Shown here piece after piece: positions 1-64,000 of a DNA stretch of 64,000 nt. The translations under genes were made by a program, and so were the position numbers. The notes below the pieces were generated by a model, which worked only from the letters and a program-made list of their open reading frames with translations, did not search any database and was not told the DNA's origin. Position 1 is the first letter of the stretch. Every line of letters starts with the position of its first letter. The DNA comes from Nitrosomonas sp. Nm51 (lineage in GTDB: Bacteria; Pseudomonadota; Gammaproteobacteria; Burkholderiales; Nitrosomonadaceae), in NCBI RefSeq assembly GCF_900111165.1, contig NZ_FOGH01000013.1, forward strand, positions 1 to 64,000, in the 5' to 3' direction.

Positions 1-38
1 GCCTTGCGGGCAAATTGCTCCAATTCCTTTTTATTCAT
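1..38 (-). CDS. IS256-like transposase, N-terminal 12 codons (partial)
   Basis: This is the partial transposase start inside the insertion-sequence end. The visible residues are MNKKELEQFARK. A purine-rich stretch (AAAGGAT on the minus strand, about 45-51) precedes the ATG and could serve as ribosome-binding site. The catalytic DDE residues lie outside the window, so activity cannot be judged. Confidence 0.5.
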   Translation of the reverse strand, partial: MNKKELEQFARK

Positions 39-98
39 CGTCTATCCTTTTAAAAATCTAATGATAGACATTTACACAGTTAGTGGGACAGTCTCTCC
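1..98 (-). mobile_element. One end of an IS256-like insertion sequence (cut by window edge)
   Basis: The minus strand holds an ATG at 38 that opens a reading frame running off the window, starting MNKKELEQFARK. This resembles the first residues of IS256/mutator-type transposases. About 35 bases outside the start codon, positions 71-98 read on the minus strand as GAGACTGTCCCACTAACTGT followed by GTAAA, which looks like an IS256-family terminal repeat. The element would therefore end near 95-98 and extend left out of the window. Only 12 codons are visible, so the family assignment is an inference from short motifs. Confidence 0.55.
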
Positions 99-215
99 TT
101 CTATCTTTTTATCAATAAACTATGTATAGTTCTTAGTTCCTTATTTTTATCCCGCACTTCTCAAAAAAGCTCCTGAAAATACAATCTTTTTTATCTTACG
201 CGGCGAGGTGTTTCT

Positions 216-1031
216 ATGAAGTCTCCAAACTTAATAGATAGTGAACTGTTAAATAAAGACGTTCCTCCACTGATAAGAAAGTTTAATTTTGTACAGCCGC
301 TCAATATGGAAGAGATCAAGGCTCTGATGAAGATGCATGATAATTCGCATTTTATTGACGAAAGTACGGTTTTTTTAAACCATGGGGATGTACATAAAAA
401 ATGCTTTATCGTGACTAAAGGCTGGGCATATCGTTTCAATGACTTAAGTAACGGAAGCCGCCAGATAATTAATTTTTATTTGCCAGGCGATATTATCAGT
501 CCTTTTGCCGTGGTAATACCGAGAACAACCTATTCTGTTGCGAGCATTACACGTCTGGAAGTAAGTGAATTTAAACCTGAATATTTGGTCGAACTGGTTA
601 CCACCCAGCCTAAGTTAGGTTTGCTTTATGGATGGCTGCTGGGCCGTGATGATTCGATAGTTGCGGAACAAGTGGTTCGTGTTGGCCGGCGCTCTGCATA
701 CAAACGTACCGCACATCTGCTGCTAGAGCTATTCCATCGATTAAAAATTATCGACGAAACAGAAAATAACGCTTTCTCGATGCCACTTGCACAACACTTT
801 TTGGCCGATACGCTGGGCCTGAGTCTCGTCCATATGAACAGAACTTTAAAAAAACTGCGAATGGACAAACTCATCAATGCGACTTCAAATGAAATTATTT
901 TATTGGATATTGATAAACTCAAAGAAATTGCAGAATATGAGGCATACTATCTGGAGCAGATAAAAAATCTTTCCACTATCATTGAAAATCACACCGCCAG
1001 CAATAATCAACAAACCCCTAATGTTGCATAA
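216..1031 (+). CDS. Crp/Fnr-family transcriptional regulator
   Basis: This is a 271-residue protein with a cyclic-nucleotide-binding-like beta-roll at about residues 25-150 (including GDIISPFAVV) and a Crp-type winged helix at about 185-240 (LADTLGLSLVHMNRTLKKLR). It is about 40 residues longer than typical Crp, with a C-terminal tail after the HTH. It has a single cysteine, so it is not an oxygen-sensing FNR with a 4Fe-4S cluster; the effector is unknown. The gene stands alone between an IS256-like end on its left and an IS3 relic on its right, which suggests a site of repeated insertion. Its targets cannot be read from the sequence. Confidence 0.85.
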   Translation: MKSPNLIDSELLNKDVPPLIRKFNFVQPLNMEEIKALMKMHDNSHFIDESTVFLNHGDVHKKCFIVTKGWAYRFNDLSNGSRQIINFYLPGDIISPFAVVIPRTTYSVASITRLEVSEFKPEYLVELVTTQPKLGLLYGWLLGRDDSIVAEQVVRVGRRSAYKRTAHLLLELFHRLKIIDETENNAFSMPLAQHFLADTLGLSLVHMNRTLKKLRMDKLINATSNEIILLDIDKLKEIAEYEAYYLEQIKNLSTIIENHTASNNQQTPNVA

Positions 1032-1189
1032 CAACCGCCTATAGTTATTACGGAATAAGTACTCTGTCCATGTGATTTTCCGGTACAGAGCGCTACCGTG
1101 GTGATATGTTTGTATAGAGAATTTTTGAACATGTATGCTATGGTTAGATCAACGCCTTGTGCTGCGGATGTGGTTTTGAGGTCTTCGGA

Positions 1190-1324
1190 CCGGGATTTGA
1201 ATTCCGGTGAATGATTTCTGCGTTTCTTGCTCATTTTCTGTACTCCTGTTCTAAAAATAATCATACAGAAAACAACTCCTTAACTTACCCATTACAGCGT
1301 CCAAATAACCGGGGCCACTTCTGT
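1190..1324 (-). mobile_element. Relic of an IS3-family element (left end plus start of orfA)
   Basis: On the minus strand, 1297-1324 reads AGAAGTGGCCCCGG followed by TTATTTGGACGC, which looks like an IS3-family terminal inverted repeat. About 60 bases further in, an ATG at 1234 starts MSKKRRNHSPEFKSR, the usual first residues of IS3-group OrfA. The similarity stops after about 15 codons and the frame then continues into unrelated sequence. No orfB is present. This is therefore a 5' fragment left by deletion, not an active element. Confidence 0.6.
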
Positions 1325-1386
1325 ATGCGGTAAATCTCGGTTCGACAAATCTACCAAGCTAATATGACAGGAGTGTTACATCACAA

Positions 1387-1397
1387 TGAATAATTCA
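1387..1397. promoter_or_regulatory. Short palindrome upstream of the VOC/TonB-receptor operon
   Basis: TGAAT and ATTCA arms flank a single central base, 50 bases before the VOC gene start. The 5-1-5 symmetry and AT content resemble cores of Fur/PerR-type boxes, which would suit an operon with a TonB receptor. It is short enough to occur by chance. A TATACT hexamer at 1405-1410 could be the -10 element of the same promoter, but no good -35 was found. Confidence 0.3.
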
Positions 1398-1446
1398 CAT
1401 TCGTTATACTGTCGGAACAATCATTAAAGTAAAAGGAAATAACATT

Positions 1447-1824
1447 ATGTCCATTACATTGAATCACACGATTATCCCCGCGCACGATAAAGAAAAAAGC
1501 GCGCGGTTTTATGCGCGCATTTTCGGCTTCGAATATATCGGTTCCTTTGCTTCGTTTTATGTCGTGCGCGTCAACGATACGTTATGTCTAGATTTTGCCA
1601 ATCGCGATACATTTGAATCGCACCATTATGCTTTCAAGGTATCAGAGGCGGAATTCGATCAAATTTTTGATCGTATCCAAAGTGAAAATATCACTTATGG
1701 CAGCGGTCCTTTTGAACCTGATAACATGCGCATCAACCACAATTACGGTGGCAGAGGTGTTTATTTCAGAGACGAAAATGGGCATTTGCTCGAAATGTTG
1801 ACGGCTGATTATGAAATGGAATAA
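1447..1824 (+). CDS. VOC (glyoxalase/dioxygenase fold) family protein
   Basis: This is a 125-residue single vicinal-oxygen-chelate module. It has the beta-alpha-beta-beta-beta start (LNHTIIPAHDKEKSARFYAR) and the ending typical of metal-dependent members (FRDENGHLLEML), with histidines near both ends as possible metal ligands. The substrate is not identifiable. AAAGGA lies 10 bases before the ATG. The last 14 bases overlap the start of the TonB-dependent receptor, so the two are probably translated together. A TGAATAATTCA palindrome (1387-1397) and a TATACT hexamer (1405-1410) lie in the upstream region. Confidence 0.85.
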   Translation: MSITLNHTIIPAHDKEKSARFYARIFGFEYIGSFASFYVVRVNDTLCLDFANRDTFESHHYAFKVSEAEFDQIFDRIQSENITYGSGPFEPDNMRINHNYGGRGVYFRDENGHLLEMLTADYEME

Positions 1825-3892
1825 TTGTCCCTGTACGATTAATACAATCAGAACGATAACGTTATTTCTGATCGCGCTGCCTGTTTCTGCGCAAGCGCCC
1901 GCAGCAAAACAGACAATCACCCTTAACCCGATCAACGTCACGGCCACCCGCAGCGAACGTTCAATCCAGGAAATTCCTAATGCGATCTCACAATTTGACC
2001 GTTATCCGCAACAACGTTTCCAGCCTGGCGTAACGCTTGACGAATTTGCACGCAACGTCCCCGGTGTTTTTTTTCAAAACCAGGCTAATTTTGCACAGGA
2101 TTTACGCATTTCAATCCGCGGTTTCGGCGCACGTTCGGCATTCGGCGTACGCGGCATTCAGATGCGCGTTGACGGCATTCCGCAAACATTACCGGATGGG
2201 CAGACACAGCTCGACTCAATCGACCCGTCATTGATTGAACAAATGGAAATCGTACGCGGTCCGCTGGCGTCATTGTACGGCAATGCATCCGGCGGCATGA
2301 TCGGCATGACGACGCGCGCAGCGCCGCAGGAACGTTTTATGGTGTCGCCACGCCAGGTTTTTGGCCAGTACGGTCTGTTCAAGTCCGAACTGTTTGCCGG
2401 CGGACGGCATGAACGGTTTGACTACACAGTATTCGGTTCCCATCTGCAGCAGAATGGCTGGCGCGATCACAGCAATGTCCAGAACTACTTTTCTCAGGCC
2501 AGATTGAATTTTAGAATCAATGACGATTCGGATCTGATGCTGCTGTTCCGTAAATTTTATTCACCCGAAGCCAGGGACCCTGGCGGCCTGACGCACGAGC
2601 AGGTACGCGATAATCCACGCCAGGCATCCACGAGAAATACACGATTCAATGCTGGTGAAGAAGTCGATCAGGAGCAAATGGGCATACGCCTTCGCAAAAA
2701 ACCAACCGCGAACCAGGAATTGTCGGTTACAGCGCATATGCTGCACCGTGATTTTCAGAACCGGCTGCCGTTTTTTGACGGCGGTCAGGTGCAGTTTGAC
2801 CGCCTAGTCGGCGGTATAGCAATACAATATCGGCATGATCACCGTCTGTTCGACCGCCCCAATCGCCTGATCATCGGTGTCGATTATGGTATTCAGAATG
2901 ATGATCGGCAGCGATTCAATAACGACGATGGCAAACGCGGTGCATTGACACTGAATCAAATTGAACGTGTGCAGAATGTCGGACCTTTTTTTCGTAATGA
3001 ATGGCGCATGCATGACAGGCTCGATCTTGTTGCTGGCGGGCGCTGGGACTGGCTTCATTTTCAGGTGAAAGACGCTTATCGCACAGATGGCGACCAGTCC
3101 GGCGAAAAAACATTTTCTCAAGGCAGCGGCACCGTCGGATTGGTATATCATCTGGACCGGCAACATCAGGTTTATACCAATGTCGCTACAATCTTTGAAA
3201 CACCAACGACTACAGAGCTGGTCAATAATCCAGCCGGCCGCGGCGGATTCAACCCTGGCTTAAAGCCGCAGACTTCGCTCAGCCAAGAACTTGGCATACG
3301 TGGTCTGATACGGGGATTTCGGTATGAATCCGCATTGTTTTATATTTATTCGTGGAATGAGATTCTGCCGTTTGAATTGCTGCAGGCGCCGGGGCGCGCT
3401 TTCTTTCGCAATACCGGTGAATCCAGCCGGCTGGGAGTGGAAACGCGGCTGGCCACACCCGAATGGTACGGGCTTCGTAGTGAGATCAGTTATACCTATT
3501 CAGATTTTGAGTTTCAGAAATACACTGTAGACGCTGTCAGTTTGCGTGACAATGCCTTTCCAGGCATACCGCAGCATCGCTGGGAGGGCCTGCTGCGGTA
3601 TGCGCATACGCTTGGATTTTTCGGGCAGATCCATGTACAGCATATAGGCGCATTTTTTGTCAACGACACCAATTCGGTCGCCAATAATGCCTATACTCTC
3701 GGGCAACTGCTGTTCGGTTGGAGTACTCGCTTGCGCTGGCTTGAAGGCAGTATTTTTGCGGGTGTCAGTAACCTGTTCGATGAACGCTATAATGCCAACA
3801 CCCGCATTAATGCAGCGTTCGGCCGCTATTTCGAACCCGGGGCCCCTGTCAATATGTTTGGCGGCATCAGATTGCGTATTATGCCATTCTGA
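1811..3892 (+). CDS. TonB-dependent outer-membrane receptor
   Basis: This is a 693-residue protein. A signal peptide ends near residue 27 (SAQA), the plug domain follows at about 40-160 (INVTATRSE, DEFARNVPGVFF, RGFGARSAFGVRG, VRGPLASLYGNASGG), and the rest is a 22-strand type barrel ending in phenylalanine, as expected of a BAM-recognised C-terminal strand. It imports a ligand across the outer membrane using TonB energy, probably a ferric chelate or a similar scarce compound; the ligand is not determinable here. The start overlaps the VOC gene by 14 bases. A longer N-terminal signalling domain, as in FecA, is absent. Confidence 0.9.
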   Translation: MKWNNCPCTINTIRTITLFLIALPVSAQAPAAKQTITLNPINVTATRSERSIQEIPNAISQFDRYPQQRFQPGVTLDEFARNVPGVFFQNQANFAQDLRISIRGFGARSAFGVRGIQMRVDGIPQTLPDGQTQLDSIDPSLIEQMEIVRGPLASLYGNASGGMIGMTTRAAPQERFMVSPRQVFGQYGLFKSELFAGGRHERFDYTVFGSHLQQNGWRDHSNVQNYFSQARLNFRINDDSDLMLLFRKFYSPEARDPGGLTHEQVRDNPRQASTRNTRFNAGEEVDQEQMGIRLRKKPTANQELSVTAHMLHRDFQNRLPFFDGGQVQFDRLVGGIAIQYRHDHRLFDRPNRLIIGVDYGIQNDDRQRFNNDDGKRGALTLNQIERVQNVGPFFRNEWRMHDRLDLVAGGRWDWLHFQVKDAYRTDGDQSGEKTFSQGSGTVGLVYHLDRQHQVYTNVATIFETPTTTELVNNPAGRGGFNPGLKPQTSLSQELGIRGLIRGFRYESALFYIYSWNEILPFELLQAPGRAFFRNTGESSRLGVETRLATPEWYGLRSEISYTYSDFEFQKYTVDAVSLRDNAFPGIPQHRWEGLLRYAHTLGFFGQIHVQHIGAFFVNDTNSVANNAYTLGQLLFGWSTRLRWLEGSIFAGVSNLFDERYNANTRINAAFGRYFEPGAPVNMFGGIRLRIMPF

Positions 3893-3990
3893 TCAACAAC
3901 CAACCCAGGGATTGATCGACACAACTATTGAGACAGTCACGCAACGATGATACATTGCGTTCAATACGTTATTAATCCCGAGGAGAAGAA

Positions 3991-5151
3991 ATGGCATATT
4001 CATTTTCGTTGAATACACGTCTTCATAACACGATAACTGGTTTACTGGCAGTCTTGTTGTATAGCTGCCTGCTGACACCCGCAGCCTACGCCCAGCGTAT
4101 TCAAACGGACTTTGATGTCAAGCTGCTTGCGCGAGGACTCAGTCATCCGTGGGGAATGGCTTTTCTCCCCGATGGCAGAATACTGGTTACAGAACGTGTC
4201 GGCCGTTTACGTATCGTCACGCCAGACGGGCGGATATCCGGACCGGTTAGCAATGTGCCGGCGGTGTACCACAAAAAACAGGGAGGACTGCTCGATGTCG
4301 CGCTTGACCCCGATTTTGCTGCCAACCGGCTGGTTTATCTGTCCTATGCCGAACCTGTCGGTACCTCCGACGGCACTATCGCCAGCACTGCTGTCGCGCG
4401 CGCCGAGCTGGACGGCAATAGCCTAAAAAATCTAAAAGTCATCTTCCGCCAGAATCCCAAGACTGACGGCGGGCAGCATTTTGGCTCACGGCTCGTGTTC
4501 GCACCAGACGGCAACCTGTTTATCACACTCGGCGATCGCGGCAATTATAAAGAAGAAGCTCAGAATATTGACAATCATATCGGCGCCATTATCCGCATCC
4601 GCCCTGACGGCTCTGTTCCGGAAGATAATCCTTTTGTAAAAAATAACAAGGCGAAACCAGAAATCTGGTCGTATGGTCACCGCAGCGTCCAGGGCGCAGC
4701 GATACATCCGAAAACCGGCGAATTATGGATTCATGAACACGGCCCGCGCGGTGGCGATGAAATCAATATTCCCGAACCCGGAAAAAACTATGGCTGGCCG
4801 AACGCCAGCTATGGCACGCACTATTCAATGATACCGATCAAAGATGAGCATGCCGAGCAGGGTTATGAAGAGCCGATTTATTACTGGACGCCATCGGTCG
4901 CGCCTTCCGGCATGCTGTTTTATACCGGCGGCCTGTTTCCGGGGTGGCGCAACAACCTGTTTGTCGGCACATTGGCCGGTCAGCATTTGATCAGGTTATC
5001 GGTCAGCAGCGATAAAGTACTGACTGAAGAACAGTTGCTGAAAAACACCCTGCGTTTTCGTGACGTGGAACAAGGACCCGATGGCGCCATTTATTTATTG
5101 ACTGATGAAAATGACGGCAAAATCCTGAAGCTGCTGCCAACGGCAGAATAA
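3991..5151 (+). CDS. PQQ-dependent aldose sugar dehydrogenase family (YliI/Asd-like), secreted
   Basis: This is a 386-residue protein with a signal peptide ending near residue 35 (AAYA) and a six-bladed propeller like soluble glucose/aldose dehydrogenases. Recognisable motifs are GLSHPWGMAFLPDGRILVTE, GGQHFGSRLVFAPDG, SYGHRSVQGAAIHP with a probable catalytic histidine, and EHGPRGGDEIN. Members oxidise aldoses in the periplasm using PQQ; the physiological sugar is unknown. AGGAGAAG lies directly upstream of the ATG. The DUF938 methyltransferase begins 12 bases after the stop, so the two may be co-transcribed. Confidence 0.88.
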   Translation: MAYSFSLNTRLHNTITGLLAVLLYSCLLTPAAYAQRIQTDFDVKLLARGLSHPWGMAFLPDGRILVTERVGRLRIVTPDGRISGPVSNVPAVYHKKQGGLLDVALDPDFAANRLVYLSYAEPVGTSDGTIASTAVARAELDGNSLKNLKVIFRQNPKTDGGQHFGSRLVFAPDGNLFITLGDRGNYKEEAQNIDNHIGAIIRIRPDGSVPEDNPFVKNNKAKPEIWSYGHRSVQGAAIHPKTGELWIHEHGPRGGDEINIPEPGKNYGWPNASYGTHYSMIPIKDEHAEQGYEEPIYYWTPSVAPSGMLFYTGGLFPGWRNNLFVGTLAGQHLIRLSVSSDKVLTEEQLLKNTLRFRDVEQGPDGAIYLLTDENDGKILKLLPTAE

Positions 5152-5163
5152 TCATTTCAACCC

Positions 5164-5763
5164 GTGCAAACTGCTTTTTCTGAAGCGGCGGAACGTAATA
5201 AGCGGCCAATTCTGAAAAAACTTCATGCTCTGCTGGCTTCGAGCAAATCCGTGCTGGAGATAGGCAGCGGTACCGGTCAACATGCGGTTTACTTCGCGCC
5301 CGCTCTGCCCCATCTGGTCTGGCAGCCTTCTGAGCTGCCAGACAAACTGCCCATGCTGTTGCGTCAATGCCTGCTCCATCCATCAGAAAATCTGGCCAGA
5401 CCCATTATATTGGATATTGACAATGACGTTTGGACCTCTGTTGAGGCAGACACCGTATTTACGGCCAATACACTGCATATCATCCATTGGCGACAGGTAT
5501 GCAGGCTGTTTGCACGGGTCGGCGCATTGCTTCCTTCGAATGGGATTTTCTGCGCCTATGGCCCATTTAATATGGACGGCCGCTACACCAGCGAAAGCAA
5601 TGCGCAATTTGACATTTGGCTCAGGAACCGTGACCACCAAAGCGGTATTCGCGACATTGGCGATCTACAATACCAGGCTGAGCAAAACGGCTTAGGACTA
5701 CAAGAGAACAATGCAATGCCATCCAATAATCGCTTGCTTGTCTGGCGCAAGCTGGCAAATTAA
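5164..5763 (+). CDS. DUF938-family SAM-dependent methyltransferase-like protein
   Basis: This is a 199-residue protein opening with the family signature FSEAAERNKRPI and a glycine-rich SAM-binding motif EIGSGTGQHAVYFA near residues 37-50. NTLHIIHW and GIFCAYGPF correspond to later motifs of the class I methyltransferase fold. No substrate is established for DUF938. Translation starts at GTG, 12 bases after the sugar dehydrogenase stop codon, and no better ATG is available near the conserved N-terminus. Confidence 0.85.
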   Translation: MQTAFSEAAERNKRPILKKLHALLASSKSVLEIGSGTGQHAVYFAPALPHLVWQPSELPDKLPMLLRQCLLHPSENLARPIILDIDNDVWTSVEADTVFTANTLHIIHWRQVCRLFARVGALLPSNGIFCAYGPFNMDGRYTSESNAQFDIWLRNRDHQSGIRDIGDLQYQAEQNGLGLQENNAMPSNNRLLVWRKLAN

Positions 5764-5769
5764 ACTGCA

Positions 5770-6793
5770 TTAATCCCGCTGTTCAGCCTGTTTTAGCGAA
5801 AATGTCAGAGGACTTGCGCCGACAATTGACTCTAAAATAGCGTTGTAACGTGTAACGCCACCAAAGATATCGGATACATTGACGCAAGGTAAACTTACAG
5901 TACTATTGTCAGAATAGACTGCAGTGCAGCTATTGTTATTTACCTGCGACACGCTGATTTGCCGCGCTGCAATGAGTCTGAATGACGGTGAACCGCCTGA
6001 CGATACAAGCTGAAGTGCAGCTTCGCACATGCTGACAACACCAAATTCATTGGTAAGTTTGACGCAAGGAATAAACAGCGCTCCATCTGCGGAAAAATTT
6101 GCGGTACAGCGCTCGAAGGGATTACTGCTGATCTCCTGAACATCATCCATGGTCAGTTCAGTATCGTACAGTCTGATCAACGCAACCCGTCCATCTGAGA
6201 ATTCGGAGCCGTTATCAACAAAAAATGAACCAACTGGTCCGGGTTGTTTGTATAGGTATTAAAGTCCATCGATGTGGACGTACCTTGAAATTGTAATACA
6301 CCGTTTAGATAGACCGAAACAATTTCATCGTTATTATGCGTTAACACAACATGGTGATAGGTATCATAACTGAACGCATCATTTGCAGTTAAATCCGGAT
6401 AAACCGTAAGCCGGTCCTCGGGATCGACATAAAATGCGTTGTCGCTCCGACAATTTGAAACACCAAAGATAATTTTGTACCTATCAGAATCCGTTACGCC
6501 CGTTTCAAACTGAAACACCAGCTCCACTGAGTAGGTGCCCTGTTTCCCAGGACATTTCTTGAATGCAGAAGTAATCCTGCCTGTTCATCGAATATCATGT
6601 CGGTCAAAAAACTGTTCTCAGACAATGGGTCAATGGGTGTAATCGCAACGACATCCTTTTCTTGCGCGTTAAAGGAATTATCAAATGTATACGTTGCCAC
6701 AGGTGTCGGCGCCGCAAACGCTGTTGCGGCAAAAAACATACCGAGGTACAGATAACTAATAACACCTGCTATATATAGATCTCGTGTATTCAT
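5770..6793 (-). pseudogene. Secreted LamG-like protein with cysteine-rich repeats, broken by two frameshifts
   Basis: Three minus-strand frames (6793-6494, 6527-6177 and 6180-5770) join into one protein of about 341 residues if one base is restored at two homopolymers: an AAA near 6550 that should be AAAA, and a TTTTTT run near 6220 (minus-strand reading) that should have seven. The repaired product has a signal peptide (cleavage near AFAA), a concanavalin/LamG-like domain (GTYSVELVFQFETGVTD, HHVVLTHNNDEIVSVYLNGV, VALIRLYDTELT) and two C-terminal repeats of about 50 residues with CTA, PCV and FG positions in common. It could be a surface adhesin or a PEP-CTERM-type exported protein. Whether the shifts are real or sequencing errors cannot be told from the sequence. 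Confidence 0.75.
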
Positions 6794-7023
6794 ATTATTT
6801 TTCTCATTATTGGATTAACAAATCTGGCATGAAAAGCAAAATTTTTGTCTTTGTACAGTTTTCCTTTACACAGAAAATCATTACTTAACTCATAACATCA
6901 TGAAATTATATTATAATTTCTATCCTGCCAAGTGAAATTACTGGTTATCAGACTGCCCGTCAAGAAGAATTTAATTACACGTGAACGGACTATAAACTGC
7001 CAGATCCGTTTGGCATAATGGCG

Positions 7024-9417
7024 TTAAAATTTTTGCTGCCAATAACGCGGACGTAACTGCCGCCAGCCACCGACAAAAAACCCTGCCGGTTCGAAACGAA
7101 TCAGTATCGCGCCATGCCGGTCACTGCGCAACAGCAGACTTCCCTGTTCGCGGTAACGCTCTGTAACGGCTGCTCTGGGATGATCGAAACGGTTACGGTA
7201 GCCAACGGTGAAAACGGTAACTGCCGGATTCACTTGCTTTATGAAGGTTTCACTTGAAGAAGTCAAACTGCCGTGATGCGGCGCGATCAGCACCGTGGAT
7301 AATAATTTCTCATGATGCGCGTCTATTAATTTTCGCTCAGCAGCACGGCCGATATCGGCGGGTATGAGTACGCTGCCGGTTGCAGTCGTAATTTTCAACA
7401 CGCAACTGCTCGCATTGGTCTTGCGCGACGGTTTCTGATAAAGATCAGCGTCCGGATACAGGATTTCAAAAGCGACACCGTCCCAATGCCAGGACTGCCC
7501 CTGAACGCACAACGCGCTCTGATAGGCAGTCTGCGAAACGGGATGATTCATATCCAGTGATGAAAGCAGTATTTTGACATCCAAGGCATTGAGCACCGAT
7601 AACGCGCCGCCGCTATGATCAGAATCGGCGTGCGAGATAATCATTTTATCCAGCTTGCCGATTCCCCGTGCACGCAGGAACGGTATGACAACGCGTTCGC
7701 CGCTGTCACTTTCAGCATAGGCCGGACCACTGTCGAACAGCAGCGCATGGCGTTGCGTTTGCGCCACCACTGCCAGCCCCTGGCCGACATCAAGAACCGT
7801 CAGCCAAAGCGCGCCTTCGGACGGCCTGGACGGCAGCACCAGAAACAATGGCAACAGTGCAACTACGCCAAGCCAGCGAGCCGGAAACCCAGAAAAAAAA
7901 TTCAATCCCAAACCACCCGGCAGCAGCAACCAGACAATACCAATGACGGCAACGGCTATCGTCCACATTGGCGGCGCATGTTGCTGCCAGACTGGTTGCG
8001 GCAATTCATTCAACCCTTGAAGAAAAGCCATTACAACGCTTAATAAACCGTGCGCCAGTGGTAACAAAAATTCGCATAACGGAATCATGGATAGGAGCGT
8101 AAGCGGCACGACCAAGAGACTCACCAGTGGAATTGCGACCGCGTTGGCGACTGGCGATACCAGTGATACCTGTTGAAACAGCGCCAGCAATAACGGAACC
8201 AATCCCAGAGTTATTGCCCATTGCACGCGTATCCAGCCAACAAGCCAATGCGGTGTGCCAATACGGCCGACAGTGACCAGCATAATAACGCCGATTGCAC
8301 CAAAGGAAAGCCAGAATCCTGCTGACAACACTGACCATGGATCAATAATGACAACCAGGAGCAGCGCCCAGGCCAGAATCATCGAGGGCGCTGTCATACG
8401 ACCAGACCAAATCGCCGCAGCCACGACGGCCAGCATAAAAAATGCACGTTGCGCCGGAATCGCAAAACCGGAGAGCAATGCATACACACCCGCCGCCAAC
8501 AAGCCTGCACTAACCGCCATCCGCCGTGCAGGCATATGCAATAACAGGCTCGCGCTTTGACGCCATATTCTGAAAACCAGAAAATACATTATACTGGCAA
8601 CCAGCGTAATATGTAATCCGGATATGGCCATTAAATGATTGGTGCCGGTACGTGTAAATATCTGCCACTGGCCGGAAGGTATTGCGCGTTGATCGCCAGT
8701 TGCCAACGTCATGAGAACACCCGCATAGCTTTTACCGTCAAGTCTCGAATCAAACCGCTGTTGTATCTGCTGACGCTGTGCCGCAATCCAGTATGCAGGC
8801 CTGTTGACCCGGGCGTTTAGCAGCAAATTATCCGGCGCTCGCCGCACATAGCCTACGGCACGGATGTTACGTTCCAGCGCCCAGGCTTCATAATCAAAAC
8901 CGTGCGGGTTGGCTTGACTGTGCGGACGTTTTAAGCGTACCGTCATTTGCCAGCGTTCGCCGGCACGAACAGATGGCAATGGCGGTACATTATGTTTATC
9001 ATTTTGTTCGCGCTCAGAATACCAGGACAACGAAATACGTTGAGGTACATGCGCTTGGGGAGTGAGTACCTGTTCGACTTCGAACTGAAACCGCACGCGG
9101 CCGATTGTGTACTGCGGCAAATCCGAAATCACACCAATTATCTGGATATCCCTGCCTTCCCACGCTTCCGGCAAGGTATCGGCAAGACGCCAGTGCGCCA
9201 TACCAGCCGCCCAGAAATATCCTCCGCCGAACAAAAGCAATAAAAACAAAAATCGGCTGACCGCCAGCAATACGGTTTTCTGACCACGCCAACATGACAC
9301 ACAAGCAATCAATAACAGCGGCAGAATCAGCGCATTTTGCAATGCCGGCAGTTCAGCCTGCCATTGCAGCAGGCTGGCACCTGAAACAAACACCAGAATA
9401 CCAAGCCGTATTGGCAC
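7024..9417 (-). CDS. comEC: ComEC/Rec2 family DNA-uptake channel
   Basis: This is a 797-residue inner-membrane protein. It has an N-terminal DUF4131 region with membrane segments, the central Competence domain (LMAISGLHITLVAS, followed by several hydrophobic helices) and a C-terminal metallo-beta-lactamase-like domain (VLDVGQGLAVVAQT, ISHADSDHSGG, APHHGSLTSSS). ComEC carries single-stranded DNA into the cytoplasm during transformation, and the C-terminal domain is thought to degrade one strand. Full length and no stop. With pilT, pilU and a TfpX-like protein in the window, this supports a type IV pilus and possible natural competence. It lies 62 bases downstream of amrS on the same strand. 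Confidence 0.93.
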   Translation of the reverse strand: MPIRLGILVFVSGASLLQWQAELPALQNALILPLLLIACVSCWRGQKTVLLAVSRFLFLLLLFGGGYFWAAGMAHWRLADTLPEAWEGRDIQIIGVISDLPQYTIGRVRFQFEVEQVLTPQAHVPQRISLSWYSEREQNDKHNVPPLPSVRAGERWQMTVRLKRPHSQANPHGFDYEAWALERNIRAVGYVRRAPDNLLLNARVNRPAYWIAAQRQQIQQRFDSRLDGKSYAGVLMTLATGDQRAIPSGQWQIFTRTGTNHLMAISGLHITLVASIMYFLVFRIWRQSASLLLHMPARRMAVSAGLLAAGVYALLSGFAIPAQRAFFMLAVVAAAIWSGRMTAPSMILAWALLLVVIIDPWSVLSAGFWLSFGAIGVIMLVTVGRIGTPHWLVGWIRVQWAITLGLVPLLLALFQQVSLVSPVANAVAIPLVSLLVVPLTLLSMIPLCEFLLPLAHGLLSVVMAFLQGLNELPQPVWQQHAPPMWTIAVAVIGIVWLLLPGGLGLNFFSGFPARWLGVVALLPLFLVLPSRPSEGALWLTVLDVGQGLAVVAQTQRHALLFDSGPAYAESDSGERVVIPFLRARGIGKLDKMIISHADSDHSGGALSVLNALDVKILLSSLDMNHPVSQTAYQSALCVQGQSWHWDGVAFEILYPDADLYQKPSRKTNASSCVLKITTATGSVLIPADIGRAAERKLIDAHHEKLLSTVLIAPHHGSLTSSSETFIKQVNPAVTVFTVGYRNRFDHPRAAVTERYREQGSLLLRSDRHGAILIRFEPAGFFVGGWRQLRPRYWQQKF

Positions 9418-9479
9418 TGACTATTTGTTACAATTCGTTAACTGGGCATAGATAATTTGTGTTGCACACCGACCTTTGT

Positions 9480-10589
9480 TTAAAGGTGTGCATGAATTCT
9501 GGATTGAATATCGACCGGAATGCGGTGTCGCCCAAAACCACCGTTAAAGCGCTCAAAACAACCGGCAATCTGCTCGCCACACTGTAAACAACATCCATTA
9601 TCGTTCAGATGATAATGTTCTATCTCATACCAGTCACGCGCAATAGCTTCATGACCGCATGACGGACAACAGGTTGCATCACCTTCTCGGTAATGTACGT
9701 TGCCTGTATAAACATAGCGTAGGCCTGCATCAAGCGCAACCTGTCGCGCCCGAATCAATGTTGACGCCGGCGTGGATGAAACCGCAGTCATTTTATAATC
9801 CGGATGGAATGCGCTGAAATGCAAGGGAATATCAGTGCCAAGCTCTTTAGCTATCCAAGTACACATGGCTTCTATTTCATGCGCGGAGTCGTTGAGTTTG
9901 GGAATCAACAATGTTGTCAGCTCAAACCAGACTTCTGTTTCCTGCTTCAGATATTTTAGCGTATCCAGCACAGGTTGCAGATGGGCACCGGTTTGCTTGA
10001 CATAAAAGGCTTCAGTAAACGCTTTCAAATCAATGTTTGCAGCATCCATTTTGGCAAAAAATTCACGGCGCGGCTCTGAATGTATATAACCTGCTGTTAC
10101 TGCAACCGTTTTTATACCTTTCACATGACAGGAATCCGCTACATCCATCGCATATTCGGCAAAAATTACAGGATCGTTGTAGGTAAATGCGATACTTTTA
10201 CAGCCAAGTGAAACCGCCACATCAGCGATTTCCTCTGGGCCGGCCTTAGCTGCCAGTTTGTCAAAACTGCGTGATTTGGAAATATCCCAGTTCTGACAGA
10301 ATTTACATGCCAGATTACAACCTGCTGTACCGAATGACAAAATACTGCTGCCCGGATAAAAATGATTGAGTGGCTTTTTTTCAATCGGATCTATACAAAA
10401 ACCGGATGATCTCCCGTAAGTGGTTAACACCATGGCATTTCCGATACGACCACGCACAAAACACGCTCCGCGCTGCCCGTCATGCAGCTTACAGTCACGC
10501 GGACAAAGATCACATTGCATACGGCCGTCTTCTAAGATATGCCAGTATTTTGCCGGATACTGTTCTTCGGTACTAATCGGTTCATCCAT
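9480..10589 (-). CDS. amrS: AmmeMemoRadiSam system radical SAM enzyme
   Basis: This is a 369-residue radical SAM protein. The cluster-binding motif CNLACKFC places cysteines at 91, 95 and 98. An N-terminal cysteine set (CDLCPRDCKLHDGQRGACF, residues 26-43) and a C-terminal knuckle-like set (CCPSCG, CCLQCG) suggest further metal sites. The family is the third member of the AmrA-AmrB-AmrS triad, whose reaction is not established. Its start overlaps the amrA stop by 8 bases, indicating translational coupling. It is related to pyruvate formate-lyase activating enzymes in the core, but the conserved neighbours identify it as AmrS. Confidence 0.92.
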   Translation of the reverse strand: MDEPISTEEQYPAKYWHILEDGRMQCDLCPRDCKLHDGQRGACFVRGRIGNAMVLTTYGRSSGFCIDPIEKKPLNHFYPGSSILSFGTAGCNLACKFCQNWDISKSRSFDKLAAKAGPEEIADVAVSLGCKSIAFTYNDPVIFAEYAMDVADSCHVKGIKTVAVTAGYIHSEPRREFFAKMDAANIDLKAFTEAFYVKQTGAHLQPVLDTLKYLKQETEVWFELTTLLIPKLNDSAHEIEAMCTWIAKELGTDIPLHFSAFHPDYKMTAVSSTPASTLIRARQVALDAGLRYVYTGNVHYREGDATCCPSCGHEAIARDWYEIEHYHLNDNGCCLQCGEQIAGCFERFNGGFGRHRIPVDIQSRIHAHL

Positions 10590-11181
10590 CGTTTCTTTCC
10601 TCTACAAAATCCGTTTCACGCCATTTTTGAACGGTATAACGCGACAAACGAATCGCATCATCCCAAAAAACGGCATCCAGTCCCGCTTTGACTTTTAACC
10701 GTGCCAGAAATTCGCACGGTTGCGGCAGACTGCCCCATACTTGTGGCAAAAAAGTACTGCGATACGCACCCCAAGTTAGCATAACGCCGTCAATACCTGG
10801 ACGTAATTGTGATAAAGCGTCCTTTTCGTTGACAAACGTAAGTGGTTGCAGTGCAGACAACAATGAAATCTCCACATTGATTGACACAAGTTCCCGCGCT
10901 GATACAGGTGAAAACCGTTGATCGTAAAGTGCGGCTGCAACGGCATTGCCACGTACATTCTCGAGTAGCGACTGACGTGCCTGTATGGAACCGATACAGC
11001 CACGCAATTGATGTTGTTGCGTCAGTGTCACAAAAGTTGCGCCCGGCTTGGTCAACCATTGTGCCGTGGTGTCTATTGTGACAGCTTTCGCAGCGTCTAT
11101 CTGCAACGCATCTGCAATTGAAGTCCGTGCAATAGCTAACAGTACTTTCCCAAACTTGTTTTGATTAACGTTCGGTACCAT
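10582..11181 (-). CDS. amrA: AmmeMemoRadiSam system protein A (AMMECR1 domain)
   Basis: This is a 199-residue AMMECR1-domain protein. The family motif LRGCIGS is at residues 59-65, followed by NAVAAALYDQRFSPVS and VNVEISLLS-like sequence. The fold is known from structures, but the biochemical role is unresolved. It is the middle gene of the amrB-amrA-amrS operon: amrB ends 16 bases upstream and amrS overlaps its 3' end by 8 bases. The tight spacing supports a complex or consecutive steps with the other two proteins. Confidence 0.92.
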   Translation of the reverse strand: MVPNVNQNKFGKVLLAIARTSIADALQIDAAKAVTIDTTAQWLTKPGATFVTLTQQHQLRGCIGSIQARQSLLENVRGNAVAAALYDQRFSPVSARELVSINVEISLLSALQPLTFVNEKDALSQLRPGIDGVMLTWGAYRSTFLPQVWGSLPQPCEFLARLKVKAGLDAVFWDDAIRLSRYTVQKWRETDFVEERNDG

Positions 11182-11197
11182 TTTGTTCAGCCGTCCG

Positions 11198-12001
11198 TCA
11201 ATTTTGACAAAATGCTATCGCAGCATAGCCTACAACCTGATCACGTGAACCTGCCGTATCACCTGAATTACGTAAATCAAGCAAGCATGGCTTTAACTGG
11301 TGTTTCCGGGCGGCCACAATCAGTCCGTTCACAGGCGTACCGCCACAGGCCCGATCATGTGCAATCGGCTGCCTAAGTTGTAAAATGGATTGTACGGTCG
11401 CATTATCAACTTGTTGCGCCACTATATAAGGCAGATAATGCGAAAGATCGGAACTGACCACAATAAGCGTCTCGTCATCGCCCCATACCCGATCAAGCAC
11501 TTCGTCAACTTCTTCAGCCGAAGCCGTGCCTACAACAAGAGGCAATACTTTAAACGACGCTAGCACTTGTTGCAAAAAAGGTAATTGGACTTCGAGTGAA
11601 TGTTCAAACACGTGTGCATCGAAATTGGCGATTACTTGCGGCAAATCCGAAACTGCACGCGCCGCTTCAACATCTACTTGCACAACACCCAGTGGCGTAT
11701 CAAAGTATTCTACGTCAGGCAGTGTCAAGCCATGAATCAATACACGATGTGCTGGACCCAGCAACACGACACGTTTAACAGATTCCGCCACTGTAAGTAA
11801 CGTACGATAGGCCGTCGCGGCAATTGCCCCAGAATAGACATATCCGGCATGTGGCACAATTAACGCTTTCGGCGTCAAGGCGTATTGTTCCGCACCTTTT
11901 AGCAATCTTTGAATATCCTGTGATAACCGGCACGCATCGGCTGGATAAAACAGGCCAGCCACGGCAGGCTGGCGAACGGAAAGAGAATGAATCCTGGTCA
12001 T
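11198..12001 (-). CDS. amrB: AmmeMemoRadiSam system protein B (MEMO family)
   Basis: This is a 267-residue MEMO1-like protein, related in fold to class III extradiol dioxygenases. The N-terminal VPHAGYVYSG places a histidine at residue 51, and EHSLEVQLPFLQ (about 133-144) supplies further possible metal ligands. VVSSDLSHYLPY and CGGTPVNGLI match conserved C-terminal blocks. Human MEMO1 has been linked to copper/iron handling, but the bacterial function is not settled. It is the first gene of the amr operon. Confidence 0.92.
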   Translation of the reverse strand: MTRIHSLSVRQPAVAGLFYPADACRLSQDIQRLLKGAEQYALTPKALIVPHAGYVYSGAIAATAYRTLLTVAESVKRVVLLGPAHRVLIHGLTLPDVEYFDTPLGVVQVDVEAARAVSDLPQVIANFDAHVFEHSLEVQLPFLQQVLASFKVLPLVVGTASAEEVDEVLDRVWGDDETLIVVSSDLSHYLPYIVAQQVDNATVQSILQLRQPIAHDRACGGTPVNGLIVAARKHQLKPCLLDLRNSGDTAGSRDQVVGYAAIAFCQN

Positions 12002-12107
12002 TGTGCTGCTACTTGTTAATCAGACTTGATTACAACGTAAGGATTAATCGGCAAGAATCAAGTTAACCAGCTGTTTAAGTGCCGATACAATATTGAATCT
12101 GTACAAA

Positions 12108-12415
12108 TTATGACAATTTGTGATGCCGCAAATGCAATCCATGGTGCACTAACGCCGCTTCAACGTGCGTAAATTCTTTGATTGATTGCTGGCTGTCCGT
12201 CCATAATTGCCGCAAACGGGTTATAACCATTGCATCACTATTCACATGATCAGACAAATACCCCAATTCTTTTGCTGCGCGCAAAGCCGACGGTGACAAT
12301 GGCGGCATAGCCTTGTACCAGTATCCCGCAATTCGCGTAGAAAAATCTGTGTCGTTACCTTGCCTATACCTTTTCCCAAGACCATAATCCACCTTTCAAG
12401 ATCCCGCGCATCCAT
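12108..12415 (-). pseudogene. Remnant of a helix-hairpin-helix (endonuclease III-like) protein
   Basis: From an ATG at 12415 the frame reads MDARDLERWIMVLGKGIGKV and then TTQIFLRELR, a helix-hairpin-helix-like stretch. It then leaves frame. The continuation YWYKAMPPLSPSALRAAKEL is found in another frame and ends at 12108. Restoring one G in a GGG run near 12335 joins the two. The upstream part expected of full-length relatives is missing because a stop codon and pilU lie immediately before it. I see a 5'-truncated, frameshifted remnant of about 103 residues. The family call rests on motif memory and is moderate. Confidence 0.45.
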
Positions 12416-12451
12416 TGCCTGGACATGTAACTGATTAAATCACCAGCATAA

Positions 12452-13591
12452 TCATTCCTGAATGGCCAAATGTGCTATGCCCGCTGTTAAATCCGCATCT
12501 TTGGCTTCTTTTCCTTCCAGCTTGATTTGCAAACGTAATTCATTCATGGAATCAGCATTTCTTAGAGCATCCTCATAACTAATCAGGTCGCTTTCAAATA
12601 ATTCGAATAATGCCATATCAAATGTCTGCATGCCTAATTCGCGTGATTTCTTCATTATTTCCTTAATTTCATGCACATCCCCCTTGAAAATCAGATCAGA
12701 AATCAATGGAGAATTTAACATAATTTCAATTGCGGCCACCCGTCCCTTTCCATCTTTTTTAGGAATCAAACGCTGAGCAACCAGACCGCGCAAGTTGAGC
12801 GACAAATCCATGAGTAACTGCGCGCGACGTTCTTCCGGAAAAAAGTTGATAATTCGATCAAGCGCCTGATTGGCACTGTTAGCATGCAGCGTGCCCATAC
12901 ATAAGTGGCCCGTTTCAGCAAATGCAATAGCATGTTCCATGGTTTCCCGATCACGGATCTCGCCGATCAAAATAACATCCGGAGCCTGCCGCAGTGTATT
13001 TTTTAGCGCTGCCTCCCAGGATTCAGTATCGACACCCACTTCACGTTGTGTAACCACACAGTTGATATGTTCATGGACATATTCCACCGGGTCTTCAATG
13101 GTAATGATATGGCCGAAACTATTTTTGTTACGGTGACCGATCAGCGCAGCCATTGAAGTTGACTTACCAGAACCGGTACCGCCGACGAAGATGACCAGAC
13201 CTCTTTTATTCATCACCACTTCCTTGAGTACAGGTGGCAGCTTAAGTTCATCAAAGTCGGGAATTGTTGTTGTAATGGTACGCAGCACCAATCCAACTCT
13301 TTGCTGCTGAACGAACGTATTGACACGAAAACGCCCGATGCCGGCAGGATTGATGGCAAAGTTGCATTCCTTGGTTTGCTCAAACTCAGTCGCCTGCTTT
13401 TCATTCATAATCGCATGTGCTAAAGCTACGGTATGTTGCGATGATAATGCTTGTTGTGAAACAGGCGTCATTTTTCCATCGACTTTAAAAGCCGGCGGGA
13501 ATCCAGCTGTAATGAATAAGTCCGATGCTTCTTTACTAAGCATCAAACGTAGCAGATCGTGCATAAATTTTGTGGCTTGTGCTTTATCCAT
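12452..13591 (-). CDS. pilU: Type IV pilus retraction ATPase-like protein PilU
   Basis: This is a 379-residue secretion ATPase of the PilT/PilU class. The Walker A motif GGTGSGKST is at residues 137-145, followed by the Asp and His boxes (IITIEDPVEY, LIGEIRDRETMEHAIAFAET, GHLCMGTLHANSA). It assists PilT in pulling back the pilus. Compared with the neighbouring PilT it has the longer C-terminal tail usual for PilU and lacks the AIRNLIRE motif. It follows pilT by 23 bases on the same strand, the standard arrangement. Confidence 0.95.
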   Translation of the reverse strand: MDKAQATKFMHDLLRLMLSKEASDLFITAGFPPAFKVDGKMTPVSQQALSSQHTVALAHAIMNEKQATEFEQTKECNFAINPAGIGRFRVNTFVQQQRVGLVLRTITTTIPDFDELKLPPVLKEVVMNKRGLVIFVGGTGSGKSTSMAALIGHRNKNSFGHIITIEDPVEYVHEHINCVVTQREVGVDTESWEAALKNTLRQAPDVILIGEIRDRETMEHAIAFAETGHLCMGTLHANSANQALDRIINFFPEERRAQLLMDLSLNLRGLVAQRLIPKKDGKGRVAAIEIMLNSPLISDLIFKGDVHEIKEIMKKSRELGMQTFDMALFELFESDLISYEDALRNADSMNELRLQIKLEGKEAKDADLTAGIAHLAIQE

Positions 13592-13614
13592 TTTTTATTC
13601 CTGAGTTACCAGCC

Positions 13615-14655
13615 TTATCTGAAGTTATCTTTATTAGCTGCTTTCATACGCGCTTCTGCCATTGTTACAACATTGCGCCTGACCAGTTCGGTCAGATTCT
13701 GATCCAATGTCCGCATACCCACACTCTGTCCGGTTTGTATTGCAGAATACATTTGCGCAACTTTGGCTTCACGGATCAAATTACGAATTGCGGGGGTGCC
13801 AACCATAATTTCGTGTGCGGCTACCCGCCCGTTACCTTCTTTTGTTTTAAGTAATGTTTGCGATATCACCGCCCTTAAAGATTCTGATAACATTGCACGG
13901 ATCATTTCTTTTTCTTCGGCCGGAAACACGTCAATAATACGGTCTATGGTTTTCGCAGCGGAACTGGTATGGAGGGTACCGAAGACAAGGTGACCGGTTT
14001 CTGCAGCTGTCATTGCCAAACGTATCGTTTCCAGGTCACGCATTTCACCCACCAGAATAATATCCGGATCTTCACGCAGAGCTGAGCGTAATGCATTCTC
14101 GAAGCTGTGTGTATCGCGCCCGACTTCGCGCTGATTAATCAGACATTTTTTACTTTCATGAACAAATTCAATTGGGTCTTCAAGTGTCAGGATATGCCCA
14201 AAGTCGTTTTCATTAATGTGGTTGATCATTGCTGCCAACGTAGTCGATTTACCCGACCCAGTCGGCCCGGTCACCAGAACAACGCCACGGGGCTGTTGAG
14301 CGATTTCCGCAAAAATTTTGGGAGCATTCAGTTCTTCAAGCGTGAGTACTTTAGATGGAATAGTGCGCATAACTGCAGCTGCACCACGCTGTGTATTGAA
14401 AGCATTCACACGGAAGCGGGCAAGATTCGGCACCTCAAATGAAAAATCGCACTCGAGATTTTCTTCATAATATTTTCTCTGCCCATCATTCATAATGTCG
14501 TAAACCATGCTGTGGACTTCTTTATGTTCCATCTCAGGCAGATTGATTCGCTTGACTTCGCCATTGACACGGATCATCGGCGGCATCCCAGCGGATAAAT
14601 GCAAATCGGAAGCTTTGTTTTTAACCACAAATGCGAGCAGTTCTACAATATTCAT
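13615..14655 (-). CDS. pilT: Type IV pilus retraction ATPase PilT
   Basis: This is a 346-residue hexameric ATPase that depolymerises the pilus and powers twitching and DNA uptake. Walker A GPTGSGKST is at residues 130-138. The Walker B region ILVGEMRDLETI, the His box GHLVFGTLHTSSA and the retraction-specific AIRNLIREAK motif are all present. Length and start agree with the family. It is the first gene of pilT-pilU and is transcribed divergently from suhB across a 272-bp gap. Confidence 0.96.
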   Translation of the reverse strand: MNIVELLAFVVKNKASDLHLSAGMPPMIRVNGEVKRINLPEMEHKEVHSMVYDIMNDGQRKYYEENLECDFSFEVPNLARFRVNAFNTQRGAAAVMRTIPSKVLTLEELNAPKIFAEIAQQPRGVVLVTGPTGSGKSTTLAAMINHINENDFGHILTLEDPIEFVHESKKCLINQREVGRDTHSFENALRSALREDPDIILVGEMRDLETIRLAMTAAETGHLVFGTLHTSSAAKTIDRIIDVFPAEEKEMIRAMLSESLRAVISQTLLKTKEGNGRVAAHEIMVGTPAIRNLIREAKVAQMYSAIQTGQSVGMRTLDQNLTELVRRNVVTMAEARMKAANKDNFR

Positions 14656-14927
14656 GCATATTCCTCAATGATTTTTCATGTTTTCTCGAGTTTTAAGACA
14701 TCTGCGCAACCAGGTAACAGGTTGAACAAGACAGGCTTGTTTTTCTTCTCTACGGTTAAATCACAAAGAAATTGAATATTCATAAGACATGGCTGGCACA
14801 TGAATCGATTTGTTATTTGCTGTTCTATTCGCTTTTAGTTCAAACCGTATGTACACTTTACTTCATGCACAGACCCGATTCATATTAGAATTACGCCTTT
14901 TTAGTTAGGCATTAGGATCCGAACGCT

Positions 14928-15758
14928 ATGCACCCGATGTTAAATATTGCAATCAAAGCCGCACGTCGAGCAGGTGACATCATTATCCAGGCATCACGAA
15001 ATTTGGATTTATTGAATATTTCCAAAAAGTCCCGCAGCGATTATGTCAGTGAAGTTGATGGAGCCGCCGAAGAAGCCATCATTAAAATTCTACACGGCAC
15101 CTACCCTGATCATGCCATTCTTGCCGAGGAAAGTGGTATCCGTGGAGATATGATGAATGCCGAATTTCAGTGGATTATCGATCCACTGGATGGCACCACA
15201 AACTTTTTGCATGGTTTGCCCCACTATGCGGTTTCGATTGCATTAAAACATAAAGGCTTATTAAATAAGGCAGTTGTATACGATCCTAATAACAACGAAC
15301 TATTTACTGCAAGCAGAGGGGGTGGTGCGTATCTGAATAATCAGCGTTTACGCGTCAGTAAACGTTCACACATGGAGGACTGCCTGATTGGTACCGGTAT
15401 TCCGTTCAGGGATTTGACACATGTAGAGGCGTATCTAAAAATTTTCAAAGATGTTATTCCGCGCGTAGCAGGCATTCGCCGTCCAGGCTCAGCTTCATTG
15501 GATCTTTCTTATGTAGCCGCAGGCCGGTATGACGGTTTTTGGGAAATCGGGCTGGCTCCATGGGATATGGCCGCTGGTTGCCTGCTGATCCAGGAAGCCG
15601 GCGGCCTCGTGGGCGATTTGGAAGGCAATGACTCTTATCTGGAGAGCGGCCAAATCCTCGCCGGCAATCCAAAAGTGTTTGCGCAACTGCTCAAGACTAT
15701 CCAACCACATCTGAGCCAGGCACTCATCGAGAATCATCGTGCTGCACGGAGGCACTGA
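14928..15758 (+). CDS. suhB: Inositol-1-monophosphatase family protein SuhB
   Basis: This is a 276-residue Mg-dependent phosphatase. It has the metal-binding EE pair at 67-68, DPLDGT at 85-90 and the WDMAAG motif in the C-terminal third. SuhB removes phosphate from inositol monophosphate; in E. coli it also takes part in rRNA transcription antitermination with the Nus factors. An AGGATC-like ribosome-binding region lies upstream of the ATG. The gene faces away from pilT and converges with scpB. Confidence 0.93.
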
Positions 15759-15847
15759 TAATCTACTGAATATAAACAATTAACTTCTCATTACAGCATC
15801 ATAGCAGGTATTTAGTGTTTCTTTGATGGCATTGATTTATTAGCAGA

Positions 15848-16483
15848 TTATTTTTCAGATTCATCTGAATCATGCGCTTGTGTTTCCACCAGCGCCCCAA
15901 GTTCCTCTAACGGTGGAAGTTCCTCCAAGGCGCGCATACCAAGGTCATTCAAAAATTGCCGTGTCGTTGCAAACAATGCCGGTTTTCCCGGCACATTTCG
16001 ATTCCCGACTTGGTCAACCCAGCCGCGTCCTGTCAATGTTTTCAGAATGGATGATGAAACGCTGATGCCTCGAATTTCTTCTATGTCTCCCCGCGTAACC
16101 GGCTGATAATAGGCAATAATGGCCAGTGTCTCCAGTACCGCACGCGAATAGCGCGGCATCTTTGGTGGATTCAGGCGATTCAGAAAAGTCTGCATTTCCG
16201 CTTTTGCTTGAAACCGCCATCCACTCGCCACCCGTACAAGCTCAACTCCACTGTCAACCCAGTCATCGCGTAACGTTTCAATACATTCAGCTATTTGTTT
16301 TGTTTTGACTTCATCATTGAATAATTTTTTCAGCGTGGATATCGGCAGGGGTTCTTGTGTTGTAAGCAAAGCTGTTTCAATCACCTGCCTCATTTTTTCC
16401 GCCTTCCAGGTATTGGTTGTTGCATCCACCGGATTGTTTGCAGCTGAGTCTGATTGGTTAAATTGAGTCGCCCGGTCTGACAT
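15848..16483 (-). CDS. scpB: Chromosome segregation/condensation protein ScpB
   Basis: This is a 211-residue kleisin-associated subunit with tandem winged-helix domains. Conserved parts are [51 protein letters not shown] and the final GLGMRAL-like block. With ScpA and SMC it forms the bacterial condensin complex. The start overlaps the scpA 3' end by 26 bases, typical of this gene pair. The acidic C-terminal tail is variable in the family. Confidence 0.94.
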
Positions 16484-17282
16484 AGATAGTTCCTAATGTT
16501 TCCGGCTGTGTAATTATCACTAACATTTCCTTGGCAAGTTCGAGTATCGCCAAAAAAGTAACAATCACTTCTGCCACTGTCGCTACCGGGTTGAACAAAT
16601 CATACAGCGCTACTTGTCCACGCTGCTGCAAGTCCCTTAATACCTGACTCATATAAGCGCGTACCGAGAGCTTTTCACGAATGATGTGATGATGCCTGTT
16701 GGCTTTGGCTCTTGCCAGTAATGTCAGCCAGACCTGACGAAGGTCATCGACGGAGACATCCGGCAGTTGATTGGATTCACACTGATCCATCCATACCTGT
16801 ACGGTTGAAAAATCGCGCCCTGCCTGCGGCAATTCATTTAGACGCGTTGCCGCCAATTTAATTTGTTCATATTTTAGCAACCGTTCAACCAGCTCGGCCC
16901 TTGGGTCATTTTCCTCTTCCGTCTCAGTTCCGGAAGCCGGCAGTAACATACGCGATTTTATTTCAATCAACAAGGCCGTCATTAATAAATATTCCGCGGC
17001 CAGCTCGAATTGCCCCACTTCCATCATCTCAACATATGCCATGTATTGTTGTGTCAGTTGCACCATCGGTATGTCGAGAATATCAAGATTATGTTTACGG
17101 ATCAGATAAAGCAGCAAATCCAACGGGCCTTGAAAATTTTCCAAAAATACTTCCAATGCATCCGGCGGTATGTATAAATCCCGCGGCACTTCCATGACGG
17201 GTTCGCCACAGATTTGTGCAATAGGTTGTTGGACAGATTGATTCAATGGTTCAATGACCGTCGAATCCGTTGATAGAATCAT
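16458..17282 (-). CDS. scpA: Segregation and condensation protein ScpA (kleisin)
   Basis: This is a 274-residue kleisin. The N-terminal SMC-binding region contains [19 protein letters not shown], followed by [20 protein letters not shown]. The C-terminal winged helix ends near [15 protein letters not shown]. It bridges SMC heads and binds ScpB. It lies 15 bases after trpS and overlaps scpB, so all three probably share a transcript. A variable 30-residue extension precedes the conserved N-terminus, so a later start is possible. Confidence 0.94.
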
Positions 17283-17297
17283 TACATTTTAAATGGG

Positions 17298-18500
17298 TTA
17301 GGAATAATTCAGCCCTATGGCAGACCGAATGTCACGCATTGTTTCTTCTGCGAGCTGATTTGCCTTTTCGCAGCCATCGGCAATAATATTGCGTACCAGC
17401 ACGGGGTCTTCTTCATAAATACGGGCACGCTCACGCATTGGTTCCAGTTCCGCCAAAACTTTTTCAATCACCGGAGCTTTGCAATCGAGACATCCAATTT
17501 CTGCGCTTGTACAGCCATGCTGTACCCATTTACAGGTTTCATCATCAGAATAAATCAGATGGAATTGCCATACCGGGCAGACAGCCGGATTACCTGGATC
17601 GGTACGCCGGACACGCGCTGGATCGGTTGGCATGGTACGTATTTTTTTGCGTATCCTTTCAGGATCCTCTCGCAGACTGATGGTATTGTTATATGACTTG
17701 GACATTTTCTGTCCATCCAGACCCGGCATACGTGATGCTTTTGTCAACAGTGTCTCAGGTTCGCAGAGTATCATTTTTCCGCCACCCTCTAGATAGCCAA
17801 ACAAACGTTCCTTATCACCCATACTCAGATTTTGTTGGGTGTCGAGCAATGACTTGGCCTGTTCCAGAGCACTTTCGATACCTTGTTCCTGGTACCTGTT
17901 ACGCAGCTCTCTATACAATTTCGATTTTTTCGAGCCTAGTTTTTTAATGGCTGCCTCGGCTTTTTCTTCAAAACCGGATTCTTTTCCATAAAGATGATTA
18001 AAGCGGCGGCAAATCTCTCGAGTAAATTCAATATGCGGAGCCTGATCCTCACCAACCGGGACACGGTTTGCGCGATAAATCAGAATATCAGCGCTTTGCA
18101 ACAAGGGGTAGCCAAGAAAACCATATGTGCTTAAGTCTTTTTCAGTCAGCTTCTCCTGTTGGTCTTTATAGGTCGGAACACGCTCGAGCCAGCCCAGCGG
18201 CGTCATCATTGACAGCAGCAAAAACAGTTCGGCATGCGCCGGCACTTTGGATTGAATAAACAATACTGCTTTTGAAGGATCGACACCGGCTGCAAGCCAA
18301 TCGACCACCATATCCATTGCATTTTTTTCGACAATCTCCGGCGAATCATAATGTGTTGTCAACGCATGCCAATCAGCCACAAAAAACAGGCATTCATACT
18401 GTTGTTGCAGTTCAACCCAGTTTTTTAATACACCATGATAATGCCCCAAATGCAAATTACCTGTTGGACGCATTCCCGATAAAACGCGATCAGCAAACAT
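17298..18500 (-). CDS. trpS: Tryptophanyl-tRNA synthetase
   Basis: This is a 400-residue class I aminoacyl-tRNA synthetase. The HLGH form of the HIGH motif is at residues 17-20 and KMSKS is at 265-269. It is longer than E. coli TrpS by about 65 residues because of a charged insertion at about 175-240, a form common in betaproteobacteria. It charges tRNA-Trp in the cytoplasm. It stands between the M50 protease gene (70 bases upstream) and scpA. Confidence 0.96.
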   Translation of the reverse strand: MFADRVLSGMRPTGNLHLGHYHGVLKNWVELQQQYECLFFVADWHALTTHYDSPEIVEKNAMDMVVDWLAAGVDPSKAVLFIQSKVPAHAELFLLLSMMTPLGWLERVPTYKDQQEKLTEKDLSTYGFLGYPLLQSADILIYRANRVPVGEDQAPHIEFTREICRRFNHLYGKESGFEEKAEAAIKKLGSKKSKLYRELRNRYQEQGIESALEQAKSLLDTQQNLSMGDKERLFGYLEGGGKMILCEPETLLTKASRMPGLDGQKMSKSYNNTISLREDPERIRKKIRTMPTDPARVRRTDPGNPAVCPVWQFHLIYSDDETCKWVQHGCTSAEIGCLDCKAPVIEKVLAELEPMRERARIYEEDPVLVRNIIADGCEKANQLAEETMRDIRSAIGLNYS

Positions 18501-18570
18501 AAGTTATGTCCTAATATCAGATAGTATGAATCATCCGCTCATTTAACAATTTTGGACACCGAAAAGTCGA

Positions 18571-19242
18571 TTAAACGTATAACCCAAAGAAAGAAACCAT
18601 CATTAACTTGATAAGTATTATCAACGGCCAGACAATGACACCCAAAACGCCACTTATCAATAAAATCAGTAAAATCATAAAGCCGTAAGGTTCGATTCTA
18701 GCGAAATGGCGGGCAATCCGGTGCGGAAGCAGGCTCATAGCCATGCGTCCGCCATCAAGAGGAGGCAGTGGCAGCAGGTTTAACACCATCAGTATCACAT
18801 TGATCTCAATACCTGCTTTGCACATCAATAGCATCGGTCTGGTAAAGTCACTGACAGGCAGGATAATGGCGAACTTCATGACCAGAGCCCAGAAGAAGGC
18901 CATAATCAAATTAGCTCCCGGCCCGGCAACTGCAACCCATAGCATATCCTGTTTAGGCTGGCGCAGATTTGCGAAGTTAACGGGTACCGGCTTGGCCCAA
19001 CCGAAAAGGAACCCCGCTCCCATGGTTAACTTACTGACAATAAAAAGCGTTGCCGGCACTAAGATCGTTCCTACCGGATCAATATGCTTTGTCGGATTGA
19101 GACTGATTCTCCCTTGGTTATATGCAGTAAGATCACCAAAATATCTGGCCACATAACCGTGTGCGGCTTCATGCATGGTAATGGCAAAAATAACAGGTAA
19201 AGCATAAATGGCAATTCCCTGTACAATGCCGTCAAGATCCAT
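18571..19242 (-). CDS. Site-2 protease family (M50) membrane zinc metalloprotease
   Basis: I chose the ATG at 19242, giving 223 residues; an upstream ATG at 19287 would add 15 residues that read as YciO-gene overlap. The protein has the HEAAH zinc motif (MHEAAHGYVARYFG), several membrane helices, and the NLLPLPPLDGGRM motif carrying the third zinc ligand. It resembles short S2P-like proteases without a PDZ domain. The substrate is unknown. Its start overlaps the YciO-family gene by 11 bases. Confidence 0.88.
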   Translation of the reverse strand: MDLDGIVQGIAIYALPVIFAITMHEAAHGYVARYFGDLTAYNQGRISLNPTKHIDPVGTILVPATLFIVSKLTMGAGFLFGWAKPVPVNFANLRQPKQDMLWVAVAGPGANLIMAFFWALVMKFAIILPVSDFTRPMLLMCKAGIEINVILMVLNLLPLPPLDGGRMAMSLLPHRIARHFARIEPYGFMILLILLISGVLGVIVWPLIILIKLMMVSFFGLYV

Positions 19243-19867
19243 GCTCAATTCCGAAAGGATCAAGACTGCCTCTGCCCGCTCGAACAAGTACTGGAATATC
19301 GTCTGTCAGGTCGATAACGGTGGTCATCTCCAAACCACAAGAACCAGCATCCATCACCAGATCGACCTGATGCTCCAGACGCCCTCTGATATTTTCCGCG
19401 TCATTCATCGGCAGTTCGTCATCTGGCAGTATCAACGTTGAACTCAACAAAGGTTCGTCCATTTCTTCCAATAACGCTAACGCGACGGGATGATCTGGAA
19501 TACGCAGACCAATGGTATAGCGTTTTGGATGCTGAAGACGACGTGGGACCTCTTTGCTGGCCTGCAGTATAAATGTATAACTACCCGGTGTATTAGCCTT
19601 AAGCAAGCGGTATTGCGCATTGTCTACCCTTGCATACAGGGAAATCTCGGCCAGATTCCGGCAAACCAACGTAAAATGGTGTTTTTCATCCACCTGACGT
19701 ATCGTCCGTATCCGTGACATTGCATTTTTATCACCGATCTGGCACCCCAGTGCGTAACATGAATCGGTAGGATAAACGATAATGCCGCCATTACGCACGA
19801 TATTCACTGCCTGCTTGATCAATCGCAAGTGAGGATTTTCTGTATGAATCGTGAAAAATTGAGCCAT
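19232..19867 (-). CDS. YciO/Sua5/YrdC-family protein
   Basis: This is a 211-residue protein of the YrdC fold. Sequence features such as GGIIVYPTDSCYALGC, DEKHHFTLVCRNL, NTPGSYTFILQASKEVPRRL and IGLRIPDHPV fit the YciO branch better than TsaC. Sua5/TsaC enzymes make threonylcarbamoyl-AMP for tRNA t6A; the activity of YciO proteins is less clear. It overlaps the M50 protease gene by 11 bases and follows the PHP phosphatase gene by about 100 bases. Confidence 0.9.
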   Translation of the reverse strand: MAQFFTIHTENPHLRLIKQAVNIVRNGGIIVYPTDSCYALGCQIGDKNAMSRIRTIRQVDEKHHFTLVCRNLAEISLYARVDNAQYRLLKANTPGSYTFILQASKEVPRRLQHPKRYTIGLRIPDHPVALALLEEMDEPLLSSTLILPDDELPMNDAENIRGRLEHQVDLVMDAGSCGLEMTTVIDLTDDIPVLVRAGRGSLDPFGIEHGS

Positions 19868-19970
19868 AGCGGAAGATTATATCAAATGATTGTCAGTCCA
19901 TTAATGTATACTGACAGACTTTGCAGCGGCTGCAATAGCAGGTTTGTGTAGAAGTCAACTTAATTGCGTG

Positions 19971-20819
19971 TCAGTTATTTTGGAATGTATTCCAGTCATG
20001 CCATACTGGAACGCATCCCGATGGCAATTCGGGCAAGCGGCCTAAATCATAAAAGCTTTCGCCTGGTCCATGAAAATCCGATCCACACGAAGCGAACAGG
20101 TTTCTGCTTTTTGCGTGTGCGGCAAAAATTTCCACTTGCTGGGCTGTATGACTGGCACTGATTACTTCGAGAGCGCAACCGCCTAAGGCACTAAACTCGT
20201 CAAGCAAGTCATTTAAAACATTTTTACCGAGATTATAACGGGCCGGATGAGCAATTACGGCCCGGCCGCCACTACCGGCAATCCATGTTATCGCTTCGCT
20301 GAGCGCGGCCCATTCATGGTGTGTATAGCCCGGCTTTCCTTTAACCAGATATTTCTTGAAAACCGACTTCGTATCCTTAGCATACCCCTTCTCAACCAGA
20401 TAACGGGCAAAATGTGTCCGGCCGATCAACCCACGCTCCCCAACATAGGCATAGGCACCTTCAAGACTACCTCCAATACCGGCCTTTTCAAGTTCAACAG
20501 CAATATTTTGCGCGCGTTGCGCACGCCCGGCGCGAATTGCTGCCAGGCCGTCAAAAAGCGGCTGATAATCGGGATCAATATTTAACCCTAGAATGTGTAT
20601 GGTCCGGTTGCGCCAGCTGACAGAAATTTCCACACCGTTTATAAATGTGATATTTTTTTCAAATGCGGCAGAACGTGCTTCATCCAGTCCGGCCACATCA
20701 TCGTGATCCGTTAATGCCAGCATTTCCACACCACGTTGAGCGGCTCTGCTTATCAGCTTGGCAGGTGTTAAAATGCCATCGGAAACATTGGAGTGACAGT
20801 GCAAATCGATATCAAGCAT
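19971..20819 (-). CDS. PHP-domain phosphatase/RNase AM family protein
   Basis: I chose the ATG at 20819 (282 residues), which starts MLDIDLHCHSNVSDG at the conserved PHP motif; a frame extending to 20861 is open but lacks similarity. Metal-binding motifs include DLHCHSN, LTDHDD, AHPARY and CGSDFHGPGE. Relatives (E. coli YciV/RnaAM) release 5'-nucleotides from short RNA and act on nucleoside 3',5'-bisphosphates. It heads the minus-strand block that runs through YciO, M50 protease, trpS and scpAB. Confidence 0.88.
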   Translation of the reverse strand: MLDIDLHCHSNVSDGILTPAKLISRAAQRGVEMLALTDHDDVAGLDEARSAAFEKNITFINGVEISVSWRNRTIHILGLNIDPDYQPLFDGLAAIRAGRAQRAQNIAVELEKAGIGGSLEGAYAYVGERGLIGRTHFARYLVEKGYAKDTKSVFKKYLVKGKPGYTHHEWAALSEAITWIAGSGGRAVIAHPARYNLGKNVLNDLLDEFSALGGCALEVISASHTAQQVEIFAAHAKSRNLFASCGSDFHGPGESFYDLGRLPELPSGCVPVWHDWNTFQNN

Positions 20820-20957
20820 GTAGGAATTTCGGTTTAATATGAGACAGAACTCGCAATTCAATTTGTATCAAAAACCAACCGGGCGTAACAAGCGATAACC
20901 CGGTGTTTTGACGATCTAGATAGCAATTATATCAAATTCACGTTCATAGGACTCTGA

Positions 20958-22190
20958 ATGCTTAATAATTCATGGCATCACATTTCAGCGGCACCGCATC
21001 GTAGCCTGTTTCTGGCTGGCGCGCTGCAGGGTATTTTTACACTGACCTGGTGGATGTACGATCTAGCCGGGCGATATGCCATTCTTGGTACATATTCAGT
21101 CTGGAGTATTGCACCAACCTGGGCACATGCATTTTTGATGATTTATTGTTTTTTTCCGTTTTTTATCTTCGGCTTTCTGTTTACTACTTATCCAAACTGG
21201 TTAAATGGAAAAAAAATCACCAAACACGTCTATATGACAACCTGCCTGCTAATGGTCACCGGCGTTGCTTTATTTTACACCGGACTGATTCACGGACAGT
21301 GGATTAGTGTATTGGGGGTCATTGCTTTGTTGGGAGGATTCATTAATGCTTTTAGAGCGTTACAACTTGTTCTGGTTAAAGCTAAAGAACAGGACAGACG
21401 TCATGCCATTGCTACCAGCACAGCTTTATTGATGGGATGTTTGGGAATTGCGGCATTTTTATTATGGTTGTTGACTGAAATACGGTTTCTACTGGATTTC
21501 TCACGCTATGCCGGTATCTGGTTTTTCCTGATGCCGATATTGCTGACCGTTTCACACCGCATGATACCCTTTTTTTCCAGCCGGGTACTGGATAATTATA
21601 TAATCGTAAGGCCTTACTGGATACTGTGGATCATGCTGGCGTGTACAGTCTTGCATGGCTTGTTGCAACTGACGCATTTAATCCAGTATCTATGGCTGGC
21701 AGATTTTCTCCTGGCGTTATGCGCCCTGTATTTATCTATCCGTTGGGGACTGCTGCGCAGTTTTCAAGTCAGCCTGCTCGCAGTACTGCATATTGCTTTT
21801 GCCTGGCTCAGCGTCTCAATGCTGCTATTTGGACTGCAGAGCCTTGTATTCATGCAGAGCGAAACAAATACTTGGCTTCTGGGCATGGCGCCATTGCATG
21901 CCCTGGCAATCGGTTATTTCGCCAGTATGGTACTGGGCATGGCATCACGTGTCACAATCGGACACTCCGGCCGCCCGTTAGTGCTGGATCGTTTTACATG
22001 GCAACTGTTTATTGGCTTTCAAGCAACCGCTGTGGTCAGAATGCTGCCTGAACTGATTCCTGCAATAGGTCAGTTAGCACCAATACTGTATTTGTTCGCT
22101 GGACTGATCTGGCTGGCATGTTTCACTTTATGGGCCGTTCGCTACATACCGGTTTATTGGCGTTCCCGTATCGACGGCAAACCCGGCTAA
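20958..22190 (+). CDS. nnrS: NnrS family membrane protein
   Basis: This is a 410-residue polytopic protein with about twelve hydrophobic segments and the family features GALQGIFTLTWW, HAFLMIYCFFPFFIFGFLFT, SHRMIPFF, MAPLHALAIGYFASM and SRVTIGHSGRPL, with histidines suited to haem/copper binding. NnrS is associated with nitric oxide stress and denitrification genes and helps relieve nitrosative stress in Vibrio cholerae. This suits an organism producing NO from nitrite. It stands alone between the divergent PHP gene and the rubrerythrin operon. A hairpin lies 48 bases after its stop. Confidence 0.9.
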   Translation: MLNNSWHHISAAPHRSLFLAGALQGIFTLTWWMYDLAGRYAILGTYSVWSIAPTWAHAFLMIYCFFPFFIFGFLFTTYPNWLNGKKITKHVYMTTCLLMVTGVALFYTGLIHGQWISVLGVIALLGGFINAFRALQLVLVKAKEQDRRHAIATSTALLMGCLGIAAFLLWLLTEIRFLLDFSRYAGIWFFLMPILLTVSHRMIPFFSSRVLDNYIIVRPYWILWIMLACTVLHGLLQLTHLIQYLWLADFLLALCALYLSIRWGLLRSFQVSLLAVLHIAFAWLSVSMLLFGLQSLVFMQSETNTWLLGMAPLHALAIGYFASMVLGMASRVTIGHSGRPLVLDRFTWQLFIGFQATAVVRMLPELIPAIGQLAPILYLFAGLIWLACFTLWAVRYIPVYWRSRIDGKPG

Positions 22191-22237
22191 CGATTTGCAA
22201 ACTGCAATTAACAAATGTCTGACTGGCAAACTTGACA

Positions 22238-22260
22238 AGCCTAAACCGCTTCGTTAGGCT
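22238..22260 (+). terminator. Hairpin downstream of nnrS
   Basis: A perfect 7-bp stem AGCCTAA/TTAGGCT with a 9-base loop lies 48 bases after the nnrS stop codon. No thymine run follows, so it is at best an imperfect terminator or an RNA-stabilising hairpin. Confidence 0.35.
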
Positions 22261-22325
22261 CGCAGCCAAAAATCACTCAGCATTCGAAAAATGTCATATT
22301 CTTATCATTGATGCTGGTGTTTATG

Positions 22326-22347
22326 TCAGAATAATGCATAATTCTGA
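22326..22347. promoter_or_regulatory. 22-bp palindromic operator candidate before the rubrerythrin operon
   Basis: The arms TCAGAAT (22326-22332) and ATTCTGA (22341-22347) are perfect inverted repeats with an 8-base spacer AATGCATA. The site ends 60 bases before the rubrerythrin ATG, a usual operator position. A near-identical site with arms TTAGAAT/ATTCTAA and the same spacing lies at 26512-26533 before the host-attachment/hpf operon. The shared spacing and flanking TCAT suggest one dimeric regulator. Its identity is unknown; PerR/Fur-type or Rrf2-type proteins are possibilities. Confidence 0.55.
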
Positions 22348-22407
22348 TCATAAAAAAATTATTCTAATTAGTATTGAAACGCGTTACGTTACAAAGGAGA
22401 TAAAACG

Positions 22408-22827
22408 ATGGAACTTAAAGGATCCAAAACCGAAAGTAATCTGAAAGCTGCTTTTGCAGGCGAATCTCAGGCAAATCGCCGATATCTATACTTTGCAGCC
22501 AAAGCTGATGTTGAAGGCCAAAATGATGTTGCCGCAGTCTTCCGTTCAACCGCAGAAGGTGAAACCGGACATGCGCATGGTCATCTGGAATATCTGGAGT
22601 CATGCGGCGATCCAGCCACCGGTCTGGTTTTCGGCGCAACCCGCGATAATCTGAAAACGGCAATCGCCGGTGAAACACACGAATACACCGATATGTATCC
22701 GGGTATGGCAAAAACCGCGCGCGATGAAGGCTTTGATGAAATCGCGGATTGGTTTGAAACGCTGGCTAAAGCCGAACGCTCACACGCCAACCGTTTTCAG
22801 CGGGCACTCGACAGTCTGACAGATTAG
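22408..22827 (+). CDS. Rubrerythrin (diiron domain only)
   Basis: This is a 139-residue four-helix diiron protein. Ligand candidates are E19, E52-x-x-H55, E89, E92 and E123-x-x-H126, so the full rubrerythrin set is present. The C-terminal rubredoxin domain (two CxxC pairs) of classical rubrerythrin is absent, so electrons must come from another protein. It probably reduces hydrogen peroxide in the cytoplasm. AAAGGAGAT lies just before the ATG. It is followed by a GlpC-like Fe-S protein and DUF3501, a repeated partnership that suggests these supply or use its electrons. Confidence 0.93.
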
Positions 22828-22880
22828 TCCATAAACAGTTAATCATTGCAGTCAGCACAGCGTGTCTTGTAAAACAACGG

Positions 22881-22919
22881 CGGATGGAATTTTTTACCAC
22901 TGGTGGAAAGTTTCATCCG
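22881..22919 (+). other. Stem-loop between rubrerythrin and the Fe-S protein gene
   Basis: CGGATGGAA pairs with TTTCATCCG (one G:T pair), enclosing a smaller CCACTGGTGG palindrome. It lies 54 bases after the rubrerythrin stop and 54 bases before the next start. It could attenuate read-through or protect the rubrerythrin mRNA, which would make rubrerythrin more abundant than the downstream enzymes. Confidence 0.4.
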
Positions 22920-22972
22920 TTTGGTAAAGTCAATCACATTTTTTCTCATCTTTTTTCATCTTTTTTCTCTCT

Positions 22973-24364
22973 ATGGCAATTCGTGAAGGCAGCTTGGAAG
23001 CACCCACACGTCATCCGATAGACTGGAAAAAAATTGACTTTTACAATGAAGCCAGTCTCCAGAATGAAATGGAGCGCATCTTCGATATCTGTCATGGTTG
23101 CCGGCGTTGTGTCAATCTGTGCACTGCATTCCCGCGCTTGTTTGATTTGATTGATGAAGGTACCACCGGCGAGCTGGATGGTGTAGATAAAAACAGATTT
23201 CGGGAAGTTGTCGATCGCTGTTTTTTATGCGACATGTGTTTTATGACAAAGTGTCCCTACGTACCGCCGCACGAGTGGAATGTCGACTTCCCACATTTGA
23301 TGCTGCGCGCCAAAGCCGTTCAATTCAAGACCGAAGGCGCCGGTTTTCGCGACAAACTGTTATCGAATACCGATCAGGTCGGCAAGCTCGCAACGACACC
23401 TGGTATTGCGCAAAGCGTTAACGCACTGAACAGAGCTCCTGTCGCGCGCAAAATTTTGGACAGTACGCTTAACATACATGCCGAACGCAAACTGCCCGAA
23501 TACACCACCAGCAAATTCCGTTCAAATGCCAAGACCATTGACCATTATCCCGTCAAAAACGGCGAGCACACACCCGGCAAAGTGGCCATCTACGCTACCT
23601 GTTACATAAATTATAACGAACCCGGTATTGGCCATGATTTACTGAAAATACTTGAGTATAATGAAATACCCACGACACTTGCTGCAAAAGAAGCATGCTG
23701 CGGAATGCCAAAGCTGGAGCTCGGCGATCTTGAAACGGTTGAAACACTCAAAAACGAGAATATCACGCAATTACTAAAACTGGCTCAGGAGGGCTATGCA
23801 ATTCTGTCTGCAATACCATCCTGCACGCTGATGTATAAACAGGAATTGCCGTTGTTATTTCCCGATGACGAAGCGGTTCAGGCTGTCGCCGCCGCCATGT
23901 TTGACCCGTTCGAATATTTTATGCTAAGAAACCAGGACGGGTTGCTGAAAACTGACTTTAAAATGCCGCTGGGAAAAGTGTCTTACCATATCCCCTGTCA
24001 TCAGCGCGTACAAAATATCGGCAGAAAAACGCGCGATGTCTTACAATTGATACCCGGCACTGAAATCAGTATTGTTGAGCGTTGTTCCGGCCACGATGGC
24101 ACATGGGGCGTCAAAAGCGAACATTTTGACGACTCGATGAAAATCGGCCGTCCTGTTTTCCGTCAAATGGCCGCCAGCCGGCCCGATTACATCAGTTCGG
24201 ATTGCCCAATTGCCGCCCGGCACATCGAGCAGGGTATGGGCGCGGACAATACCGCAAAAAAAATACACCCGATTTCTTTGCTGCGCATGGCTTACGAAGG
24301 CCTATCTGACGACAGCCAGCAACTCGATTTATCCAACAAATCAGCAAACGAAAAAACCGGTTAA
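22973..24364 (+). CDS. GlpC/HdrD-like iron-sulfur protein (CCG-domain oxidoreductase)
   Basis: This is a 463-residue protein. Two ferredoxin-type 4Fe-4S motifs are seen: C40-x2-C43-x2-C46-x3-C50 and C83-x2-C86-x2-C89-x4-C94-P. Two cysteine-rich CCG-like domains follow: ATCYINYN with ACCGMP, and PCHQR with RCSGHDG, where the expected CCG reads CSG. The layout matches glycerol-3-phosphate dehydrogenase subunit C and heterodisulfide reductase D. No dehydrogenase or HdrABC partner is nearby. Its place between rubrerythrin and DUF3501 suggests electron transfer to rubrerythrin. DUF3501 starts 6 bases after its stop. Confidence 0.88.
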   Translation: MAIREGSLEAPTRHPIDWKKIDFYNEASLQNEMERIFDICHGCRRCVNLCTAFPRLFDLIDEGTTGELDGVDKNRFREVVDRCFLCDMCFMTKCPYVPPHEWNVDFPHLMLRAKAVQFKTEGAGFRDKLLSNTDQVGKLATTPGIAQSVNALNRAPVARKILDSTLNIHAERKLPEYTTSKFRSNAKTIDHYPVKNGEHTPGKVAIYATCYINYNEPGIGHDLLKILEYNEIPTTLAAKEACCGMPKLELGDLETVETLKNENITQLLKLAQEGYAILSAIPSCTLMYKQELPLLFPDDEAVQAVAAAMFDPFEYFMLRNQDGLLKTDFKMPLGKVSYHIPCHQRVQNIGRKTRDVLQLIPGTEISIVERCSGHDGTWGVKSEHFDDSMKIGRPVFRQMAASRPDYISSDCPIAARHIEQGMGADNTAKKIHPISLLRMAYEGLSDDSQQLDLSNKSANEKTG

Positions 24365-24369
24365 GGGAA

Positions 24370-24963
24370 ATGAGCACAATTACACGTGACAGTTTATTAA
24401 CACTGGAAGATTACGCCAAGGTTCGCAAACAAAAACGCGACGAAGTCATGACGCATAAAAAAGCACGTAAAATTCCGCTCGGCGACCATGTTATTCTGTT
24501 ATTTGAAGACGACTTAACGATCCGTTATCAAATCCAGGAAATGCTCCATATCGAACGTATCTTTCAAGAAGATGAAATCACGCACGAACTGGAAACTTAC
24601 CTGCCGCTGGTGCCGGACGGTACCAATTGGAAAGCCACCATGATGATTGAATATCCCGACCCGTCCGTGCGCGCCGACAGGCTTGCGAAAATGGTCGGAA
24701 TTGAAGACAGCGTCTGGGTAAAAATAGATGATCTTCCGCCTGTCTACGCGATTGCAGACGAAGATCTTGATCGCGAAAATACCGAAAAAACCTCTGCCGT
24801 ACATTTTCTCAGATTTGAATTGTCGAAAGACATGATCCGCGCACTGCGTCAGCATGGCAACTTGTCCATGGGCGTTGATCACCCAGCGTACCGGGTTGTG
24901 ATTGAATCTATTGATGAACAAAGTCGCGCTTCGCTGATTAACGATCTTATCGACATTCAGTGA
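24370..24963 (+). CDS. DUF3501 family protein
   Basis: This is a 197-residue soluble protein of DUF3501, with recognisable YAKVRKQKRDEVMTHKKARK, LLFEDDLTIRYQIQEMLHIE and ELSKDMIRAL blocks. No reaction is known. It starts 6 bases after the Fe-S protein and its TGA overlaps the GTG start of the CNP1-like gene, so it is firmly inside the rubrerythrin operon. No metal-binding cysteine cluster is seen, so a structural or regulatory role beside the Fe-S protein is more likely than electron transfer. Confidence 0.87.
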   Translation: MSTITRDSLLTLEDYAKVRKQKRDEVMTHKKARKIPLGDHVILLFEDDLTIRYQIQEMLHIERIFQEDEITHELETYLPLVPDGTNWKATMMIEYPDPSVRADRLAKMVGIEDSVWVKIDDLPPVYAIADEDLDRENTEKTSAVHFLRFELSKDMIRALRQHGNLSMGVDHPAYRVVIESIDEQSRASLINDLIDIQ

Positions 24964-25490
24964 ACAATCTTACACGAACGACATGGATTACCTCAGCAAT
25001 TGTTTTATCACTGCTGATATCATGCGCTGCCAAAAAAGAGTTCAAGGATGAATTTGACGTGGGAAAAACCTGGGTGGAACAGCTTGCCCAACTTCCAGAT
25101 TTTCCCGATTTACAAAATCTGATTGAATTTGACGCCGGCTCGATCACCGATTACAGTCATGCCGTAGACCCTGACTCCATCAGCATCGGCCAAGACGGCG
25201 TAATCCGTTTTACACTGGTCACGCGCTCCTCAACCGGCGCCATGAATATCAGCTATGAAGGTATCCGCTGTATCACTAATGAGAGAAAGCTGTATGCCAT
25301 TGGTCGCGACGACCGCACCTGGTCAGAACCCAGAGTATCAGACTGGCAACCGCTTGATTTTGTCCGGCAATTTTATGCACAGCGTGAATTGTCAAAGAAT
25401 CTGTTCTGCCCGCACAAACAAACTGTCAGCAGTCGAGAAGAAGCAATCAGCGTGCTGAAAAGAGGCTCGCATCCGGATATTTTTCGTTAG
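24960..25490 (+). CDS. CNP1-like family lipoprotein
   Basis: This is a 176-residue protein starting at GTG, which overlaps the DUF3501 stop in a GTGA arrangement. The N-terminus is hydrophobic and ends in LLISCAAKKEFKDEF, a probable lipobox with cysteine near residue 22. The rest matches the CNP1-like family first noticed in Neisseria (FPDLQNLIEFDAG, SYEGIRCITNERKLYAIG). Function is unknown; it is probably anchored in the periplasm. CNP1-like genes often stand alone, so its coupling to the rubrerythrin operon is notable. Confidence 0.8.
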   Translation: MNNLTRTTWITSAIVLSLLISCAAKKEFKDEFDVGKTWVEQLAQLPDFPDLQNLIEFDAGSITDYSHAVDPDSISIGQDGVIRFTLVTRSSTGAMNISYEGIRCITNERKLYAIGRDDRTWSEPRVSDWQPLDFVRQFYAQRELSKNLFCPHKQTVSSREEAISVLKRGSHPDIFR

Positions 25491-25561
25491 CCCCCATCAT
25501 AATCATACCAACTACACCTCAAAAGGGACTAAAACATCAGTAGTTACTGAAGACAATTTTT

Positions 25562-25578
25562 TGCCTGTTTTGCAGGCA
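25562..25578. other. Short hairpin between convergent CNP1-like and hpf genes
   Basis: TGCCTG pairs with CAGGCA around a five-base loop, preceded on the plus strand by six thymines. It lies between the ends of two convergent genes and may act as a weak terminator for one of them, though the thymine run is on the wrong side for the plus strand. Confidence 0.3.
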
Positions 25579-25601
25579 GCCGACTTATCGGGCGCCACGA
25601 A

Positions 25602-25916
25602 TTATCTGTTTTTTTGTTTTCCGAACAAGCTGCTCAGCATTTTTTTAAGTTTGTCGATAGCACCGCGCACGGCGGAATCAAGGCTTGCATCCTGATGTGT
25701 CACCACAACGGGCTGCCGGTTTTCGATGCGCGCTTCTATTAAGCAACGCTTATCATTTTCACCACCTTTGTCACTGTTTTCATCGCTGATGTGCACTTCA
25801 ATCCGAGTGACCTGCTCACTGAATCGACCTAATGATTGCTCAACCATTGCGCTAACATGGCTTGACAATGTTTCATGCCCATCGATATTATGATCGGTAT
25901 TAATTTGAATTTGCAT
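25602..25916 (-). CDS. hpf: Ribosome hibernation promoting factor / S30EA-like protein (short form)
   Basis: This is a 104-residue member of the HPF/RaiA family. It has the basic and acidic beta-alpha-beta pattern (SRVTRIEVHISDEN-like, CLIEARIENRQPVVVTHQDASL, AVRGAIDKLKKMLSSLFG) and lacks the long-form C-terminal dimerisation domain. Such proteins bind the 30S decoding region and silence ribosomes under stress. It follows the host-attachment family gene by 32 bases, and both sit downstream of a palindromic operator shared with the rubrerythrin operon. Confidence 0.85.
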   Translation of the reverse strand: MQIQINTDHNIDGHETLSSHVSAMVEQSLGRFSEQVTRIEVHISDENSDKGGENDKRCLIEARIENRQPVVVTHQDASLDSAVRGAIDKLKKMLSSLFGKQKNR

Positions 25917-25948
25917 GCTTCACTCTTTTGATGATTTTTTGAGAACAA

Positions 25949-26395
25949 TTAAAGCCGCTCAGGCAGCCGAGAGCGCAATTCATCGGTTTTCAGTGCAGTG
26001 TAGTCCTTATCAATTTCCAGAGACAGCAATGAACTGAGAGCCGGACTGAGATTGGTTCGTAATAGCCCGAGAAATGCGGGTGCAGCCACAATGACAACCC
26101 GGTCAAACTTATTTTTTAAGCGCCCCTGTTCCACCCGATCTACAAGCAGTTTTGCAAAACGGATCTGTTCATGCTCATGCGGATTGACTTCAACTTCCAT
26201 TGCATGGCGCCCCTCACCATAACTGTCAAAACTGCGACCAGCGCGATCAGAAGACAGATCGCTCTTTTTTGCCCGAGCATCAGGGTTGTCGAAGGTTTCA
26301 ATTTCAGTTAAAGGTCCAATGGGTGTATCCGCTGAAAAAAGTTTGGCGTTGCCGCTATTTGCGGAAAGAATCCATATTTTTGACATGTTTGACAC
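25949..26395 (-). CDS. Host-attachment family protein (PF10116-like)
   Basis: This is a 148-residue soluble protein with the family pattern WILSANSGNAKLFSAD near the start, SFDSYGEGRHAMEVEVNPHE in the middle, and RVVIVAAPAFLGLLR followed by EIDKDYTAL toward the end. The family name comes from Agrobacterium attachment mutants. The fold is related to eRF1/baeRF-type ribosome-associated proteins, so a translational stress role is equally plausible, especially beside hpf. It is the first gene of this operon. The palindrome at 26512-26533 lies 117 bases upstream. Confidence 0.83.
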   Translation of the reverse strand: MSNMSKIWILSANSGNAKLFSADTPIGPLTEIETFDNPDARAKKSDLSSDRAGRSFDSYGEGRHAMEVEVNPHEHEQIRFAKLLVDRVEQGRLKNKFDRVVIVAAPAFLGLLRTNLSPALSSLLSLEIDKDYTALKTDELRSRLPERL

Positions 26396-26511
26396 TCCAT
26401 TGTTATTTTGATAATTAACTATTTTAGAAAATTAGAAACTGGCGTCCAACATACGCTACCAGTGCCGTTTTCAAAGCAGACTTACGCCTGCCCGTATCAC
26501 TGTAAAGAATG

Positions 26512-26533
26512 TTAGAATAATATGCAATTCTAA
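26512..26533. promoter_or_regulatory. 22-bp palindromic operator candidate before host-attachment/hpf operon
   Basis: The arms TTAGAAT (26512-26518) and ATTCTAA (26527-26533) are perfect inverted repeats with an 8-base spacer AATATGCA. Aligned with the rubrerythrin-operon site, 20 of 26 positions agree, and most differences fall in the four central bases or keep the symmetry. The site is 117 bases upstream of the minus-strand gene and also upstream of galE, from which a MITE-like repeat separates it. Confidence 0.5.
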
Positions 26534-26594
26534 TCATTGAATGAGATGTATTTTCATTTTTTACATTTCAAAATCCTGCAATCAGAAGTTACTT

Positions 26595-26760
26595 AGGAGT
26601 CGCGAATAAATAAGTATGACAATTGGGCGCGTCTGGCGGGATGCAATGCAAGGCGGGAGGATGAGTCATAGCACACAAGCTATGGCGACGACGAACAACA
26701 ACGCCGCAGTGTGCCCGCCAGATGCGATCCAGGTGTTACAGTTATTTATGAACGACTCCT
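26595..26760. repeat. MITE-like palindromic repeat element (166 bp)
   Basis: The ends are 19-bp inverted repeats matching at 16 positions (26595-26613 and 26742-26760, AGGAGTCG then AATAAATAA-like). Nested inside are a perfect 9-bp pair TCTGGCGGG/CCCGCCAGA (26632-26640 and 26714-26722) and a central hairpin CATAGC/GCTATG with a six-base loop (26667-26684). There is no coding capacity. The nested symmetry fits a non-autonomous mobile element or a repetitive extragenic structure. It lies between the divergent host-attachment gene and galE. Confidence 0.6.
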
Positions 26761-26867
26761 TAGGAGAGAGATCGGGGTACTGAATTGTTTGACGATCTAT
26801 CTTATCCATTACTCACGGTTATTTCAGCATATGATCTCGAAACAGATAAGCTGTGCATGGAAATAGT

Positions 26868-27896
26868 ATGAAAAAAACCATTCTTGTAACTGGCGGATTA
26901 GGATATATTGGCAGTCATACCGTCGTGGAATTACAGGAAAACAACTACGATGTTGTCGTAATCGACAGTCTGTCGAATTCCATCAGAGAAGTCGCAGAAC
27001 GAATTGCCTCTATTACAAAGATGCCAATCAAACTGTATATCGCTGATATTAATGACGAATCATTGATCGATGCTTTATTCAAACAAGAAACAATTGATGG
27101 TGTCATTCATTTTGCCGCGCACAAAGCCGTTGGCGAATCTGTTCAGAACCCATTCAAATATTACCGGAATAATATCGATGGCATGATTACTTTGCAAAAA
27201 GTAATGCGCCAATATCATGTTGATACAATCGTATTCTCTTCCAGTTGCACCGTTTACGGTGATACCAAAAATTCACCAATAAATGAAACGCACCCGGTAA
27301 CTGAAGCCATTTCGCCATACGGAACAACCAAACTGGTGTGCGAACAAATCTTGAAAGATTTGTGCAGGTATAGCGGTTTCAGAGGAATCATTTTACGTTA
27401 TTTCAACCCTGTCGGTGCTCACCCATCCGCATGCATTGGCGAGTTACCAATTGGCGTACCAGACAACCTGGTTCCGTATATTACACAAACGGCAGCAGGT
27501 ATCCGGGACAAACTGACTGTTTTCGGCAATGATTACAATACAGCCGATGGAACCAACATACGCGACTATATCCATGTTGTAGACTTGGCCAGAGCACATG
27601 TCAAAGCGTTGGATTACGCATTTACTATGCATCAGGATTACGAGATTTTTAACTTAGGCACCGGTAAAGGACATAGCGTACTCGAGGTGATTAAAGCGTT
27701 TGAACAGGCCAGCGGAAAACCTTTACCCTACGCCATAGGAGCTCGAAGAGCCGGGGATATTGAACAAATCTGGGCCGATGCAACAAAAGCGGCACAACTA
27801 CTCAAATGGACGCATCAATACAATCTTTACGATATGATGGATACTGCTTGGAAATGGCAGATTGCTTTAAACCATAAGCAATCAAGACAAGGCTGA
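26868..27896 (+). CDS. galE: UDP-glucose 4-epimerase
   Basis: This is a 342-residue short-chain epimerase that interconverts UDP-glucose and UDP-galactose. The NAD-binding GGLGYIGSH is at the N-terminus, with FSSSCTVYG and the catalytic YGTTK (Tyr-x3-Lys) in the middle and RYFNPVGAHP after it. I chose the ATG at 26868, which has GGAAATAGT before it; an in-frame ATG at 26853 would add five residues. With galU it supplies sugar nucleotides for surface polysaccharide, in line with the glycosyltransferase 3 kb away. Confidence 0.93.
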   Translation: MKKTILVTGGLGYIGSHTVVELQENNYDVVVIDSLSNSIREVAERIASITKMPIKLYIADINDESLIDALFKQETIDGVIHFAAHKAVGESVQNPFKYYRNNIDGMITLQKVMRQYHVDTIVFSSSCTVYGDTKNSPINETHPVTEAISPYGTTKLVCEQILKDLCRYSGFRGIILRYFNPVGAHPSACIGELPIGVPDNLVPYITQTAAGIRDKLTVFGNDYNTADGTNIRDYIHVVDLARAHVKALDYAFTMHQDYEIFNLGTGKGHSVLEVIKAFEQASGKPLPYAIGARRAGDIEQIWADATKAAQLLKWTHQYNLYDMMDTAWKWQIALNHKQSRQG

Positions 27897-28514
27897 AATC
27901 CGGCGAAAAAAACAGCGTTCCGCTAAAAAATTAATGGCATACCAATTCTTGAATGTTACGCCGCTGAGCACGTTCAGACATTGAATACCATCGATTTTTT
28001 CGGACGCTACTGTATTATAGCCAGGCACAAAATTGAAATATTCGACAAATATAATGGCATTTTTACCTTTGATATGATCCCAAAAGGTAATGAGAAGCAG
28101 GATGACGCGAATAGGCTCGCTTTGACGTTGCCAGAAATCATTTTGCTATACATCGCAACTGAAAAAATCCAAGTTACATGACATTCGTTCTCAAGATATC
28201 TACAATATACATATCAATCAAATAATAACAGCCAGCTGTGCCGGCGAGATTATGACGGCATGATTACGATGAATAATTTTTCAACTTTCAATACGTATAT
28301 CGCTTGCATATAAACAGCGGATGCGACAATTTGTCACGTTCCAGAAAAGCGATACCCGTGTAATATCTTATGCATCGTGGTCTTTAAACTGCTATACAAA
28401 TGAATAATATAACTATTTGAATACATGAACTTTCCATAAGAAACCACGCGTTCACTCTTATCAGCATATAAGACCCCGGGACAGGCTTTTTGACATACTT
28501 GAGGAGTAAAACCG
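27897..28514. other. 618-bp gap between galE and galU
   Basis: This AT-rich stretch contains no intact gene. A degenerate glycosyltransferase fragment occupies 28011-28130 on the minus strand. The remainder (28140-28500) shows no convincing gene or repeat; the galU promoter is probably in its last 150 bases, and AGGAG lies immediately before the galU start. Confidence 0.6.
28011..28130 (-). pseudogene. Fragment of a glycosyltransferase gene
   Basis: Read on the minus strand, about 40 codons give EPIRVILLLITFWDHIKGKN and then AIIFVEYFNFV. This matches residues about 78-112 of the intact glycosyltransferase at 30517-31575 (GPIRVIRLLTAFWNHTKHKD, IIIFVRYFKFL). No similarity continues on either side, and a stop codon interrupts the frame just upstream. 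It is a leftover of a second glycosyltransferase of the same type, implying that this polysaccharide locus has lost or exchanged genes. Confidence 0.65.
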
Positions 28515-29447
28515 ATGCGCAATAAAATTTCCAGCACAATCACAAAAGCTGTATTTCCGATAGCCGGATTAGGAACACGATTTCTTCCTGTCACCAAAGC
28601 CTCCCCCAAAGAAATGCTCCCTATCGTTGATAAACCGCTGATTCAATATGCGGTCGAAGAAGCCTATGCTGCCGGCATTCGACAAATGATTTTTGTAACA
28701 GGTCGCACAAAGCGTGCGATTGAAGATCATTTTGATACAGCTTATGAACTCGAATCAATACTGGAATATTCGCAGAAACAGCAATTGCTCGAATCCGTTC
28801 GCAATGTCACGCCTGATGATATGCACTGCATGTATGTCAGGCAAAACCGGACGCTTGGTCTTGGCCACGCAATACTTTGTGCTGAAAAACTTGTTGGTGA
28901 TGATGATTTCGCCGTAATTTTAGCCGATGACTTCATGATTGCAGAACAACCAGTCATGGCACAAATGGTTGAACAATATAAACGATTACAAAAAAGCATA
29001 ATTGCTGTCCAGAATGTTCCTCGAACACAAACGAATCTATATGGTATTGTCAGTGGATCTGAAGTACAGCCTGGTTTATTTGGAATGAATAACATCGTTG
29101 AAAAACCTTTACCAGATGAGGCGCCAAGTACAATGGCGGTTGTGGGCAGATATATTCTAGCAGCAACCATTTTTGAAGAACTAAGAAACCAGCAGCCAGG
29201 TATTGGCGGTGAGATCCAGTTAACCGATGGAATAGCTAGTTTACTCAAAAAAGAACGGGTTTTTTCATACCATTTTAATGGTAAACGCTATGATTGTGGC
29301 AGCAAAATCGGTTACTTAAAAGCCGTCGTGGACATAGCATGTTCCCATCCTGAAGTCAGCGGGTCATTTAACAGCTGGCTGAAAAATAAAGTCCAGTCGA
29401 CACACGCTCAAACAACCAAGCAAAATCAGTCAGATTACTTCGCCTAA
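28515..29447 (+). CDS. galU: UTP--glucose-1-phosphate uridylyltransferase
   Basis: This is a 310-residue nucleotidyltransferase that makes UDP-glucose. The signature GLGTRFLPVTKASPKEMLPI and VDKPLIQYAVEEA are near residues 19-50. AVILADDF and EKPLPDEAP are in the middle and FNGKRYDCGSKIGYLKA is toward the end. GAGGAGT precedes the ATG by 8 bases. It is separated from galE by 618 bp and probably has its own promoter. Confidence 0.95.
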   Translation: MRNKISSTITKAVFPIAGLGTRFLPVTKASPKEMLPIVDKPLIQYAVEEAYAAGIRQMIFVTGRTKRAIEDHFDTAYELESILEYSQKQQLLESVRNVTPDDMHCMYVRQNRTLGLGHAILCAEKLVGDDDFAVILADDFMIAEQPVMAQMVEQYKRLQKSIIAVQNVPRTQTNLYGIVSGSEVQPGLFGMNNIVEKPLPDEAPSTMAVVGRYILAATIFEELRNQQPGIGGEIQLTDGIASLLKKERVFSYHFNGKRYDCGSKIGYLKAVVDIACSHPEVSGSFNSWLKNKVQSTHAQTTKQNQSDYFA

Positions 29448-29618
29448 AAAGCAATATTCTTTTATCTTCAGTAACGCGTCAACCGCTCGCTCCTGAATGC
29501 CATAGCAGCAACTAAACGATCAGCCGGCAGGCAAATGCGCTTTACTGAGGATCAAAACGAAACCATAAACAATCTTTGGTCATTGAGAAAGCCCTTTGAT
29601 GGCGCGGACCGATTCAAC

Positions 29619-30002
29619 TTACTGCCATCTATTTTTATGGTTTCTGACAATCAGGCTCAGTTTTTCGAACAGCATAGTAGCGGTAAAGGGTCTTGCCAGA
29701 AAACCATTTGCACCAGCTTGCACGGCATCTACGATATGTTTTTTCTTTATTTCGGTCGCAACCATTAACACAGGCACGTCACTCAGCTTTTCTACCGCCC
29801 GAATATTCCGTAGTATAGTCAAACCGTCCACGGCGGACACATGCCAGTTTGAAATAATAAAATCAAATTCGCCTGCTTGTAATTTCTGTAGTGCTATCTC
29901 CCCGTTATCTGTTTCCTCTACATTCCAAAAACCGAGGTCTTTGAGAATATGTGCGATCTGTTCATGCATATTTGCGATGTTGTCAACAACCAGGAATTTC
30001 AT
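29619..30002 (-). CDS. CheY-like pseudo-receiver protein lacking the phosphoacceptor
   Basis: I chose the ATG at 30002 (127 residues), where similarity to CheY begins (MKFLVVDN); the frame is open for nine more codons. The protein follows CheY over its whole length (LKDLGFWNVEETDNGEIAL, VDGLTILRNIRA, QAGANGF, RPFTA). However, the second acidic residue is N8, the phosphorylated aspartate is N52 (IISNWHV), the Thr/Ser is A82 and the lysine is R104. It should not be phosphorylated in the normal way. It may be a docking protein or an early pseudogene. No chemotaxis gene is near. Confidence 0.8.
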   Translation of the reverse strand: MKFLVVDNIANMHEQIAHILKDLGFWNVEETDNGEIALQKLQAGEFDFIISNWHVSAVDGLTILRNIRAVEKLSDVPVLMVATEIKKKHIVDAVQAGANGFLARPFTATMLFEKLSLIVRNHKNRWQ

Positions 30003-30149
30003 ATGATTACTCAGCATAACCTTTTCCAAGAAAAAATCTCATCTTACCGAAAATACAACACAAATCCGTGTGAGAAAAATCACAGTTGGCGCTACCGTGC
30101 TATTCTTCGCAGATGAATTGCCCAATTTTATCTCAGAGACTGATTGACA

Positions 30150-30456
30150 GATACATTCGCTGAACAATTACCCGACATCTATAAAGCACGCTGGCAAGTG
30201 GAGCTCTTTTTCAAATGGATCAAGCATAACCTTAAAATCAAATCATTTGACGGAACCAGTAAAAATACTGTCATGACACAAATCTGGATCGCATTAAGCG
30301 TCTATTTATTTATTGCATTCATCAAATTCCAGTCAACAATTCCGATCGGCATGCAACAGACATAACGGTTAGCGGTTATTGCGCCTCAATCTGCTTGAAA
30401 AACGCGATCTCATGGCACTCTACGAGGCAGCTGCCTATCAGGCGTTACAAGGGTGA
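30150..30456 (+). pseudogene. C-terminal relic of an IS4-family transposase
   Basis: The frame starting near 30150 reads LPDIYKARWQVELFFKWIKH and KIKSFDGTSKNTVMTQIWIA, the YREK-type C-terminal region of IS4-family transposases. After a break near 30360 another frame gives LRLNLLEKRDLMALYEAAAY, ending at 30456. The N-terminal two thirds and terminal repeats are missing. This is a dead fragment beside the pseudo-receiver gene. Confidence 0.7.
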
Positions 30457-30516
30457 TAACCAGCCAGCCTTGTTCTGATCGAAAAGTTAACGAGGCAGCA
30501 GTGGCTTTTCATATTA

Positions 30517-31575
30517 TTATTTTAACCTGCACAGATATATATATAGATTGTCAACAATCTTGGACCACTCATAATCTTGAGAAGACATTCTGATTTTCTT
30601 TGAAGAAAACCGGTTCATTTTTTGCAGCATTGTTTTGATACCCAGACAAACTTCATAAGGTGAATCCCCAATTAATACGCCATTATCATTATTAATAATC
30701 AATTGATTGGCATTTGTTTTAGTGGCAATCACAGGCATGCCAGACATAAGGTATTCATATGTTTTCGTCGGTGGCTGGCTGTCGAAATATGAAGTTAGCG
30801 GTATATAAGATACACCTACATTATGGCTGTCAAAAAACGGCTTTAACTGATCATGTGGCACCACCCCCGTAAACTCAACGACCTCACTTATCCCACAACG
30901 CTTTGCTTCTGCAATCAATTGATCAAGCTGACCAGGCAAACCGTCACCCACGATTGTTAAAGCTACTTTTTTATGCGCTTCCGATTGCGATAAATATTCT
31001 GCAAGTCCATAAATCACGTTCTCAAGATTTCTGTTATACAGTGTCCCTACATAAAGCATTCGACAACTTCTGAAGATTTTTTCGGTCGGTGAAATCACTT
31101 CGGCACCTAACGGCAAAATTTGTACTTCTTTTTTTATATTCAGTTTTTTAATAAGCCCGTTGGAAATAATGGTTATATTATTGAAAAATAATGTTTCAAT
31201 CTTTAAAACCGTATCAAAATATTTACGAACCAACTCATTCTTTTTAACAGAACCCGTGCGAATATCAAGCACCATAGGGTTTCCTGGCCGCATTAACCGA
31301 AAAAGCCATGACAGAAATTTGAAATATCTAACGAATATGATGATATCTTTATGTTTGGTGTGATTCCAAAAGGCGGTTAGAAGCCTAATAACACGAATGG
31401 GGCCACCTCGCCGATTTACATAAATGACATTGACGCCTTCCATTACAATGGGCCGGAATCCCATATTCCATCCAATATAGGTCATCTGACATCTGCCTTT
31501 AAGGTACTTACAGTAATAGTAAGTATCACTATGATAGCCAAACTGTGTTGTTGAAAGGATGACAATACGAACCAT
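30517..31575 (-). CDS. Glycosyltransferase, family 4-like
   Basis: This is a 352-residue GT-B type enzyme. The N-terminal half contains IYVNRRGGPIRVIRLL and VLDIRTGSVKKNEL. The C-terminal half has the nucleotide-sugar-binding features MLYVGTLYNRNLE, LTIVGDGLPGQLDQL, VVEFTGVVPHDQL and PTKTYEYLMSGMPVIATKT. It probably adds a sugar to a lipid-linked or surface polysaccharide; donor and acceptor are unknown. Low GC relative to neighbours, and a degenerate second copy fragment lies at 28011-28130. No other glycan assembly gene is nearby except galE and galU. Confidence 0.85.
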   Translation of the reverse strand: MVRIVILSTTQFGYHSDTYYYCKYLKGRCQMTYIGWNMGFRPIVMEGVNVIYVNRRGGPIRVIRLLTAFWNHTKHKDIIIFVRYFKFLSWLFRLMRPGNPMVLDIRTGSVKKNELVRKYFDTVLKIETLFFNNITIISNGLIKKLNIKKEVQILPLGAEVISPTEKIFRSCRMLYVGTLYNRNLENVIYGLAEYLSQSEAHKKVALTIVGDGLPGQLDQLIAEAKRCGISEVVEFTGVVPHDQLKPFFDSHNVGVSYIPLTSYFDSQPPTKTYEYLMSGMPVIATKTNANQLIINNDNGVLIGDSPYEVCLGIKTMLQKMNRFSSKKIRMSSQDYEWSKIVDNLYIYLCRLK

Positions 31576-31722
31576 TGTGTTTTATGCTTGCGTTACCCTC
31601 AGTTTGCTGTTTCTTCCGGCTTAATAATCGAGCGGTTGTCGATAGTTAAACGTGCGTGCACTGCTGTTGCTGGTGACCATTTTTGACCTCAGCAAAACTG
31701 AGTAAGCATACAGCGGAAAGAA

Positions 31723-33234
31723 TTAATCATCGCTTTCTTCTTCCGCAAATTTCTGCAATTGCCGCAGACGCGCTTCGACACTCGATAGCTGATAAAAATC
31801 ATTATTACCATGTCTAAGCGCAATTCTGAGCTGCTCAATAGCTGCATCATAGTAACCTTGCAGGAAATATACTTCTGCCTGCGCGCGATGCTTTAGCATT
31901 AACTTACCCTGAAGCGTATAAGCACGGGCCTGCAAGCGGTATAACCGGGTATCTTTGGGATGCAATTGCAATTCCCGGTTAATCAATTCAAGTGCAGTAT
32001 CTACCTGATTATTTTGCAGCAAGGTATCGACATAACCCTTAAAAAGTGCTCTGTGCTGCGGGTAGATTCTCAATGCAGTACGGTAAATTTTGAGCGCATC
32101 ATCAATCTGTCCGTTAGCCAGTTTGACTTCAGCTGCCAGTGTCTCAATCATCGCTCCAGCCTGCAGTTCTTTTTGCTCAACCTGAATAGTCTTACCGAGC
32201 CGATGGTCTTTAAGCAGGATATTCGGCTGGCTGTCTTTCTGAATCAGGGTATAAAGCTGCGCCAGTTGGGTGTTGGCCTCCTGATACTGTTTATCGCGCA
32301 ACAGTGCGTAAACATATCCGTACCGTTCAACCGCTTCATTAATATAGCGCTTATCCTCAAGGCGCGCCTTAAACTGACTGACTGCATCTCGTGATTTACC
32401 CTGTAACGCACGCAGTTTCGCACGCACCAGCAGAAAATCCATGCTGTCTGCCACCTGGCGATAACCCATTTCATGGGTGCGGTTCTGAATATCAGCAATC
32501 CGCTCGTACGTCAATGGGTGCGTGCGCAGGTAGGATGGTGCACCATTTTCATAAAATCGACTGGCTTTCTGTAATCGTTCAAAAAAAGCCGACATCCCTT
32601 GCGGATCGAAACCAGCATCCAACAGGATATTCAGACCGACACGGTCCGCTTCTTTTTCATGCCTGCGAGTAAAATTCAGTTGTGACTGTATTGCACCGGC
32701 CTGTGATGCTGCAATGATAGCCTGTCCGGCTTGCGGATTCGAACGTGATGCCAAAATGGCGACTGCAAGTGCGGCTATCGATGTAATCATGCTGTATTTT
32801 TGACCGGCAATCATGCGCGCCAGATGTTTTTGCGTAACGTGTGCGATCTCATGTGCCATCACACCTGCGAGCTCGGACTCGTTTTGGGCGGCGATTATTA
32901 GCCCGCTGTTAAACCCCATAAACCCGCCTGGCAATGCAAAAGCATTTATGGTGGAATCCTGCAGTGCGAAAAATTCAAATGACTGACCAGGTCGGGCTTC
33001 ACTTGAACCCGCAATCAATTTGTGACCCAAACTGTTCAAATAACCTGTGATCTCCGGGTCGTCCAGATAACTTGGGTCAGCCCGGATTTGCCGCATAACC
33101 TGCAACCCAATCTGCCGTTCTTCATGCGGCGTTATTGCTGCCTGTGAAACATCGCCCAGGTCCGGCAATTCATGCGCAACCGATCTTTCCGGAAACAGCA
33201 ATAACAACACAATGAAGGCAAAGAATAATTTCAT
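31723..33234 (-). CDS. bepA: BepA-like periplasmic M48 metalloprotease with TPR repeats
   Basis: This is a 503-residue protein. It has a signal peptide (residues 1-20), an M48 protease domain with HEIAH at 128-132 and the third ligand in RRHEKEADRVG, and TPR-type helical repeats from about 260 to the end. E. coli BepA assists or degrades outer-membrane proteins such as LptD during assembly. Single-gene unit, read toward the glycosyltransferase. The symbol is by homology; function in this organism is inferred. Confidence 0.88.
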   Translation of the reverse strand: MKLFFAFIVLLLLFPERSVAHELPDLGDVSQAAITPHEERQIGLQVMRQIRADPSYLDDPEITGYLNSLGHKLIAGSSEARPGQSFEFFALQDSTINAFALPGGFMGFNSGLIIAAQNESELAGVMAHEIAHVTQKHLARMIAGQKYSMITSIAALAVAILASRSNPQAGQAIIAASQAGAIQSQLNFTRRHEKEADRVGLNILLDAGFDPQGMSAFFERLQKASRFYENGAPSYLRTHPLTYERIADIQNRTHEMGYRQVADSMDFLLVRAKLRALQGKSRDAVSQFKARLEDKRYINEAVERYGYVYALLRDKQYQEANTQLAQLYTLIQKDSQPNILLKDHRLGKTIQVEQKELQAGAMIETLAAEVKLANGQIDDALKIYRTALRIYPQHRALFKGYVDTLLQNNQVDTALELINRELQLHPKDTRLYRLQARAYTLQGKLMLKHRAQAEVYFLQGYYDAAIEQLRIALRHGNNDFYQLSSVEARLRQLQKFAEEESDD

Positions 33235-33471
33235 GTCGGTATGATAACTGTTTCAAAACCAAGTTCAATGACTTCCCGGTTATTTTGAAGATTGTTTTTA
33301 TTATCCTGTCTCAATTTGTCATATCTAATAGTCGTTCAGTCGTTTGACAGGTAATGATTAGTTCTGCGAGTATTGAGATAAAATGCTATTTGTATATGCC
33401 ACGCGTTAAATTTAAGCTGGCTGGGCTGATACCATGACGTCGGTTTAAACTTGTAAAAATCAATTGAAATC

Positions 33472-34515
33472 ATGCAATACAGAAATCTGGGTAATACAGA
33501 AATGCAAGTCAGCGTCATCTGCTTGGGCACGATGACTTGGGGTCAACAAAATACCAGGGCTGAAGCTTTCGAGCAAATGGATTACGCCCTGACAGAGGGC
33601 GTGAATTTTTTTGACACCGCCGAACTGTACGCAATACCGCCAAAAGCTGAAACATACGGTCGTACCGAAGCAATTATCGGCGAATGGATTAAAACACGGC
33701 GTCAACGCGACAAGATTGTTCTGGCTACTAAAATTGCTGGTCCCGGCGCTGACTGGATACCATATATCCGCAACGGCCGGACAACATTTAATCAAAAACA
33801 TATCCAATCTGCATTAGATGCCAGTCTTAAACGTCTGCAAACGGATTATGTCGATTTGTATCAATTACACTGGCCGGAACGCAACACCAATTTTTTCGGT
33901 CAATTGGGTTTTGTGCCAAAAGATGAAACACTCCACACATCGTTTGCTGACACACTACAAGCATTAGAGGAACAGGTGCGTGCGGGAAAAATCCGTTACA
34001 TCGGCCTGTCAAACGAAACACCCTGGGGTGTGATGCAATTTCTGCAGCTCGCACAACAGCACAGCTTCTCGCGCGTCGTCAGTATTCAGAACCCTTATAA
34101 TTTGCTCAATCGTAGCTACGAAGTCGGACTGGCTGAGATTTCCTGGCGCGAAAACGTCGGGCTACTGTCTTACTCGCCACTTGGGTTTGGCACACTATCA
34201 GGCAAATATCTGGATAACCGAAAGCCATCGGGATCACGGCTGGATCTATTCCCGCAGTACACGCGCTACAGCAATCCAAACGCCATACGCGCTATCAAAC
34301 GCTATGTCTCCCTGGCGAAAAGACACCGGCTTGATCCGGCGCAAATGTCACTTGCCTTTGTTAACAGCCGGCCATTTTTAACCAGTACGATAATCGGCGC
34401 CACGACCATGGAGCAGCTCAAATCGAATATCAACAGCATTAAACTGTCACTACCGGCTGAAGTGTTCGAAGAAATTGAAAGGATACATCTGGACCATCCC
34501 AATCCGAGTCCCTGA
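33472..34515 (+). CDS. NADP(H)-dependent aldo-keto reductase (Tas-like)
   Basis: This is a 347-residue TIM-barrel oxidoreductase close to E. coli Tas. It starts MQYRNLGNTEMQVSVICLGT. The catalytic tetrad region is visible as NFFDTAELYAIPP (Asp, Tyr), VLATKI (Lys) and LYQLHWP (His). LSYSPLGFGTLSGKYL and GATTMEQLKSNI contribute to cofactor binding. The physiological carbonyl substrate is unknown. No strong ribosome-binding site; a monocistronic unit. Confidence 0.92.
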   Translation: MQYRNLGNTEMQVSVICLGTMTWGQQNTRAEAFEQMDYALTEGVNFFDTAELYAIPPKAETYGRTEAIIGEWIKTRRQRDKIVLATKIAGPGADWIPYIRNGRTTFNQKHIQSALDASLKRLQTDYVDLYQLHWPERNTNFFGQLGFVPKDETLHTSFADTLQALEEQVRAGKIRYIGLSNETPWGVMQFLQLAQQHSFSRVVSIQNPYNLLNRSYEVGLAEISWRENVGLLSYSPLGFGTLSGKYLDNRKPSGSRLDLFPQYTRYSNPNAIRAIKRYVSLAKRHRLDPAQMSLAFVNSRPFLTSTIIGATTMEQLKSNINSIKLSLPAEVFEEIERIHLDHPNPSP

Positions 34516-34597
34516 AAAAATTCAGGTAATGAAGTTTGCTATCACACGACACGCGATAATAGCTGAATAAGTCGAAAGGTTGCAAACAGGAAATCGG

Positions 34598-35419
34598 TTA
34601 CTTGTCAGCACCGATAATGGTCATCACTTCTTCGGGTTTTAAATGCAGCAGCTGACCAATCTGTTCGTAATCGTCCGGCAATGCTGCATCGTCCCACCCA
34701 TTGGCTGCATGCCTTGCAAGATTAACGGCCAGAAAAACGTTGCGCACACGCTGCTGATCGCTGTGATTGTCATCCATCAGGGCGATCAGCAGTTCGGGCA
34801 GTTTCCACTGCGCCGCCAATGCGTGTTGTAACGCATATAACGGGAAACCTAACACTTTTTCTTGTATATGCTGGCTACGTATCGTTTTGTTTTGCGTCTG
34901 GATCAACTTAATTTGCAGCATTGCTTTAGGCGCAAAACACCACATCAGCATTTCTGCCAAATCATGCAATAACGCCGCTATCCGCACCTCTTCGTAGCGC
35001 AGATCGTGCAAGCGCACGGCCCAATCAAACGCATAAGCTGAAGCCACCTTTGCGCGATGTGTGGCTTTTAGCAAATACACCAGCGCTTCCCTATGATCAC
35101 TTCCCAGCAAATCTTCAATGTATGGCTTTGCAGAAACATTTTTTAGCGCATTATCCATTCCGAGCATGATTAATACCTGCTCTACCTCCATTATTTGATG
35201 TGCTTGTTGACGCGCCCTATGCTGTTGCAAATAGCGTATCAGCTTTACAACCATCAATGGATCGCTTTTGATGACATGAGCGAGACATCGTGCATCGAGA
35301 TGATCGACGTTTTCAATCAACGTAGATAACTTACGTGCGGTTTGCTTTAGAACGGGTATCTCAACCTTCGTCAGATACGCAACACACTGATTCAGCTTTT
35401 TATTGTCTTCTGCCGCCAT
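34598..35419 (-). CDS. HDOD domain protein
   Basis: This is a 273-residue protein with one HDOD domain. Features are LSTLIENVDHLDARCLAHVI and DPLMVVKLIRYL at the N-terminal side and VRIAALLHDLAEML in the HD-like core. No GGDEF, EAL or receiver domain is fused. HDOD proteins act in signalling, often in stress or motility, without established catalysis. It lies about 100 bases downstream of rsfS on the same strand and may be on that transcript. Confidence 0.88.
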   Translation of the reverse strand: MAAEDNKKLNQCVAYLTKVEIPVLKQTARKLSTLIENVDHLDARCLAHVIKSDPLMVVKLIRYLQQHRARQQAHQIMEVEQVLIMLGMDNALKNVSAKPYIEDLLGSDHREALVYLLKATHRAKVASAYAFDWAVRLHDLRYEEVRIAALLHDLAEMLMWCFAPKAMLQIKLIQTQNKTIRSQHIQEKVLGFPLYALQHALAAQWKLPELLIALMDDNHSDQQRVRNVFLAVNLARHAANGWDDAALPDDYEQIGQLLHLKPEEVMTIIGADK

Positions 35420-35522
35420 GTTTAATTTACAGATTTACAGTTATTATTAACATACTGATTTATAACATGGCATATTTCAGTGGATCATCCAAAAAAACGG
35501 GGTATAAACGTTCTTTTTACAG

Positions 35523-35843
35523 CTAACTCGTCCACAATGCTTCCAGATTGTAATATTCACGGGCTTCCGGCTGCATAATATGCACGATAATATCGCCCAG
35601 ATCCACCAACAACCATTCACCGGTCTGCCCGCCTTCCAGTGATAGTATACTGCCACCGGCGCTTTTGACTTTCTCTTGAACATTATCAGCCAAAGCCTTG
35701 GTCTGGCGCGAAGAATTTGCACTTGCGATAATAATATAATCAAACATTGATGTTAATTCGGAAACACATAATACTTTGATATCGAAGGCCTTAATATCTT
35801 CAAGCGCATCCACAATAATTTTAACCAGCTTATCTGAATTCAT
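35523..35843 (-). CDS. rsfS: Ribosomal silencing factor RsfS
   Basis: This is a 106-residue protein of the Iojap/RsfS family. It has DALEDIKAFDIKVLCVSELT, YIIIASANSSRQTKALADNV and GEWLLVDLGDIIVHIM, followed by ARE-YYNLEALW. It binds ribosomal protein L14 and blocks subunit joining when nutrients are short. It overlaps the nadD 3' end by 14 bases, the usual nadD-rsfS coupling. The customary next gene, rlmH, is not in this position. Confidence 0.95.
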   Translation of the reverse strand: MNSDKLVKIIVDALEDIKAFDIKVLCVSELTSMFDYIIIASANSSRQTKALADNVQEKVKSAGGSILSLEGGQTGEWLLVDLGDIIVHIMQPEAREYYNLEALWTS

Positions 35844-36504
35844 TTTCTCCTAAGTATAGATCATGTGTTTTAATGTAATCAGCGGTGATATCAGGCAACA
35901 AATAGCGAATGCTTTTGCCCGCCGCTACCAGATCTCGTATTTTGGTTGCGGAAATATCCAGTAGCGTTGTTTGTGCAGTATAAATCATACCACTGAACTG
36001 ACAGGCCAGATCGTTCGGGTCTGAAGTCCAGCGCGAGGCGCATTCTATCTGTATCTTCTGAGGCAGATCGCTACGATTAATCAAACGCATGCTGCCGGGC
36101 CGTTCTACGATAATCAAATGACACAATTGAAACAGTTCCCGCCAGCAATGCCAGTAGTGGATTCTTAAAAAGGTATCGGCACCCATAATAAAACAGAGTA
36201 CGGCCCTGCCGCCATATTCTGCGTGGTATTCCCTGAGGGAAGTCACAGAAGTACTTACACCCGGGCGTTTGATTTCGCGTTCGTCCAGAAGAAAACGTGT
36301 ACTGTTTTGTATGGAAAGCGATATCATGCGGGCGCGATGATGTTTTGATCCGCCTGGCGAATCACGCAAGCGCGGCTCTCCGGCGGGTACGAAAAAAAAC
36401 TGGTCGAAACGGATAGCATCAGCCAGTTCCTCGGCAACGCGGAGATGACCGTAATGTATAGGATCGAATGTTCCGCCGTAAATACCGATCAGTACTGGTT
36501 CCAT
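35830..36504 (-). CDS. nadD: Nicotinate-nucleotide adenylyltransferase
   Basis: This is a 224-residue nucleotidyltransferase making deamido-NAD from nicotinate mononucleotide and ATP. GGTFDPIHYGH is at residues 10-20 and the C-terminal ISATKIRDLVAAGKSIRYLL matches the ISSTxIR motif. It is upstream of and overlaps rsfS. The region before it holds a structured repeat rather than a gene. Confidence 0.95.
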   Translation of the reverse strand: MEPVLIGIYGGTFDPIHYGHLRVAEELADAIRFDQFFFVPAGEPRLRDSPGGSKHHRARMISLSIQNSTRFLLDEREIKRPGVSTSVTSLREYHAEYGGRAVLCFIMGADTFLRIHYWHCWRELFQLCHLIIVERPGSMRLINRSDLPQKIQIECASRWTSDPNDLACQFSGMIYTAQTTLLDISATKIRDLVAAGKSIRYLLPDITADYIKTHDLYLGENEFR

Positions 36505-36539
36505 CGTCTAACGTCCGCCAGGGAGTGTCGTCATGTATT

Positions 36540-36800
36540 ATGTGCAATTATGCGCGTGCAGATTTTTGATGAATGTTTGTGAAAAGCGTGCAGAGCATAG
36601 CCATAGCGATGTTCAAACGCTTTGAACAAACAGGTGCAAAATATGCCGCGCCCTTCGGGTTTGTTTTTCGAACAAAATTATCGTCGTTTTCGCGCCTTGA
36701 ATATGCTCCGGCATGTCCTGCGGCACAAAAACCTGATCCTTTTGTCCGAAAAACAAACAGAATTGTACGTAAACATGACGCACTCCTGGAACATGACAAG
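36540..36800. repeat. Structured intergenic element with nested inverted repeats
   Basis: The gap between aceF and nadD contains an inverted repeat of 19 bases with one mismatch (36659-36677 and 36740-36758, GTTTGTTTTTCG then AACAAAA). A second perfect hairpin GTTCAAA/TTTGAAC with a three-base loop lies at 36611-36627. Several frames are open across it, but none resembles a protein and they follow the repeat symmetry. The layout suggests a MITE-like or regulatory RNA-type element. It differs in sequence from the repeat at 26595-26760. Confidence 0.55.
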
Positions 36801-36824
36801 TCTGCTGACATATAAAAAAACAGA

Positions 36825-38204
36825 CTATAGTAATGCCAAGCGCATATCCGTTAATACTTCCGCCAGGTGAGAAGTAAACCTTGCAGCAGCCGCGCCATCA
36901 ATGACCCGATGATCATAGGACAAGGAAAGCGGCAACACCAAGCGCGGTTCAAATTGGCCACCCCTGAAAACAGGCTTATAACTGGCTTTAGACACACCCA
37001 GAATAGCGACCTCGGGTGCATTGATAATGGGAGTAAACGCCGTTCCGCCGATGCCACCCAGACTTGAGATGGTGAAACTGGCGCCTTGCATTTGAGCTGG
37101 CTTTAGTTTGCCATCACGCGCCAGAGCCGCCAATTCACCAAGTTCTCGAGCAATCGCTACCACGCCTTTCTGATCGACATCCTGAATTACAGGCACAACG
37201 AGACCATTTATCGTGTCAACAGCAAAGCCAATATGATAATAGCGTTTAATAATCAGACTGCTTTCCCCGTTAACACCCCTATCTAGCGACGCATTAAATT
37301 CGGGAAATTTTTTTAATGATGCAATCAGCGCTTTCATCAAAAAAGACAATAGTGTCAATTTGACCGTATCTTCTTTTTCGGTCGAATTGGATTCCTTGCG
37401 CAATGCCTCAAGATCCGTAATATCCGCTTCATCAAACTGGGTCACATGCGGAATCATCACCCAGTTACGATGCAAGTTGGCGCCGGCAATCTGTTTTATT
37501 CGCGAAAGAGAATCCACTTCTACCGGTCCGTACTTGGCAAAATCAATCTGCGGCCAAGGCAACAAATCAAACGGAGTACCGGCCGCAGCACCTTTGGTGT
37601 CCATTTGTATTTGTGACAACTTGGCTTTTACATATGCCTGGACGTCTTCTTTAATAATTCGTTGTTTGCGGCCACTGCCTGTAATCCTGTCCAGATTAAC
37701 GCCCAATTCACGTGCAAAACGTCGCACTGATGGACCCGCATGTGCTTTGGAAGGTATCGGCTCTACCAAATCTGACGCACTCGATGACGCCATTGGCTGT
37801 TCCATCGCCCGCTCCTCCTGTGTCATAGGTGCCACAGATTTTGTTTCTTTCATTTCTTGATGTTCGGCTTCGGATTGCGCAACAGATTCCTTATCAGCTG
37901 TTTCAGCAAGCCTGGCTTCATTTTCATCGGATTCCGGGAGTTTGTCCGAAATTTCGGCAGTTTCAGTAATTTCCATCACGACGACAGGGGTGCCTTCGGA
38001 AACCTTGTCGCCTGTCTTGACTTTAAGTTCTTTGACAGTACCTGAATAAGGCGCCGGTATATCAATGGTTGCCTTATCCGACTCCAGTGCTAACAAGGAA
38101 TCTTCAGCATTTACCTTAGTACCGGCCTGCACAAAAATGTCAATAACAGGTACATCAGAAAAGTCCCCGATATCCGGAATGCAAACTGTTTTAAGTTCAC
38201 TCAT
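36825..38204 (-). CDS. aceF: Pyruvate dehydrogenase E2, dihydrolipoamide acetyltransferase
   Basis: This is a 459-residue protein from the ATG at 38204, which has AAGGAAAG before it. Domains in order are one lipoyl domain with lipoyl-lysine K44 (ALESDKATIDIP), an acidic/alanine-rich linker, the E3-binding domain at about 155-195 (GPSVRRFARELGVNLDRITG) and the catalytic domain ending in SYDHRVIDG with the active histidine near residue 432. It transfers acetyl from E1 to CoA. It follows aceE by 106 bases. The E3 gene (lpd) is not within the window. Confidence 0.95.
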   Translation of the reverse strand: MSELKTVCIPDIGDFSDVPVIDIFVQAGTKVNAEDSLLALESDKATIDIPAPYSGTVKELKVKTGDKVSEGTPVVVMEITETAEISDKLPESDENEARLAETADKESVAQSEAEHQEMKETKSVAPMTQEERAMEQPMASSSASDLVEPIPSKAHAGPSVRRFARELGVNLDRITGSGRKQRIIKEDVQAYVKAKLSQIQMDTKGAAAGTPFDLLPWPQIDFAKYGPVEVDSLSRIKQIAGANLHRNWVMIPHVTQFDEADITDLEALRKESNSTEKEDTVKLTLLSFLMKALIASLKKFPEFNASLDRGVNGESSLIIKRYYHIGFAVDTINGLVVPVIQDVDQKGVVAIARELGELAALARDGKLKPAQMQGASFTISSLGGIGGTAFTPIINAPEVAILGVSKASYKPVFRGGQFEPRLVLPLSLSYDHRVIDGAAAARFTSHLAEVLTDMRLALL

Positions 38205-38310
38205 ATACTTTCCTTGAATCAAATCTTCGCGAAAGAGCGATTCTGAAGTGCAGAATAGTCATTTAAGACATTGTTCAGACATCGATTATTGGATCGCATG
38301 CGATATATGA

Positions 38311-40971
38311 CTAAAGTGTCACAGGATCGGGTTTTTCCGGACTGATACCAAATCGTTTGATAGCCTGCGTTACTGTTTTTGTAGACACTTTACCTTCATC
38401 CGACAGCGCTTTTAATGCCGCGACGGCAATATAATTCCGGTCAATTTCAAAGAACCGGCGCAGCTTTTCGCGCGTATCGGAGCGGCCAAAACCATCGGTA
38501 CCTAATACGCGGTAACTGCCAGGCACAAATTCACGAATCTGATCCGCATAAGTTTTCATATAATCTGTCGCGGCAATTACAGGACCACCTTTGCGTTTCA
38601 GACAGTCCTCAACATGTGAAACTTTTGCTTTTTTTTCCGGATGCAGCATATTCCATCGATGTATATGCAAAGCTTCGCGCCTTAATTCGTTGAAACTGGT
38701 CACACTCCAGATGTCCGCGCTGACGTCATACTCTTGTTTCAGAATTTCAGCAGCAGCAACTGCTTCGCGCAGTATCGTTCCCGAGCCGAGTAACTGCACA
38801 TGCAGACCTTTACTGCGTTTTGCAGCTTCCTTGAACAGATACATTCCTTTCAGGATATGCTGCTCCACACCCTTGGGCATTTCCGGATGGGGGTAATTTT
38901 CGTTCATTACAGTAATGTAATAAAAAACATCTTCCTGATTTTGACACATGCGGCGCAAACCATCCTGCATAATTACGGCCAGTTCATATGAGAATGCCGG
39001 ATCATATGAAATGCAATTAGGAATAGTGGAAGCGACTATATGGCTATGACCGTCTTCATGCTGCAACCCTTCACCATTGAGTGTGGTTCGACCTGCTGTC
39101 CCACCAATCAAAAAACCGCGGCAACGCATATCACCTGCAGCCCAGATCAGATCACCAACACGCTGAAAACCAAACATGGAATAAAAAATAAAAAAAGGAA
39201 TCATCTGGATGCCGTACGTGCTATATGCGGTCGCAGCAGCGATCCAGGATGACAGCCCTCCGGCTTCATTAATACCTTCCTGCAGGATTTGGCCGTTCTT
39301 GTCTTCCTTGTAATACATCAACTGCTCGGCGTCCTGAGGTGTATAAAGCTGACCAACTGACGACCAAATGCCCAGTTGACGGAACATGCCTTCCATACCG
39401 AATGTACGCGCCTCGTCCGCAACAATCGGTACGATATGTTTACCAATCTGCTTATCCTTGACCAAAATATTCAGTATGCGTACATAGGCCATTGTTGTTG
39501 AAGATTCCCTGCCTTCACCGCTAGCTCTCAATACGGATTCAAACGCACTTAACGGCGGCACCTCCAGGGGCTCTGCCCGCTGTTTACGGCGATGATAAAA
39601 ACCGCCCAGCGCTTCTCGGCGTTCACGCATATAAGCATATTCTGGTGAATCCTCGTCAAAAGTAAGATAAGGCACATCTTCGATTTTGTCATCAGGTATC
39701 TCCAGCCCAAAGCGATCGCGAAATGCTTTTAAGGAAATTGTGCCCATTTTTTTTTGCTGGTGTGTGATATTCTGCGCTTCACCAGATTCACCCATGCCAT
39801 AACCTTTAATTGTTTTGGCCAGAATTACTGTGGGTTGGTCCTTATGCTTAACCGCTTCTGCATAGGCTGCATAGACCTTATGCGGATCATGCCCGCCTCT
39901 ATTTAAACGCCAGATATCATCATCAGACATAGTGGCAACCATTTCCAGCAATTCAGGATATTTGCCGAAAAAATGTTTACGGACATAAGCGCCATCCCGG
40001 GCCTTAAAATTTTGATATTCGCCGTCAACACACTCCATCATGCGTTTTTGCAGTAACCCTTTGGTGTCTTTAGCAAGCAGAGGATCCCAATAAGAACCCC
40101 AAATTACTTTAATCACATTCCAACCTGCACCGCGAAATGCAGCTTCCAGCTCCTGAATGATTTTCCCGTTGCCTCTGACCGGTCCATCAAGACGTTGTAG
40201 ATTGCAATTAACAACAAAAATCAGGTTATCCAGTTTCTCACGTGATGCAAGCGTAATGGCGCCCAGTGACTCTGGCTCATCCATTTCTCCATCACCCATG
40301 AATGCCCATATTTTACGCCCATCCGTATTCACAAGGCCGCGGCTTCCAAGATATTTCATGAAACGCGCCTGGTATAACGCCATTATAGGTCCAAGCCCCA
40401 TGGATACAGTCGGAAACTGCCAGAATGAAGGCATCAGCCATGGATGCGGATATGAAGACAAACCATTACCGTCTGCTTCCTGGCGAAAATTGTCCAGTTG
40501 ATCTTCTGTCAATTCCCCGGCAAGAAATGCATAGGCGTAAATGCCTGGCGAGGAGTGGCCCTGTACATATACCAGGTCTCCACCATGATTCTCGCTAGGA
40601 GAATGCCAGAAATGATTGTAACCAACATCGTACAGCGTTGCAGCGGAAGCAAAACTTGCAATATGTCCTCCCACATTAGTCGATCGATTGGCCTTGAGCA
40701 CCATTGCCATCGCATTCCAGCGCACATAAGAACGAATACGATGTTCTATGGCATTATCACCCGGCGAACGTATTTCATTGCCTGGCGGTATTGTATTAAT
40801 ATAGGCCGTATTGGCGCTATAAGGCAGATAGGTACCTGAGCGGCGCGCTTTTTCCACCAGCTTCTCCAGTAAAAAATGTGCGCGTTCCGGACCTTCATTG
40901 ATTAGCACAGACTCCAGTGCCTCCAGCCATTCCTGCGTTTCTTGCGGATCTATGTCAGGGTACGATTCCAT
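38311..40971 (-). CDS. aceE: Pyruvate dehydrogenase E1 component (homodimeric)
   Basis: This is an 886-residue thiamine-diphosphate enzyme, the full length of the AceE type. The N-terminal ThDP motif is visible around WAFMGDGEMDEPESLGAI and NLIFVVNCNLQRLDGPVRGN. The transketolase-like central part contains GGTAGRTTLNGEGLQHEDGH. It decarboxylates pyruvate and acetylates the lipoyl group of AceF. It is the first gene of aceE-aceF. Confidence 0.97.
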   Translation of the reverse strand: MESYPDIDPQETQEWLEALESVLINEGPERAHFLLEKLVEKARRSGTYLPYSANTAYINTIPPGNEIRSPGDNAIEHRIRSYVRWNAMAMVLKANRSTNVGGHIASFASAATLYDVGYNHFWHSPSENHGGDLVYVQGHSSPGIYAYAFLAGELTEDQLDNFRQEADGNGLSSYPHPWLMPSFWQFPTVSMGLGPIMALYQARFMKYLGSRGLVNTDGRKIWAFMGDGEMDEPESLGAITLASREKLDNLIFVVNCNLQRLDGPVRGNGKIIQELEAAFRGAGWNVIKVIWGSYWDPLLAKDTKGLLQKRMMECVDGEYQNFKARDGAYVRKHFFGKYPELLEMVATMSDDDIWRLNRGGHDPHKVYAAYAEAVKHKDQPTVILAKTIKGYGMGESGEAQNITHQQKKMGTISLKAFRDRFGLEIPDDKIEDVPYLTFDEDSPEYAYMRERREALGGFYHRRKQRAEPLEVPPLSAFESVLRASGEGRESSTTMAYVRILNILVKDKQIGKHIVPIVADEARTFGMEGMFRQLGIWSSVGQLYTPQDAEQLMYYKEDKNGQILQEGINEAGGLSSWIAAATAYSTYGIQMIPFFIFYSMFGFQRVGDLIWAAGDMRCRGFLIGGTAGRTTLNGEGLQHEDGHSHIVASTIPNCISYDPAFSYELAVIMQDGLRRMCQNQEDVFYYITVMNENYPHPEMPKGVEQHILKGMYLFKEAAKRSKGLHVQLLGSGTILREAVAAAEILKQEYDVSADIWSVTSFNELRREALHIHRWNMLHPEKKAKVSHVEDCLKRKGGPVIAATDYMKTYADQIREFVPGSYRVLGTDGFGRSDTREKLRRFFEIDRNYIAVAALKALSDEGKVSTKTVTQAIKRFGISPEKPDPVTL

Positions 40972-41003
40972 ACTGTTCCATTGAGGTGATCATCAATTAA
41001 TCA

Positions 41004-41861
41004 TTATGCAGTTAGCTGGGAGCGTTCAGCCGCCTGTATAGTATTGCATAATAGCATTGTGATTGTCATTGGCCCTACGCCGCCAGGAACAGGCGTAATA
41101 TAGCCGGCAACTTCTTTGACCGTTTCAAATTCGACATCACCACACAGACTGCCGTTCGGCAAACGGTTAATCCCCACATCAATGACGGCTGCACCAGGTT
41201 TTACCATATTCGCGGTTATCATGCCAGGTTGGCCGGCAGCAACCACAAGAATATCTGCTGTCTGCGTAAATTGCGCCAAATCTTTGGTTTTAGACGTACA
41301 AATAGTGATCGTGGCACCGCGTTCCAGAAGCATCATTGCCATCGGTTTGCCAACAATATTGCTGCGCCCGACAACAACAGCATGCTTTCCTTCTACTGTA
41401 ATGCGACATTGTTCAAGCATGACCATCACACCATAGGGGGTACACGGAATAAAATTGGTGTTGCCGGTAACCAATGCGCCCACATTATACAAGTGGAAGC
41501 TGTCTACATCCTTCTCAACCGCAATCGAAGTAATAACCCTGTTGTTTTCGAAATGCGGCGGCAACGGCAATTGCACCAGTATGCCGTGCACATGCCTATT
41601 GCGATTCAAAATATCAATGCAGTCCAGTATCTCATCCTGCTCAGCAGTACTGGAAAAATGGTGCACCTCCGAATGAATACCGATTTCGTTGCAGGCTTTG
41701 ACTTTGTTGCGTACATATATTGCTGATGCGGGATTGTCCCCGACCATAATGACTGCTAGTCCCGGTCTTTTTCCTTGCTCTGTCAGTTTTGCTGCACGGT
41801 GCTTCCATTCGGCGCGTACATTCCGTGCTATCAGTTTCCCATCGATGATATGTGCGCTCAT
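41004..41861 (-). CDS. folD: Bifunctional methylene-THF dehydrogenase/cyclohydrolase
   Basis: This is a 285-residue cytoplasmic enzyme that interconverts methylene-, methenyl- and formyl-THF. Family motifs are [18 protein letters not shown] (catalytic lysine), [40 protein letters not shown] and [14 protein letters not shown]. It is the last gene of a minus-strand set with metF, ahcY and metK, all serving one-carbon and methyl metabolism. The membrane-protein gene ends 26 bases upstream. Confidence 0.96.
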
Positions 41862-41886
41862 TTAATCGGCAGCTAAGCTTCGAATT

Positions 41887-42564
41887 CTAAGTTGACTGTT
41901 TGGCTTTTTTGATTTTCAAATAATAAATCAATAATCCGACTAGAAATACAGGTATGACAAATAGTGCCGCTGACATCAATCCTGCGGCAAGTATTGCTAT
42001 TGTACTGTTGCCCGGCATGAATAATGTTATAAACCAAATTACGACAAAGGCAATAAAAAGTCCGCCATAAAGCATTGTTTTTTTGACCCGGTCATATAAT
42101 CGCCAGAAAGCACCCGACACCTGAATTTCATCGACATAATGCTCAAAAACCTCTACCAAGCTGTGATCACCGGCACGTGAATCATAACCGATTGCAACAG
42201 CCAGCGCATTGCTGCCATCTTCCAAACGTGACATCTTTCTAAGAAATTCAATACGTTTACCGATATCCTTTGGCTTAATGCCGTCTCGTATCAGCATTGT
42301 TTCCATCGCGCTAAATGCTGTTTCACGCGGATCCTCAGCGTGTTCGAGGCCTTCGGCATATTTCCACATAATGCCGATCAGATACAGTTGCGTCGTCATA
42401 TCTCTGAACTCGGGCGCAAAGTCATAGTTTTTATCTTTAACAAGACCGATCTGTATGGCCAAAATATCACGTCCATAGTCTATGCACGCGTCAACGGGTG
42501 AAATATCAGGTATAGTCTTTTCGGCTTCGGTTTCTACTTCAACATCATTCCGCTTCTCATCCAT
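41887..42564 (-). CDS. Conserved hypothetical protein with two C-terminal membrane helices
   Basis: I do not recognise a named family. The 225-residue protein starts with an acidic, Glu-rich segment, continues with a mostly helical soluble region to about 160, and ends in two hydrophobic segments (about 166-186 and 190-215) joined by a short loop, with a lysine-rich tail. This predicts a cytoplasmic domain anchored in the inner membrane. It lies 26 bases before folD and about 125 bases after metF in the one-carbon block, but nothing in its sequence suggests a folate role. Confidence 0.75.
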   Translation of the reverse strand: MDEKRNDVEVETEAEKTIPDISPVDACIDYGRDILAIQIGLVKDKNYDFAPEFRDMTTQLYLIGIMWKYAEGLEHAEDPRETAFSAMETMLIRDGIKPKDIGKRIEFLRKMSRLEDGSNALAVAIGYDSRAGDHSLVEVFEHYVDEIQVSGAFWRLYDRVKKTMLYGGLFIAFVVIWFITLFMPGNSTIAILAAGLMSAALFVIPVFLVGLLIYYLKIKKAKQST

Positions 42565-42690
42565 CTTGCAATCGCCTTATATGTTTTGATGACTTAATAT
42601 ATTTTTGCATTATATACCGGCTTGCTTGATCTGAAAAAAGAACCTGTTGAATTCGACACGATTGATGCTCGGGCATGCCTCAGGCATGCA

Positions 42691-43548
42691 TTAGTGCATT
42701 GTTTCCAATCCGAGTCGCCGCCAGATTTCGGACGTCAAATTCGCGCTGTTCATGGTATAAAAATGTAAGCCCGGCGCACCTTCTTTAAGTAATCGTTCGC
42801 ACATGTCTGTCACGACATCCAACCCGAATGCATGGATGGATGCTGTATCATCTCCATACCACTCCAGTTTCTTTCGAATCCAGCGCGGAATTTCAGCACC
42901 ACAAGCATCAGAAAACCTGACTAACTGTGAAAATTTATTGATGGGCATAATGCCGGGTACTATAGGAACCGATAACCCCATCGATTCACATGATTCGATA
43001 AAATAAAAATATGCATCTGCATTATAAAAATATTGAGTAATTGCAGAATCAGCCCCGGCTTCGATTTTACGCTTAAAATTTTCCAAATCAGCTTGCATTG
43101 AACGGGCCTGTGGATGACTCTCAGGATATGCGGCTACTTCAATATGAAATACTTGGCCGAATGCTTCTCTGATATATGCCACTAATTCACTTGCATAACG
43201 AAATTCACCCGCTTGCGCCATACCCGATGGTATGTCTCCGCGCAAGGCAACCAACTGATCTACGCCCGCTGCATGGTATGTTTCCAGAATCGAACAAATA
43301 TTTTGTCTCGTGGAACCAATGCACGAAATATGCGGAGCAACCCTGTATCCTTCAGATTGCATTTCAAGTACGGTTTCAAGGGTGCGTTCCCGTGTTGAAC
43401 CGCCGGCACCGAAGGTTACCGAAAAAAATTTTGGGTTAAGCTGCGCAAGTTTTTTACGCGCCTCTTTCAACTTCTCAATACCCTGTTCTGATTGCGGTGG
43501 AAATAGTTCAAAACTATATGTAGGGAAAAATTTTTTTTGCGATTCCAT
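42691..43548 (-). CDS. metF: 5,10-methylenetetrahydrofolate reductase
   Basis: I chose the ATG at 43548 (285 residues); the frame extends seven codons upstream to 43569. The protein is an FAD-containing TIM barrel with YSFELFPPQSEQG, FSVTFGAGGSTRERTL, ALRGDIPSG and SAITQYFYNADAYFYFIE. It reduces methylene-THF to methyl-THF for methionine synthesis. It is located between ahcY (terminator-like hairpin in between) and folD. Confidence 0.95.
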   Translation of the reverse strand: MESQKKFFPTYSFELFPPQSEQGIEKLKEARKKLAQLNPKFFSVTFGAGGSTRERTLETVLEMQSEGYRVAPHISCIGSTRQNICSILETYHAAGVDQLVALRGDIPSGMAQAGEFRYASELVAYIREAFGQVFHIEVAAYPESHPQARSMQADLENFKRKIEAGADSAITQYFYNADAYFYFIESCESMGLSVPIVPGIMPINKFSQLVRFSDACGAEIPRWIRKKLEWYGDDTASIHAFGLDVVTDMCERLLKEGAPGLHFYTMNSANLTSEIWRRLGLETMH

Positions 43549-43990
43549 TTTGGATAGTTGGAAAAACACGTCAAATCATGCAAACCGGAATATACGATAT
43601 TTCATTTGCATGCGATAAGGCAGTTTCTGGTTAACATAACCACTGAAATCAAAAGCACCTGCATGATCAATATCCAGTGTCTGCAATTTCACCATTATGC
43701 AGAAAAGCACTATAAATAGTGTCTCTATTCTCAGTGCGCTATCTGATAAAAATAACAGAAGGCTGGGGTAAGCGTATAAAATAAACGCATAAATTGCGCC
43801 ACCAACATGCAGCTACTCGCATACTGTCTGCAACACAATAAACATTGTAAAGTTCACACCAGCCTGTTATATATGGCAAAGTCTTAACTGCGCTTATCTT
43901 GATTCGTGCGTTTTATGATCGAATGATTAAGCAAATTTGTTGACAAAACAGCAGACAACCTGTTTTGTCAACATCTATTATTTGCGATTC
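43549..43990. other. 442-bp gap between ahcY and metF
   Basis: No gene is visible. The hairpin at 43939-43972 just after ahcY is a probable terminator. The rest should contain the metF promoter; I see no SAM or SAH riboswitch motif in it and no repeat shared with other gaps. Confidence 0.5.
43939..43972 (-). terminator. Strong hairpin after ahcY
   Basis: A perfect 13-bp stem GTTGACAAAACAG/CTGTTTTGTCAAC with an 8-base loop begins 18 bases after the ahcY stop codon. A thymine run on the minus strand is weak, so termination may be only partly intrinsic. The position between ahcY and metF argues for separate transcription of metF. Confidence 0.6.
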
Positions 43991-45424
43991 TTAATAGCGA
44001 TACATTTCCGGCTTATATGGGCCATTCTTGTCAAGACCCAAGTATACCGCCTGTTCATCAGTTAATTCGGTCAGTTTAGCGCCAAGCTTTTTCAGATGCA
44101 ACCGAGCTACTTTTTCATCAAGATGTTTGGGCAGCACATACACTTCTTTTTGATAGTTCTCACCGTTTCTCCATAACTCCATTTGCGCCAGCACCTGGTT
44201 GGTGAAAGAGTTCGACATTACAAATGAAGGATGACCTGTGGCGCACCCAAGGTTTACCAGTCTTCCTTGAGCCAATACGATAATTCTGCGGCCTGTCGGA
44301 AAAATAACATGATCCACCTGAGGCTTGATATTTTCCCACTGATATTTCTGAACAGAGGCAATGTCAATTTCAGAGTCAAAGTGACCGATATTACATACAA
44401 TTGCCTGGTCTTTCATTTTCAGCATATGGTCATGGGCAATTACTCTCAAATTACCCGTAGCTGTCACAAAAATATCAGCTTTATCGCAGGCATCGTCCAT
44501 TGTGACTACCCGAAAGCCTTCCATTGCAGCCTGCAACGCACAAATCGGATCAATTTCTGACACCCACACAGTAGCGCCCAGCCCCCGCAGCGATTGTGCG
44601 CATCCTTTACCGACGTCACCGTAACCGCATACCAGTGCAATTTTACCTGCTATCATGACATCAGTAGCACGCTTGATGCCATCAACCAGCGATTCTCTAC
44701 AACCATACAGATTGTCAAATTTTGACTTTGTAACAGAATCATTTACATTGAAAGCTGGAAATGGTAATTCACCGCTTTTTTGCATTTCATATAATCGATG
44801 CACGCCTGTTGTCGTTTCTTCGGTTACACCATTTATACTGGCAAGTTTTTTTGAATACCAGTTCGGTTCAGTTGCCAGCTTGCTCTTAATTGATGCAAAC
44901 AATGCCTGTTCTTCTTCATTCGATGGGTCAGCAATGACAGACATATCCTTCTCGGCTTTACTTCCCAGAATAAGCAGTAAAGTCGCGTCACCGCCATCAT
45001 CCAGAATCATATTTGCGTCCCCAGGCTGACCTGCGGTTTTCCATTCGAAAATCTGGTGTGCATAGTCCCAGTATTCCTCCAGAGACTCGCCCTTGTACGC
45101 AAAAACAGGAATACCCTGGGCCGCAATTGCCGCAGCAGCGTGATCCTGCGTGGAAAAAATATTACAGGACGCCCAGCGCACTTCCGCACCGAGCGCAACC
45201 AGCGTTTCGATCAATACTGCGGTTTGAATTGTCATATGCAAAGACCCGGCAATACGCGCACCTGCTAATGGTTTCTGTCCTGCATATTCTTCTCGCACAG
45301 CCATCAAACCTGGCATTTCTGTTTCAGCAATAGCGATTTCTTTCCGGCCCCAATCGGCCAATGCTATATCGGCAACTTTAAAATCAGTAGAGCTGCTTCC
45401 ATCCGGATTAAGCACAGCGTTCAT
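43991..45424 (-). CDS. ahcY: Adenosylhomocysteinase
   Basis: I chose the ATG at 45424 (477 residues), preceded by GGGAGAAAG; the frame extends 16 codons further into the riboswitch and those are not coding. Motifs are [39 protein letters not shown], the NAD-binding [11 protein letters not shown] and GHFDSEID. The enzyme splits S-adenosylhomocysteine into adenosine and homocysteine. It lies downstream of metK, with an SAH riboswitch in its leader. Confidence 0.97.
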
Positions 45425-45442
45425 AGTCTTTCTCCCATAACA

Positions 45443-45518
45443 TGGAGCGAGCGCCGTTGTATCAATATCCACATGCTGAGCCTCACGGGTTTCCCGTTGC
45501 AGCGCCCCTCAACATTGC
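45443..45518 (-). promoter_or_regulatory. SAH riboswitch in the ahcY leader
   Basis: On the minus strand the leader contains GAGGGGCGCTGCAACGGG, then CCCGTGAGGCTC, and after a short spacer ACGGCGCTC. These are the conserved blocks of the S-adenosylhomocysteine riboswitch (GAGGxGCGCUGCxACG, AGGCUC, ACGGCGCUC) in the right order and spacing. The 3' block is about 20 bases from the ahcY start, so SAH binding probably exposes the ribosome-binding site GGGAG. This places ahcY under control of its own substrate. Confidence 0.9.
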
Positions 45519-45580
45519 GAACAAAATAGTTTAATATTAACAATATAAAAGAATTGAAGTCAGTAGATCGGATATCTACT

Positions 45581-46744
45581 TCAGATACCTGCTTCGCCAC
45601 GCAAAAGCTCAGCCTTATCTGTAGCTTCCCAGGAAAATTCAGGCTCTTCGCGGCCAAAATGGCCATAGGCCGCTGTTTTGGCATAAATTGGACGCAACAA
45701 ATTCAACGTATGAATAATTGCACGCGGCCGCAAATCAAAATGCTTTTCGACCAGTTGAATAATTTTGTTATCTGGAACTCTTCCCGTACCAAAGGTATTG
45801 ACCATCAATGAAACGGGTTTTGCCACACCAATGGCATATGCGATCTGAACTTCGCATTGGCCTGCAAGGCCGGCAGCTACAATATTTTTCGCAACATAAC
45901 GTCCTGCGTAAGTCGCGGAACGATCTACTTTCGATGGATCTTTACCTGAAAATGCGCCGCCGCCGTGGCGTGCCATGCCACCATAGGAATCCACGATAAT
46001 TTTGCGCCCCGTCAAACCACAATCCCCCATCGGACCGCCGACTACAAAGCGTCCAGTCGGATTTACCAGATATTGGGTCTGATCATTCAGCATCTCCTGC
46101 GGCAAAACCGGTTTAATGATTTCTTCAATAACGGCTTCCTTCAGCATTTCATAGGAAATCTCAGGATTATGTTGTGTGGAAATAACGACCGTTTCAATAT
46201 GTTTCGGTTTACCATCCAGATATCTGACTGACACCTGTGATTTTGCATCAGGGCGAAGCCACGATAATTTTCCGTTTTTTCGCAATACAGACTGGCGCTC
46301 AACCAAGCGGTGCGCATAAAAAATGGGCATTGGCATCAATTGTGGCGTTTCGTCACAGGCATAGCCAAACATCAACCCCTGATCGCCGGCACCTTGGTCC
46401 ATTTCTTCTTCTTTTGTTCGATTTACACCTTGCGCAATGTCAGGGGATTGTTTGTTGAAAGCAGTCAGTACTGCGCAGGTTGTCGAGTCAAATCCAATGT
46501 CAGAACTGGTGTACCCGATATTGCGCACAGTCTCACGCGCTATAACATTATAATCAATTGTTGCAGTTGTCGTGATCTCACCTGACAACACAATCAATCC
46601 GGTGCTGCACATAGTCTCACACGCAACTCTTGCGTTAACATCTTGCGTTAAAATCGCATCAAGCACTGCATCCGATATTTGATCGGAAACTTTATCCGGA
46701 TGGCCTTCTGATACGGATTCTGAAGTAAAAAGATAATCACTCAT
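45581..46744 (-). CDS. metK: S-adenosylmethionine synthetase
   Basis: This is a 387-residue enzyme making SAM from methionine and ATP. Family motifs are [52 protein letters not shown] and the P-loop-like region before it. It is the first gene of the metK-ahcY pair and is divergent from leuS across about 250 bases. I see no SAM riboswitch in its leader. Confidence 0.97.
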
Positions 46745-46918
46745 ACTCTGCCTTATTTGTTATCAAAATCTTACAATTGTATCAAATTATCTTAACCTTA
46801 TAAACCCTGAGTCTAAATTACGGCAAATCCAGCCTATACTCTCTTACTAAAAAGTAACAGGGCATAACCGGCAAACCGGTTGTATCAAGCCTTATAAATT
46901 TGATTACCAGGACACTGA

Positions 46919-49600
<2,682 letters not shown>

Positions 49601-49853
49601 CAGACCGAAACAATTTTCAAACACATGTTCATGCTTAAACATGCAAACAGGAAACGAAACACTGTCTGCCATCATTGCGCATGGATGACTGAGCAAACAT
49701 ATGGCAACAAGGGTTATCGTCAACGGGTTTCAAACCGCAAAGCCAATCAGGTAATCAGCAGAGTGTTTATCCCGTTAATTTTTAAATAAAACAGACCAAA
49801 CAGTCGCTACAATAAAAATGTGTACAACATCCTGATCAATAGCGCGGTAAACA

Positions 49854-50114
49854 ATGGCTTTAAAAACGTTCATCAAAGAATTTGGCGCTTTTCTGGGAGA
49901 AAAGGAATCGCTGCTTGATAAAAATTATCAACATGTCGCGGAAAAAATCGAGCTGCATTGGGGTTACGATGAGTTCTATCCATTCATCGAAAAACTGCTT
50001 GTTGACCGCAGAGATCAAAGAAGATCGGGGTTTCCAATTGAGGCCGCCATGGAAATCTCAGCGTTACACAGCATTCACGAGCGATTATATCCGCCAAAGA
50101 ATAAGCGGTATTAA
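49854..50114 (+). CDS. Conserved hypothetical protein, 86 residues
   Basis: I do not recognise a family. The product is small, soluble and charged, beginning MALKTFIKEFGAFLGEKESL and containing WGYDEFYPFIEKLLVD and AAMEISALHSIHERLYPP. It has no signal peptide, membrane segment or cysteines. Codon use looks normal, and a stem with a following thymine run at 50172-50197 would end its transcript, so I think it is a real gene. Confidence 0.65.
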   Translation: MALKTFIKEFGAFLGEKESLLDKNYQHVAEKIELHWGYDEFYPFIEKLLVDRRDQRRSGFPIEAAMEISALHSIHERLYPPKNKRY

Positions 50115-50171
50115 CGGCCGTTTTTAAACATCATTGCTGAAAAAGCAGCACAGGATGCCAGCAGGATTTAC

Positions 50172-50197
50172 GAACGATTCTACCCGTTCTTTTTTTG
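50172..50197 (+). terminator. Intrinsic terminator after the 86-residue gene
   Basis: A 5-bp stem GAACG/CGTTC with an 8-base loop is followed immediately by eight thymines on the plus strand, about 58 bases after the stop codon. The short stem makes it weak, but the thymine run is clear. Confidence 0.5.
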
Positions 50198-50312
50198 ATT
50201 ATGTATCGATAGCGACCATTCCTCAAAATGGAAATAAATGCTTTGATCATCCGCTTGTCACGCACTAAAACGTAAACATAATCCGAATGATTATACAACT
50301 GATTGATCAACC

Positions 50313-50492
50313 TTACTGATCCTGCTGTAAATCTTCATCCTCCGGCTGGTCGCCTGGTGTGTTGAAGTCACTGGGTGCATAGGCTGACGGCGTCGGTTTA
50401 TCCATCAGATGGCCGTCTGGTGTTCTTCTCGGTTCACCGCAAGCACTTAACGCAAAAACTGCAAAAACGAGTGCCAACAAAGAATATTTCAT
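50313..50492 (-). CDS. Small lipoprotein, 59 residues
   Basis: The minus-strand frame from an ATG at 50492 gives a 59-residue protein: MKYSLLALVFAVFALSACGE, then an acidic and proline-rich tail ending QQDQ. LSAC is a textbook lipobox with Cys18, and AAGGAGAG sits 9 bases before the ATG. It should be exported, lipidated and retained in an envelope membrane. Similar tiny lipoproteins (LptM/YifL-like) support lipopolysaccharide transporter assembly in E. coli; the short proline-rich tail fits that type, but the link is unproven. Confidence 0.75.
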   Translation of the reverse strand: MKYSLLALVFAVFALSACGEPRRTPDGHLMDKPTPSAYAPSDFNTPGDQPEDEDLQQDQ

Positions 50493-50631
50493 ACTTGCTC
50501 TCCTTTTTCTAGGTCATTTAAATACAAAAATATAACAAACACTTATATCTTTTTTAAAAATCTCACAAAACCGCACTCCGTATTTTGACAATAATCAAAA
50601 AAACAGCGGTGTTTGCAATTTGTCCGCCGTT

Positions 50632-51660
50632 TCACTGCGCCGCTCCGTCACCGATATTTGCTGCATGCAGAAAAACACGGACCTGATGGTGCACATCATC
50701 AGCCAAGCAATCAAGCGCGGTGACTTCGTATCTGCGCATTATACTGCGTAACCAGGTCAGTTGTCGCTTGGCGAGTTGTCTGGTAGCAACGATTCCTTTG
50801 TCCCGCAAGGCTTCCAGGTTGATCTTTTTTTCGAGGTAAAGCCACGTCTGCCGGTAACCGACACAACGCATCGACGGCAGTTCAGGATTTAAATCAAATT
50901 GCTGGCGCAGCAATGACACTTCATCTATCAGGCCTTCCTGCAGCATGTTTTCAAAACGCTGTGCGATTCGTTGATGCAGCTGGCCGCGATCGGCGGGCAA
51001 TAAGGCAAGCTTGACCAACCGGAAAGGCAGTTCGGCATTACGGGGCGCCTTGAGTATCTCAGACATAGGGCGACCGGTGAGCATACAGACTTCCAGCGCA
51101 CGCTGAATACGCTGGCTGTCCGTGGGCTTAATCCGTGCCGCGCTCTCGATATCCAGTGCCGCGAGCTTTTTGTGCAAGGCAGGCCACCCGGAAATTACCG
51201 CCTTGCTCTCAATTGTGGCTCGAAGCCTGTTGTCAGCCTCCGGCAACACTGAGAGTCCGTCCAGCAGCGCTTGAAAATACAGCATGGTGCCGCCAGCCAG
51301 TAACGGAATTTTTCCGCGCCCGGTAATGTCCTGCATCACATTGAGTACATCTCGCCGGAATTGCGCCGCGGAATACTGTTCGACCGGATCAATCAGATCG
51401 ATCAAATGATGCGGCGTTCGGGCCAGTATATCCCGGCCAGGCTTGGCCGTACCGATATTCATATGCCGGTAAACCTGCGCGGAATCCACACTGACAATCT
51501 CAACCGGAAATTGTCCTGCAATCTCCAGCGCGATCCGGCTTTTTCCACTCGCAGTCGGCCCCATCAGCAAGACAGCACTAGGCAAATGACTGTCTGGCGC
51601 ACGTTCATTGCGCAAAACGACAGAGCCGGATAATGCTTTATCGAGTACTTTTTCTGGCAT
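50632..51660 (-). CDS. miaA: tRNA dimethylallyltransferase
   Basis: I chose the ATG at 51660 (342 residues); the frame extends to a TTG at 51675. The P-loop [15 protein letters not shown] follows a 30-residue N-terminal extension not conserved in the family, so translation could also begin later. [38 protein letters not shown] and [14 protein letters not shown] are all present. It adds dimethylallyl to A37 of tRNAs reading UNN codons. Confidence 0.94.
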
Positions 51661-51732
51661 ACGGTGTATCAACAATCAGTTCAGGCAACGTAATTTGAGC
51701 TATCCGGACAATATCACTTACAATACTGGACT

Positions 51733-51927
51733 ATGAAACAACGTACCGTCAACTGTCCGCAATGCGGCAAATCCGTGATCTGGAATCAGGCAAACCGGTT
51801 CCGCCCTTTTTGTTCCGAGCGCTGTAAAACCATGGATCTCGCACACTGGGCGCAGGAATCCTACCGTATTCCTGAGCCCGAACCTCCCGACACAGAACAC
51901 GAAGAAACCGCAAAGGATAGAAATTAA
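51733..51927 (+). CDS. yacG: YacG, DNA gyrase inhibitor zinc protein
   Basis: This is a 64-residue zinc-finger protein. Four cysteines are arranged as CPQCGK and FCSERCK, coordinating one zinc. [13 protein letters not shown] follows in the conserved C-terminal part. YacG binds GyrB and blocks DNA binding by gyrase in E. coli. It is divergent from miaA. The upstream gap is under 60 bases. Confidence 0.9.
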
Positions 51928-51966
51928 CCATCTATTGTCAAGCTTGCTGCAAACAGTTTCACTGGA

Positions 51967-53025
51967 TTACAGACGGCTGATTGCGCGTATCATGGCAACG
52001 CCATGCGCACCCAGCTCCCGGGCAGTAGACAAATCATCCGGTTCCATACCGCCCAGCGCATACACCGGAAGCGGGTAGTCACGAATTAGAGCGGCAAATT
52101 TCCGCCATCCCATGGGCGCTGTACCGGCATGGCTTAACGTCGACAGAACCGGCCCCAGCACCACAAAATCAACCTGAAGCAGTGCCGCCTGATACAATTC
52201 CTCACGATTATGACAGGAAGCCCCACACCAGCCATTCTCCAGTGCAGGGCGCTCGGACAAGGCCATCAGCTGCGGCGCGGTCAAATGAACGCCGTCGAGT
52301 CCACTGACATGAGGCATATCCGTATCGCTGTTTCGCAAAACATACGCTCCCGCCTGATGCGCTAGCAAAATGACTTTTTCCGTAAACGTCCGCAGCGCTT
52401 CGCCCTTCATCGCTTTTTCCCGGATCTGAATCATACGCAATCGATGCTGCAGCGCCCCCTCAATCTGTTGTAAAGCGGCCGAGACACCAATTTCGGATGC
52501 CTGCGTAATCGCATAGACCGGCGGCAATAGCAGTGCGCGTAAAACAGGCGCATTTGCGGGCAGCATGGGTGAAACCGCGATCCGACAGGGCTGTTGCCAT
52601 GCCAGTTGTTGATGTTCCCGCGCCTGAGGTATTCCCTGCCACTGAGTCACACGGAAAAAACGCAAACAAACGGCAGCATGGGAATACGTAAAGTTGCGCG
52701 TAATCCACGGCTCGGCGTTCAGAATCTGAATGCCCAGTTCTTCCTGAAGTTCACGGTCCAATGCATGCAGGGGCGCTTCTCCAGGTTCTATTTTACCGCC
52801 CGGAAATTCCCAGTAACCGGCATAGGGTTTGCCTTCGGGACGGCACGTCAATAAGAAACGGCCATCGGGCTGCACGATGACGGCAGCGGCAACATCGACA
52901 ACTGCTGCAGGCCGGGGCGTCGTCACAAACAAAAATCTCCTATCGGACAGATCAAATACCAGACCGTTTGCTGGACTGCTGTCGCCCTGCATAATCGCGC
53001 GCAAACTGCCACGCGACCCGGCCAC
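51967..53025 (-). CDS. Nudix hydrolase - thiamine phosphate synthase-like fusion
   Basis: This is a protein of up to 352 residues with two domains. The N-terminal MutT-type Nudix box (GGKIEPGEAPLHALDREL, then QEELG) is near residues 75-100. A ThiE-like TIM-barrel follows at about 155-350 (IQIREKAMKGEALR, ASCHNREELYQAALLQVDFV, LGPVLSTLSHAG, YALGGMEPDD). The fusion is known from betaproteobacteria, where the C-terminal part is thought not to make thiamine phosphate. The start may be the ATG at 52992. The DUF815 ATPase ends inside the 5' region. Confidence 0.88.
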   Translation of the reverse strand: MAGSRGSLRAIMQGDSSPANGLVFDLSDRRFLFVTTPRPAAVVDVAAAVIVQPDGRFLLTCRPEGKPYAGYWEFPGGKIEPGEAPLHALDRELQEELGIQILNAEPWITRNFTYSHAAVCLRFFRVTQWQGIPQAREHQQLAWQQPCRIAVSPMLPANAPVLRALLLPPVYAITQASEIGVSAALQQIEGALQHRLRMIQIREKAMKGEALRTFTEKVILLAHQAGAYVLRNSDTDMPHVSGLDGVHLTAPQLMALSERPALENGWCGASCHNREELYQAALLQVDFVVLGPVLSTLSHAGTAPMGWRKFAALIRDYPLPVYALGGMEPDDLSTARELGAHGVAMIRAISRL

Positions 53026-53830
53026 TGCGCGAACCGCGCCCGAGCGCCCATTGCAATGCCGCCCGACGTATTTCCGGATTCATATCCGTAAAGCCGAAAC
53101 CTGCAAGCCAGCAACGCACAATTTCCAGATACTGTTCCTGATCAAACGGATAAAACGATATCCATACACCGAAACGTTCCGATAGTGAAATTTTTTCTTC
53201 GATTGTTTCACTGGGATGCACTTCTTCTCCTATATGACGCGTATCGAGATTATCACGCATGTATTCCGGCACCATATGCCTCCGGTTGGATGTGGCATAA
53301 ATCAGCACATTATCCGAAACCGTCGCAACCGAGCCATCCAGCGCCACCTTCAACGCCTTATAACCCGGCTCATCGCGTTCAAACGACAGATCGTCGCAGA
53401 ACACGATAAAACGTTCGGGTCGCTGCGCTATTTGCGCCACAATGTCATGCAGATCAACCAGGTGGTTTTTTTCCACCTCGATCAAACGCAATCCATCGCC
53501 GGCATACTGATTCAGTAATGCTTTGATCAACGATGATTTGCCGGTGCCGCGCGCACCGGTCAGCAATACGTTATTTGCGGAAAACCCCTGTACAAACTGG
53601 CGTGTATTCTGATCGGCCAGCTTTTTTTGCTGATCAATGCCACGCAAATCTTTCAGCTTTATCCGGTGCGGGTGCGCTACCGGTTGAACAAAACCACAGT
53701 TGTTGCGTTGGCGCCAACGAAACGCGGTACTCGAAGACCAGTCCGGCTCCGGTGGTACCGCAGGCAGAAAATTCTCCAGTCGTTCAAGCAATGTCTCCGC
53801 ACGGTCGCAAAGCTTTCCCAGTTCTTGCAT
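52952..53830 (-). CDS. DUF815 AAA-type ATPase
   Basis: This is a 292-residue P-loop ATPase. Walker A GARGTGKSSLIKALL is at about residues 92-106, Walker B is FIVFCDDLSFE near 142-152, and sensor-like YATSNRRHM follows. DUF815 proteins are common in proteobacteria without assigned function; they often sit beside the MutT-ThiE fusion. Its 3' end overlaps the Nudix gene start, so the two are co-translated or the Nudix start is later. argJ ends about 20 bases upstream. Confidence 0.9.
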   Translation of the reverse strand: MQELGKLCDRAETLLERLENFLPAVPPEPDWSSSTAFRWRQRNNCGFVQPVAHPHRIKLKDLRGIDQQKKLADQNTRQFVQGFSANNVLLTGARGTGKSSLIKALLNQYAGDGLRLIEVEKNHLVDLHDIVAQIAQRPERFIVFCDDLSFERDEPGYKALKVALDGSVATVSDNVLIYATSNRRHMVPEYMRDNLDTRHIGEEVHPSETIEEKISLSERFGVWISFYPFDQEQYLEIVRCWLAGFGFTDMNPEIRRAALQWALGRGSRSGRVAWQFARDYAGRQQSSKRSGI

Positions 53831-53850
53831 ATAGTTTTGTACGCCAGCAG

Positions 53851-55077
53851 TTAACTGCGATAATCAGAATTGATTTTCACATAATCGTATGAAAAATCGC
53901 ACGTCCAGACAGTAGCCGATGCGTCGCCACGGTTCAATACAATGCGGACGGTAATTTCGGATTGTCTCATGACGGACTGCCCATCTTCTTCACGATATGC
54001 CGGTGCGCGCGCGCCCTGTTCTACAACCAGTATATCTCCAAGATACAGCTCGATACCGCTGATATCGAGATCATCAATGCCTGCATAACCAATCGCCGCC
54101 AGTATTCTGCCGAGATTCGGATCGGATGCAAAAAAAGCGGTTTTCACCAGTGGCGAATGCGCTACGGCGTACGCCACGAGCCTGCATTCTTTTTCGCTGC
54201 ACCCGGCATCAACCCGTATGGTCATAAATTTGGTCGCACCCTCGCCATCCCGCACGATCATTTGCGCCAGCGTTACGGCCACATCGGTTACAGCATCTTT
54301 GAGCTGTTGAAACTCAGTGCTGCTCCGGTCTTCGATCTCGGCGTGACCGGCGCATCCGGTTGCTATCAGCATAAATGCATCATTTGTCGAGGTATCGCCA
54401 TCCACCGTGATGCAGTTAAACGAATGGTCTGCTGCATAATGTACAATTTCCTGAAGCAGCGTCTGGCTGATACTGGCGTCGGTCGCGACAAAACCAAGCA
54501 TGGTTGCCATATTCGGCCGGATCATACCCGACCCTTTAGCGATGCCGGTAACGGTCACTGTACTGCCATTCAGTTTAATCTGCCTGGATACGCCTTTGGG
54601 CACGATATCTGTTGTCATAATCGCCTGCGCCGCGTCAAACCAGTTATCCGTTTTAAGATTTGCCACAGCCGCGGGCAATCCGTCAACCACTGCGTCAACC
54701 GGCAACGGTTCCATAATCACGCCGGTAGAAAATGGAAGCACCTGTTGCGTTTCACAATCCAGCAACTCGGCCAGCGCCGCACACGTGGCGCGGGCATGTT
54801 GCAGCCCTGCTTCTCCGGTGCCGGCATTGGCGTTGCCTGTATTTACCACCAGCGCCCGAGCCGGTGACAATGCCAGATGCGCTTTCGCCACGATAACCGG
54901 CGCGGCACAAAAGCGGTTGTGCGTAAAAACACCGGCAACCCGGCTGCCTTCATCCAGTTTGATAACCAGCAGATCCTTGCGGTGCTGTTTTTTTATACCG
55001 GCTTCGGCAATACCCAGCGAAACGCCCGGCACCGGCGGCAAATGTTCCGAAGATAAAGCAGGGATGTTAACAGGCAT
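53851..55077 (-). CDS. argJ: Bifunctional glutamate N-acetyltransferase/ornithine acetyltransferase
   Basis: This is a 408-residue self-cleaving enzyme of arginine synthesis. The cleavage/nucleophile region is [20 protein letters not shown], where Thr starts the beta chain. The early [28 protein letters not shown] and the late [16 protein letters not shown] and [16 protein letters not shown] blocks match. It transfers the acetyl group from N-acetylornithine to glutamate. It lies upstream of the DUF815 gene on the same strand. Confidence 0.96.
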
Positions 55078-55194
55078 AGCGGTTCATTCTGTCAGATAAA
55101 AACCGTTATGCTACCGCATCTTTCACAAAAATTTACAACAATTGTTTAACATGCCTGATTCTCGCAGCATTCACTTTTGTTTTTGTTGAAGCGT

Positions 55195-56388
55195 TTACAC
55201 GCGTTTATTAAGCCATTGCTCGATATCATGCAATAGCCTGCTTCTTAAGGGTTCTGTCAAGAACAGATGTTGATGGTAACGCGATTGCGGCAATGCCCGG
55301 CAGGCATTATCGGGATGATTGTGTAATGTCGCATGAATAAAATCTTTGCTGCCCCAGGCGGGTGTGATGGGATCATGCACTGAATAAATCAAAAAATACG
55401 GCGTGGAAAATCCGTCCATATGGCGGCGAAACTGTACGATTTCGCTTTCAATCCCTTTCACATACCGCAGCAGGCTGCGGCGGATGATCCATCCATCCCC
55501 CTTCAAGTTCGCTTTTTCATGCGCACTGTCAGTCAGATAATCCACAACCCAATCGGGCGCGGACGGTGTGGCGAAACGGCGGATACCCGGCCACGAAAGT
55601 ACTTCAAATATACCGTCCAGCACCGGTACAGTCAGCAAAGACACTAGCTGATTGAAAATCAATACCGGTAACGGCTCGTCGTGAGGGTGCAAGAAATGTG
55701 TCTCGGCATGAAACGACAACTTAATCAACGGATTGGCCAGCCAACCCCGCCAGCCGGGCACTTCGCTGACGGCAAAACCGGGTCCCAGAAACACGACACC
55801 CGCTATTCGGCTGACCGGGCTATTGGCATCTTGCTGTTGCAGCATATACGAAGCCGTCACCAAAGCACCCAGGCTGTGCGCAATAATGAACACCGGTTTA
55901 TTCTTTTTATGCTGCGTATCGCAGATACGCACCGTTTCTTTGATTGCGCGATCGAGATCCCGGCGCATCGGTTCCAGGTCGTCAAGCGCGGCTTGCGCCA
56001 GATACGCGTCACTGGCATCCTGCCTCCCAGCCCCGTCAGAAAGCGCCCTATCTGCCTGCCGCAATACGGGATTGGACAGACCGTGTGCGTAATAATCAAA
56101 ACCAGCCACCATAAACCGCTGCGAGAAAAAGCGCGCAACATCCTCATAACGGCCGATATGCTCATTCATTCCGTGCACAAGCAGCAAGCAACCTGCAGGC
56201 GGGTTTTCCGCCGGTGGTGACATGACACGCAACAACAAGGATTGCGCCGGCGTCGCTGCCTCACCTGTGTCGGTTGATCCGGGTACCTGGAATTCCTCTC
56301 CCCAGCGCGGATAGGGCTTGTCGACAAATTGCGGCTGCACGCATCCCGACAATAGCGCCAGCATGAGCAGCAAGAAGATTCGATGCAT
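55195..56388 (-). CDS. Alpha/beta-hydrolase lipoprotein (monoacylglycerol lipase-like)
   Basis: I chose the ATG at 56388 (397 residues), which gives a signal peptide with lipobox LLSGC (Cys16); the frame is open for 27 more codons upstream without a signal. The hydrolase core has LVHGMNEHIGRYEDVARFF, GFDYYAHGLS, the nucleophile elbow IAHSLGALV (AxSxG rather than GxSxG) and HxHL near the C-terminus with the catalytic histidine (YHQHLFL). It is probably an envelope-anchored lipase/esterase of unknown substrate. Confidence 0.85.
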   Translation of the reverse strand: MHRIFLLLMLALLSGCVQPQFVDKPYPRWGEEFQVPGSTDTGEAATPAQSLLLRVMSPPAENPPAGCLLLVHGMNEHIGRYEDVARFFSQRFMVAGFDYYAHGLSNPVLRQADRALSDGAGRQDASDAYLAQAALDDLEPMRRDLDRAIKETVRICDTQHKKNKPVFIIAHSLGALVTASYMLQQQDANSPVSRIAGVVFLGPGFAVSEVPGWRGWLANPLIKLSFHAETHFLHPHDEPLPVLIFNQLVSLLTVPVLDGIFEVLSWPGIRRFATPSAPDWVVDYLTDSAHEKANLKGDGWIIRRSLLRYVKGIESEIVQFRRHMDGFSTPYFLIYSVHDPITPAWGSKDFIHATLHNHPDNACRALPQSRYHQHLFLTEPLRSRLLHDIEQWLNKRV

Positions 56389-56657
56389 AGCACCGCACTC
56401 GAAGTATCGGTTTATCACCTGCTCCTTCAGTTTTTTATCCGCGTTGAGCAATAGTCCAGTGACCTTCACCCATCTACCTTACATGGGGCTGCAGCAACAG
56501 TACAATAGCAGCGATTTATTCACGAATACCGCTTACTCGCGTTTGCCATCAGGATGAACCGCAGATGATCAAGTAAATACACGAAGTTTCGCAAACAAGC
56601 GCCATCTGACTATCAGCAATCGTGTCAATACCGCCAGCGACCTATATTGCGTCAATT

Positions 56658-57200
56658 TCATTTGCTGGTACAGGCATTGAGTGCTTCGACAAAAACCCGC
56701 AAATCAGACTCGCCAAACAGAACGAAACGGATATGCTTGACTCTGACAAGGTTTGGAAGCGCATCCAACGCTGTTTTCAATGCGATCCTGGCGGCAGATG
56801 GCAGCGGAAAACCAAAAACACCGGTCGAAATAGCCGGAAACGCTATGGATTCAACGCCATTTTCTTCGGCCAGCTGCAACGCACGACGATAACATGATGC
56901 CAGCAATACGTCGGAAGGTTCGTCGACGCCATAAACCGGTCCCAGGCAATGAATGACATAACGGTTCGGCAACCGGCATGCGCCGGTGATGACTGCCTGG
57001 CCGGGCCGAATTGGCGCAAACTGCCTGCATTCTGCTTCGAGCTCAGGTCCGGCAGCCCGATGAATGGCACCGGCTACGCCGCCGCCTGTCTGCAACGCGG
57101 CATTTGCCGCATTGACAATGGCCGCCATATCCGGTTGTTCGGCAATATTCCCCTGAATGCATTCAATAAGAACGCCATTTGATTTGAATTGTGTCACCAT
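56658..57200 (-). CDS. Macrodomain protein (ADP-ribose hydrolase-like)
   Basis: This is a 180-residue single-domain protein. The ADP-ribose-binding signature AIVNAANAALQTGGGVAGAI is near residues 28-47, followed by GQAVITGACRLPNRYVIHCL and the AFPAISTGVFGFP-type loop (SIAFPAISTGVFGFPL). It resembles MacroD-type enzymes that remove ADP-ribose from proteins or deacetylate O-acetyl-ADP-ribose. It has no toxin partner next to it. Confidence 0.9.
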   Translation of the reverse strand: MVTQFKSNGVLIECIQGNIAEQPDMAAIVNAANAALQTGGGVAGAIHRAAGPELEAECRQFAPIRPGQAVITGACRLPNRYVIHCLGPVYGVDEPSDVLLASCYRRALQLAEENGVESIAFPAISTGVFGFPLPSAARIALKTALDALPNLVRVKHIRFVLFGESDLRVFVEALNACTSK

Positions 57201-57314
57201 GCTCTCGCTTCGATTTCAACTGAAACCAGGCTAGTCGGAATACAACGATTGTATTCATTTAGGCATGATGCGTCCAATTTCTGTACTTCGATACCGTCCG
57301 TCCGGAAATAATAT

Positions 57315-57584
57315 CTACATACCACTCAACTGCTTAAATTTGGCATATTGTTTGAGCAACGGAATTAGTTGAGATAAATGCCATATCTCCAACACGATAC
57401 CGGCAACCAGCATGGCGCTAACCAGCTCATGATGATTTAACAAAGGATGAAATGCATCGCCTTTCGCGACATACAGGCCGTAAATCCCCAACCCCAGAAA
57501 CAGTGCGGCGATTGCGCCGATGATTTGCATACGGATAATACCGTTTCGTATCTCGATTCGTTCGTTTTCTTTACGTGTTCCCAT
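57315..57584 (-). CDS. Small inner-membrane protein, 89 residues
   Basis: I do not recognise a family. Two hydrophobic helices are seen, at about residues 18-40 (IIGAIAALFLGLGIYGLYVA) and 55-75, with a short polar loop between. The N-terminus is basic and charged, so it is probably in the cytoplasm. A short gap of about 100 bases separates it from the TfpX-like gene upstream on the same strand. Confidence 0.65.
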   Translation of the reverse strand: MGTRKENERIEIRNGIIRMQIIGAIAALFLGLGIYGLYVAKGDAFHPLLNHHELVSAMLVAGIVLEIWHLSQLIPLLKQYAKFKQLSGM

Positions 57585-57683
57585 TTATTGATTGCTCTCC
57601 AATCCAGTTTGTTTAAAAACACTTCCGGCATCCGCAGTACTTGAAAAATATTTGCGAGACAACAGTCATTTCAGTTGACTGGC

Positions 57684-58469
57684 TTATTGCTTGTATGGCG
57701 CATTGAGTGTGCCCTTGACATTCCCGGCTTTTGAAAAAATCAGAATCACATTATGGTAACGGGCATGCAACGGCATATAAATGAAATCGCTTCTACCGTC
57801 TCCGGACTGCGCTAAAAAGGCATCGAGTTCCTGTCGCATTTGCGCATTGTGTGCAACAATTTCATCAATATCGAGCCGGTTCAGAAATATATCTTCGCGG
57901 TTTTGTTTGAACGGGCGGTAAAGCTGAGGCTGTTCAAACGGCGCCAGCTGTTTTTCAGCGCTCAAGGCGAGCAGCTCATGAAGCTCTTCCATACTAACCG
58001 GACGTCTGGCATCAATCAGTACGGGCCTTTCCGTGCCGTATTGCGTCAATTGATCCAGGTCGGTATTCTGCAGGCGATACGCTTTGGCAGGCATGCTGTA
58101 GAATTCACCGTCCCAGTGGACGATGGCAACCGGGCGCTCGTCATGCACGGTATAAATGCCCCAGGCAAGCACGCTGGCCTGTACCAGTGCAATCATTCCA
58201 AAGTCAAAACGGATTTCCCGCTTCGACTTTTCCGGATTGAAAATGATCAGCGTCATCAACGGACCGAGCACCAGATCGATCAAAGCCACGATGCGAATAC
58301 CTTGCCAGCCGCCATCCGCTGTAAAATACGGCAAGGGATACCATTTCAAAACAATAAAATAAGCTAGAACCAGAAAAACAACACCGCTGATTGCCAGATG
58401 AATACCAGCTGCTTTGAATTTGGATTTCATTAAGGATGCGTGTTTTGAGAAAGTCATTGCCGCTTCCAT
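57684..58469 (-). CDS. TfpX/TfpZ-type type IV pilin accessory protein
   Basis: This is a 261-residue membrane protein matching the TfpX/TfpZ family. It starts with a basic segment, then helices LAISGVVFLVLAYFIVLKWY, VALIDLVLGPLMTLIIF and MIALVQASVLAWGIYTV, with the conserved periplasmic loop PYFTADGGWQGI, and ends in a soluble domain of about 150 residues. Relatives next to pilin genes help assembly of particular pilins, for example in Pseudomonas and Acinetobacter. Here no pilin gene is beside it. A start at M6 (MTFSKHASLMK) is equally possible. Confidence 0.8.
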   Translation of the reverse strand: MEAAMTFSKHASLMKSKFKAAGIHLAISGVVFLVLAYFIVLKWYPLPYFTADGGWQGIRIVALIDLVLGPLMTLIIFNPEKSKREIRFDFGMIALVQASVLAWGIYTVHDERPVAIVHWDGEFYSMPAKAYRLQNTDLDQLTQYGTERPVLIDARRPVSMEELHELLALSAEKQLAPFEQPQLYRPFKQNREDIFLNRLDIDEIVAHNAQMRQELDAFLAQSGDGRSDFIYMPLHARYHNVILIFSKAGNVKGTLNAPYKQ

Positions 58470-58691
58470 GATTACCTCGCTGCTTGTGTATGAATGAACA
58501 AATCAAACCGAATGAATATAATAAATTTTGTATAAACAAATTGCTGAAAACTTCTGACAGGTCGTAAAAAAATGTTTTCCGGACGCGCATGCAGACAGTC
58601 TTTCAGCAACCTGCACAGTAACGGCACGTGGATTTTGTGCTTTAATACTGCAAGAACGTCATCCTACAACATCGATAAATACAGGTATGCC

Positions 58692-59090
58692 ATGAAAAAA
58701 CAACTTTCAGCGTTATTTATTCTCACTTTAATTCCAGTGACGGGACTTACACAACAGCCCGAAATCAGTCAGGAACAGATGCAGCAGCTCATGCAACAGG
58801 CACAGCAAATGCAGACCTGCATGTCCCGGGTTGACCAGAACGCCATGATGGAAATGGGACAAAAAGCACAAGCTGTGGAAGCCAGAATCAAATCCTTGTG
58901 TCAGGCCGGAAAACGCGATGAAGCACTGGATACTGCAATCGCATTCGGGCGGAAAATGGCCGATGATGAAAATATCCGGATCGCCCGGAAATGCGGCGAA
59001 ATGGCACAAAAAATGCTGCCTGACTTCAAATTCCCGACCAGCAAAGCGGGAGCGCAAAACAGTCATATCTGCGACACATATGCGCAATAA
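58692..59090 (+). CDS. Small secreted protein with Gln/Met-rich helix
   Basis: I chose the ATG at 58692 (132 residues), where a signal peptide starts (MKKQLSALFILTLIPVTGLT); the frame is open for 40 codons upstream but without a signal. After the signal comes a Gln/Met-rich amphipathic stretch (QEQMQQLMQQAQQMQ), then a helical region and four cysteines (CMSRV, LCQAG, RKCGE, HICDT). The cysteines suggest disulfides in the periplasm. Function is unknown. TPMT begins 30 bases after the stop. Confidence 0.75.
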   Translation: MKKQLSALFILTLIPVTGLTQQPEISQEQMQQLMQQAQQMQTCMSRVDQNAMMEMGQKAQAVEARIKSLCQAGKRDEALDTAIAFGRKMADDENIRIARKCGEMAQKMLPDFKFPTSKAGAQNSHICDTYAQ

Positions 59091-59120
59091 ATTGGCAAAT
59101 CGTTCAATCAGGCTATCGGC

Positions 59121-59798
59121 ATGACCCAATCGTACTGGCTCGACCGATGGGAACGCAATGAAATAGGCTTTCATCAGGATGCATATAATCCGTATTTGAT
59201 AAAACACTGGCCAAGATTGCACCTTGCCCCTGACAGCTCAGTTTTTGTACCGCTTTGCGGGAAAACACGCGACATGATCTGGCTGCGGGATCAGGGGCAT
59301 GCCGTTTTAGGTGTCGAATTGAGCGCACGCGCGATACAGGCGTTCTATCGGGAAAATGCGCTTGCACCGAAGCAGGCGCAATATTCTGGCAAGCGGTTTA
59401 ATCGCTATTCTGCAGAAAACATTGAAATTCTTCACGGCGATTTTTTCGATCTGGACAAAAACGGTCTGGCCAGCATCCAAGCCGTCTACGACCGCGCGTC
59501 GCTGGTCGCATTGCCGCCGGATCCGCGCCGGCGGTATGCCGCGCACATGCTCGACATTCTGCCGCCTGCCACGCAGATTCTGCTGGTCGGATTCGACTAT
59601 CCGCAGGCCGAAATGCAGGGGCCGCCCTATGCGGTGCCACCCGAAGAAGTCATCGCGCTCTATCAGCCTGGTGCCGATGTGCGTCTGTTGACGCAAGTTG
59701 ACATGCTCGCTGACAATCCACGTTTTCAACAACGCGGATTGACCCGTCTGGTCGAAAGCGTTTATCTATTGACGTTGCCCGATCCAGAACAATCCTGA
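59121..59798 (+). CDS. tpm: Thiopurine S-methyltransferase family protein
   Basis: This is a 225-residue SAM-dependent methyltransferase. The family start YWLDRWERNEIGFHQ, SAM motif FVPLCGKTRDMIWL, GVELSARAIQAFY and VYDRASLVALPP are all present. Bacterial members methylate thiopurines and selenium or tellurium compounds. It ends nine bases before the convergent ROK kinase gene. Confidence 0.93.
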   Translation: MTQSYWLDRWERNEIGFHQDAYNPYLIKHWPRLHLAPDSSVFVPLCGKTRDMIWLRDQGHAVLGVELSARAIQAFYRENALAPKQAQYSGKRFNRYSAENIEILHGDFFDLDKNGLASIQAVYDRASLVALPPDPRRRYAAHMLDILPPATQILLVGFDYPQAEMQGPPYAVPPEEVIALYQPGADVRLLTQVDMLADNPRFQQRGLTRLVESVYLLTLPDPEQS

Positions 59799-59806
59799 AC
59801 AGGAGA

Positions 59807-60712
59807 TTATCGTATCCGATCGATCTCATGCGGACGCCAAAGCTGCGCCGCGCCGCGCACGCCGGAACTGTCGCCATGCACGTTCTTCAACACGGGCGTA
59901 GTGAATTCGTCATTGAACACATAGCGCGCCAGGCGTTCACGTCCCTCTGAATAGAGTCTTTGCACATTCGACAAACCGCCGCCGAGCACAATCGCATCGG
60001 GGTCTAGGATATTAACCACCATCGCCAGTGCACGGCCATACCGGTCAAAAAAACGTTGCATGACGGCTTCGGCCAAAACATCACCCTTTACTGGCAGCGC
60101 CACGATATCATTGGCGGTCAATGCACCGTCCCCGCCATGACGCTGATAATCAGCCGCAAGGCCAGGCCCGGAAATCAGCGTTTCTATACAGCCTTTATGG
60201 CCGCAATAGCAATCCGGCCCATCGTGTTCAAGGATATTATGCCCCCACTCCCCGCCGATATGCTGACGGCCCGCATGCAACTGCCCGTTAAACACCACGC
60301 CGCCGCCCACGCCGGTGCCCATAATCACGCCAAACACCACGTCATAGCCTTTTCCCGCTCCATCCAACGCTTCACTCAAGGCAAAACAGTTGGCGTCATT
60401 GGCAATACGCAACGGACGGTTTAACAGCGTTTGCAAATCTTCCAGCAATGGCTGCCCGTTCAGGCAAACCGTATTGGAGTTTTTCATGCACCCCGTCACC
60501 GTTGAAATCGCACCGGGTGTGCCGATCCCAACTGAGCAACGTCTGCCTGCGTCTGCTTCCAGCTGTTCAACCAGCTGTGCCGCTGCGTTCAGAATCGCCC
60601 GATAACCCTCGGCTTGTGGCGTAGTTATGCGTTTTCTCAGCAATTCGCGGCCGCCATCGCCCAGCACCACGCCCTCGATTTTGGTGCCACCCAGATCGAT
60701 ACCGATACGCAT
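59807..60712 (-). CDS. ROK-family sugar kinase
   Basis: This is a 301-residue ROK protein without a DNA-binding domain, so it is an enzyme. MRIGIDLGGTKIEGVVLG at the start binds ATP, and the zinc-binding motif CYCGHKGCIET with nearby GGEWGHN (histidine) is near residues 150-180. Relatives include fructokinase (Mak) and N-acetylglucosamine kinase (NagK). The sugar cannot be assigned from sequence alone. It lies just downstream of prfB on the same strand. Confidence 0.9.
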   Translation of the reverse strand: MRIGIDLGGTKIEGVVLGDGGRELLRKRITTPQAEGYRAILNAAAQLVEQLEADAGRRCSVGIGTPGAISTVTGCMKNSNTVCLNGQPLLEDLQTLLNRPLRIANDANCFALSEALDGAGKGYDVVFGVIMGTGVGGGVVFNGQLHAGRQHIGGEWGHNILEHDGPDCYCGHKGCIETLISGPGLAADYQRHGGDGALTANDIVALPVKGDVLAEAVMQRFFDRYGRALAMVVNILDPDAIVLGGGLSNVQRLYSEGRERLARYVFNDEFTTPVLKNVHGDSSGVRGAAQLWRPHEIDRIR

Positions 60713-60731
60713 TTTTGTCAGTGCGATTATT

Positions 60732-61833
60732 TCATCCTTCCTTCAAACTCGCCATAATAAACTGGTTGAGTTCGCCGTCGAGCACCGCCTGGGTATTGCC
60801 GGTCTCGACATTGGTGCGCAGGTCTTTGATGCGCGATTGATCGAGCACGTAGGAGCGAATCTGATGGCCCCAGCCGATATCGGTTTTGGCGTCTTCGATG
60901 TTTTGTTTCTCTTCATTGCGCTTACGCAGTTCTGCCTCAAACAACCGGGATTTCAGCATTGACATTGCCTCCGACCTGTTCTTATGCTGCGAGCGGCTGC
61001 TCTGGCACTGCACGACAATATTGGTCGGCAAATGCGTTACGCGCACGGCGGAATCGGTTTTGTTGATATGCTGCCCGCCCGCGCCTGAAGCACGAAACGT
61101 ATCGACCCGCAAATCCGCGGGGTTGACATCGACCTCAAACGATTCATCGACCTCGGGGTAAACAAAAATACTGGCAAATGACGTATGACGGCGATTGCCC
61201 GAGTCAAACGGCGATTTTCTGACCAAACGGTGTACGCCGGCCTCCGTCCTCAAATAACCATATGCGTATTCGCCGGTCACTTTCAAGGTGGCGCTTTTAA
61301 TGCCGGCAATATCGCCGGGCGATTCCTCGAGCACTTCCACCTGCAACCCCTGCCGTTCGCAGTACCGCAGGTACATACGTTCAAGCATGGCCGCCCAGTC
61401 CTGCGCTTCGGTACCGCCCGAGCCGGACTGCACGTCCAGGAAACAATTGCTGGGGTCCATCGGATCGGAAAACATCCGGCGAAACTCCAGTTTCGCCACG
61501 GTCTCTTCCACCGTTTGGATGTCGTCGGCAATGCTGTTCAACGCCGCGTCATCGGATTCTTCTTTTGCCAGCACAAATAATTCGCCGGTATCGCTCAATT
61601 GATGATCCAGCGATTCAAGCGTCAGCACCACGTCTTCCAGCACTTTCTTATCCCGGCTCACCTGTTCCGCCTGTTTGGCGTCATTCCAGATAGCCGGATC
61701 CTCGAGTAACCGGTTTAACTCAACAAGTTTTAATTTCTTGCTGTCGTAGTCAAAGATACCTCCGTAAATCACGGGTGCGCGTATTGAGTGCTTCAAGCTG
61801 TTCATCCATTGCATTGATTTGTTCTGCGTCCAT
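60732..61833 (-). CDS. prfB: Peptide chain release factor 2 with programmed +1 frameshift
   Basis: Translation starts at the ATG at 61833 and reads 27 codons ([16 protein letters not shown]...) to an in-frame TGA at 61752-61750. The site reads CTT TGA C with an internal Shine-Dalgarno-like GGAGG five bases before it, so a +1 slip continues into the long frame ([15 protein letters not shown]) ending at 60732. The GGQ motif ([16 protein letters not shown]) and SPF region ([10 protein letters not shown]) are intact. RF2 terminates at UGA and UAA and controls its own level through the frameshift. Confidence 0.95.
61749..61766 (-). promoter_or_regulatory. prfB recoding site
   Basis: The sequence GGAGGTATCTTTGAC on the minus strand combines an internal ribosome-binding-like GGAGG, the slippery CTT, the stop TGA and a following C. 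The frame before it ends in TGA and the frame after it continues in +1. Low RF2 slows termination and allows the slip. Confidence 0.9.
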
Positions 61834-62020
61834 CAGTCTCACCGTCTCCTGTATCGATCAATTAAACCCGTATTGTAATCCGAATCGCCTCACAAACCGA
61901 CTCTGTATTGATCGACACCGCGCCGTAACGGATAACGCGATACCGGCAAACGCAATTATTGATTAAAATACACAGCATCCAGAACTTTTCGATACCCTGA
62001 TTTTTATCATCATACATACA

Positions 62021-62725
62021 ATGCCGAATTATTTTGCGCTTATTCCTGCTGCCGGTTACGGCGCGCGTATGGGCAATCAATTGCCCAAACAGTATCTGAC
62101 ACTGGCCGGCCAGCCGATGATTTATCACGCAATCCGCACATTCTGCGAATCATCTCAAATCAAACGCGTTTTCATCGTGCTTTCACCGCAGGACCCGGGA
62201 TGGAAAAAATATGACTGGCGCGCGTTCTCCGGCAAGCTGAGCATGCTCTACTGCGGCGGCGAAACGCGCGCCGAAAGCGTGCTCAACGGACTGAACGCCG
62301 CAGCCGGGCGCTTTGCCATTGAATCGTCCGACTGGATTCTGGTGCATGATGCCGCACGGCCGTTACTGACACAAAGCCAGCTTGGGCAACTGATTGACGA
62401 GCTCGCCGACGACGCGGTTGGCGGCCTGCTTGCGGTACCCGTTGCCGACACCCTCAAACGCAGCGGCCCTGACGCGCGCGTGTTGCAGACCGAGCCACGG
62501 GAAAATCTCTGGCAGGCGCAAACGCCGCAAATGTTCCGCTATGCGATGCTTCTGGAAGCATTGAACAATGTGCCGGAATTAAGCATTACCGATGACGCCA
62601 GCGCCATTGAGGCCATGGGATACCATCCCAAACTCGTACACAACACATCTGACAATTTCAAAATCACCTACCCGCAGGATCTCGCGCTCGCCGAGCGCAT
62701 CATGCAACAAAGGAACCAATCATGA
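62021..62725 (+). CDS. ispD: 2-C-methyl-D-erythritol 4-phosphate cytidylyltransferase
   Basis: This is a 234-residue enzyme of the non-mevalonate isoprenoid pathway. The nucleotide-binding [20 protein letters not shown] is at residues 9-28, followed by [23 protein letters not shown] and [12 protein letters not shown]. It attaches CMP to methylerythritol phosphate. Its stop overlaps the ispF start in ATGA, so the two are coupled. Confidence 0.96.
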
Positions 62726-63207
62726 ATGGCATACGAATCGGACAAGGCTCCGATGTACACCAGCTTGTTGAAAACCGCAAGCTGATCATCGGCGGCGTCA
62801 CCATTCCCCACGAAAAAGGACTGCTGGGGCATTCCGACGCGGACGTACTGCTGCACGCGATATGCGATGCTTTACTGGGCGCGGCCGCGCTGGGCGATAT
62901 CGGCAGGCATTTTTCGGATACCGATACCCGGTATAAAAATATCGACAGCCGGGAACTGTTACGCTCGGCACACCGGTTATTGCAGACGCACGGCTATGCA
63001 ATCGTCAATATCGACGCCACGATCACCGCGCAGGCACCCAGGATGGCGCCTCATATACCGGCAATGATCGCCAATATCACTGAGGATCTGGCAATCGCCG
63101 GAAAATGCGTGAATATCAAGGCCAAGACTGCGGAGCACCTCGGTCCGATCGGGCGCAAGGAAGGCATCATGGCAGACGCCGTGTGCCTGATTCAGCAGAG
63201 CGCATGA
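62722..63207 (+). CDS. ispF: 2-C-methyl-D-erythritol 2,4-cyclodiphosphate synthase
   Basis: This is a 161-residue trimeric metal enzyme. GQGSDVHQL (Asp, His zinc ligands) is at the start, followed by [18 protein letters not shown] with another histidine ligand and the end [10 protein letters not shown]. It makes the cyclic diphosphate from CDP-methylerythritol phosphate. The start overlaps ispD by 4 bases and thpR begins 13 bases after the stop. Confidence 0.97.
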
Positions 63208-63220
63208 CTGAACAGACAAC

Positions 63221-63790
63221 GTGGACATAAACAGCGATACCGCTAAAAAGTCCAAGAATAACGATCCGCCGGATTATGCACGGTTATTTTTTGCAATTCA
63301 GCCTGCCGGGAAAGTCCGTACAGTACTGGGCGGCATTGCGCAGAAACAGGCTGCACAATCCGGCGGGCGCCGCATCAGACCGGAAAATATCCATCTCACG
63401 CTGTTATTCCTGGGACGCACAGCCACAGAAAAGATCCCGGCGCTCATTGCATCCGCCGGCGGTGTCTCGGCGGAACCGTTCGATCTGACCCTTCAGAAAA
63501 CACGGTTCTGGAAACGCAATCAGATTATTCTGGCGACGGCCGAAACGTACCCGCCGGAACTTTTCATGTTGGCAGACGCAGTCAAAGCCGCGACCCGCAC
63601 CGCCGGGTTTGAATCGGACGAGCGTACATACAAACCGCATATCACACTGGTCAGAAAAGCGGCGCGGCACACACCGGTTGATTTCGGCAGACCGCTTGCA
63701 TGGCATGTCACGCACTGGTTGCTCATGCAATCGGAACAAACCGAACGGGGAATCCGTTATAACACGCTGCATCGATGGCGGCTCGGCTGA
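63221..63790 (+). CDS. thpR: RNA 2',3'-cyclic phosphodiesterase
   Basis: This is a 189-residue 2H-superfamily enzyme. Both HxTx motifs are visible, in ENIHLTLLFLG (about residue 60) and KPHITLVRK (about 145). Such enzymes open RNA 2',3'-cyclic phosphates and were earlier called 2'-5' RNA ligases. The start is GTG, 13 bases after ispF. No better ATG exists before the conserved ARLFFAI. Confidence 0.9.
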   Translation: MDINSDTAKKSKNNDPPDYARLFFAIQPAGKVRTVLGGIAQKQAAQSGGRRIRPENIHLTLLFLGRTATEKIPALIASAGGVSAEPFDLTLQKTRFWKRNQIILATAETYPPELFMLADAVKAATRTAGFESDERTYKPHITLVRKAARHTPVDFGRPLAWHVTHWLLMQSEQTERGIRYNTLHRWRLG

Positions 63791-63854
63791 CAGACTGTTA
63801 AAATTAGCCGGGTCGGCATTCGACCGGTAACACAATCGGCACTACCGCCGACCG

Positions 63855-64000
63855 TTAGCCGGAATTTGCGCTGCCAAACCGATGCGACAGCAGATTATCC
63901 AATTCCAACTTATCTTTCAGCACAACATCGACATTGAAAATACTGGCTTTTGACACCTCGACAGAATACTGTTCCGCGGCGCTTTCTGTGGATGGGCAAA
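63855..64000 (-). CDS. 3' end of an unidentified gene (partial)
   Basis: The minus strand has an open frame from the window edge to a TAA at 63857-63855. The visible 47 residues include SAAEQYSVEVSKASIFNVDV and end HRFGSANSG. The mix of hydrophobic and charged positions is protein-like, and the frame is the only one of the three without an early stop. I do not recognise it. It converges on thpR. Confidence 0.45.
   Translation of the reverse strand, partial: CPSTESAAEQYSVEVSKASIFNVDVVLKDKLELDNLLSHRFGSANSG

Follow-up and report, generated by a model that had tools for sequence, protein, structure and literature searches.

The closest described counterpart of the locus analyzed here is what Cardenas et al. 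termed the aerobic-type rubrerythrin cluster in 2016 (PMC5114695). According to that paper, the cluster combines three genes, which encode a one-domain rubrerythrin (RBR), an Fe-S protein designated RFO, and a DUF3501 protein, and RFO is proposed to substitute for the lost rubredoxin domain. Aerobic bacteria and archaea widely carry the trio, Nitrosomonas being among the cited examples (PMC5114695), and it has been predicted for the mitochondria of some eukaryotes (PMC7050145). A second point of reference is ferriperoxin, the one-domain RBR of Hydrogenobacter thermophilus, which is an FNR-dependent peroxidase and whose disruptant shows no aerobic growth (PMC3317640). Ferriperoxin and sulerythrin (1j30) resemble the RBR described below in being one-domain proteins without a rubredoxin domain; however, the ferriperoxin assay relied on FNR and NADPH rather than on RFO (PMC3317640), and the RFO gene of H. 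thermophilus lies apart from that of ferriperoxin (PMC5114695). Expression data are available from two organisms. In Burkholderia pseudomallei, bpss1837-1839 (hypothetical protein, ferredoxin, and rubrerythrin), a trio of matching order, rose together after H2O2 by log2 values of 3.37, 3.31, and 3.36, alongside katG at 3.64 (PMC4175613). In Sulfolobus, a rubrerythrin cluster with a downstream 'glpC' is reported to be up-regulated after H2O2, and of the rubrerythrin protein spots one went up and two went down (PMC2739297). In the portions of the literature consulted, we found no biochemical assay of either RFO or DUF3501 and no measurement of the electron donor to the trio's RBR.

The window considered here is a 64,000-nucleotide stretch from Nitrosomonas sp. 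Nm51, and its relevant features are collected in Table 1. The genes for RBR, RFO, and DUF3501 are the previously described aerobic-type rubrerythrin cluster in a Nitrosomonas-like ammonia oxidizer, with the same three genes, the same one-domain RBR, and the RFO for which the role above was proposed. A sequence-only reading of this DNA had taken the function of the set to be undescribed, but PMC5114695 already proposes the same idea of an Fe-S protein feeding RBR. That paper cites a fused RFO-DUF3501 in Nitrosomonas, whereas in this genome the two are separate genes. They are separated by five bases (24365-24369) and not by the 6 bp given in that reading, which was right about the GTGA overlap of DUF3501 with the CNP1-like gene (24960-24963). 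A word search of the main text of PMC5114695 returned nothing for CNP1, NnrS, lipoprotein, or hairpin.

Table 1. Features of the rubrerythrin locus, in window coordinates.
Feature	Positions	Strand	Description
NnrS-family membrane protein	20958..22190	+	upstream of rbr
rbr	22408..22827	+	ORF, 139 aa; Pfam Rubrerythrin PF02915, 2.8e-29
Hairpin	22879..22921	+	20-bp stem including G-U, 3-nt loop; within the 145 bp rbr-RFO gap
RFO (GlpC-like Fe-S protein)	22973..24364	+	ORF, 463 aa; Pfam CCG PF02754, 1.9e-14, two stretches
RFO ferredoxin-type four-Cys motifs (two)	23090..23254	+	C40/43/46/50 and C83/86/89/94
RFO CCG domain 1	23600..23824	+	four Cys: C210, C242, C243, C284
RFO CCG domain 2	23996..24214	+	three Cys: C342, C371, C411
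DUF3501	24370..24963	+	ORF, 197 aa; Pfam PF12007, 1.2e-72
CNP1-like probable lipoprotein	24960..25490	+	176 aa, GTG start; Pfam PF08750, 2.4e-40

The RBR is of the aerobic type and consists of one ferritin-like domain. Residues E19, E52, H55, E89, E92, E123, and H126, which we take to be the diiron ligands, all belong to the set conserved in at least 97% of 101 sequences, and a rubredoxin-type CxxC is absent from 101/101 of these, in agreement with the sequence-only reading. Its close relatives among solved structures include 4di0 (2e-77) and sulerythrin 1j30 (4.8e-49), which PMC5114695 places in group 4. It is the sole rubrerythrin found in the genome; a weak second PF02915 match proved to be COQ7.

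The two four-cysteine motifs and two CCG-like domains that had been assigned to RFO are present, but the second CCG domain is degenerate (CSG, three Cys), and Pfam Fer4 matches fall under their cut-offs. All 15 cysteines are conserved across 97 RFOs. In CCG domain 1, Met287 occupies the place of a fifth Cys. In CCG domain 2, Ser372 and Ala414 stand at two of the five Cys positions of Escherichia coli GlpC, and His343 and His374 are invariant. Across 186 RFO rows, which are not independent because some sampled loci overlap in species, the first missing Cys is replaced by Ser in 183 and by Ala in 3, and the second by Ala in 182 and by Gly in 4; the accessible part of PMC5114695 makes no mention of this loss. 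Five-Cys noncubane ligand sets are the rule for the catalytic CCG domains of heterodisulfide reductase-type enzymes (PMC13083937), and neither domain of RFO carries one. The loss of two Cys together with the invariant extra His argues against heterodisulfide reductase-like thiol chemistry in CCG domain 2, so the earlier suggestion of a thiol donor finds no support there.

Comparison with characterized proteins places RFO near several families. E. coli GlpC (28% identity to RFO over 419 columns) likewise pairs two ferredoxin-type motifs with two CCG domains but retains the two Cys missing from the second CCG domain of RFO, and RFO scores under both NCBIfam GlpC equivalog cut-offs (239.1 versus 278 and 182.5 versus 279.9). 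No GlpA or GlpB homolog was detected at E 1e-5 among the ORFs of the window and of the searched loci, which bears out the absence of a dehydrogenase partner; with GlpA and GlpB as the search targets, the outcome that would have counted against the sequence-only reading, a glycerol setting in which rubrerythrin is not kept, was not seen. The CCG part of the RFO model shares its fold with LutA (the integrative model 9a6l; Z 24.8, rmsd 2.0, 228 residues), EtfD (9ojn; Z 21.7, rmsd 3.9, 368 residues), and HdrB (8rvu; Z 20.1, rmsd 2.8, 236 residues). A profile search against PDB sequences recovered nothing beyond weak matches to HdrB (E 0.044 and 0.055). EtfD, a protein with five membrane helices, carries linear [3Fe-4S] and noncubane [4Fe-4S] clusters (PMC13083937), whereas the CCG domains of RFO offer four and three Cys.

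DUF3501 has a solved relative, 3fjv. The protein of this genome contains zero Cys, and DUF3501 has no conserved Cys. Although RFO and DUF3501 are separate here, DUF3501 is joined to the RFO C-terminus in many Nitrosomonas; by hand count, fused frames occur in 43 of the 106 family genomes. A single ORF was found at 14/40 fetched family loci, a non-random sample of these genomes picked to mix fused and unfused frames. Since the model of the fusion reached a pTM of 0.70 with a low-confidence linker, no interface among RFO, DUF3501, and RBR is claimed from it. Matches to an adaptin appendage (Z 6.4) and a racemase (Z about 6) were regarded as common fold arrangements.

The phylogenetic distribution of the three genes was compared across 143 genomes of the class, with an RFO cut-off of E 1e-60 and an RBR cut-off of 77% identity (rubrerythrin matches of 54% identity or less were excluded; genome lists were collated by hand). 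RBR at this level is present in 64, DUF3501 in 63, and both in 63, such that every class genome with DUF3501 also has RBR. RFO is present in 62, 61 of which have DUF3501. Single occurrences are restricted to one genome with RBR alone (G032) and one with RFO alone (G116). The associated P values (2e-40 and 7e-37, and 3e-4 for CNP1) are descriptive and ignore shared ancestry. Order and strand are kept as RBR-RFO-DUF3501 in 57/62 other class loci and in 8/8 loci outside the class; of the remaining five, RFO is missing from the locus in three and a contig end truncates the other two. The gene set is not a chance arrangement, because distantly related genomes show the three genes in this order again.

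Joint absence gives the same picture. None of 19 family genomes without DUF3501 has RBR, and among the 17 in which RFO was sought (G159 and G250 were left out, while RBR and CNP1 were searched in all 19) one gave a 20-bit match and 16 gave none. We fetched the corresponding sites of 18 of these genomes, and in each of them one or more ORFs other than CNP1 match a fetched trio locus. Pairwise comparison was carried out for three, and both flanks are shared only between L257 and L139, where the three genes are missing from between a common upstream gene and CNP1; in L257, CNP1 is followed by an additional ORF. Taken together, these comparisons of sequence and gene content support RBR, RFO, and DUF3501 as one evolutionary unit. 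A class genome (G064, 100% complete) and a genome of the same genus (G155, 99%) hold RBR and DUF3501 but not RFO, and the RFO search of a third (G079, 81% complete) gave only a 26-bit match. RFO is therefore not obligatory, nor the sole possible donor, since two near-complete genomes do without it while retaining the other two genes.

The CNP1-like protein (PF08750, 138 bits versus a cut-off of 25) was initially favored as a fourth member for its adjacency. It lies directly 3' of DUF3501 in 14/20 class genomes with both, at 2.3 kb in a fifteenth, and elsewhere in five; it is directly 3' at 37/40 fetched family loci, and a four-base overlap with DUF3501 is found at 12/23 unfused and 14/14 fused family loci (window excluded). 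However, CNP1 is present in 18/19 family genomes lacking DUF3501 and RBR (the exception, G159, is 80% complete), keeps its place at the two-flank site L257/L139, and occurs without DUF3501 in six class genomes. CNP1 is thus not part of the chain and drops out of the model, and the earlier proposal that it supports the RBR chain is not borne out. Two Cys are invariant among 43 relatives. In a fold comparison of its model, a Haemophilus protein E-like surface lipoprotein (6gus; Z 8.1, rmsd 3.5, 111 residues) tied with TdeM (9m3l; Z 8.0), and the best Foldseek match was 3zh7 (E 3.4e-3). We propose that CNP1 is an exported protein that is merely the next gene in these betaproteobacteria, and its role may be helpful yet independent of the trio. 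The NnrS gene was also rejected as a member: it accompanies rbr only in a subgroup that centers on N. marina and N. aestuarii. It was found at 1/63 class loci (own included), 6/40 family loci, and 7/80 genome-contig loci.

With a 145 bp gap and a 20-bp hairpin, which the sequence-only reading had not pointed out, between rbr and RFO, it is not certain that the genes form a single operon, and rbr may be on its own transcript. A stem recurs in relatives with a different sequence and mostly without a T-run, as counted over 93 loci with an rbr-RFO gap of 50-260 bases (others were dropped) and against a control stretch, upstream of rbr, that is not an intercistronic gap. No Rfam family matched the hairpin at the gathering score, and one match below it (E 0.099) was taken as chance; scans for promoters and terminators returned no more hits than chance would give. 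The recurrent hairpin may lead to unequal expression of rbr and RFO.

From gene identity, joint presence and absence, and the RFO-DUF3501 fusion, that is, from sequence and comparative genomics, we infer that the trio probably works as three cytoplasmic proteins in which RFO relays electrons to a peroxide-reducing RBR and DUF3501 docks them. The RBR diiron site would reduce hydrogen peroxide and perhaps organic peroxides. RFO, a presumably soluble protein whose four cluster sites comprise two of the ferredoxin type and two of the CCG type, would pass single electrons to RBR, a relay that would stand in for the missing rubredoxin domain, and DUF3501 would hold RFO and RBR to each other. Electrons could reach RFO from quinol, from a ferredoxin, or from a flavoprotein, for example ETF. 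RFO would be the exchangeable part, as RBR and DUF3501 occur without it. A more specific version is offered tentatively: RFO could be the dedicated electron exit for the diiron peroxidase, with C342, C371, C411, and H374 of CCG domain 2 forming a Cys3-His or three-Cys cluster unlike those of GlpC, HdrB, and EtfD, and DUF3501 could be a cofactor-free adaptor that clamps RFO to rubrerythrin. Aerobes would then have a peroxide reductase that is independent of rubredoxin and served by a chain of its own.

The same genomes without RFO would also fit a different division of labor, in which RFO and DUF3501 serve RBR in maturation or repair, reducing or loading its dimetal site only occasionally and not at every turnover, and catalytic electrons come from a general ferredoxin/FNR system, as the function of ferriperoxin with FNR and NADPH would allow (PMC3317640). 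In relatives, RBR reaches a very high abundance, with 1.22% of the proteome in N. ureae and 1.23% in N. multiformis (PMC5960693), the hairpin after rbr could hold RFO and DUF3501 lower, and the B. pseudomallei RBR was reported in a meeting abstract to bind several metals with partial occupancy (PMC12585693). We nevertheless consider this reading unlikely: an Fe-S relay of four sites in which every cysteine is conserved looks like a carrier that handles electrons routinely, the equal rise of the three B. pseudomallei genes after H2O2 gives no hint of unequal need there (PMC4175613), and nothing in this analysis shows metal handling. Decidedly less probable is that RFO-DUF3501 is an independent oxidoreductase for a small thiol, persulfide, or quinone, with RBR guarding its oxygen-sensitive clusters. 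The clusters of HdrB CCG domains are catalytic (PMC13083937) and the RFO fold is EtfD/HdrB-like, but CCG domain 2 has lost two of the five GlpC cysteines, and an RBR that persists with DUF3501 where RFO is absent is not just a guard. That the three are merely co-regulated stress genes with no common reaction, a reading compatible with the lack of biochemical proof of a chain in the literature consulted, is very improbable given their near-perfect co-occurrence, joint absence, fusion, and order conserved across two classes.

The RFO ligand pattern, the genomes without RFO, and the proteins in which RFO and DUF3501 are fused open the question of the electron donor to direct testing.

The rubrerythrin locus in the window is an ordinary, already described system, in which a one-domain rubrerythrin (RBR, gene rbr) is followed by a GlpC-like Fe-S protein with two CCG domains (RFO) and by DUF3501. 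The gene anatomy given by the sequence-only reading is correct overall, except that the gap before DUF3501 is five bases and not six. Its statement that the function of the set had not been described does not hold. The accessible parts of the paper by Cardenas, Quatrini and Holmes (2016) set out an aerobic-type lineage of rubrerythrins that have no rubredoxin domain and are co-localised with DUF3501 and a GlpC-related Fe-S protein, there named RFO. These authors report all three genes in 185 genomes, note that RFO and DUF3501 are fused in Nitrosomonas, and suggest that RFO makes up for the missing rubredoxin (PMC5114695). The central inference of the sequence-only reading, that the Fe-S protein feeds rubrerythrin, is thus the published proposal. 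Excerpts of other papers predict the trio for mitochondria too (PMC7050145) and tie it to oxidative stress through context (PMC7852563). Within the portions available of the literature on DUF3501, rubrerythrin and ferriperoxin, no study was found that tests either RFO or DUF3501 biochemically.

Features of the rubrerythrin locus and its flanks in the window
Feature	Position	Strand
NnrS-family membrane protein	20958-22190	+
Rubrerythrin (rbr), 139 aa	22408-22827	+
Hairpin in the rbr-RFO gap	22879-22921	
GlpC-like Fe-S protein (RFO), 463 aa	22973-24364	+
DUF3501	24370-24963	+
CNP1-like protein	24960-25490	+
S30AE (ribosome hibernation type) protein	25602-25916	-
PF10116/baeRF family 12 protein	25949-26395	-

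In the genome (3.24 Mb, 131 contigs) no rubrerythrin other than this one was found. The candidate diiron ligands of RBR are among the residues highly conserved across 101 sequences, and solved structures exist for close relatives. By DUF3501, the nearest named records are Nitrosomonas marina and its relatives (84% for Nm71; very near records were possibly left out). Of the 80 named loci, 7 have an NnrS gene immediately 5' of rbr, all in a group that includes N. marina and N. aestuarii, where responses to nitric oxide and to peroxide may be connected. The S30AE and PF10116/baeRF pair, on the opposite strand 3' of the set, also adjoins CNP1 in two of 40 fetched family loci (L128 and L129).

The suggested check of whether DUF3501 and rubrerythrin stay neighbours was borne out. 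Among 143 genomes of the class, DUF3501 was found in 63, RBR in 64 (at 77% identity or more) and RFO in 62; every DUF3501-bearing genome has RBR (63/63) and 61 of the 63 have RFO. The exceptions are one genome with RBR alone (G032), one with RFO alone (G116) and two without RFO (G064 and G079). Neighbourhoods were fetched for all 62 other DUF3501-bearing class genomes, and 57 carry RBR, RFO and DUF3501 in order on a single strand; in three, RBR adjoins DUF3501 with no RFO between (L041, L048 and L066), and two are interrupted by contig ends (L078 and L089). DUF3501 is present in 13 of 249 genomes of the phylum sample, and the order holds in 8/8 loci from outside the class. It also holds in 76 of 80 named-genome loci, the best 80 of 492, which are mostly Nitrosomonadaceae and overlap the compared genomes; in the four without RBR (L157, L175, L191 and L220), the stored sequence begins no more than 1.5 kb away from DUF3501. 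The ORFs of the searched loci gave no homologue of GlpA or GlpB. In G088 (locus L048) the trio is split, with an RBR copy beside DUF3501 and a second RBR with RFO on contig C73. In the single-contig genome G034, which has RBR and RFO, the DUF3501 sequence falls into two open frames (5983-6300 and 6356-6778 of locus L065), possibly a pseudogene or a sequencing error.

Within the family, DUF3501 is present in 106 of 125 genomes. RBR was found in none of the 19 lacking it, and 16 of the 17 searched for RFO gave no match, the remaining one matching at 20 bits. Between loci L257 (G249) and L139 (G242), genes on both flanks share 71-94% identity and CNP1 64%; in L257 the trio is missing from between CNP1 and the common upstream gene, and there is one additional ORF 3' of CNP1. 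Two more locus pairs have one flank in common each. This pattern agrees with the accessible part of a report in which rubrerythrin is missing from N. europaea but accounts for 1.2% of the proteome in N. ureae and N. multiformis (PMC5960693). Two assemblies that are 99-100% complete, G155 (L127/L240) and G064 (L041/L239), have RBR and DUF3501 with no RFO found; G155, from the genus of the window, also has CNP1.

The proposal that CNP1 supports the chain is to be dropped, as CNP1 occurs in 18 of the 19 family genomes without the trio. What looks like a lipoprotein signal (LLISC) stands at its N-terminus, and an exported CNP1 would not fit readily into a chain of cytoplasmic proteins. Across 43 relatives, two of its cysteines never vary. 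The top match of the CNP1 model (pLDDT 88.1) is Haemophilus protein E (6gus, Z 8.1), tied by TdeM, at a Z that can arise by chance; Foldseek matched 3zh7 at 3.4e-3.

Their fusion is the strongest indication of a physical partnership between RFO and DUF3501. DUF3501 lies within an open frame of 661-695 aa in 43 of the 106 family genomes (hand count), and 14 of the 40 fetched family loci have such a frame, with RFO preceding DUF3501 in 14/14. The predicted fusion (pLDDT 90.2, pTM 0.70) has a DUF3501 part that matches 3fjv (Z 25.6, rmsd 1.8, 190 residues). Among 99 DUF3501 sequences there is no conserved Cys and no CxxC, and the DUF3501 of the window has zero Cys, so an Fe-S cluster is unlikely in this protein and an adaptor role suits it better. 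The RFO part resembles LutA (Z 24.8, rmsd 2.0, 228 residues), EtfD (Z 21.7, rmsd 3.9, 368 residues) and HdrB (Z 20.1, rmsd 2.8, 236 residues).

All 15 cysteines of the window RFO are kept across 97 aligned RFOs and in 186 RFO rows, including 8/8 from outside the class (species overlap among the rows, and one is cut off in the ferredoxin part). Compared with Escherichia coli GlpC (28% identity), RFO retains the two ferredoxin-type motifs and the four-Cys first CCG domain, whereas its second CCG domain has other residues in place of two of the five GlpC cysteines: position 372 is Ser in 183 of 186 rows and Ala in three, and position 414 is Ala in 182 and Gly in four. His374, Ile in GlpC, is invariant (186/186). 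A CCG protein on another contig of the same genome (C74) has Cys at both replaced positions, with Ala at 374 and Asn at 411, so CCG proteins at large do not share the RFO pattern, as judged against these two comparators. In EtfD, according to the accessible text, one cysteine is replaced by Thr where a linear [3Fe-4S] cluster is bound, and neither of the two clusters is exposed (PMC13083937). We infer that the second CCG site of RFO would serve electron transfer and not thiol reduction.

The rbr-RFO gap contains a hairpin (z = -2.6 in the window). Counting the window locus in both sets, an uninterrupted stem of at least 9 bp occurs in 47/54 class and 34/40 family loci, compared with 12/54 and 5/40 control stretches of like length 5' of rbr; z falls below -2 in 41/54 and 34/40 gaps and in 7/54 and 3/40 controls (60 shuffles each). 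Overall, 80 of 93 relatives examined have such a stem, which recurs while its sequence does not; a T-run lies 3' of just 26 of the 80. No Rfam family matched at gathering score. The hairpin may terminate or shield the rbr transcript, so that RBR would be made in excess of RFO. However, the adjacent Burkholderia pseudomallei genes bpss1837-1839 (annotated hypothetical, ferredoxin and rubrerythrin), which from order and annotation would be DUF3501, RFO and RBR, rise equally after H2O2 (log2 3.37, 3.31 and 3.36) and are reduced in a sigma-E mutant (-1.84, -1.79 and -1.68) in the accessible data of that study (PMC4175613), which would count against a strong expression split. An excerpt on Sulfolobus describes a rubrerythrin cluster with 'glpC' as H2O2 up-regulated, with rubrerythrin protein spots shifted both ways (PMC2739297).

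Taken together, though some genomes manage without RFO, the best explanation stays that RFO would act as electron donor to RBR in place of rubredoxin, and the altered second CCG domain of RFO and the rbr-RFO hairpin are the points worth following.
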